Origin: a virus
Virus record (IMG/VR): IMGVR_UViG_3300036985_005999
Coordinates: 1 to 27,676 of that record
Reading direction: 5' to 3' (one strand)
Length of the DNA stretch: 27,676 bases
The notes beneath the pieces are model-generated. The model was given only the letters and a program-made list of their open reading frames with translations, searched no databases and had not been told where the DNA came from. The translations under genes and the position numbers were made by a program. Of this stretch, positions 1 to 27,676 are shown one piece after another. The first letter of the stretch is position 1. Every line of letters starts with the position of its first letter.

Positions 1-839
1 TGATCAACACGATGCTGGCCGAAAACGGCAGTCGGGATTAGCTTGTCAGCCGTGGTCGTCCCATCTGGCGCAACCGCAGCATTTGATGTCACCGTTGAGT
101 TAGTTTTTGTCCAAGCCGCGTTGTCGAACTGCTCAGAATAGGACAGCAACTGCCGCCGCGATGCAGGCGCGATGCCGTAGCTTGGCCGCAGCCCCGCGCT
201 TGCTTGGGTGCCGTGGTAGCCGTAGAGTTCTTTGACGGAGATGTTATCCCAGTCCATTGTTTCGGTTGCGAGTGCGCTGGATGTTCCAGATATTGAGACG
301 TGTGTTGTTGTCGATGTAGCCACGAAGGCCATGGTATAAGTGCCAACCGCGATCATGTTTAGAAAGCCAAGCTGACTGCTCCCGGCCCCCGTTCCTGCGG
401 CCAAATAAGCGGTACCCGTCATCGCGTCTGTAACAAAGGTTGCAGTCAGCAGGTAGGTCCGGCCTGTGACGGTAGTGAATGATGTGTTGGCGTAGGGGAG
501 TGCAGCCGTCGCCGTAATCCGCAGACGGTTTGCTACGTTGCTGATTGTGCAGTTAAGTAGAGCCGTCCACCCTGTCGTCCCGCTGGCAAAATCTCCATTC
601 GTGACCAGTTCCGCCCCGGTCTGCCCGCCGCGTGATCCATCCCGCACCATGCCAATCGTCTGCGCCGCAGTCGTTAGCGGGGTCGTTCCGGCGCTGTCCG
701 TAAACAGCGGCCCGGTTGCTGTGAAGTCCCACAGGATGCCATTGCCGCCGTCAGAGAAGAGCAGCGCCGGATTGAAGCCGTCCTCGTTGTCCGAGAACGG
801 CGAGGCCAGACCAAAGCGGCGGGCGAACGGGCTGCGCAT
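1..839 (-). CDS. Tail-type virion protein with carbohydrate-binding-like modules (partial, runs off left edge)
   Basis: An open frame of 279 codons runs from ATG at 839 to the first base of the window with no stop, so the C-terminus is missing. The ATG overlaps the stop of the 94-aa gene upstream (TGATG). Residues 77-92 (ELVTNGDF..GTTGWT) and the following beta-rich stretch to about residue 204 (DNISVKEL) have the look of a CBM_4_9-like carbohydrate-binding module. Residues 230-268 (LLSYSEQFDNAAWTK then APDGTTTADKL) match a motif I know from many phage tail and adsorption proteins, usually in a jelly-roll or lectin-like fold. The role is inferred as a tail fibre, tail spike or other surface-exposed virion protein binding host glycans. 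The frame was checked line by line and is continuous. A head-fibre protein is the main alternative. Confidence 0.8.
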   Translation of the reverse strand, partial: MRSPFARRFGLASPFSDNEDGFNPALLFSDGGNGILWDFTATGPLFTDSAGTTPLTTAAQTIGMVRDGSRGGQTGAELVTNGDFASGTTGWTALLNCTISNVANRLRITATAALPYANTSFTTVTGRTYLLTATFVTDAMTGTAYLAAGTGAGSSQLGFLNMIAVGTYTMAFVATSTTTHVSISGTSSALATETMDWDNISVKELYGYHGTQASAGLRPSYGIAPASRRQLLSYSEQFDNAAWTKTNSTVTSNAAVAPDGTTTADKLIPTAVFGQHRVD

Positions 840-1123
840 CAGTTCGTATCCACCACCACGATGGCGCGGCGACCGCCGACAGGCTTCGCCCAGATCCGGT
901 CAGCCCCGGCAAGGGAGGTGAGGTCCGTCATGAGCTTCTGAAGCTCGCCCTCTCCCTGCGGATACAAGAGGCCGCGCGCCTCTGTCGGGGTGGTCGTGTC
1001 GGTCGTGAAGCGGATGTAGACGTCGGAGGTCTGGACCTGAAACGTCGCTTCCGTCACGTCGGAGTTGGTGAGCTGGGTCCACACGCCCGCTGGGCACGTG
1101 ACCGGCACTTGGTTCTGAGCCAT
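839..1123 (-). CDS. Small virion-type protein, 94 aa
   Basis: Start is ATG at 1123. A Shine-Dalgarno GGAG lies inside the last codons of the upstream 36-aa gene, and the stop overlaps the start of the tail-type gene by one base. The product is rich in Thr, Val and Gln, with no Cys beyond one near the N-terminus and no membrane segment. It has the composition of a beta-sandwich virion protein. Phages with this head-gene order often carry such a protein between capsid-associated genes and tail fibres, but I cannot name the family. Its place in the same minus-strand run as the capsid gene supports a structural role. Confidence 0.75.
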   Translation of the reverse strand: MAQNQVPVTCPAGVWTQLTNSDVTEATFQVQTSDVYIRFTTDTTTPTEARGLLYPQGEGELQKLMTDLTSLAGADRIWAKPVGGRRAIVVVDTN

Positions 1124-1128
1124 GGCGC

Positions 1129-1239
1129 TTACTCCTTAGCTGGCTTCGGCTTCGGCTTCTTGGTTCCCGGCTTCTTGGTTCCCGGCTTGGCCGGGGCTGC
1201 AGCGGGCTTAACCCGCTGCGTGCCTTTGAGCTTGCCCAT
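1129..1239 (-). CDS. Lys/Pro-rich basic mini-protein, 36 aa
   Basis: ATG at 1239 is preceded by GAGGTGAG at good spacing, which overlaps the end of the upstream gene. The frame ends at TAA 1129-1131, five bases before the next ATG. The product starts MGKLKGTQRVKPAA and ends in a tandem PGTKKPGTKKPKPKPAKE. It is strongly basic, with no hydrophobic core, and resembles a histone-H1-like or nucleic-acid-binding tail. At DNA level the repeat is a 15-bp unit at about 1157-1186. It fits exactly between two virion genes with its own ribosome binding site, which is why I call it real. Function is unknown; DNA condensation, or binding to an acidic virion protein, is a guess. Confidence 0.7.
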   Translation of the reverse strand: MGKLKGTQRVKPAAAPAKPGTKKPGTKKPKPKPAKE

Positions 1240-1247
1240 CACTCACC

Positions 1248-1733
1248 TCACGAGACGGTGGCGGAGAACGGCGTCACCTCGGTGCCGGTCGCGGCACCAA
1301 TGACACGCACCGACCACAGATTCAAAGCCACGTCCTGCAGCTCGACCGTGGCGCCAAGGATGCCGCCCGTGTCAGTTCCGTTGAAGGTGATCGTGTCGCT
1401 GGAGGCCGCCGTCTCGAAGATCGAAGCCGAAGCGTCAGTGTCGTTCGCCACGAGCGCCACGCCCGCCATCACGTCGGTCGCATCCGCAACCTTGATGGTC
1501 GTGGTGTTCGAAGTGATCGTGGTTGCCACGAAGAACTTGTAGGCGTTGCCCGAGCCAGTCGCGGCCGGGAGCGTGATCGCCTGACCCGCAGCAGCGCTCA
1601 GAACGACCGTACGGCCTGCGTGATCTGCAACAGTGGCGGTGAGGGTGGCAGCTGTCACAGCCACAAGGCTGTTTGCACCGGAAATGAAGCCGGCAGTCGA
1701 GACCACTGGTCCGGAAAAAGTCGACGTACCCAT
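1248..1733 (-). CDS. Virion structural protein, 161 aa
   Basis: The start chosen is ATG at 1733 (MGTSTFSGPVVS) because it has AGGAG seven bases upstream. A longer open frame begins at 1826 but would overlap the end of the endonuclease gene and has no comparable site. The product is Ala/Thr/Val-rich with short repeated beta-strand patterns (VVLSAAAGQAITLP, TTTIKVADATDV). Proteins beginning with this MGTSTFSGP-type N-terminus are common in marine and freshwater phage structural modules next to the capsid gene. It probably sits in or on the virion (head decoration or fibre attachment), inferred from context. It would normally follow the capsid gene directly, but the endonuclease gene now separates them. 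Confidence 0.75.
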   Translation of the reverse strand: MGTSTFSGPVVSTAGFISGANSLVAVTAATLTATVADHAGRTVVLSAAAGQAITLPAATGSGNAYKFFVATTITSNTTTIKVADATDVMAGVALVANDTDASASIFETAASSDTITFNGTDTGGILGATVELQDVALNLWSVRVIGAATGTEVTPFSATVS

Positions 1734-1758
1734 GTCAATCTCCTGTCTGGGTTGGGTC

Positions 1759-1776
1759 AGCGGGGGCATCCCCGCT
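1759..1776 (-). other. Hairpin between endonuclease gene and downstream virion gene
   Basis: AGCGGGG and CCCCGCT pair over seven base pairs around a four-base loop in the 65-bp gap after the endonuclease stop. No T-run follows in the minus direction, so it is not an obvious intrinsic terminator. It may protect or cap the downstream mRNA. Confidence 0.45.
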
Positions 1777-1798
1777 GTCAGGGTGACGGTAGGATAGC

Positions 1799-3292
1799 CT
1801 ATTTCTCCCTGCGTTGCCACAGCCATCTTTTCTTGCCGCAGTCATATATCCTGCGGGCACCCAGCAGGTAGGTCATTTCGGCCTCGGTGCGCTTGTCTGT
1901 CGCAGGATCGAACTTCTCGTCCATCCCGTGCTCGCGCAGCCGGGCAGGCAGCAGCCGCCGCTGGTAATGGGGTTTCGGGCGCAGCCCGAGCTTCTGGCTC
2001 CAGACCTGATAGTCAGGCACCACGTCAGCTTCCAGTTGGAAGCCGAGCTGTTCGTACATGCCGCCGCTGAACAGCCTGTTGTCCGAGAAGGACTTCACTT
2101 CGTCCGGCTTCTGGTCCGTCAGAAACGCCTTGAACAGGCGGCTGGCGGCACCTGCCACGCTCAGTCGCGACGCATACCTGCTCAGAGTCCACTGGCGCAC
2201 CTTGGCCCCGTGGCCGCGGTCGTTGCTTCCGAAGGTGAACCTCATGCAGGCCACCAGCTTGCCGTCCCAGTAGAGCCCGTAATGGGCACCCGTGCCGTCC
2301 CCGCCCTGCGGGTGGTACTTCTCGTAGAACGCCCGGGCTTCCTGAACAGTGGGCTTGCGCAGCTCGCACTTGCGGGCCATCAGCCGCCCCTTGGTCTTGC
2401 CAATGGCGTTGCGCAGCATCCGCTTCACTGTGGCCTGCCGCTCCGCCCACTCAGTCTCGTAGATCGTGATCAGACGTACGCCCTCTGCGGCGCACAAGGC
2501 ATGCTTCTCGGCGTGCCGCCCCTTGCCCTTCTTCTCGGCGTCCTTGTCGCCATGGCTGTGCCAATACATGCCGCAGAACTCAATCGCGATCTTCTTCTCG
2601 GGCAGGTAGATGTCGATCTCCTTGGGCCCAATCAGGGTGCGGTTGCGGCGCTCGACCGTCGTGAAGATCTCAAGGTAATCTGCGACCTGCTCCTCGGGGG
2701 CGGACTTCATGTGGTTGCACTTGGTGCAGCCATCCTTGCCCGCCAAATGGTTTACAGGGCTCTGGCTAAACCAGCCGTGCTCAAGGCAGCGGATGTCAAC
2801 GGAACTCGTAAGCATATTGTCAAACTGTGTTTCTGCATACTCATAGCGCCCGCCGTGAACTTCTGCGGCCCTTGAGATAAACTGCGCGACGGGGAGCTGC
2901 TTCTGGCTTCGTATAAGCTCATTCCCGCAGGCGGGGCACCCCTGAGAACCTCGGTAGTGATTGTCTGGTGTTTGCCAAAACGCCCCATGCACTGCGCATG
3001 AAATCTCAACCTTGGTCTTGTATCCCAAAAATACAACCTTGCTGTAGTCATACCTGTCCCCGTGGATTGCCCGAAAGCGCTCAATCCAGTCGACACCCCG
3101 TCCGGCACACTTGGGGCAACCTGCACCATTGAGATGGTTTGACAACAGCTGCACAAACGCCCCGTGCTCGGGGCAGATGATCTCCACCAAGGCTTTTCTC
3201 TGCACATCGCTCCCCATGTAGTAGGTGTATTTTCCGCCGTGTACCATTATGGCGCGGGCTAGATATTCCGCAGCACTGACATATTTTGGCAT
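1799..3292 (-). CDS. VSR-like (EDxHD-type) free-standing homing endonuclease with zinc-ribbon repeats
   Basis: The 497-aa product starts at ATG 3292 behind AAGGGGG. The N-terminal 195 residues hold three tandem zinc-ribbon-like repeats of the DUF723 kind: C40-x2-H43/C59-x2-C62, C99-x2-H102/C119-x2-C122 and C169-x2-H172/C189-x2-C192. Residues about 198-285 form a VSR/PD-(D/E)XK-like nuclease core with D227, E238 and H245 (EIDIYLP, IAIEFCGMYWH), matching the VSR-like EDxHD homing endonuclease family known from phages. The C-terminal half (HYGLYWDGKLVACMRF to YDCGKKRWLW) is the domain that often accompanies such nucleases in T-even-type phages. It presumably cuts an uninterrupted capsid-region site in related phages and spreads by repair. 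It lies between the capsid terminator and the next virion gene. Confidence 0.85.
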   Translation of the reverse strand: MPKYVSAAEYLARAIMVHGGKYTYYMGSDVQRKALVEIICPEHGAFVQLLSNHLNGAGCPKCAGRGVDWIERFRAIHGDRYDYSKVVFLGYKTKVEISCAVHGAFWQTPDNHYRGSQGCPACGNELIRSQKQLPVAQFISRAAEVHGGRYEYAETQFDNMLTSSVDIRCLEHGWFSQSPVNHLAGKDGCTKCNHMKSAPEEQVADYLEIFTTVERRNRTLIGPKEIDIYLPEKKIAIEFCGMYWHSHGDKDAEKKGKGRHAEKHALCAAEGVRLITIYETEWAERQATVKRMLRNAIGKTKGRLMARKCELRKPTVQEARAFYEKYHPQGGDGTGAHYGLYWDGKLVACMRFTFGSNDRGHGAKVRQWTLSRYASRLSVAGAASRLFKAFLTDQKPDEVKSFSDNRLFSGGMYEQLGFQLEADVVPDYQVWSQKLGLRPKPHYQRRLLPARLREHGMDEKFDPATDKRTEAEMTYLLGARRIYDCGKKRWLWQRREK

Positions 3293-3317
3293 TTCAACCC
3301 CCTTAATGCCCTCTAAC

Positions 3318-3347
3318 CTAATGCTTTGTAGCCTAACGCTTTGTAGC
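3318..3347. repeat. Two tandem 15-bp repeats upstream of the endonuclease gene
   Basis: Two adjacent copies of CTAAYGCTTTGTAGC (3318-3332 and 3333-3347) differ by one base, and a weaker third copy follows toward the gene. They lie between the capsid terminator and the endonuclease start, so they could be an operator or an insertion scar. Confidence 0.6.
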
Positions 3348-3360
3348 CCGCAACCCCCCT

Positions 3361-3388
3361 AAAAGGAAAGGCCCGCCGAAGCGGGCCT
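3361..3388 (-). terminator. Rho-independent terminator after the major capsid gene
   Basis: AGGCCCGC, loop CGAA and GCGGGCCT (3369-3388) form a perfect eight-bp stem. On the minus strand it is followed by TTCCTTTT. It sits 35 bases past the capsid stop and separates the head operon from the endonuclease. Confidence 0.8.
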
Positions 3389-3422
3389 CCCAGATGGTAT
3401 GTGCTTGATTTCCTTGCGGAAA

Positions 3423-4328
3423 TCAGGCCCCCGGCGAACCGAAGATCGCCAGCGGATCGCTTACGCCGAAGGAATACCTTTCGCGTGCGGAATAACGCGT
3501 GTTTCCGCTGTCGAAATCGCCATCCATCTTGGTGCTCATGGCCGCGCGGACGAAGTGTTTCATCCCGTTCGGCACGTCGCTGGTCAAGTACCAGCCATCA
3601 TTGTCCGTCAGGTAGTGATTCACGGCGTAACCGCCGGGGATCGTCCCGTTGGACTTCAACGCGTTCAGATCATTGTCCGACGTGCCAACTCGCAGTTCCG
3701 TCTGCAGAAGACGGGTTGCCACGAACATCAGCGCCGGCGGGATGATCAGCTTGCGCGGACGGGCCGCGATCAGCAGGCCACGCTCGTCGACATATGCAGC
3801 CATCTGGATGACTGCGTCTTCAAGTGCGGTCTCGTTCAGGTCAACTGCCACCGCGGGGCGGTTCGAGTTGACTGCACCACCAACAGTGGGGTGGGCCGTC
3901 GAGAACAGGGTCACACCATCGCCCGAGTTGAACGTGGTGAAGCCATTGTTCAGCAGCGACGCCGCCTTGACCTGCTTGGTGTACGCCATGGCCCGAGCAA
4001 GGGCCTTGGTGTAGCGCGCCGACAGCGAGTCGTAAAGCGAATCTTCCATCGCTTCCTCGGTAATCGAGAAGCCCATCGCCACGGTCTCGTGAACGTACCG
4101 AGCCGTGAAGGACTCCTGCGCATTGTCATACGAGATGGATTGGCCTTCCTGTTTCACAGGAGCCGCACCGAAGCCCGACAGCTTGACTTCTTCTTCGAAG
4201 CTGCGGTCGGAGTTCTCGGTCTCGTATATCTGCGTGTGCTCGTCTTCGTACTTCTTGTACTCCATACCGTACAACGCATTCAGGCCCGGGAGCAGCTCCT
4301 TGAGGAGTTGTGCGCGAGTGATTGCCAT
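3423..4328 (-). CDS. Major capsid protein, 301 aa
   Basis: ATG at 4328 has an excellent AAGGAGGG site. The length and layout are those of a short HK97-fold capsid protein without a separate prohead protease domain. Residues 72-97 (ESFTARYVHETVAMGFSITEEAMED) and 133-149 (FNSGDGVTLFSTAHPT) match the Mu gpT-like branch of capsid proteins common in environmental phages. It builds the icosahedral shell with the scaffold-like and decoration proteins encoded just upstream. It is followed by a strong terminator, which fits a highly expressed last gene of the head operon. The family call is from motif recognition, not a search. Confidence 0.9.
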   Translation of the reverse strand: MAITRAQLLKELLPGLNALYGMEYKKYEDEHTQIYETENSDRSFEEEVKLSGFGAAPVKQEGQSISYDNAQESFTARYVHETVAMGFSITEEAMEDSLYDSLSARYTKALARAMAYTKQVKAASLLNNGFTTFNSGDGVTLFSTAHPTVGGAVNSNRPAVAVDLNETALEDAVIQMAAYVDERGLLIAARPRKLIIPPALMFVATRLLQTELRVGTSDNDLNALKSNGTIPGGYAVNHYLTDNDGWYLTSDVPNGMKHFVRAAMSTKMDGDFDSGNTRYSARERYSFGVSDPLAIFGSPGA

Positions 4329-4341
4329 GTTTCAGCCCTCC

Positions 4342-4962
4342 TTAAAGACCAACAGCGTTGGTCAGGCTGTGATAGCCCGGGTTGAATTTGACCAGAACGT
4401 CAACGAAGGCGTCACCGGTCGGCGAAACGTGCCCGACAATGCGGAAGGCCGCCGTGGTGGTCACCACAGTGGATTCCAGAGCCGAGGTGGAGACACCTGT
4501 GCGCGTGCTGCCAGTCGAGGTCGACTGAACCGCAGCGAAGAAGGTGTTGGTGCCGATGATCGTCTGCACGCCAGAGCCATCCAACTGCGCTTGGAACAGC
4601 ACATCCGGGTCGTCGATCACGTAAGCCTTGATCTCGGTGCCCGACGGCGCAGCATAGCCCGAAGGATAATACTGCGAGTGGATCAGTTGGCCCTGCGCGT
4701 TCACGTATTCGCACCCGACGAAGACCCCGATGGAGCCGGTCAGAGTGGTACCCGTGGGCAGCGCGTTGGTGGTGCCGTCCGCGCCAGTGGCGGTCGACAG
4801 GGCGATGTAGCCGTCGGCACCGAGGTAAACAACTTGCCCGTAGAACAGGTTCGTCGCTTCCCCAGCGGGGTCGATCAGGTACATGGAGTTGGTCCCGGCA
4901 TATGCCATGCCGTCGGCCCGGCGAACCGGACGCAGACCGTAGGGAGTGGCGGTGCTTGCCAT
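4342..4962 (-). CDS. Capsid decoration/cement-type protein, 206 aa
   Basis: ATG at 4962 follows GGAGAAAGAGTT. The N-terminus MASTATPYGLRPVRR and C-terminus (VDVLVKFNPGYHSL) are typical of a head protein found directly before the capsid gene in many marine phages, of the 'TPYGLRPV' type. The middle contains an IDDPDVLFQAQLDG segment that is also characteristic. It is beta-rich, with no Cys beyond one and no membrane segment. The inferred role is binding the outside of the capsid lattice to stabilise it. It lies 13 bp before the capsid start in the same operon. Confidence 0.8.
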   Translation of the reverse strand: MASTATPYGLRPVRRADGMAYAGTNSMYLIDPAGEATNLFYGQVVYLGADGYIALSTATGADGTTNALPTGTTLTGSIGVFVGCEYVNAQGQLIHSQYYPSGYAAPSGTEIKAYVIDDPDVLFQAQLDGSGVQTIIGTNTFFAAVQSTSTGSTRTGVSTSALESTVVTTTAAFRIVGHVSPTGDAFVDVLVKFNPGYHSLTNAVGL

Positions 4963-5000
4963 AACTCTTTCTCCGGTGTTGTTTCAGTGCAGCAAGGGCA

Positions 5001-5447
5001 TCAGCCCTTACCAAACGTGGTGCGGGACGAACGCTCCGGCCGAAGCACGGGCATCCGTGGGTCAGACTCACGCATGTAGTTCCGGTCGACGGCGTCCATC
5101 TGCGATTGAGCAGTGTTGGCTTGGGCCAGAATACGTTTGTTCGCCTTTTCGGCCGGGATTCCGCAAAGAAGCAGGCCTCCAACCTCGATGTTCTCTGGAA
5201 ACCGGGAGTCCACGTCGGAGAGCACCTGAAGCTCAGGAAACTCGGACGCTTTCACCGGGACGTAGCCTTCGCGGAAGCGCCGCGAGACGTTCGTCATGTC
5301 GGTATTCCCGAGAGATGCGGTACGAACCCAACGGAAATGGAGACCGTCACGGGGTTCGGGTACAGGGAGCATGCCTTGCGGCTTCCAAGCTTCATCCCGT
5401 GCCTCAGAGTCGCGAGAGGTCATAGTGCGGGGGGTACGATCAGCCAT
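5001..5447 (-). CDS. Head-module protein of unknown function, 148 aa
   Basis: I choose ATG at 5447 (MADRTPRTMTSRD) because AAGGAG lies at ideal distance and it overlaps the scaffold gene's end by only eight bases. A longer open frame reaching 5498 would lie inside the scaffold gene. The product is charged and includes RWVRTASLGNTDMTNVSRRFREGYVPV followed, near the centre, by NIEVGGLLLCGIPAEKANKR. I have seen this arrangement in uncharacterised phage proteins located between scaffold and capsid genes. It may be a minor head or assembly protein. No enzymatic motif is visible. Confidence 0.75.
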   Translation of the reverse strand: MADRTPRTMTSRDSEARDEAWKPQGMLPVPEPRDGLHFRWVRTASLGNTDMTNVSRRFREGYVPVKASEFPELQVLSDVDSRFPENIEVGGLLLCGIPAEKANKRILAQANTAQSQMDAVDRNYMRESDPRMPVLRPERSSRTTFGKG

Positions 5448-6333
5448 TCTTCTGCTCCTTGATGATTTGCGCCGCATACTGCTCAGGGGTGAGCCCAAGG
5501 CGCCGGGCGAGGGACACCTGTGTCTGGGTCAACACGACCTTGCGTGGTGTCGTCGCGGTACTACGACCGCCGGGAGCCACCACGGAGCTCGGTTGGCGGC
5601 GAGGGGTTGACGCCTCGGTGCCGACAGCCTTTTCCGGAAACCGCTGTTTTATGGCGGTGTCGATCTGAGTGTAGTATGTTTCGCTGTCAGGCGCAACTCC
5701 CTCGCGAATGACGCGCTCATGCACACCGAAGGCGAGGGCTGTCATCTCCTCATCCTTTCCGAACCACGCGTTCTTGCCTGCCCACTCTTGGGCACGCTGG
5801 GAAGGTGGTGGCGGCGCGGGGGCGCGCTGCGGCGCTGGTTGCGGGGCAGGCTGCTGCACCGGCCGCGGACGATAGTCTGCCAGCCGGGCCGCGTCGGCCG
5901 CCAGTCGTGCGAGCTTCGTGTTCGCATCAACAACCCCGTCGGAGTCTCCGGCCTCATAGGCAGCCTTCAGCTTGGCCTGCGCCTGCTCGAGCTCGGACTT
6001 CACCCGCTGCTGCGCCTGCGAGATGATGGTCTCATCCCCCTTCGTCAGCCGTGCACGAAGGGTGTCGGCCTCGTCCTTCTGCCGCTTGGCGAACTCGATG
6101 GCCTCGTCACGCAGTCGGGACGCCTCTTCCTTCTGCCGGCGCTCCTCGTGAAACTCGTATTTGAGCTTCTGGATGCGCTTGCGCACCCCGTCGGAGTGCT
6201 GCTCGAGATCGTCGTCGGCCGGGATGTCAGCCTCAGTGCCTTCCGCCCGGCGGGGGCGCCCCTTGTCTTCTTCAGGGGTATCATCAACAACTTCGATCTC
6301 GAAGTCGTCCTCTTCTTTCACGTCGTCGGTCAT
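5440..6333 (-). CDS. Scaffolding-like head assembly protein, 297 aa
   Basis: The start ATG (6333) overlaps the upstream stop as ATGA. The N-terminal 45 residues are strongly acidic. Residues about 48-155 are a long charged helix or coiled coil (KRIQKLKYEFHEERRQKEE, SELEQAQAKLKAAYEAGD). A Pro/Ala/Gln linker at about 160-180 and a basic C-terminus ending EQYAAQIIKEQKNG follow. This architecture, plus the position between portal and capsid genes, is what tailed-phage scaffolding proteins show: an acidic/helical body and a basic C-terminus that binds the capsid subunit. It would act inside the procapsid and leave before packaging. Sequence divergence makes the call architectural. Confidence 0.75.
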   Translation of the reverse strand: MTDDVKEEDDFEIEVVDDTPEEDKGRPRRAEGTEADIPADDDLEQHSDGVRKRIQKLKYEFHEERRQKEEASRLRDEAIEFAKRQKDEADTLRARLTKGDETIISQAQQRVKSELEQAQAKLKAAYEAGDSDGVVDANTKLARLAADAARLADYRPRPVQQPAPQPAPQRAPAPPPPSQRAQEWAGKNAWFGKDEEMTALAFGVHERVIREGVAPDSETYYTQIDTAIKQRFPEKAVGTEASTPRRQPSSVVAPGGRSTATTPRKVVLTQTQVSLARRLGLTPEQYAAQIIKEQKNG

Positions 6334-6572
6334 TCCGGGATCTCCTGCAAGCGAGTCGGCTTGAACACGGCGCGGTTCGCGGCCATGAAGCCCTGCTCGA
6401 TGTTGGTCCGGGCGATAGCCGCCCAGCGTTTATCCGTCTCGGGGTTGTCCATCAGCCGGTCGAGGTGCCGCAGAACCTGCTCCTCAAGCCGCTTGGCCTG
6501 ATTCACCAGCGCAATATTGGCCGAGCTCTGCGTGCCGTACCCGGCCACTGGAAGGGGGGCGTGCTGCGTCAT
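6330..6572 (-). CDS. Acb2/Tad1-family cyclic-nucleotide sponge (anti-CBASS/anti-Thoeris), 80 aa
   Basis: Starts at ATG 6572 in an ATGA overlap with the co-chaperonin and ends in an ATGA overlap with the scaffold gene. After a short N-terminus (MTQHAPLPVAGY), a helical hairpin runs ALVNQAKRLEEQVLRHLDRL, then D47-K-R-W50, then AIARTNIEQGFMAANRAVF with the G61-F62-M63 and R67 positions. This is the signature of the Acb2/Tad1 hairpin family as I know it. Members are small oligomeric proteins that bind and sequester defence signals: cyclic di- and trinucleotides of CBASS and, in Tad1, cyclic ADP-ribose isomers of Thoeris. Placement inside a late head operon is common for this family. Which ligand this one binds cannot be told from sequence. 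Confidence 0.78.
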   Translation of the reverse strand: MTQHAPLPVAGYGTQSSANIALVNQAKRLEEQVLRHLDRLMDNPETDKRWAAIARTNIEQGFMAANRAVFKPTRLQEIPE

Positions 6573-6937
6573 GCGCGTGCGTACCCCCGTGGGTCGTCGA
6601 CAACGGCCTCGACCGTGTCGTCATTGATGAGGCGGAACTCCTCGCCGAGCACCTTGAACCGGGTGCCGGAGTAGGACCGGAACATCACGAAGTCGCCTTC
6701 CTTGCACCACGGGCCGTTGGGGAACTTCCGCTCGTCCTTGTAGGCGTCGGAGCCCATCGAGATGACGAAGCCGATGATCGACGCGGTGCTTTCCGCGTCA
6801 CGGCGCTCGTCGGGGATGAACAGCCCCCCTTCGGTTTTCTCGTTGACCTTGGTCATGGCGATCAAGAGCTTGTAGCCCTTGGGTTCGGGGAGTTTTGCGC
6901 GCACTCCCTCGTCAAGCGCATGTTCTTTGTCGTACAT
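6569..6937 (-). CDS. GroES-like co-chaperonin, 122 aa
   Basis: ATG at 6937 follows GGAGACGAC. The core YKLLIAMTKVNEKTEGGLFIPDE (residues 22-44) is a GroES beta-barrel start with the mobile-loop position. GFVISMGSDAY, KEGDFVMFRSYSGTRF and GEEFRLINDDTVEAVV follow as in Cpn10. It would cap host GroEL and help fold the capsid protein, like T4 gp31, to which it is similar in role but not closely in sequence. Its position between portal and scaffold genes supports this. The C-terminal DDPRGYARA extends a little past the usual GroES end. Confidence 0.85.
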   Translation of the reverse strand: MYDKEHALDEGVRAKLPEPKGYKLLIAMTKVNEKTEGGLFIPDERRDAESTASIIGFVISMGSDAYKDERKFPNGPWCKEGDFVMFRSYSGTRFKVLGEEFRLINDDTVEAVVDDPRGYARA

Positions 6938-7021
6938 GTCGTCTCCGCAGCGCTTCAGGTGCGCCGATACCTAGCGTGAGCCAATCCCACGATATAAAAA
7001 CAAACACTAGCCAGTGCCGTA

Positions 7022-7207
7022 TTACTCTTCAACTGCGTTCTTTTCGAGCTCCTCGATCTCAGAAAGCACCATGTCCAGAGTCTGAATGGCACCCACCGCC
7101 TTGCAGTAGGCGTTGTAGTCATTGACGCCCCCGCCAGCGAGGTGGTCCGACAGGTCCTTGCGCTGCTCGGTGCACACTTTCTTCAGCTTGTAGATCGGGT
7201 CGATCAT
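7022..7207 (-). CDS. Small helical protein, 61 aa
   Basis: ATG at 7207 overlaps the portal stop as ATGA. The product (MIDPIYKLKKVCTEQ... to EIEELEKNAVEE) is predicted by eye to be two helices with an acidic end. Proteins of this size and pattern directly after the portal gene are common in environmental phages, but I know no function. An 84-bp gap with an AT-rich core (TTTTTATAT on the minus strand) separates it from the co-chaperonin and might hold a weak promoter. Confidence 0.7.
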   Translation of the reverse strand: MIDPIYKLKKVCTEQRKDLSDHLAGGGVNDYNAYCKAVGAIQTLDMVLSEIEELEKNAVEE

Positions 7208-9666
7208 TCATCTGCCCCCTTCTTGGGTTTCGGGCTCGACGCGAGCTGCTTGGCGATGTCGATGCCAAGCTCGACGCCCCGTTGTTTGTCTGCGCGCGAG
7301 GCACTGACCAGCTCTCCGGCCACCCGGACGCCAAGGCGAGCCCCCTCGCGGCGGTCTTCGGCCGACATGCGCTCGCGCTGCAGCTTGGCATTGTCCGCAG
7401 CCTTGAGTGCGTCCAGCTCCAGCCGCTTGCCCTTGAGTTCTGCGTCGCCCTTGATCTTCAGCTCCTCGAGCTCGAGCTCTTTGAGCTGGATCTGGGTCAG
7501 CGGGTCCTTGGCCTGCTCTTCGGCCTGCTTCTGCGCAGCCTCGGCTTGGTTCTTCTGCAGCAGCTTGCCCGCGGCCGCGGCTGTGAGGCGCGACAGCTCG
7601 ACTTCGATGTCTTCCGGCAGAGGCTCGTCGACCGTCGGCAGCGGCACACCCAGCTGCTTTTCGATCTCCACGCGATAGGCCATGGCCACATGCTCGGTGA
7701 CATGGGCCGACAAGGCGCTCTGGATCGCCCCGGCGAACGGGGACTGGCCGACGATCTGCTGCAGTTTCGGGTCTTGGGCTGCTGCCATGTGCACCGTGAT
7801 GTGGGCTTCGTGGTCTTGGTAGAGGAATGCCTTGACGGCCTCCTGCTTCAAGATCGCCATGTTCTCCGACACAGGGTCTTTCGGCTTGATCTCGTCCGGG
7901 AGCTCCACAATGTCGGCCGCGTCTTGAATACCAAGGACCTCGAGCATCTGCCGGTGGAGCTTGCCCATGTTGTAGAGCTGCGGCGCCTGTGCCGACATCT
8001 GCAGGGCGGCCTGATACTGCATGATTCGCTGAGCCGTGGTCGCGGCGTTCGGGTCGGAGACGGGCACGATGTCCACGCCGGAGCCGAAGTCGGCTGACCG
8101 GTCGAAGTCCATGTCCGTGTCATAGTCATATTTGGACGGCATGAAGTCGCGAATGACCCTCGCGAGGAGCCGGAGCTCCTGCCACATCGCGGCGTGCAGC
8201 CGGTGCTGGATGCCCGACATGACCTTCATGTTGCGCTCGAGGAGAGCCAGCGTGGTCCCCACTGGCGCTTGGGAGTTCATCTCGCTGATCTGCAGGTCGG
8301 CCATGGAGCTGATGCGCCGCCCTTCCTGCACCACGTTGCCGAGGAGCTGGTACAGAACCGCGCTGGGCTCCTTGTAAGGCATCGGGAACAGGGATTCCCG
8401 CAGCGTGCCGCCAACGACGTCGACGTCGCGCCATTCCCCGGGCTTGAGCGGGCTGGTGTCCCCCTTGATACGCAGTGCGCGTGACTTGAGGCCTGCGGGC
8501 AGGTTCGACAGCGTGCCGGCGTCGATCAGCTGGCGCAGAATCGAGGTGGCGGACTTCGTCAGGCCACCGATCAGGTGGGTCAGGCCGGTGCCATAGAAGC
8601 CCATGCCCGGCAGGTAGGGGTAGTGGGCGAAGTGCATGCGCTTCGCCAGAGTTTCGTCGTCCTCGTACCAATTCCGGTAGATCGCGAGCACCTTGCTGGA
8701 GGTCTTGTCAATGGTGATCACGTAAGGGCGGTCAACGCCCTCGGGGTCGTCGTGGGGCGGCGGGAGGGAGATGTCGGCGTGGATCTCGTAGATCGTGTGG
8801 ACCTCGGACGCTTCGTTCGGAATCTCGATCCCGGTGATCTTGGCGTAGGCCTCCTCGATGTCGCTGACCTCGCGCAGCGGGTCGGGCAGCTCGATGTCGC
8901 GGTAGAGGCCAGCGACCTGCATCTTGCGCACTTGGTTCGGCGTGCGACGCATGACGTGGGTGTAGCGCTCGCAGTCCTCGAGCCCGGAGGCACCATAGGA
9001 CACAAGGAAGTCTTCGGCCTGTACGAACACGGCCCGGGGGCGCTTGATCGTCGGATCGTAATAGACCTTCTTGAACGCGGAGCCTGCCAGCGGGAGCTTG
9101 AAGAGCAGCTGCTCCATCTCTTCCCGGAAGTTCGGGATGCGCTCGCCGATCTGGTAGTTCAGCTCCTGCTGCACGCGGTCGGCCTGCGAGAGCTTCTCGC
9201 GCGTCAGCTTGCCGATGATCTTGGTCTTGGCCGGGCCGGAGGACGGCATCAGCTCGCCCATGGCCTGCGCTTGGAACCGCACGACGGCTTCGGACAGCAT
9301 CGGGTGGAACACGCCTGACGCACCTGCCCACGGCTCGGTCCGTTCCTCGATCTTCATGCCAAGGAGCTCAAGGCCATGGATATAGGCCTCGGCCCACTCC
9401 CGGCGGCTCCGCTTGTCAATGTCGACAGCATCGAGCAGCTCGGTGGCGATGGCTTCGAGCTCGTCATCTTTGAGGAGCTCGGCCAAGTTGTCGCCATGCT
9501 CGCCAATGACGTCATCCGTCTCGTCCTCGTCACCAAAGGTGATCTCCAGACTGCCGTCTTCCATCTCGACAACAATGGCTTCGGGATCGACGACCGCGAC
9601 TTCGACATCCGGCTGGGCGCCGTCCTCTGCGGGGACGCTGCTTGGCGTCAACGGTTTCTCGATCAC
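7204..9666 (-). CDS. Portal protein, 820 aa
   Basis: Start is GTG at 9666, right after the TAA of the upstream gene, with GGAGG seven bases before. After an acidic N-terminus (about 1-75), the body begins with RSRREWAEAYIHGLELLGMKIEERTEPWAGASGVFHPMLSEAVVRFQAQAMGEL. This is typical of the long P22-like portal proteins of environmental phages. The middle holds the stem/wing region (about 120-600). From about residue 670 to the end is a long charged coiled coil (QAEAAQKQAEEQAKD, KELELEELKIKGDAELK) that may form a barrel or carry assembly contacts. It forms the dodecameric DNA gate and docks TerL. Length is at the upper end for the family. Confidence 0.88.
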   Translation of the reverse strand: MIEKPLTPSSVPAEDGAQPDVEVAVVDPEAIVVEMEDGSLEITFGDEDETDDVIGEHGDNLAELLKDDELEAIATELLDAVDIDKRSRREWAEAYIHGLELLGMKIEERTEPWAGASGVFHPMLSEAVVRFQAQAMGELMPSSGPAKTKIIGKLTREKLSQADRVQQELNYQIGERIPNFREEMEQLLFKLPLAGSAFKKVYYDPTIKRPRAVFVQAEDFLVSYGASGLEDCERYTHVMRRTPNQVRKMQVAGLYRDIELPDPLREVSDIEEAYAKITGIEIPNEASEVHTIYEIHADISLPPPHDDPEGVDRPYVITIDKTSSKVLAIYRNWYEDDETLAKRMHFAHYPYLPGMGFYGTGLTHLIGGLTKSATSILRQLIDAGTLSNLPAGLKSRALRIKGDTSPLKPGEWRDVDVVGGTLRESLFPMPYKEPSAVLYQLLGNVVQEGRRISSMADLQISEMNSQAPVGTTLALLERNMKVMSGIQHRLHAAMWQELRLLARVIRDFMPSKYDYDTDMDFDRSADFGSGVDIVPVSDPNAATTAQRIMQYQAALQMSAQAPQLYNMGKLHRQMLEVLGIQDAADIVELPDEIKPKDPVSENMAILKQEAVKAFLYQDHEAHITVHMAAAQDPKLQQIVGQSPFAGAIQSALSAHVTEHVAMAYRVEIEKQLGVPLPTVDEPLPEDIEVELSRLTAAAAGKLLQKNQAEAAQKQAEEQAKDPLTQIQLKELELEELKIKGDAELKGKRLELDALKAADNAKLQRERMSAEDRREGARLGVRVAGELVSASRADKQRGVELGIDIAKQLASSPKPKKGADE

Positions 9667-10221
9667 TTAAATGCCTCCGGTCTGCGGCGTATAGCCTGTG
9701 GGGGCCGTCATGGACCCGAAGTTGAACTGCGGCATCTGGCCCGCCATGCGGCCCATGAACCCGGCCTGCGGCGACAGCCCGGCAATGCCCATCTTCTGCG
9801 GCGGAGCCCAGCCCTGCGGGGCCCAGCTCTGCTGCGGAGGCTGCCCGAAGGGTCGCATCCCCGTCGGGGGCGGGCCGTACGGCGGCTGTGGCATCTGCCC
9901 GAAGGGTCGCATCCCCGTCGGGGGCGGGCCGTAAGGCTGCGGCATCATGCCCGGCTGCCCGAAGGGCATCATTGCGCCGGGATTCGGCTGCTGGGGCCGA
10001 CCTGCGCTGGCCAGCCGTGCCATGGCGTCGTCTACCGCCTGATACTTGTTGGGTTGAACCCCCGGCGCGGGGGGAGAGACCTGCGCCGGGGGCGCCGGAG
10101 GGGGCTGACCGAAGTCTGGCCTGCCATGGGGCAGCATTGAGTGTCCGGCCTGCATGGTTGGGGAGGGACCCATGTTCGACCTTAGGGCGGCGATCCCGCC
10201 CGGGCTCGGTTGCTGCATCAT
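9667..10221 (-). CDS. Pro/Gly/Met/Gln-rich low-complexity protein, 184 aa
   Basis: ATG at 10221 has GGAGG at good distance. The stop abuts the portal start. Most of the chain is disordered Pro/Gly/Gln/Met, with a tandem YGPPPTGMRPFGQ repeat (about residues 96-127) encoded by near-identical DNA at about 9845-9879 and 9899-9933. One short ordered stretch (NKYQAVDDAMARLASAG, about 58-74) could be a helix. It lies between TerL and portal and is led by a promoter. I do not know a function; a disordered portal- or scaffold-associated protein is a guess. Repeat content predicts length variation among relatives. Confidence 0.75.
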   Translation of the reverse strand: MMQQPSPGGIAALRSNMGPSPTMQAGHSMLPHGRPDFGQPPPAPPAQVSPPAPGVQPNKYQAVDDAMARLASAGRPQQPNPGAMMPFGQPGMMPQPYGPPPTGMRPFGQMPQPPYGPPPTGMRPFGQPPQQSWAPQGWAPPQKMGIAGLSPQAGFMGRMAGQMPQFNFGSMTAPTGYTPQTGGI

Positions 10222-10250
10222 TTCTGCCTCCGGAGTCTGATATGTGGTGC

Positions 10251-10278
10251 ACTATACAGTCAAATGGCGATCAGTCAA
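10251..10278 (-). promoter_or_regulatory. Internal promoter for the portal/capsid block
   Basis: On the minus strand TTGACT (10278-10273) is followed after 16 bp by TATAGT (10256-10251). Each differs from the sigma-70 consensus by one base. Transcription would start near 10244, about 23 bp before the start of the 184-aa gene. It overlaps the end of the 64-aa gene. Confidence 0.65.
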
Positions 10279-10465
10279 AGCGGTAGCGACGCTCCAAGGC
10301 GGCGATGTTCGCCTGTATGACCTCGATTTCGGCCCTGATGGCCCAGTTCTGCCTGCGTTTCGGGGTGTTTGTCACTCCTCCCATGAGTCTGGAGAGGCGC
10401 TTGCCCATGCGTTCCCGCTCCTCGCGGAGCTCCCGGGTCGGCTCGATTTTGGTCATTTTCAGCAC
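10271..10465 (-). CDS. Small basic helical protein, 64 aa
   Basis: GTG at 10465 lies two bases after the TerL stop; ATG at 10456 (MTKIEPTREL) is an equally good start. The product is almost all charged helix (ELREERERMGKRLSRLMGG, then EIEVIQANIAALERRYRFD), suggesting a helical hairpin or coiled coil. It has no Cys and no signal. Function is unknown. Position after TerL suggests a late gene. Its 3' end carries the portal-block promoter. Confidence 0.65.
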   Translation of the reverse strand: MLKMTKIEPTRELREERERMGKRLSRLMGGVTNTPKRRQNWAIRAEIEVIQANIAALERRYRFD

Positions 10466-10467
10466 TT

Positions 10468-12024
10468 TCAGTAGTACGCGGCCGTGTATGGCACGTAATC
10501 CCCGGCGCTGTCGACCTTGTAGTCACTGTCGAGAGTCAGGAATCCGCCTTGGCGGAACCGCATGAGTGCATAGACTGTCGAGTCGAGAAGGTCATCATGT
10601 GATCCAACGGGAAACGCTGCTATCTCCTCCACGAGCTCCTCGGCCCACCGGGTTTCTGGCACCCATACTGCCCCCGAGGAGATGATGTCGGCCACGGACT
10701 GCAGGCGGGCGTACTTGTTCCCGCTGCCGCGGTGTGGGGTGTACTCTTGAATCGGCAGTCCTGTGCGTCGCAGCTCTTGGTAGAGGGCCACGCCCGAGCT
10801 CTTCTTCTCGACGATGAAGGCGTCGGGCTCCCACAGCTTGTACTGCTCCTGCGCAAGGATCTTCAGCTCGGGGAACTCGACCCGTTTCCGGATGGCCTCC
10901 AGCAGGATGAGCTGGTTCATGTGTTCCTCGTCATTGAAGAACACGCCCCAGACGGTCAGGGCGGTGTAGTCAGACCGCTGCTTCACTTCGGACGCTGTGT
11001 CGAGCGCCATGATGATATAGTCACACTCCGGAGGCTCCTCAGCCTTCCAGATACGCCACCATTCGCGTTTCACGAGGGCGGCACCCTCGGACGTGGGGTC
11101 CTGCTGATACTGTGCAGACCACTGATACACAGGCATGGAGGCCTTGGTGCGGTGCAAGGCCTCGAGATCGAAGAACTCCGGCCAGAGCGCCTTCTCCTTG
11201 ATCGTCCCGTCGGGCTGCTTGGTCTCGAAGATCGCGGGGAACTCAACAACCTCATACTGGTCGGAGCCCTCATTCTGCGCCATGTCCCGCACCAGACGGC
11301 CGCACAGGTCGTCCACGTGCCATCTGGTCGCCACGACCGCAGCGGCGGCACGGGGCATAAGACGCGTCCTAGCACCAAATGTGAACCATTGATATGCCTT
11401 GTCGAAGACTTCGAAGTTCCCGTTGAGCACATCTTGCTCCGAGTGGCAGTCGTCAACAAGCAGCATATCAGCGCCGCGGCCCGCGAGGCTGGAGCCAACG
11501 CCGGTGGCGTAGTAAGTCCCCCCTTTGTTTGTATCCCAACGCCCGGCAGACTTTGAGTCTGCAGACAGGCGGATGTCGTGGAAAACTTCCTGAAACTTCG
11601 GGTCGTCAATCAGGTTTCGCACCTTCCGGCCGAAGTCCACGGCGAGATCTGCGGTATGGGAGACCATCATGATCTTCTTGGTCGGATTCCGACCAATGTA
11701 CCACGCCGGGAAATAGATGGACGCCATCTGAGATTTTCCATGACGTGGTGGCATGTTGACCAAGGCACGGTCTTTTTCGCCATTTTCGAGCGCCATAAGC
11801 ATGCCTGCCAGCACCTTGTGGTGCCGACCTACCTTGTAATTCGGGTCCATGTATTGGCAGAAGGCGAGCAGATCATCATGGGCACGTTCCCGGGCCAGCT
11901 TGTCCTCGAGCTCCGCGAGGAGTTTCTCGACCTCTTCCGCCTCTTGGGGGGACATCTGGTCGATCTGCGCAGCAAGGGCGCGGAGTTCGGCTTCTGTGAA
12001 GCCTATGTCCCCTTGATCACTCAT
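10468..12024 (-). CDS. terL: Terminase large subunit, 518 aa
   Basis: The ATG (12024) lies eight bases inside the preceding gene. The ATPase domain shows Walker A PPRHGKSQ (residues 92-99) and Walker B MLLVDDC (187-193, D191/D192). The C-terminal RNase-H-like nuclease has D342 (MALDTASE with SDYTA after it), E406 (FIVEKKSSG) and the D477/D478 plus D481 cluster (GSHDDLLDST). All key residues are present and the length is normal. It pumps DNA into the procapsid through the portal and cuts the concatemer, working with TerS encoded just upstream. The packaging type (cos, pac or other) cannot be read from this window. Confidence 0.95.
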   Translation of the reverse strand: MSDQGDIGFTEAELRALAAQIDQMSPQEAEEVEKLLAELEDKLARERAHDDLLAFCQYMDPNYKVGRHHKVLAGMLMALENGEKDRALVNMPPRHGKSQMASIYFPAWYIGRNPTKKIMMVSHTADLAVDFGRKVRNLIDDPKFQEVFHDIRLSADSKSAGRWDTNKGGTYYATGVGSSLAGRGADMLLVDDCHSEQDVLNGNFEVFDKAYQWFTFGARTRLMPRAAAAVVATRWHVDDLCGRLVRDMAQNEGSDQYEVVEFPAIFETKQPDGTIKEKALWPEFFDLEALHRTKASMPVYQWSAQYQQDPTSEGAALVKREWWRIWKAEEPPECDYIIMALDTASEVKQRSDYTALTVWGVFFNDEEHMNQLILLEAIRKRVEFPELKILAQEQYKLWEPDAFIVEKKSSGVALYQELRRTGLPIQEYTPHRGSGNKYARLQSVADIISSGAVWVPETRWAEELVEEIAAFPVGSHDDLLDSTVYALMRFRQGGFLTLDSDYKVDSAGDYVPYTAAYY

Positions 12025-12280
12025 CAGAGATGCTCATGTTCAGGTGCGTCAGATGCATGACAAGGCACTGCAGTGCGCCGACCATTCCATAACCGCCGAC
12101 CGTACCAACCAGACTGTAGGACGCTGTATTGTCCGGATAACGCGGCACTGCGGCCAATCCCGTTATTTCCCCCTGCTTTGCGAGTTCGAGAAGCGTCTCC
12201 AGATACTCAACAACGGCTGTGTTTGCCGAGGTTCCGCCTGCCCGTATGGGGACAACATTCAGGTATGGAACCTCACTCAC
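12017..12280 (-). CDS. Protein of unknown function between terminase genes, 87 aa
   Basis: GTG at 12280 overlaps the TerS stop (GTGA), and the end overlaps the TerL start. The sequence AVVEYLETLLELAKQGEITGLAAVPRY is characteristic of a small uncharacterised family in alphaproteobacterial phages and prophages, usually of this length and often near the terminase. A Gly-rich C-terminal half (YSLVGTVGGYGMVGALQCLVMHL) could pack as a beta/helix unit. No motif suggests an activity. Translational coupling to both terminase genes suggests it is made with them. Confidence 0.75.
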   Translation of the reverse strand: MSEVPYLNVVPIRAGGTSANTAVVEYLETLLELAKQGEITGLAAVPRYPDNTASYSLVGTVGGYGMVGALQCLVMHLTHLNMSISDE

Positions 12281-12891
12281 GGGAACAAGTCCGCAGCGGC
12301 GAGCCTCGGCTCGAGGGAGAGGTGGTACACCTCTTCTTCTTCTTCGTCCCCGGCGGGGGCGTCCGCGAAAATCGCGTCGTCAAGTTCGTCCGCCGGCACC
12401 AGCCGGGCCAGCCGGGCCCGCAGGCGCTCACGCACCTCATCCGAGGTCTGGTGCGTGACCACCACTTCCCTTTTCTCGACGAACAGGCCTACGTCGCCCA
12501 GCTTGCCCAAGAGCTCAAGAGCCCGCAGGCGCATCCTCGGATCGGGGTTCTCGGTCTCGATGACCAGTTTGTTCATCACGAGGTGCCGCACGCGCTCGGC
12601 GTCTTCGATGATCTTGTGCCCGTAGTCATCTAAGATGGCCTTGACCATGAGCAGGGCGGCCGGGGTCTGCTTCAACAAGGGTCCCACCTCGTGGCGACCT
12701 GCAGCAACAGCACGGACGACATCCGCCGCGGAGTCCAGATCATCCGTGTCCGGAGCAAAGTCCAGTCCGGCGTTGGCCAGCATGCCCACTGTTGCCGCAG
12801 CAGCGTCCAGTGCGCCCCGAAAAGGAGGCAAGCTTTCGGAGTTGCGGGGCCCCTCTGGGAGTGGCACGCCCTTGCTGATTTGTAGGTCCAT
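12277..12891 (-). CDS. terS: Terminase small subunit, 204 aa
   Basis: I choose ATG at 12891 (MDLQISKGVPL); in-frame GTG and TTG lie four and six bases upstream. The stretch LGKLGDVGLFVEKREVVVTHQTSDEVRERLRARLARL is typical of phage small terminases that sit directly before TerL, with an acidic C-terminus (DEEEEEV) that could contact TerL. The N-terminal half is helical and would recognise viral DNA. It has no good Shine-Dalgarno site. A possible -10 lies only seven bases upstream, so the mRNA may be nearly leaderless. Confidence 0.8.
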   Translation of the reverse strand: MDLQISKGVPLPEGPRNSESLPPFRGALDAAAATVGMLANAGLDFAPDTDDLDSAADVVRAVAAGRHEVGPLLKQTPAALLMVKAILDDYGHKIIEDAERVRHLVMNKLVIETENPDPRMRLRALELLGKLGDVGLFVEKREVVVTHQTSDEVRERLRARLARLVPADELDDAIFADAPAGDEEEEEVYHLSLEPRLAAADLFP

Positions 12892-12897
12892 GCACAA

Positions 12898-12927
12898 TAT
12901 TTAGCATCACGTGCCCCATTTGGGCAA
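12898..12927 (-). promoter_or_regulatory. Possible promoter for the terminase operon
   Basis: On the minus strand TTGCCC (12927-12922), an 18-bp gap and TAAATA (12903-12898) resemble a weak sigma-70 site. An inverted repeat TGCCC/GGGCA (12912-12926) overlaps the -35 and could be an operator. The predicted start would fall at or next to the TerS ATG. Confidence 0.3.
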
Positions 12928-13181
12928 GACCCCAAGAAAAGCGAGGGGGGCTCGCCCAAATGCCGCCGGAGCAGTTCCGGAAAAATAAAGGGGGTGGGGG
13001 GGTCAAAACGGGTCGAAGATGCCGCGAACGGGGTAAAACGAGAACAAACCACCGTCGTTCGTGTGGAATGGTAATATAGTAGAGGCCCGGGCCCTCGCGC
13101 CACCTTGGGGGGGCCACCCCCGGTGGGGGTCTCGGTTTGGCGCGTTTTGTCAGGGGCGCACCCTGACTGGCGGGTCGGCGC

Positions 13182-13255
13182 GGGCGTGCGGGCGCGTTCG
13201 GTCCTTGGTCGTGCGTTGGGGTCACGGTTCGGCGTGGGCGTGCGGGCGCGTTCGG
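13182..13255. repeat. Direct repeat, 20 bp identical, 54-bp period
   Basis: GGGCGTGCGGGCGCGTTCGG occurs at 13182-13201 and 13236-13255. The flanks are also similar over roughly 35 bp. It could be a regulator binding site or a remnant of local duplication. Confidence 0.6.
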
Positions 13256-13378
13256 CCTTGGGTTCTGCTCGCAAGGTAAACTTTCGGGGGGTGCATCTGT
13301 TTCATATGGTGGCATCTTGTGGTATTCTGTGCTTATCGGTTGGAATGGTTCCTTCCGATGAAACAAGGAAGTTGAACA

Positions 13379-14107
13379 ATGGTTAGCAAGTTGTTAGATA
13401 CGGTTGCCGATACCTCGACTAATTTCGTGCAATATGTCATGGGGCCAGTGGAAATTGCGGCGGCGGATCAATGGCGGAATGCAATCGCTGGTGAAGCGTC
13501 TGCGGTTGCGGCGTTCTATGCCGCCATTGTGGTGCATCATGGGATTGATCTTTCGGACCTAAAGCCTTTGCCAAAAGGTTCGGTCCCGCGTTCCAATGCC
13601 GCGCAAGCTGCTTTCGATTTCGGTCGGAAAGCCTATGGCGTCTCAATGGTGGGTCTTCAGGCGACTGAAGCGTTACTTGACCGCAATGTTCCGTCAACGG
13701 CAAGGCTGACGGTTCCGGGGGAAGCGGTTCCGGGGGTTCGTTCTCGTGCGGGTCTGACGTATGAAAAGCGCCCGTTGGTCAAATCAATCTTCGGCGCGAA
13801 AGAGTGGGGCGTGTTCATTGGTAAGATGGTTACCCAGAAAGCCATGGCGGATCATGCGGCGGCCGTTGCTGCTGCTGCTGCTGCGGGCCTTGCTGCTCCG
13901 GATGCGCCACAACAGGCGGGGCGTGGAAAACCTGCTTCTCGTAAAGATGACGCGGCCTACACGATTGCCAAGATAGGCGAAGTAATTCAGCGTTTGTCGA
14001 TTGGCGTTGAAAAGCTGGATGGTTCAATTCCAGCCACAACTGCCAGCAAGTTGGCGGCGTGGCTAGTCGATGCCCTGATTGCGCATGGTCTTGCCAAGGC
14101 TAAATAA
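13379..14107 (+). CDS. Protein of unknown function, 242 aa
   Basis: ATG at 13379 is preceded by AAGGAAG. The chain is Ala-rich and helical in both halves, with a central basic part (RAGLTYEKRPLVKSIFGAKEWGVFIGKM, about 121-148), an Ala-rich linker (about 158-172) and a helical C-terminus (TIAKIGEVIQRLSIGVEKL). I recognise no domain. Codon use includes more TTA, GCG/GCA and AAT than the terminase or capsid genes, which suggests different ancestry from the structural module. It is the first gene transcribed rightward and is followed by a GNRA-loop hairpin. An early regulatory or DNA-binding role is possible but unproven. Confidence 0.75.
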   Translation: MVSKLLDTVADTSTNFVQYVMGPVEIAAADQWRNAIAGEASAVAAFYAAIVVHHGIDLSDLKPLPKGSVPRSNAAQAAFDFGRKAYGVSMVGLQATEALLDRNVPSTARLTVPGEAVPGVRSRAGLTYEKRPLVKSIFGAKEWGVFIGKMVTQKAMADHAAAVAAAAAAGLAAPDAPQQAGRGKPASRKDDAAYTIAKIGEVIQRLSIGVEKLDGSIPATTASKLAAWLVDALIAHGLAKAK

Positions 14108-14114
14108 AACAGCG

Positions 14115-14138
14115 TGGTCGGTCCGAAAGGGCCGACCA
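14115..14138 (+). other. Ten-bp intergenic hairpin with GAAA tetraloop
   Basis: TGGTCGGTCC pairs with GGGCCGACCA around GAAA (one G-T pair). It starts eight bases after the stop of the 242-aa gene and 39 bases before the next ATG. No T-run follows, so it is more likely an RNA stabiliser or processing site than a terminator. Confidence 0.65.
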
Positions 14139-14176
14139 TTCCCACAACCATAATGACAAATAAAGGGACTATCAAA

Positions 14177-14572
14177 ATGAAATTAGAAGATAAAGCGACG
14201 ATTGCAACGATGATTGCGGCTATCGTTGCAAAGGGTTGGCCAAACGCGCAAGCTAAGTCAGATGTGCGGCTTGGCTCTGGCGGATGGGTGGTGGAAAGCA
14301 CCACTTATAAATCTACATCCGGCTGGAACCCGGATGTTTCCATCTATTGTAACGGCGTTGGGATCGGCGAAGATGTGCTTGATCGCTTCCCTTCGCCCGA
14401 AAGCCATGCGCTTAAACAGGCGCTAGAAACGCTCGCGTTGGCGCAAACATTGGCTAGCAATCTTGGCGTGTCTGCCGAATTGCTTGCGCCATTGTCAGCG
14501 GTGGCGGCGGCGATGACGTCAAATCTGCTGGCTGCGCCTATCAGGCATGAAGCGGAATGCGGCATCTTCTGA
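14177..14572 (+). CDS. Protein of unknown function, 131 aa
   Basis: I choose ATG at 14177 (MKLEDKATIATMIAAIVAKG). An upstream in-frame GTG lies in the hairpin and has no site. The N-terminal 20 residues form an amphipathic helix. The middle (SGGWVVESTTYKSTSGWNPDVSIYCNGVGIGED) is beta-like, and the C-terminal half is Ala/Leu helical. No known domain is seen. Codon use is similar to the 242-aa gene, so the two probably form one unit, ended by three terminators. Confidence 0.7.
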   Translation: MKLEDKATIATMIAAIVAKGWPNAQAKSDVRLGSGGWVVESTTYKSTSGWNPDVSIYCNGVGIGEDVLDRFPSPESHALKQALETLALAQTLASNLGVSAELLAPLSAVAAAMTSNLLAAPIRHEAECGIF

Positions 14573-14576
14573 CACC

Positions 14577-14710
14577 AAGGTCAGCCCTTTCGGGCTGGCC
14601 TTTTTTTTTGGTCTGCCGCATGGCTGGTCCCTTTCGGGCTGGCCTTTTTTTTTGGTCTGCCGCATGGCTGGTCCCTTCGGGGATCGGCCTTTTTTTTGGT
14701 CTTTTTTTTT
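14577..14710 (+). terminator. Triplicated rho-independent terminator
   Basis: Three hairpins each end in a run of eight or more T: 14577-14609 (GGTCAGCCC-TTTC-GGGCTGGCC, T9), 14622-14653 (imperfect stem, T9) and 14666-14697 (GGCTGGTCCC-TTCG-GGGATCGGCC, T8), with a last T9 at 14702-14710. The second and third lie in 44-bp direct repeats beginning GGTCTGCCGCATGGCTGGTC. They start five bases after the stop of the 131-aa gene. Confidence 0.9.
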
Positions 14711-14865
14711 CGCCACCAGTTCTCCGATCAGCGGTGCGGATCGCTTCCACCCGCCCGCCACCAGTTCTCCGATCAGCGGTGCGGATCGCGACCAATTGCG
14801 GTCAGGAAACCTCCCTGACCGCAGGCACGGATTTCACTCCAAAACCAATTCTCCGATCAGCGGCG
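14711..14865. repeat. Iteron-like repeats, two full and one partial copy
   Basis: An identical 34-bp unit containing TTCTCCGATCAGCGGTGCGG occurs at 14711-14744 and 14756-14789 (45-bp period). A partial copy occurs at 14845-14865. Each full unit contains CGATC/GATCG inverted arms. The spacing and position next to an AT-rich stretch resemble protein-binding iterons, though they may only be passenger duplications from the neighbouring terminator repeats. Confidence 0.7.
14798..14822 (+). other. Stem-loop of the GTCAGG family
   Basis: GCGGTCAGG and CCTGACCGC pair over nine bp around a seven-base loop. It lies in non-coding DNA within the iteron-like region. Confidence 0.7.
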
Positions 14866-14954
14866 TGTAGAAAAGCCGACTGTGAGTATCTTTTGCAGTC
14901 CGCGGTTTTGTAAATTCGCCCCAAATTGGCGAAAAAAGCCCCGAAAAAAGCCCC

Positions 14955-14973
14955 GTCAGGGAACCTCCCTGAC
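14955..14973 (+). other. Stem-loop of the GTCAGG family
   Basis: GTCAGGGA-ACC-TCCCTGAC is a perfect eight-bp stem in the intergenic region upstream of the AT-rich stretch. Confidence 0.75.
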
Positions 14974-15112
14974 CGCAAGTGCCTGTTATACCGACGTTAT
15001 TGGGTTATGTTTGTGTAAGTATCGTTTACAAAAAAATACCTCCTCGTAAAGCCTTGAATCCAAACGATTATTAGGTTTACTTGAATAATGTGCCCGCGCG
15101 AGAGCAGGCCGG

Positions 15113-15176
15113 GTAAAATTTCGGCGGAGGCACGATGTGGTCCGGCCAAAAAAATCTCCCCACCGGAAAATTTTAC
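15113..15176. other. Long imperfect inverted repeat
   Basis: GTAAAATTT (15113-15121) pairs with AAATTTTAC (15168-15176). Internal CGG/CCG and GGAG/CTCC segments extend the stem around a loop that contains GGTCCGGCC. The 64-base structure could be a small RNA or a DNA cruciform. I cannot fold it quantitatively. Confidence 0.5.
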
Positions 15177-15259
15177 GGCGTTGTTCAAGTTCTTATAAAT
15201 TAATAATAATAAATACAATAACGGTTGAAAAATCAAGGGCTTACAGATTCGTAAAAAAT

Positions 15260-15274
15260 TTATAGACGCTATAA
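15260..15274. promoter_or_regulatory. Perfect palindrome TTATAG-ACG-CTATAA, possible operator
   Basis: Six-base arms surround a three-base centre. The site lies 45 bp before the 127-aa gene, beside possible -10 elements (TATGCT, TATGTT). The form is that of a dimeric repressor site. Confidence 0.45.
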
Positions 15275-15319
15275 ACCGTTTTATGCTATGTTTACAAGGC
15301 ACAACACTGGAGATGCAAA

Positions 15320-15703
<384 letters not shown>

Positions 15704-15726
15704 ATAAACTATTTTATTCACTTCTA

Positions 15727-15755
15727 TTGACATATGATGGTATATGGGGTATTCT
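15727..15755 (+). promoter_or_regulatory. Near-consensus sigma-70 promoter
   Basis: TTGACA (15727-15732) is a perfect -35, followed after 17 bp by TATTCT (15750-15755). Transcription would start near 15762 and read into two stem-loops and the coupled gene chain beginning at 15862. An open frame from ATG 15744 lies across this promoter and is rejected. Confidence 0.65.
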
Positions 15756-15784
15756 TATGATTATCCACCCCGACACTTCCCCCC

Positions 15785-15803
15785 GTCAGGGAGCCTCCCT
15801 GAC
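15785..15803 (+). other. Stem-loop of the GTCAGG family (first of a pair)
   Basis: GTCAGGGAGCCTCCCTGAC lies in the 5' leader of the gene at 15862, and an identical copy follows 14 bases later. Confidence 0.85.
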
Positions 15804-15817
15804 CCGACCCTTCCCCC

Positions 15818-15836
15818 GTCAGGGAGCCTCCCTGAC
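15818..15836 (+). other. Stem-loop of the GTCAGG family (second of a pair)
   Basis: Identical to the stem-loop at 15785. It ends 25 bases before the ATG at 15862. The pair suggests recent duplication of a leader element. Confidence 0.85.
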
Positions 15837-15861
15837 CACGAGCAAGAAAGAAAGCTAGATC

Positions 15862-16119
15862 ATGACCTTCGAGACCTTGACCCTCTCCCTCCCCGCCCAT
15901 TGGCTGCCCGCCCTCATCAACGAGGATCTGACCGGGCTTGACGATGCCGAGGCGCGCAGCCTCACCCGTTGGGTGCGCGACACCCGCCGCGAGTTTGGCA
16001 ACTTTCACTTTGGCGACGCCCGTGACGCGGGTTTCGTGCGCTATCACGACGCTGCCGAATATGGCGTGCTGGCGTGCAACTGCATGGATGTTGACTTGAT
16101 GCTGGCGGTGTCAGCATGA
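15862..16119 (+). CDS. Small protein of unknown function, 85 aa
   Basis: ATG at 15862, with a weak AAGAAAG site upstream. The sequence LPAHWLPALINEDLTGLDDAEARSLTRWV followed by EFGNFHFGD, YHDAAEYGVLACNCMDV is a pattern I have seen in small hypothetical proteins of phages and plasmids in proteobacteria, without known function. It is acidic and soluble. It begins a chain of ATGA-coupled genes that leads into the mini-gene array. Two identical hairpins and a strong promoter lie upstream, so expression is probably high or regulated through the leader. Confidence 0.75.
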   Translation: MTFETLTLSLPAHWLPALINEDLTGLDDAEARSLTRWVRDTRREFGNFHFGDARDAGFVRYHDAAEYGVLACNCMDVDLMLAVSA

Positions 16120-16694
16120 CAAAAGAGGAACTCCGCGCCCTGATCGCTGCGTCCGACGTTCCCGTTGTGCGCTTCCAGAGCTTCTCACATCGCCCTGTCA
16201 AGGTAACGCCCGTGCAGGGCGTGAACCGGCGCGTGCCTCGCCCGCGCAAGACAACCCCGCTGACTGTCCAACTGCCCCCCATCATCTGCGACCGCCGTTT
16301 CCTGCTGCGCGAGGCTCCCACCACCGGGCCTGACGCAATCTACCGCTGGCGCGAAATTCCCGCGCCGCCCGCGCCGCCCGCGCTGCCTGTCCTGCCCGGT
16401 GTGAAGCGTGAAGTGGCCGCCGTCGCCGCTGGCGACCGCCATTTCCTGCTCCCCGAACCACATCGGGTTGCGAAGCTGTCTGTCCTGCCCGGTGTGGTGG
16501 TGTTCGCGCGCACTGTCCCGCTTGCCGAGCAGGCGGCGGCGAAATACCTCGAACTCGAAATCGAGGGGAAGAAAGTGGGAGCCTCGCCCACTTGGAAGAT
16601 TGACCGAGCCGTGCATCTGCACGAGACCTACGACGCCGAAGCCCGGCGCATCCCGTCAGGGAGCCTCCCTGACCAGAAAGGAGAAACACCATGA
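16116..16694 (+). CDS. Pro/Val-rich protein of unknown function, 192 aa
   Basis: ATG at 16116 overlaps the upstream stop, and its TGA overlaps the ATG of the leader peptide at 16691. The protein has an internal repeat: 'FLLREAPTTGPDAIYRWREIP', 'VLPGVKREVAAVAAGDRHFLLPEP' and 'VLPGVVVFARTVPL' recur in altered form. A Pro/Ala linker lies near residue 85. No domain is recognised. The last 14 codons are odd, because the GTCAGG stem-loop (16655-16673) is read through as SGSLPD. The C-terminus was therefore probably extended by insertion of that element. Confidence 0.7.
   Translation: MTKEELRALIAASDVPVVRFQSFSHRPVKVTPVQGVNRRVPRPRKTTPLTVQLPPIICDRRFLLREAPTTGPDAIYRWREIPAPPAPPALPVLPGVKREVAAVAAGDRHFLLPEPHRVAKLSVLPGVVVFARTVPLAEQAAAKYLELEIEGKKVGASPTWKIDRAVHLHETYDAEARRIPSGSLPDQKGETP
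16655..16673 (+). other. Stem-loop of the GTCAGG family inside a coding end
   Basis: The exact GTCAGGGAGCCTCCCTGAC again, here within the last codons of the 192-aa gene and 17 bases before the leader-peptide start. Confidence 0.85.
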
Positions 16695-16729
16695 ACGGAG
16701 GCGGCTACGCCACCGGAGGTGGCAGATGA
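16691..16729 (+). CDS. Leader peptide of the mini-gene array, 12 aa
   Basis: ATG at 16691 follows AAGGAGAAACACC. The product is MNGGGYATGGGR, ending in the same GGGR as the array units, and its TGA overlaps the ATG of the first full unit. It looks like a unit reduced to its tail end. Its job may be to load ribosomes that then move by termination-reinitiation into the array. The good ribosome site and the exact overlap support translation. Confidence 0.65.
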   Translation: MNGGGYATGGGR

Positions 16730-16965
16730 CCCCCATGGAATGGGCCTTCCTGCACCCGCAGGTGGGCCCCAATGGCCACGGCCACGTCACCGGAGGTGGC
16801 AACGGCCACGGCGACGGCTACGCCGGAAGTGGCACCGGAGGTGGCCACGGCTACGGCTACGCCACCGGAAGTGGCGACGGCCACGGCGACGGCTACCGCT
16901 ACTCCGCCGGAGGTGGCAACGGCCACGGCTACGGCCACGGCCACGGCAACGGAGGTGGCAGATGA
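16726..16965 (+). CDS. Array unit 1: MTPMEWAFLHPQVGP head with Gly/His/Tyr tail, 79 aa
   Basis: ATG 16726 overlaps the leader stop; GGAGGT ends five bases upstream. The head MTPMEWAFLHPQVGPNG is followed by about 60 residues in which Gly alternates with His, Asp, Tyr or Asn (GGNGHGDGYAGSG, GDGHGDGYRY), ending GNGGGR. The head is short and partly hydrophobic with one Trp. The tail has no fixed core and would be flexible, possibly metal-binding through His, or able to associate through Tyr. No known family is recognised. The head RNA folds into a hairpin at 16742-16769. Confidence 0.72.
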   Translation: MTPMEWAFLHPQVGPNGHGHVTGGGNGHGDGYAGSGTGGGHGYGYATGSGDGHGDGYRYSAGGGNGHGYGHGHGNGGGR

Positions 16966-17174
16966 CCCCCATGGAATGGGCCTTCCTGCACCCGCAGGTG
17001 GGCCCCAAAGGCTACGCCACCGGAGGTGGCTACGGCCACGGCCACGGCTACGCCGCCGGAGGTGGCCGTGGCCACGGCTACGCCGCCGGAGGTGGCCGTG
17101 GCGACGGCCACGGCCACGGCAACGGAGGTGGCAACGGCGACGGCTACGGCTACGCCACCGGAGGTAGCAGATGA
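16962..17174 (+). CDS. Array unit 2: same head, Gly-rich tail, 70 aa
   Basis: Coupled by ATGA to unit 1 with GGAGGT just upstream. The head MTPMEWAFLHPQVGPKG is identical to units 3 and 4. The tail has two copies of YAAGGGRG, the only units here with internal Arg, then GDGHGHGNGGGNGDGYGYATGGSR. The final GGSR differs from GGGR elsewhere (GGTAGC for GGTGGC) but keeps the ribosome site for unit 3. As for the other units, expression depends on reinitiation or direct entry at the strong site. Confidence 0.72.
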   Translation: MTPMEWAFLHPQVGPKGYATGGGYGHGHGYAAGGGRGHGYAAGGGRGDGHGHGNGGGNGDGYGYATGGSR

Positions 17175-17419
17175 CCCCCATGGAATGGGCCTTCCTGCAC
17201 CCGCAGGTGGGCCCCAAAGGCTACGGCCACGGCGACGGCTACGGCCACGGCTACGGCTACGGCGACGGCTTCGCCACCGGAGGTGGCTACGGCCACGGCC
17301 ACGGCCACAGCCACGGCACCGGAGGTGGCAACGGCCACGGCGACGGCTACGCCACCGGAAGTGGCAACGGCGACGGCGACGGCTACGGCTACGGCTACGC
17401 CACCGGAGGTGGCAGATGA
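17171..17419 (+). CDS. Array unit 3: same head, Gly-rich tail, 82 aa
   Basis: Coupled by ATGA to unit 2. After the head the tail runs GYGHGDGYGHGYGYGDGF, ATGGGYGHGHGHSHGTGGG and further GDGY blocks to ATGGGR. It is strictly alternating Gly-X over long stretches, like silk-type or polyglycine sequences, with X limited to Tyr, His, Asp and Asn apart from the spacer blocks. One Ser replaces His by an AGC codon. Confidence 0.72.
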   Translation: MTPMEWAFLHPQVGPKGYGHGDGYGHGYGYGDGFATGGGYGHGHGHSHGTGGGNGHGDGYATGSGNGDGDGYGYGYATGGGR

Positions 17420-17622
17420 CCCCCATGGAATGGGCCTTCCTGCACCCGCAGGTGGGCCCCAAAGGCTACGGCCACGGCGACGGCTACTGCCACGGCTACG
17501 GCGACGGCTTCGGCACCGGAGGTGGCAACGGCCACGGCGACGGCTACGTCACCGGAGGTGGCAACGGCCACGGCGACGGCTACGCCACCGGAAGTGGCAA
17601 CGGCGACGGAGGTGGCAGATGA
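17416..17622 (+). CDS. Array unit 4: same head, Gly-rich tail, 68 aa
   Basis: Coupled by ATGA to unit 3. It is the shortest full unit. The tail contains GDGYCHGYGDGFGTGGG, which has the array's only Cys, then two GGNGHGDGY blocks separated by VTGGG, ending GNGDGGGR. The indels that distinguish it from other units are multiples of three, which argues that the frame is under selection. Confidence 0.72.
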   Translation: MTPMEWAFLHPQVGPKGYGHGDGYCHGYGDGFGTGGGNGHGDGYVTGGGNGHGDGYATGSGNGDGGGR

Positions 17623-17930
17623 CCCCCATGGAATGGGCCTTCCTGCACCCGCAGGTGGGCCACAATGGCCGTGGCTACGCCACCGGAGGTGGCTACGGCC
17701 ACGGCCACGGCCACGGCAACGGCTTCGCCACCGGAGGTGGCTACGGCCACGGCCACGGCCACAGCCACGGCTACGGCGACGGCCACGGCGACGGCGACGG
17801 CTACGGCTACGCCACCGGAAGTGGCACCGGAGGTGGCGACGGCGACGGCTACGGCTACGCCACCGGAAGTGGCACCGGAGGTGGCCCCCAATGGCTACGG
17901 CCACGGCCACGGCCACAACCACGGCGTTAG
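17619..17930 (+). CDS. Array unit 5: altered head, frameshifted C-terminus, 103 aa
   Basis: Coupled by ATGA to unit 4. The head has HNG in place of PKG (MTPMEWAFLHPQVGHNG). The tail is the longest and twice repeats GDGYGYATGSGTGGG. From about 17882 the frame leaves the Gly-X pattern and reads PQWLRPRPRPQPRR to a TAG. The other frame there would have continued PNGYGHGHGHNHG. The junction resembles a fusion to another unit's start, so the end is probably a recombination scar. The TAG lies inside the next stem-loop. Confidence 0.7.
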   Translation: MTPMEWAFLHPQVGHNGRGYATGGGYGHGHGHGNGFATGGGYGHGHGHSHGYGDGHGDGDGYGYATGSGTGGGDGDGYGYATGSGTGGGPQWLRPRPRPQPRR

Positions 17931-17947
17931 GAATGGTTCCTAACGCC
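17923..17947 (+). other. Stem-loop of the GTTAGG family before the 89-aa gene
   Basis: GGCGTTAGGAA-TGG-TTCCTAACGCC is a perfect 11-bp stem. It is followed at once by AACCAAGGAGACTACC and the ATG at 17964. The upstream stop codon TAG is part of the stem. Confidence 0.85.
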
Positions 17948-17963
17948 AACCAAGGAGACTACC

Positions 17964-18233
17964 ATGAACTTTGCAGAACAAACTCTCGCGATCCTCGTCA
18001 TCGAAGCCGGGCACGTGCTGATTGCACGCGTCCAAGGTGGCGCCGATGGCACCCTACGTGCATACAACGCACGAACAATCCGCTCATGGGGGACGACGAA
18101 AGGCCTCGGCGAACTATACGACGGGCCGACCAAGGACACGATCCTCGATGCACGGGTGCCACTAATTTTGCAACCCCTGTCGAAAGTCATCTACGTGCTG
18201 CCCGTATCAGAGAACGCCCATTGGGGCGTCTGA
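17964..18233 (+). CDS. Protein of unknown function, 89 aa
   Basis: ATG at 17964 follows CCAAGGAGACTACC. The product (MNFAEQTLAILVIEAGHVLIARVQGG, then IRSWGTTKGLGELYDGPTKDTILDARV) looks like a small alpha/beta protein. Proteins with the SWGTTKGLGEL type of motif occur in phages as uncharacterised small proteins. Its TGA is also the first codon of a solo copy of the array head element, so this gene may have gained its present end when that element arrived. Confidence 0.75.
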   Translation: MNFAEQTLAILVIEAGHVLIARVQGGADGTLRAYNARTIRSWGTTKGLGELYDGPTKDTILDARVPLILQPLSKVIYVLPVSENAHWGV

Positions 18234-18286
18234 CCCCCATGGAATGGGCCTTCCTGCACCCGCAGGTGGGCCCGAGAGGCTTCTGA
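18231..18286 (+). other. Solo copy of the array head element (possible CTG-start or dead mini-gene)
   Basis: Bases 18231-18273 match the array heads exactly over 43 bp, including the hairpin GGGCC-TT-CCTGC-ACCC-GCAGG-TG-GGCCC at 18246-18273. No Gly tail follows: after GPRGF there is a TGA at 18284-18286. The A of the usual ATG is C here, so translation could only begin at CTG 18230, coupled to the 89-aa stop, or at ATG 18239 without a ribosome site. Retention of the head without the tail suggests that the head works as nucleic acid. Confidence 0.7.
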
Positions 18287-18302
18287 ATACTTAACCCGCC
18301 CG

Positions 18303-18319
18303 TTAGGGCAACTTCCTAA
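18303..18319 (+). other. Stem-loop of the TTAGG family before the MoxR gene
   Basis: TTAGG and CCTAA pair around a seven-base loop. The 3' side runs into the AAAGGAAACTACC site of the gene at 18331, so folding could affect translation. Confidence 0.6.
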
Positions 18320-18330
18320 AGGAAACTACC

Positions 18331-19425
18331 ATGCAATCAACATCCATGTTCAATCTCGGCCTCAGCCAGTGTGCCGATCTCATCCTCGCCTGCGGGAATG
18401 AGGTGACGTTTCTCCTGCAAGGGCCGATAGGTTCCGGCAAGACCGCCATCCAGAAAACACTGGCGGCAGCGTTGCCAAGCCACTTGCCGATCTACTTTGA
18501 CTGCACCACCAAAGATCAGGGGGACATGATGCTGCCCCGCATTGCCGAGGCGACCAGCGATGCACCCTTCGTGTCCTTCGCGCCGAACGAGGAGCTTGGC
18601 CTGCATCACCGCGGGCCGATCATCGCCATGCTGGACGAAATCGGAAAAGCGCCGAAGTCGGTGCAGGGTGCGCTGACGCGCTTTATGTATGAGCGCAAAT
18701 TCGGGTCGTATACGCTGCACCCCGACAGCATCGTCTTTGCGACCACCAACCTTGCCGGCGAAGGCGTCGGAGACATGCTGATGCCGCATCACTGGAACCG
18801 CATCACCCTTCTGACCGTGCGCAAGCCCGACCATCTGGAGTGGCTGGAATGGGCCATCAACAACAACCTCGACCCGGCCCTGATGGGGTGGGTGCGCGAC
18901 AACCCGCATCTGTTCCAGAGTTTCGAGGAGGTGAAGGACCCCGAGCAGAACCCCTACATCTTCCACCCGCGCGACCCGAGCCGGAAGTCCTTCGTGACCG
19001 GGCGCTCGCTGGAGAAGGCCAGCAAGATCATCAAGGCCACCCGTGGCAAGGTGGACGAAACTTCGCTCACCGCAGCCTTGATCGGCACGCTGGGTGCCCG
19101 TGCGGCCATGGACCTCATGGCCTTCGTGAGCCTGTCGCACGACCTGCCGACGCTGGAGAGCATCAAGACGGACCCGCTCAACGCGAAGGTGCCGACCTCG
19201 GCCGCAGGCGTGTGCATGGTGGTGTATCGCACCTTGGCCACCATCGAAGCCGACTGGGTGGAAAATTGGATGAAATATATCGAAAGGCTTGACGCCGAGG
19301 CACAGGCGCTCTTCGCGAACGGCGTGCGGTCGCGGAACTATGCCAAGCAGGCCATGATCATGAATGCGAAGAGCTTTGCCTCGTGGGTGGTTTCCCGCAG
19401 CTACCTCTTTGGGGCAGACGTTTGA
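18331..19425 (+). CDS. MoxR/CobS-type AAA+ ATPase, 364 aa
   Basis: ATG at 18331 follows AAAGGAAACTACC. Walker A is GPIGSGKT (31-38), Walker B is IIAMLDEIGK with D102/E103, and sensor 1 is FATTNLAGEG with N140. Residues 104-126 (GKAPKSVQGALTRFMYERKFG) match the MoxR/CobS subgroup. The C-terminal 200 residues are helical. MoxR-type ATPases form rings that remodel protein targets presented by a VWA partner, and one is encoded at 20463. A DUF3150-type gene follows at 22769. The target in the infected cell is unknown. All core ATPase residues are intact. Confidence 0.88.
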   Translation: MQSTSMFNLGLSQCADLILACGNEVTFLLQGPIGSGKTAIQKTLAAALPSHLPIYFDCTTKDQGDMMLPRIAEATSDAPFVSFAPNEELGLHHRGPIIAMLDEIGKAPKSVQGALTRFMYERKFGSYTLHPDSIVFATTNLAGEGVGDMLMPHHWNRITLLTVRKPDHLEWLEWAINNNLDPALMGWVRDNPHLFQSFEEVKDPEQNPYIFHPRDPSRKSFVTGRSLEKASKIIKATRGKVDETSLTAALIGTLGARAAMDLMAFVSLSHDLPTLESIKTDPLNAKVPTSAAGVCMVVYRTLATIEADWVENWMKYIERLDAEAQALFANGVRSRNYAKQAMIMNAKSFASWVVSRSYLFGADV

Positions 19426-19429
19426 CCCC

Positions 19430-19448
19430 GTCAGGTAACTCACCTAAC
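19430..19448 (+). other. Imperfect stem-loop intermediate between the two families
   Basis: GTCAGGT and ACCTAAC pair except for one C-A mismatch, combining a GTCAGG left arm with a CCTAAC right arm. It starts just after the MoxR stop. Confidence 0.55.
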
Positions 19449-19450
19449 CC

Positions 19451-19472
19451 CGTCAGGGAGCCTTCCCTGACG
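19451..19472 (+). other. Stem-loop of the GTCAGG family before the 248-aa gene
   Basis: CGTCAGGGA-GCCT-TCCCTGACG is a perfect nine-bp stem followed by GCAACCAAGGAGACAAGCA and ATG 19492. This is almost the same leader as that of the gene at 17964. Confidence 0.85.
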
Positions 19473-19491
19473 GCAACCAAGGAGACAAGCA

Positions 19492-20238
19492 ATGTCATTC
19501 GGACTTTCCATGCACAGTGTAAATTACGTGCAGACCTACACCGAGGCGCGTGCGATGCACGAGCGTGCCCCGCCCCGGCGGGGCACCGGCTCCGGGGACC
19601 GCGCGCTGCCGGGGCGGGCCAAGAGCAAGGTAACTGGTATTAGTTTGCGGCTCGCGGATGTGGTGTTCACCTACCACCGCACCAACGTCGTGATCTGGCG
19701 CCCCAACGGTGACTGTGTTCTGGACCTCAGCTGGGCAAGCCGGAGCACGGCGGAGTTTGCCAACAGGTTCACCCCCACCGGGGTGAACGTCACGGGTGAG
19801 GCTCAGATTATCTTCCTCGGGTCGTGGTCCGATGGGACCTTCTACAGGGTGGGCAGTCACGTGACCATCACCCCCGACGGTGCCCTGACGGGCACGATCC
19901 CGTTCCGGGTCCGGACGATCAACCGCAAGCGTGCCAAGCAGGCGCTGGTTGACGCCGCCTACCCCGCCTTCGCCGAGTGGTATAAGGTGCAGTTACAGTT
20001 CTGGGAGGGCAACCTGCACCGCGGACCGTATCGCGGCAACCATGAATTGCTCGACCTGATCCGCTACCCGGACCGCTGGTCGGATATCCTGCAAGGGAAC
20101 TTCTTCTATAGATTGGCCAGCCCCGCCATGTTCCTCACGAAGCTGCGCGAGAAGATCTACACCGACGACGTCTACGACATGCGCGAGGAACCCCACGCCC
20201 CGAGCTACAACACCGCCCGCAAATGGATGAGAGGTTAA
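19492..20238 (+). CDS. Protein of unknown function, 248 aa
   Basis: ATG at 19492 follows CCAAGGAGACAAGCA. The N-terminal 100 residues contain YTEARAMHERAPPRRG, LRLADVVFTYHRTNVVIWRPNGDCVLDLSWASRSTAEFANRF. I know this pattern from uncharacterised phage proteins: a beta-rich domain in which a tyrosine/aspartate strand is followed by 'W.S.STAEF'. The remainder is helical and aromatic-rich (YPAFAEWYKVQLQFWEG). It lies between MoxR and VWA genes, as such proteins sometimes do, so a link to that set is possible but unproven. Confidence 0.75.
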   Translation: MSFGLSMHSVNYVQTYTEARAMHERAPPRRGTGSGDRALPGRAKSKVTGISLRLADVVFTYHRTNVVIWRPNGDCVLDLSWASRSTAEFANRFTPTGVNVTGEAQIIFLGSWSDGTFYRVGSHVTITPDGALTGTIPFRVRTINRKRAKQALVDAAYPAFAEWYKVQLQFWEGNLHRGPYRGNHELLDLIRYPDRWSDILQGNFFYRLASPAMFLTKLREKIYTDDVYDMREEPHAPSYNTARKWMRG

Positions 20239-20242
20239 GAAA

Positions 20243-20458
20243 ATGCCGATATACAAGGAAATTCACATGGCAGTAGGGCACATCGGCGAAGCTTTCTACA
20301 CCTACCTTTTTGCGGACAAGGTAAAGGCCGAGGCGTTCATCGCCCTTGTCGCACAGCACCACGACGATGGCGTTTGTCACTGGGAAGTCCAGACCGTTGT
20401 CTTGTCGGACGATCCTGAAATCACACATAAAGAGCACCGCGATTGGGTGCAGGAGTAA
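20243..20458 (+). CDS. Small protein of unknown function, 71 aa
   Basis: ATG at 20243, with AGAGG upstream, four bases after the previous stop. The sequence (MPIYKEIHMAVGHIGEAFYTYLFADKVKAEAFIALVAQHHDDG) suggests a beta-alpha-beta fold with His/Asp clusters. No family is recognised. Its last codons and stop contain the AGGAG that serves the VWA gene, so the two are translationally linked. Confidence 0.7.
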   Translation: MPIYKEIHMAVGHIGEAFYTYLFADKVKAEAFIALVAQHHDDGVCHWEVQTVVLSDDPEITHKEHRDWVQE

Positions 20459-20462
20459 ACAA

Positions 20463-21704
20463 ATGTTCAACAGTAAGCTTTCACCCCACCAGCGTCTAGA
20501 GAAGGCCGTCGTGGCCATCATGGCGCATCTGCGCTACCGCAACCTGTCTGGTCTCTTGATGGTTGGTCAGCGCCTCGTTACCGACATCTACAAGGGCCGG
20601 CCGGTGCCCACAGCGTGCACCAACGGCAAGGACGAGGTCTACAGCCCGGGGTTCATCGCGCAGCTGAACGACGCGGAGCTGCGCTTCCTCGTGCTGCATG
20701 AGTGCGAGCACAAGCTCTATCGCCACCTGACGACGTGGCGCTGGATGTATAACCTCGACGCCCGGATGGCGAACCAAGCCTGTGACTACGTCATCAACAT
20801 CAAGTTGGTGGACGAGAACAAGATCGACGGCTTCGCCACCATGACCGGCGCGCTGACCCGCGGCTGCTTCAACGAGAAATACCGCGATTGGGACAGCGCC
20901 AAGGTGTTCCACGACCTGCGCAAGAACCCGCCACCCGGCGGGGGCGAAGGCGAAGGCGAAGGCGAAGGCGAAGGCGAAGACGAAGGCGAAGGCGAAGGCT
21001 TCGACGAGCACGACTGGGACAGTGCCGAGGAGATGAGCGAGGAGGACAAGCGCGCTCTCGCCCGCGAGATTGACGCGGCCATCCGGCAAGGTGCCTTGCT
21101 GGCGGCCAAGACGGGCACGGGCGGCGACCGCAGCTTCGACGAACTCTTGCAGCCGCAGGTCAACTGGCGCGAGGCCCTGCGCGACTTCGTCACGGCAACC
21201 TGCACGGGGTCTGACTTCTCCACGTGGCGCAAGCCCAACCGGCGCTACATCGGTGCCGGATACTACATGCCAAGCCGCGTCAGCGAGCAGGTGGAGGACC
21301 TCGTGATTGCTCCGGACATGTCGGGATCGACCTTCGCCCCGGGCGTGCTGCCGGCCTTCATGTCCGAGGTCAAGACGATCTGCGAGACCGTCAACCCCAA
21401 GCGGGTGCACGTCCTCTATTGGGACACCAAGATCACCCGGGCCGAGGTCTATGAGGCGCACGAACTCGCCAACATGATCAGCGTGACCAAGCCGACGGGC
21501 GGGGGCGGCACCATCGTCGAGTGCGTGCCGGACTACATGGCCAAGCACAACATCAAGCCGCAGGCGGCCGTCGTGCTGACCGACGGCTATATCGGGTCGA
21601 CGTGGGGTCAGTGGTCCTGCCCGGTGCTGTGGTGCGTGATCAACAACAAGTCGTGCCACCCGAGCCATGGCTCGGTCGTGCACATCAAGGCGAGTGATCT
21701 GTGA
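20463..21704 (+). CDS. Metallopeptidase-like plus VWA protein (DUF2201/CobT-like), 413 aa
   Basis: ATG at 20463 follows AGGAGTAAACAA. The N-terminal domain has HECEH (H79-E80-H83) with H88, the zinc-peptidase-like motif of the DUF2201 N-terminal family. A (Gly-Glu)n acidic linker lies at about 159-179, coded by GGCGAA repeats. The C-terminal VWA-like domain keeps a metal-ion site D285-x-S287-x-S289, T345 or T350 and D374 (VLTDG). This is the expected partner of the MoxR ATPase at 18331, as in CobS/CobT, RavA/ViaA and NorQ/NorD pairs. Whether the HExxH cleaves protein or only binds metal is unknown. A much longer frame starting inside the previous gene is rejected. Confidence 0.85.
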   Translation: MFNSKLSPHQRLEKAVVAIMAHLRYRNLSGLLMVGQRLVTDIYKGRPVPTACTNGKDEVYSPGFIAQLNDAELRFLVLHECEHKLYRHLTTWRWMYNLDARMANQACDYVINIKLVDENKIDGFATMTGALTRGCFNEKYRDWDSAKVFHDLRKNPPPGGGEGEGEGEGEGEDEGEGEGFDEHDWDSAEEMSEEDKRALAREIDAAIRQGALLAAKTGTGGDRSFDELLQPQVNWREALRDFVTATCTGSDFSTWRKPNRRYIGAGYYMPSRVSEQVEDLVIAPDMSGSTFAPGVLPAFMSEVKTICETVNPKRVHVLYWDTKITRAEVYEAHELANMISVTKPTGGGGTIVECVPDYMAKHNIKPQAAVVLTDGYIGSTWGQWSCPVLWCVINNKSCHPSHGSVVHIKASDL

Positions 21705-21931
21705 TGGCAACCAAACCGACACCCACCGGCCACTCCCTCGTGGAAGCCCAGCTCACGGACGGGACCGTCGTAGGTCTCATCTGTCCGGTCAACCCGAGCA
21801 TCACGCCCCACCTGCTGCAAGAGATGGGGAGGACAGGCTTCTTCCACACGTGGAATGCACAAGAGAGCATCGCAATCGAGGCGAAACGCGTCGTGGCGTT
21901 CCGGGTGACGAAGATCACCAGTGACATCTAG
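21704..21931 (+). CDS. Small protein of unknown function, 75 aa
   Basis: ATG at 21704 overlaps the VWA stop (TGATG). The product (MATKPTPTGHSLVEAQLTDGTVVGLICPVNPSITPHLLQEMG) appears to be a small beta-barrel followed by a helix and a terminal strand (VVAFRVTKITSDI). No known domain. Tight coupling suggests co-expression with the VWA protein. Confidence 0.7.
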   Translation: MATKPTPTGHSLVEAQLTDGTVVGLICPVNPSITPHLLQEMGRTGFFHTWNAQESIAIEAKRVVAFRVTKITSDI

Positions 21932-21956
21932 CCGCCCGTTAGGGCGGCTTCCTAAC
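21931..21956 (+). other. Two mutually exclusive stem-loops before the 265-aa gene
   Basis: GTTAGG (21938-21943) can pair with CCTAAC (21951-21956). Alternatively GCCGCCC (21931-21937) pairs with GGGCGGC (21942-21948) around GTTA. Both cannot form together. The ATG at 21975 follows with AAAGG. Confidence 0.7.
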
Positions 21957-21974
21957 ACCAGAAAGGCAACTGAC

Positions 21975-22772
21975 ATGCAACTTCCTGACTATCACGCACC
22001 CTCGGCCAAGTGGGACCGCTATCGCCGGTTCTTCAACGAGCGCAAGCCATGGTTCATCAAGTTCGAGAGCGGCGAGGCGATCATCACCAAGGCCAGCTTC
22101 GACCCCGTCGAGCGGCGCAAGCTGCAGGACACGGACCTGCGCATCGTGCTGACCACGGACGACGACTGCCCGAAGCTCAAGACCTCGGATGTGGCGACGC
22201 TCGCAACCTTGCGCGAGTGCGGTCATGACATGGCGGACAAACCGCTGCCGAAAGTCTGGCTCCAGTGCAACGGCTCGCAGACCCTGCTCGTCGACGAGAC
22301 AACGGGCCGGGCGGTCGCTCTGGACACGAGCGCCGAATACAAGCACGCGGCGTGGAAGCACGCCCCTGCGTGGCTGAAGCCCGACACAGGCTACGCGTCG
22401 AATGCCGTGGCATACCTGCCCGGCAACGGCCGGGACGCCATCGCCTACAAGGTGCGCCTCAAGGTGCCGGTCAAGCCCTCCAAGGAAGCGCGGCAGGCCC
22501 TCGCTGAACTGCAGGCCGGGTGCTACGCATGGTGCACGCTGGCCAACTGGGATGATAAGCAATACGCGCCCAAGTGGTGGACAATGAACAGCAACTGGGG
22601 ACCCTACATCTACCAGCGCGCGTTCGCCCGCACCGATGCCAACGCGGTGCCGGACATCAACGACCTGAAAGGAGAGGAACGCTTCCAGATAGCCAAGTTC
22701 GGCTATGCAACCGTCTACAAATATCTGAAACTCGAAAGCCTGCAAACCTGCAACGAAGGAAAGCAATCATGA
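21975..22772 (+). CDS. Protein of unknown function, 265 aa
   Basis: ATG at 21975 (MQLPDYHAPSAKWDRYRRFF) follows AAAGGCAACTGAC; the frame is open further upstream but without a site. It is Trp- and Lys-rich, with beta-like segments IKFESGEAIITKASFDP and LQCNGSQTLLVDETTGRAVALD and a helical end. Nothing suggests an enzyme. It sits between the VWA and DUF3150-type genes and ends in an ATGA overlap with the latter, so it may be part of the same set. Confidence 0.72.
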   Translation: MQLPDYHAPSAKWDRYRRFFNERKPWFIKFESGEAIITKASFDPVERRKLQDTDLRIVLTTDDDCPKLKTSDVATLATLRECGHDMADKPLPKVWLQCNGSQTLLVDETTGRAVALDTSAEYKHAAWKHAPAWLKPDTGYASNAVAYLPGNGRDAIAYKVRLKVPVKPSKEARQALAELQAGCYAWCTLANWDDKQYAPKWWTMNSNWGPYIYQRAFARTDANAVPDINDLKGEERFQIAKFGYATVYKYLKLESLQTCNEGKQS

Positions 22773-23698
22773 GCATCACCATCCTGAATAAACCCGCCCC
22801 TGTCCGCCTGCCGCAGGGCTTCGGTGCCACCGCACCGTCGGTCTCCAGCGCTGCCATGCTGGTGGACCTCTCCATCTCCTGCTGGACTGCCCGTCGGCGC
22901 GACAAGGCCGCGTCCGAACAGGTGGCGCGGGACAACAACGCCCAGCGCGGCGTGGCCTCGGTCAACAAGAAGCTCTTGGGTGACTGTGCCGAACTCGACG
23001 CCGTGCAGAAGTTCACCGAAAGCTTTCGCACGCTGCATCGGTCCATGACCATGCCGTGGTCCGACCTTGGCCTGCGCCTGCTGCCGACTGCGCAGTTCTT
23101 CAAGTATCAGAAGCAGATGACCGAGATGGAGGGTGAGTTCCAGCGGCTCGTCAAGATCTTCCTCGACGCCTACAGCTGGGAGGTGGCCGAGGCACAGGTG
23201 CGGCTGGGCGACCTGTTTCACTCCGACGAATACCCCCCGGTGTCGCACATCGCCGAGAAGTTCAGCCTTCGCATGGCGTTTGTCCCGCTCCCGGATGCCG
23301 GGGACTGGCGCGTGAACATCGAGGCCGAGGCCAAGGTCGCCCTCAAGGCCGAGTATGAGAAATACTTCCAGAGCCAGATCAAGGCGGCCATGGACGACAT
23401 CTGGACGCGCCTGCGGGACACGTTGACCACGCTGGCCAAGCAGCTTGAGCCCATCGCCGAGGGCGAGAAGTCCCGCCGCATCTACGACAGCGTCGTGGAC
23501 CGCGCCAAGGAGCTCGTCGATATGATGACGACGTGCAACATCACCAACGACCCGCAGATGGCGCAGATGCAACGGGAACTTGCATCCGCACTCGACGGCA
23601 CCAACGCAGAAGCCCTGCGCAGCGACGACACCTACAAGGCTTCGACCAAGGCGAAGATCGACGCAGCTATCGCCGCGCTGCCGGGCATGGGGTTCTGA
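22769..23698 (+). CDS. DUF3150-family protein, 309 aa
   Basis: ATG at 22769 overlaps the upstream stop (ATGA). MLVDLSISCWTARRRDKAASEQVARDNNAQ, then MPWSDLGLRLLPTAQFFKYQ, ARVRLGDLF-like and EYPPVSHIAEKFSLRMAFVPLPDAGDWRVN correspond closely to DUF3150 as I remember it. The family is helical, of unknown activity, and found in phages, plasmids and integrative elements beside CobS-type ATPase and CobT-type VWA genes. Both partners are present here at 18331 and 20463. I infer a three-part complex. Length is normal for the family and no truncation is seen. Confidence 0.8.
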   Translation: MSITILNKPAPVRLPQGFGATAPSVSSAAMLVDLSISCWTARRRDKAASEQVARDNNAQRGVASVNKKLLGDCAELDAVQKFTESFRTLHRSMTMPWSDLGLRLLPTAQFFKYQKQMTEMEGEFQRLVKIFLDAYSWEVAEAQVRLGDLFHSDEYPPVSHIAEKFSLRMAFVPLPDAGDWRVNIEAEAKVALKAEYEKYFQSQIKAAMDDIWTRLRDTLTTLAKQLEPIAEGEKSRRIYDSVVDRAKELVDMMTTCNITNDPQMAQMQRELASALDGTNAEALRSDDTYKASTKAKIDAAIAALPGMGF

Positions 23699-23700
23699 TC

Positions 23701-23916
23701 ATGGATGTGGTCGAAGTTCTCGCGCAACTACCGGAACAGCTGGACGAGGAAGGGCTCGTCACGCTGATCTGTTCGATCATCTTGCAATACTGCGACGGCC
23801 CTCGCGACAGTCGCGAGCTGGTGAAGGCCGTCATCGAAGAGCTGGCGGCGTTCTATAACGAAAACTCGTGCCAATGCGCAACCTGCGTGGTCGAAAGAAA
23901 GAAGGGGATGAACTGA
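23701..23916 (+). CDS. Small protein of unknown function, 71 aa
   Basis: ATG at 23701, two bases after the previous stop, with only a weak site, so coupling is likely. The helical body (MDVVEVLAQLPEQLDEEGLVTLICSIILQYCDG) ends in a Cys cluster C-x-C-x2-C (ENSCQCATCVVERK) that may bind metal. I do not recognise it. Confidence 0.7.
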   Translation: MDVVEVLAQLPEQLDEEGLVTLICSIILQYCDGPRDSRELVKAVIEELAAFYNENSCQCATCVVERKKGMN

Positions 23917-24377
23917 TGGGATACAGAAGTGACGTTCTTTTGGCAGTCGCGCTGCCAACCGAGCTGGCCGGCACACTCATTGCGGGCTACATGATCCAGC
24001 CCGGAGTGCAGGACGAAGGCACCCTGAACGGGTGGTGCAGGACCGACTGGCCCGACTTGGGGGCCACGGTCATATGGGCGTCGTTCGCCGGAGTGAAGTG
24101 GTATCAAAGCTACAGCGACGTGATGGCTTACGAGCGCATGTTTGAACTCTGCGGAGAGCTTGCCGATGTGGAGGGTTCGAAGTTCTACGCCCTGACCCGG
24201 TTCCTCCGAATTGGCGAGAACGAGGGGGACATCGAATCGAGTGACAATGACCATCTGTTTGATGTGGGGGCCTCGCCGGATAACGTGGACGCCCTGCGCC
24301 AGCTTCTGTGGGATGTGTTCTCGCTCCGCCGCGAGATTTGCATTGACGCTGTCGGCAAGCCTCTGGTGGACGAATGA
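23916..24377 (+). CDS. 'MGYRSDV' phage protein of unknown function, 153 aa
   Basis: ATG at 23916 overlaps the previous stop (TGATG) with AAGAAGGGG upstream. The N-terminus MGYRSDVLLAVALP, the central WASFAGVKWYQSYSDVMAYERMFE and the later FLRIGENEGDIE define a family found in many phages and prophages of diverse bacteria. No function is known to me. It is acidic and soluble. Its strong conservation across phages suggests a role in host interaction, but that is speculation. Confidence 0.8.
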   Translation: MGYRSDVLLAVALPTELAGTLIAGYMIQPGVQDEGTLNGWCRTDWPDLGATVIWASFAGVKWYQSYSDVMAYERMFELCGELADVEGSKFYALTRFLRIGENEGDIESSDNDHLFDVGASPDNVDALRQLLWDVFSLRREICIDAVGKPLVDE

Positions 24378-24742
24378 CAGACCGCTGGCAGCCCGACAGC
24401 GTCATGCCGGGAACAACGCTTCGCGATATTGAAGCCTTGGTTCCGGGACGGAACCTGACAGATGTAAGGGTCACTGAAACAATAGCGTGGATAGAAGCAA
24501 ATGAGCCTAGACTGTATCGTGCAGTCTTGGTAAAAGACGAAAAGGTCAACCTGACACCGTTTGTTGCCTTGGTGGACAAGATGCCACCAGATTACACGTT
24601 AGGAATGGAACCTAAGTGGGTAACTGAGAGGATCGCCGTGCTCCGCATGATGCCGCTGCCCCCGCCACCGCACAAGATTGAAGGGATCGGCATGCGGGTT
24701 AACCAGAGCACGTTCTGGATCATCGCTCCGGAGGACTGGTGA
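24374..24742 (+). CDS. Protein of unknown function, 122 aa
   Basis: ATG at 24374 overlaps the upstream stop (ATGA). It is more AT-rich than its neighbours between about 24420 and 24620, with ATA, AGG and AGA codons that are scarce around it, which hints at separate origin. The product is MTDRWQPDSVMPGTTLRDIEAL followed by a helical middle and KWVTERIAVLRMMPLPPPPHKIEGIG. A stem-loop of the TTAGG family lies inside the coding sequence. Function is unknown. Confidence 0.68.
   Translation: MTDRWQPDSVMPGTTLRDIEALVPGRNLTDVRVTETIAWIEANEPRLYRAVLVKDEKVNLTPFVALVDKMPPDYTLGMEPKWVTERIAVLRMMPLPPPPHKIEGIGMRVNQSTFWIIAPEDW
24595..24618 (+). other. TTAGG-family stem-loop inside a coding region
   Basis: CAC-G-TTAGG and CCTAA-GTG pair with one bulged base around AATGGAA. 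It is read through as part of the 122-aa gene. Confidence 0.5.
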
Positions 24743-25047
24743 TGGCAGCCACCCCTGAAGCAAAAGTCAAAGCCAAGGTGGTCGCCGAGCTCAAGAGGCT
24801 CGGCGCCTACCACTTCTACCCGGTCGGATCTGGGTGGGGAAGCTCGGGTGTGCCCGATATTGTCGGGTGCGTGAACGGGCAGTTCTTCGGTATCGAATGC
24901 AAGGCCGGCAAGGGCAAGCCCACCGCCCTGCAGATCATGAACCTCAAGCGCATCCGGGAAGCCGGGGGCGTCGCACTGATCATCAATGAAACCAACATCG
25001 CCGAGGTCGAGAATCACCTCGCCTTTGGCACAAGCAACGTGGAGTAA
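24742..25047 (+). CDS. VRR-NUC domain nuclease, 101 aa
   Basis: ATG at 24742 overlaps the upstream stop (TGATG). The compact PD-(D/E)XK fold shows P38-D39 (SSGVPDI), E52-x-K54 (FFGIECKAGKGKP) and Q64 (TALQ), the hallmark residues of stand-alone viral VRR-NUC proteins. The whole domain is present at normal length (YHFYPVGSGWGSSG at the start, GGVALIINE near the end). Such enzymes cut branched or flap DNA in phage replication or recombination, possibly resolving Holliday junctions. It is the only clear DNA-processing enzyme in the right arm. Confidence 0.88.
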   Translation: MAATPEAKVKAKVVAELKRLGAYHFYPVGSGWGSSGVPDIVGCVNGQFFGIECKAGKGKPTALQIMNLKRIREAGGVALIINETNIAEVENHLAFGTSNVE

Positions 25048-25050
25048 AGC

Positions 25051-25575
25051 ATGCCTACCTGTGAAATCGTAATCACCAACGTCATCGAGACGGGCACCGC
25101 CTTTGCGGTCACCCTCGGGGCCAACCCGGAGTCGGTCTTTGTCCCCGCCAAGGTTGCCGAAGCCGCCAAGGCGGCGATAGGTGACCACTACGTCGCCCTC
25201 TTGGTTCCGAACAGCATCAAGCCTGATCGCACCCCGTGGATGGCCGCGCGCATCGACGCCGCGCTGTTCTTGACCGCTCTCGCACAGCAGGTGCCAGACG
25301 CCGCTGTGACCACTTCCGACCGGGTCCGGGAGGCCATGCGTAGCGGTGGCGTCTGGACCAACGGCAAGCTGTTCGACGACCTGTTCCCCGGCAATACCCG
25401 CGGTGACAGTGCCCGGGAATACAGCGAGGTGCTGGCAGCGCTGCACGCCATGTTCGCTGAGGGTGTGTGCGCCAAGTTCCAGCTCTGGCGCAAGGGTGAC
25501 GAGGCTCGTCCCAACCGCGAGTGGTTCACCTGCTACCCCGAGCGGGCCGACGTGGACGAATGGGTGGAAGAATGA
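25051..25575 (+). CDS. Protein of unknown function with possible OB-like and winged-helix parts, 174 aa
   Basis: ATG at 25051 follows GGAGTAAAGC. The N-terminal 60 residues (EIVITNVIETGTAFAVTLGANPESVFVPAKVAEAAKAAIGDHYVALLVPN) are beta-rich in the style of a small OB or cold-shock-like barrel. Residues about 85-165 include helices and a two-strand wing (KFQLWRKGDEARPNREWFTCYP). This suggests nucleic-acid binding, but I do not recognise the family. It is coupled by ATGA to the HTH gene that follows. Confidence 0.7.
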   Translation: MPTCEIVITNVIETGTAFAVTLGANPESVFVPAKVAEAAKAAIGDHYVALLVPNSIKPDRTPWMAARIDAALFLTALAQQVPDAAVTTSDRVREAMRSGGVWTNGKLFDDLFPGNTRGDSAREYSEVLAALHAMFAEGVCAKFQLWRKGDEARPNREWFTCYPERADVDEWVEE

Positions 25576-25940
25576 TCCGCGACAACGGCCGCCGAGCCGC
25601 GGTAAAGGGGCTGGCCCTGCAAGGGCTGACGCTGGCTCAGATCAGCAGGAAGTTGGACATAGCCTTCGGGTCGGCGCAATACTTCACGCGCACACTGATG
25701 CTGGCCGGGGAGCTGCCTGCAGCGACGGCCCGCAAGGACGGGGCTACCGAGTTGACATCCCTGCAGTACGTTGAGATGTTCCGACGCCGGGAAGGCCTGC
25801 GTGCCGGCAGCATGTCGCAGCTTCTGCAGCACCTGTCGATAGAGCATGCCAACTGGCTGATACGTCAGGTGCCCAAGGGTGGGACCATTGCCGATGTGAT
25901 TCGGTCCTGCGTGGTTGACGCGTTTGAAGGAGATCGGTGA
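25572..25940 (+). CDS. Helix-turn-helix protein, 122 aa
   Basis: ATG at 25572 overlaps the upstream stop (ATGA). Residues about 9-45 (AVKGLALQGLTLAQISRKLDIAFGSAQYFTRTLMLAGEL) form a helix-turn-helix of the resolvase/MarR-like general type: 'TLAQISRKL' plus a recognition helix. The rest is helical and basic. Probably a transcription regulator or a DNA-binding accessory protein. Its target is unknown, and no palindrome lies near its own start. Confidence 0.72.
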   Translation: MIRDNGRRAAVKGLALQGLTLAQISRKLDIAFGSAQYFTRTLMLAGELPAATARKDGATELTSLQYVEMFRRREGLRAGSMSQLLQHLSIEHANWLIRQVPKGGTIADVIRSCVVDAFEGDR

Positions 25941-26158
25941 TGGCATGGAAATACAGCAAGCCGTCGCCATTCGGCATTTGGGCATCGGCCCCGGTGACCG
26001 CACCCGCGCATAGCGCGGCAACGCCACATGCCAGCCCCGAGGCCACGGCCTTTGCCTTCGGTGCCATGCTGCAGCGGGAATATGGGAACGACTGGCCCCG
26101 GCTGATCGGAATTGCAACACAAGCCGCCATGCAGGCGGATCATGAGGTTACGGAATGA
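25940..26158 (+). CDS. Small protein of unknown function, 72 aa
   Basis: ATG at 25940 overlaps the upstream stop (TGATG), and the stop overlaps the next ATG (ATGA). An Ala/Pro/Ser-rich first half (SPFGIWASAPVTAPAHSAATPHA) leads to a helical second half (FGAMLQREYGNDWPRLIGIATQAAMQAD). No domain is recognised. Confidence 0.65.
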   Translation: MAWKYSKPSPFGIWASAPVTAPAHSAATPHASPEATAFAFGAMLQREYGNDWPRLIGIATQAAMQADHEVTE

Positions 26159-26757
26159 CCATGACACGCGAGACCGACGCCGAAACAATCGCCACGCTTC
26201 GGGCGCAACTTGACAGCACGTTGAAGGATCGGGCGCTGATCATGGCGGAACTGGATACGACAAAGAAGCTCGCCGATGCAATGGAGGGAGAAGCCCACGC
26301 TCACATTAAGTTGTGGGGCGATGCCTTGCGCCGCGCCGATGCCGCAGAGGCTCGCGTTGCCGAACGCGACGCGGCTGTCGCCGCCGCATGGGATGAACGG
26401 GATCGCTTTGAGGCAGCGCTTGGCCGCGCCTGCCTTGTTGGCGGAACGACATACCTGATTGAACGCGCCGAATCCGCAGAGGCCAAGCTTGCCGAGCGTG
26501 GCGCGGAAATCGCGCGGTTGCGGGCTGATGCGGTGAAGATCAAGCCGCTGGTGTGGCATGATTGCACTGACGAAACGTCCCACGACGATGGGTGCCAGTA
26601 TGAGGTTGAGCCGCAAGGCAAGTGGTTTCGCCTCCTGCGAGCCAGCGTAGGTCCGAGCACTTATATGGGGGATTTTGACAAGCGGTCCGGGGCCAAAGCC
26701 GCCGCTCAAGCAGACCACGACGCCCGCATCCGCGCCGGAACGGAGGGCGGGGAATGA
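26155..26757 (+). CDS. Coiled-coil protein with C-terminal phage domain, 200 aa
   Basis: ATG at 26155 overlaps the upstream stop (ATGA). Residues about 5-122 are an Ala/Glu/Arg coiled coil (ETIATLRAQLDSTLKDRALIMAELD, AEARVAERDAAVAAAWDERDRFEAAL). The C-terminus from about 124 (VKIKPLVWHD...YEVEPQGKWFRLLRAS) is a small beta-rich domain that recurs in phage proteins, often ending AAAQADHDARI as here. The same C-terminal domain is encoded again at the window's end in a different gene. Function is unknown. Confidence 0.72.
   Translation: MTMTRETDAETIATLRAQLDSTLKDRALIMAELDTTKKLADAMEGEAHAHIKLWGDALRRADAAEARVAERDAAVAAAWDERDRFEAALGRACLVGGTTYLIERAESAEAKLAERGAEIARLRADAVKIKPLVWHDCTDETSHDDGCQYEVEPQGKWFRLLRASVGPSTYMGDFDKRSGAKAAAQADHDARIRAGTEGGE
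26519..26656. repeat. Direct repeat, first copy (138 bp)
   Basis: Nearly identical to 27539-27676, with one mismatch at 26529 versus 27549. From 26530 to 26656 the match is exact over 127 bp. It codes for the C-terminal domain of the 200-aa protein. Confidence 0.95.
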
Positions 26758-27044
26758 CAACCCGTGACAAGAAAAGCCGATGCCAATCGTGCCGATGGTG
26801 GGAGCGGAGCAACAATTTCGCGGCAGAGGGGCGGGATTGGGGCATGTGCCACTTTTGGGGGAAACGGCAAGGCGCTCGCATTCCTGGCGGGTTTATCGAC
26901 TACACGGTCGGGCACGAGCCGCGCGGGTCAATGACGTGCGAACAACACAACGCCAGCCCAGTCTGGCGCGGGCATGATGGATTAAAGCCCCCGGCGATTA
27001 TCTGCTGCGAAGGTGAACCGGCGCAGCATACCCGAGTGCCGTAA
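26754..27044 (+). CDS. Cys-rich small protein, 96 aa
   Basis: ATG at 26754 overlaps the upstream stop (ATGA). Cysteines are placed C10-x2-C13-x18-C32-x29-C62 (CQSCRWWERS, MCHFWG, MTCEQH), which could hold zinc or an iron-sulfur cluster, with more Cys near the end (IICCEGE). Phage proteins of this size with a CxxCRWW start are common but uncharacterised. Confidence 0.72.
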   Translation: MTTRDKKSRCQSCRWWERSNNFAAEGRDWGMCHFWGKRQGARIPGGFIDYTVGHEPRGSMTCEQHNASPVWRGHDGLKPPAIICCEGEPAQHTRVP

Positions 27045-27243
27045 TGCGGGGGCACATCTTCGGATAATGGCCGCGCTCAACTAACGTAACGTGCAAACAT
27101 GGGCCGCACAGGAACCATAATAAAAGCACGATATGGGCCGCGCTTGATCCGTCGCGCTATCAGTGGGCAGCGCCTTGGTGCGATGCCATGAGGTCTGCGA
27201 TTGGATACGACGCCCGCACCCTTCTCAACAAGGAGCCTACACC
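27045..27243. other. Intergenic gap of about 200 bp
   Basis: This is the longest gene-free stretch in the right arm after 18,330. A good -10-like CATAAT occurs at 27115-27120 but the -35 is poor. ATGGGCCGC occurs twice (27098 and 27132). Nothing else is recognisable. Confidence 0.45.
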
Positions 27244-27676
27244 ATGACCGCGCCGGAAGACATCATCAGCGACGAGGCGGTTGCCCGCGTTCATGGCTAT
27301 GCGAACTTCGGCAACATGACACCCCGAGAGGTTTTGGCAGACGGCGTCTTGAAATACGCGATGGGCTACAGCGGCGGGCACACTCAACTGTGCATCCTGT
27401 TGGAGCATAAGCTAATCAAGAAACCCAAGCCGGGGGCATATTACACCACGCTGACGAAGCTGGGCCAGAAATACCTTCGGGCAGTGCACCCCATTGCCAC
27501 CCTGATCAACCAGCCCCAAGCCGACGCGCTGGCACGGGTGCGGGCTGAGGCGGTGAAGATCAAGCCGCTGGTGTGGCATGATTGCACTGACGAAACGTCC
27601 CACGACGATGGGTGCCAGTATGAGGTTGAGCCGCAAGGCAAGTGGTTTCGCCTCCTGCGAGCCAGCGTAGGTCCGA
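27244..27676 (+). CDS. Protein of unknown function, partial at window end (144 codons seen)
   Basis: ATG at 27244 follows AACAAGGAGCCTACACC. The N-terminal 85 residues (MTAPEDIISDEAVARVHGYANFGNMTPREVLADGVLKYAMGYSGGHTQ, then LLEHKLIKKPKPGAYYTTLTKLGQKYL) resemble a winged helix: three helices plus a strand pair. From about residue 99 the chain is the same C-terminal domain as the 200-aa protein, encoded by the exact repeat. Because the repeat coincides with the end of the sequence, the join may be real or an assembly product. The frame is open at the edge. Confidence 0.65.
   Translation, partial: MTAPEDIISDEAVARVHGYANFGNMTPREVLADGVLKYAMGYSGGHTQLCILLEHKLIKKPKPGAYYTTLTKLGQKYLRAVHPIATLINQPQADALARVRAEAVKIKPLVWHDCTDETSHDDGCQYEVEPQGKWFRLLRASVGP
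27539..27676. repeat. Direct repeat, second copy (138 bp, at window end)
   Basis: Copy of 26519-26656. The final 127 bases are identical, ending at the last base of the window. Confidence 0.95.

Follow-up and report, generated by a model that had tools for sequence, protein, structure and literature searches.

Tyr/Gly-rich low-complexity segments are found in FUS and in the linker of SSB. The F/YGG region of hnRNPA2 binds both RNA and DNA and undergoes phase separation (PMC9067507). In Hfq, the disordered C-terminus is variable, often acidic, and tunes nucleic-acid binding (PMC5606850, PMC6561178). The genes considered here encode small proteins in which glycine alternates with a second residue (Gly-X), and an earlier note on this DNA had supposed that they did not form a textbook system. 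This supposition agrees with the open PMC literature, in which no description was found of Gly-X phage proteins or of a pairing of Sm-like and Gly-X genes, and no mention of the Pfam family DUF6948. The main text of the Barba phage papers does not mention Gly-X or Sm-like genes.

The window is the whole stretch of DNA that was analysed: 27,676 bases from a phage (a virus of bacteria), recorded in IMG/VR as linear. Its genome context is therefore partial. The earlier note had described a 12-codon leader and five tandem frames joined by ATGA, and these are present where it placed them. For the leader and all five units alike, the ATG overlaps the TGA stop of the frame before it. The constant head and the Gly-X tail occur in every unit, with a single head change (P15H, unit 5), and GGAGGT is located 5 nt before all five ATGs. 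The features of the region are as follows.

15727-15755, plus strand: sigma70-like promoter match (TTGACA-17-TATTCT) upstream of the coupled chain; a consensus match only
16116-16694, plus strand: upstream open reading frame, 192 aa, ending by ATGA overlap on the leader
16691-16729, plus strand: leader MNGGGYATGGGR, 12 codons, itself Gly-X-like; its stop overlaps the start of unit 1
16726-16965, plus strand: unit 1, 79 aa, head MTPMEWAFLHPQVGP followed by a Gly-X tail
16962-17174, plus strand: unit 2, 70 aa
17171-17419, plus strand: unit 3, 82 aa
17416-17622, plus strand: unit 4, 68 aa
17619-17930, plus strand: unit 5, 103 aa, head with P15H; the last 14 residues lie outside the Gly-X frame
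17964-18233, plus strand: gene for a predicted Sm-like partner protein, 89 aa, in the superfamily of Pfam DUF6948; begins 34 nt after unit 5
18230-18286, plus strand: sixth, tail-less head copy, LTPMEWAFLHPQVGPRGF followed by a stop; overlaps the stop of gene 17964-18233
18331-19425, plus strand: MoxR-type AAA ATPase, which anchors the gene neighbourhood common to the window and contigs L084 and L085

The coupled chain extends further upstream, where an open reading frame at 15862-16119 is joined by ATGA to that at 16116-16694; the latter gave no family match at a credible E-value. At the other end of the array, unit 5 contains a frame break close to the 3' end: beyond ...GSGTGGG its frame gives PQWLRPRPRPQPRR and a stop, and another frame runs on as APNGYGHGHGHNHGVRNGS before stopping. 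The junction DNA, GGTGGCCCCCAATGGC, near 17877, resembles the remnant of a head end that was attached in the wrong frame. In the sixth head copy, CTG replaces the first ATG and an internal ATG lies at 18239. This copy fills the slot where relatives have a full Gly-X gene.

Several other elements were observed in the window. A near-palindrome, GTCAGGGAGCCTCCCTGAC, occurs five times around the early operon (14801-14818, 14955-14972, 15785-15802, 15818-15835 and 16655-16672), with nine strand matches where none is expected by chance, and may be an operator or a terminator-like element. A 44-base tandem repeat of 2.7 copies lies at 14585-14702, upstream of the early operon. Open reading frame 20346-21704, for a metallopeptidase/VWA-type protein (DUF2201), contains a GGCGAA hexamer repeat (20943-20999) that encodes Gly-Glu dipeptides within a linker and so constitutes a further Gly-X tract in the same operon; a tract of this type also occurs in L084, as GEGQ. 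Rfam matched Mu-gpT-DE RNA at 1731-1783 on the minus strand (51.6 bits against a gathering threshold of 49).

The main clue to function is the Sm-like gene at 17964-18233, which is absent from the earlier note. A reading of the array as a stand-alone system is not supported: it belongs to a widespread class of Gly-X genes located beside an Sm-like gene. In the kind of database search that the note had proposed, the array DNA matched Gly-X genes in 132 phage records, and in the approximately 13 cases inspected the adjacent gene was always a DUF6948 member or a relative of 17964-18233. The exact DNA pattern of the window head had no match in IMG/VR. Searching with Gly-X DNA and searching with the partner proteins gave nearly identical lists of records, both comprising phages of Rheinheimera (115), Pectobacterium (7), Iodobacter (2), Rhodobacter (2), Vibrio (1) and Dickeya (1).

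The pairing was quantified at 93 loci fetched with DUF6948 proteins alone, many of them related to one another. A Gly-X gene lies directly downstream on the same strand in 88 of these 93, where the viral loci are the best 80 of 548 confirmed IMG/VR hits and the sample is therefore biased towards the query's relatives. Of the five misses, three are truncated at a contig end, and two have degenerate or masked Gly-rich frames. Background occurrence of Gly-X genes is low: the rest of the DUF6948 loci, 288 kb in all, yielded 7, and 728 kb of loci around portal genes yielded 3. Of 82 cases that could be scored, 70 have a Gly-X start that overlaps the DUF6948 stop, most commonly by 13 bases. In the reverse test, with loci fetched by the Gly-X DNA pattern, an Sm-like gene adjoins 69 of the 80 Gly-X genes that could be scored, compared with 10% of random positions, and the 728 kb of control loci gave no Sm-like match. 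Bacterial carriers include Chlamydiae, Proteobacteria, Firmicutes, Actinobacteria and others. The cassette of Sm-like and Gly-X genes is very well supported. In the window the Sm-like gene adjoins the array on the same strand; the full units lie upstream of that gene, and the downstream slot holds the head-only copy.

No fused Sm/Gly-X protein was found among the 93 loci. The units weakly match phrog_18306 and a DUF6948 protein matches another part of that profile, which hints at a natural fusion. In a gut phage (L160, 2282-2800), a Gly-X gene that lies downstream of a DUF6948 gene is itself fused to a further domain of ~145 residues without a Pfam match. Open reading frames around the DUF6948 loci also include one Gad1 anti-Gabija protein (PF25705, E 1e-72) and one that carries DUF7666.

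The family of the window gene and the DUF6948 family (PF22253) are joined by a profile-profile match (P 6e-5). The window protein itself had no Pfam match at E 1 or better, nor did it reach the curated cut-off of DUF6948; its homologue in L084 (60% identical) matches PF22253 at E 0.003, below the cut-off. The AlphaFold2 model of DUF6948 is confident (pLDDT 92), and its listed PDB matches, from Foldseek and VIA-align, are nearly all Sm/LSm proteins or complexes containing them, with VIA-align Z scores up to 7.0, a value that the tool's own note calls only suggestive for a single hit. For the 17964-18233 model (pLDDT 86), VIA-align Z reaches 8.9, with 37 chains at Z of at least 8, and the chains listed are all Sm/LSm. 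The two models are not fully independent, because the alignment for 17964-18233 included DUF6948 rows. Both proteins are accordingly predicted, from these models, to adopt an Sm/LSm-like fold. A PDB sequence search with DUF6948 profiles gave no match. Classical Sm proteins contact RNA through the motifs Sm1 (D..MN) and Sm2 (RG). Both motifs are absent from DUF6948, as read from the alignments, so that the fold by itself does not imply nucleic-acid binding.

Within the window, the case for translation of the array is moderate. Unit starts are 236, 209, 245 and 203 nt apart, all 2 modulo 3, and four in-frame arrivals would occur by chance about once in 81 given the repeated head DNA. The earlier note had stated that the register is kept although unit lengths differ, which is correct at the four junctions and fails in unit 5, where the tail leaves the frame. 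Its argument that the register indicates translation is weak when taken alone; the strong evidence comes from the relatives described below. Because the tails use GGAGGT to encode Gly-Gly, it is present 20 times in the array, and by itself it is therefore no sign of a ribosome-binding site. Tail variation in the GGC-NAC hexamer falls almost entirely on the first base of X (C28/A11/G20/T33), and the third base is C in 97 of 97 Tyr, His, Asp and Asn codons (P ~1e-13 given the codon usage of the window itself), so that the tails look like products of recent hexamer expansion or homogenisation. Since the tail changes are silent both in the +1 frame (Ala-Thr) and in the antisense frame (Val-Ala), purifying selection is not demonstrable from the window alone. 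These two frames were considered as coding and rejected, as the starts, heads and coupling in the relatives belong to the Gly-X frame.

The MoxR ATPase led to three related contigs, L084, L085 and L139, which supply stronger evidence. Together they carry 26 mini-genes with Gly-X tails in the same neighbourhood but with different DNA, the two long contigs (64 and 62 kb) having 9 and 10 copies. Their heads read M-I-W-x-F-[LAV]-[RK]-P-L-V-W, and the motif W-x-F-[LAV]-x-P-x-V is common to them and to the window, whose head is MTPMEW-A-F-L-H-P-Q-V; elsewhere it occurs once in 1.46 million residues of other open reading frames. Among the 26 heads pN/pS is 0.35, and F5, P8, L9 and V10 vary silently only. 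The start falls on the preceding gene's stop in 24 of the 26 copies, including those after the VWA gene and the Sm-like gene. The window shows all three traits of this W-x-F family: the head and tail, the stop-start coupling, and the Sm-like/MoxR neighbourhood. On sequence grounds, the five Gly-X frames are very likely translated, because the relatives keep the head motif with different DNA, the coupling recurs, and the Gly-X frame is kept beside DUF6948. Most mini-genes in these closest relatives come after other genes (VWA and others) and not after the Sm-like gene, so other partners besides the Sm-like protein are conceivable.

Gly-X proteins of the DUF6948 set have a median of ~85 residues, with Ser, Tyr, Asp or Asn at ~94% of X positions. 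Lys and Arg are nearly absent, and the median pI is 4.05. The window tails differ in being His-rich and near neutral. In searches against PHROGs and Pfam the units gave compositional matches only, such as TrAA12 and KRTAP. The tails are dipeptide repeats without the RTX nonapeptide GGxGxDxUx or collagen G-X-Y periodicity, and Pfam gave no RTX or collagen match.

Tandem arrays with constant heads and variable tails recur in about ten other lineages, so that the window array is one case of a recurrent design. Examples are five copies of MGLKAFLKFG...GEPNLTSAGATVVEE in L275 (1693-2971), three copies of MTE[YF][FL]YP[VI]G... with ATIST-type ends in L326 (minus strand), and two copies of MTKL[FS]RPVG with a 4-base overlap in L268 (9753-10252). 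In several arrays (L275, L326, L268, and L332 on the minus strand), both ends are constant and the Gly-X middle alone varies. The C-terminal ends of L326, L332 and L331 are alike and basic (ATISTRTRRR, TVTARKRR and TVSTSTRRR).

The explanation that we favour, held tentatively at a little under an even chance, is that the five units are translated Gly-X microproteins of a phage cassette whose Sm-like half is 17964-18233, and that they act as detached tails. How the cassette proteins would bind, oligomerise, condense and be timed we infer as follows. The Sm-like protein would form a ring or other oligomer and, early in infection, act on RNA or ssDNA. Re-initiation on the shared message would supply the Gly-X microprotein at a matched dose; this would bind the Sm-like protein through the head, the aromatic residues or both, and would serve as a disordered tail acting in trans to tune nucleic-acid binding; it may also gather the Sm-like protein into a condensate. 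Duplication of units, together with slippage of the hexamer tails behind a fixed head, would provide more copies and higher valency. The fuller version, in which the two proteins build a viral nucleic-acid granule and the arrays adjust dose or valency, is possible but somewhat unlikely. The acidity of the Gly-X proteins, set against a median pI of 8.0 for DUF6948, speaks for the tail model. Against it stand the missing Sm contact motifs of DUF6948, the near-neutral window tails, the position of the array upstream of the Sm-like gene, the mini-genes of the closest relatives that follow other genes, and the lack of fusions in the 93 loci.

The neighbours of the cassettes suggest a narrower form of this explanation, in which the pair would be an ssDNA-recombination accessory of the phage annealing/exonuclease module, acting on ssDNA and not RNA as a trans analogue of the disordered linker of SSB. 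The commonest identified neighbours of DUF6948 cassettes are RecT, ERF, Bet-like and other ssDNA-annealing proteins, RecE/YqaJ exonucleases and Gp157, in a tally that covers cassettes alone. Neighbours of the same types occur in Koroua, PMBT5, ctOK67 and phiPLPE. However, early modules contain annealing and exonuclease genes anyway, and the window array is flanked by MoxR and VWA genes, with no recombination gene identified beside it. We regard this narrower form as unlikely.

A role in host takeover is a good deal less probable. The Sm-like protein might mimic Hfq or Rof, for example by blocking Rho or an RNA chaperone, with the Gly-X protein as an accessory or decoy. The predicted Sm-like fold and the early-operon position are consistent with this, as is the reported inhibition of Rho by the Sm-like protein Rof (PMC11018626). 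Yet any sequence link to Rof or Hfq is absent, and the constant attachment of a Gly-X gene is left without explanation.

It is more improbable again that the Gly-X proteins are self-assembling structural material, building beta sheets or fibres like those of silk and having nothing to do with nucleic acids. Glycine alternates in silk-type repeats, which the strict alternation here resembles, and weak compositional matches such as KRTAP point the same way. Tails that are acidic and repulsive fit poorly with such assembly, as do the near-obligate pairing with an Sm-like gene and the early, recombination-type neighbourhood. Marginally less probable still is a neutral origin, by which hexamer slippage opened the frames and the copies spread as selfish or hitch-hiking repeats. 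The freshly expanded look of the window tails, the one frame-broken unit and the one tail-less copy would suit it, but the heads are conserved, with silent-only changes at key codons, the coupling is conserved, and the Gly-X gene persists beside DUF6948 across hosts. A role of the repeated head as structured RNA or DNA, and not as the head of a protein, is scarcely credible and was rejected: the window head DNA can fold into a strong hairpin (-24.7 kcal/mol, z about -3), but this is not conserved in the relatives' heads, which keep the protein motif, and an Rfam scan gave no match in the array.

Gly/Tyr low-complexity microproteins are usually dismissed in annotation as repeats and labelled ‘hypothetical protein’, ‘lamprin’ or ‘adsorption protein’. 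Their near-obligate pairing with one predicted Sm-like family, across phages of diverse hosts, makes them part of a defined system of two genes, in which the partner can be tested and a role with nucleic acids is likely. DUF6948 gains a predicted fold, and there is reason to seek phage granules or RNP-like bodies. The arrays, whose ends are fixed while their low-complexity middles vary, also form natural series in which to study how valency and composition set behaviour.

Among described systems, Hfq with its disordered C-terminal domain is similar in combining a small Sm fold, here predicted, with a variable, often acidic tail. The cassette differs in that a coupled gene of its own, often amplified, encodes the strictly Gly-X tail, and in that the Sm-like protein lacks sequence relation to Hfq and lacks Sm motifs. 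Members of PF22253 share with the window family the same predicted fold and the same Gly-X pairing, whereas the window protein itself gives no Pfam match. The Sm/LSm-like structure 3by7, from an uncultured marine source and of putative cyanophage origin, ranks third in both VIA lists (Z 6.8 and 8.5) but has no detectable sequence similarity. The segments of hnRNPA2, FUS and the SSB linker likewise combine glycine with aromatic or polar residues at low complexity; they are parts of larger proteins, whereas the Gly-X proteins are free microproteins of ~85 residues with strict glycine alternation and hardly any Arg or Lys. Judged against the open PMC literature, the pairing and its arrays are of a kind not described before, built from parts, the Sm fold and low-complexity tails, that are of known kinds.
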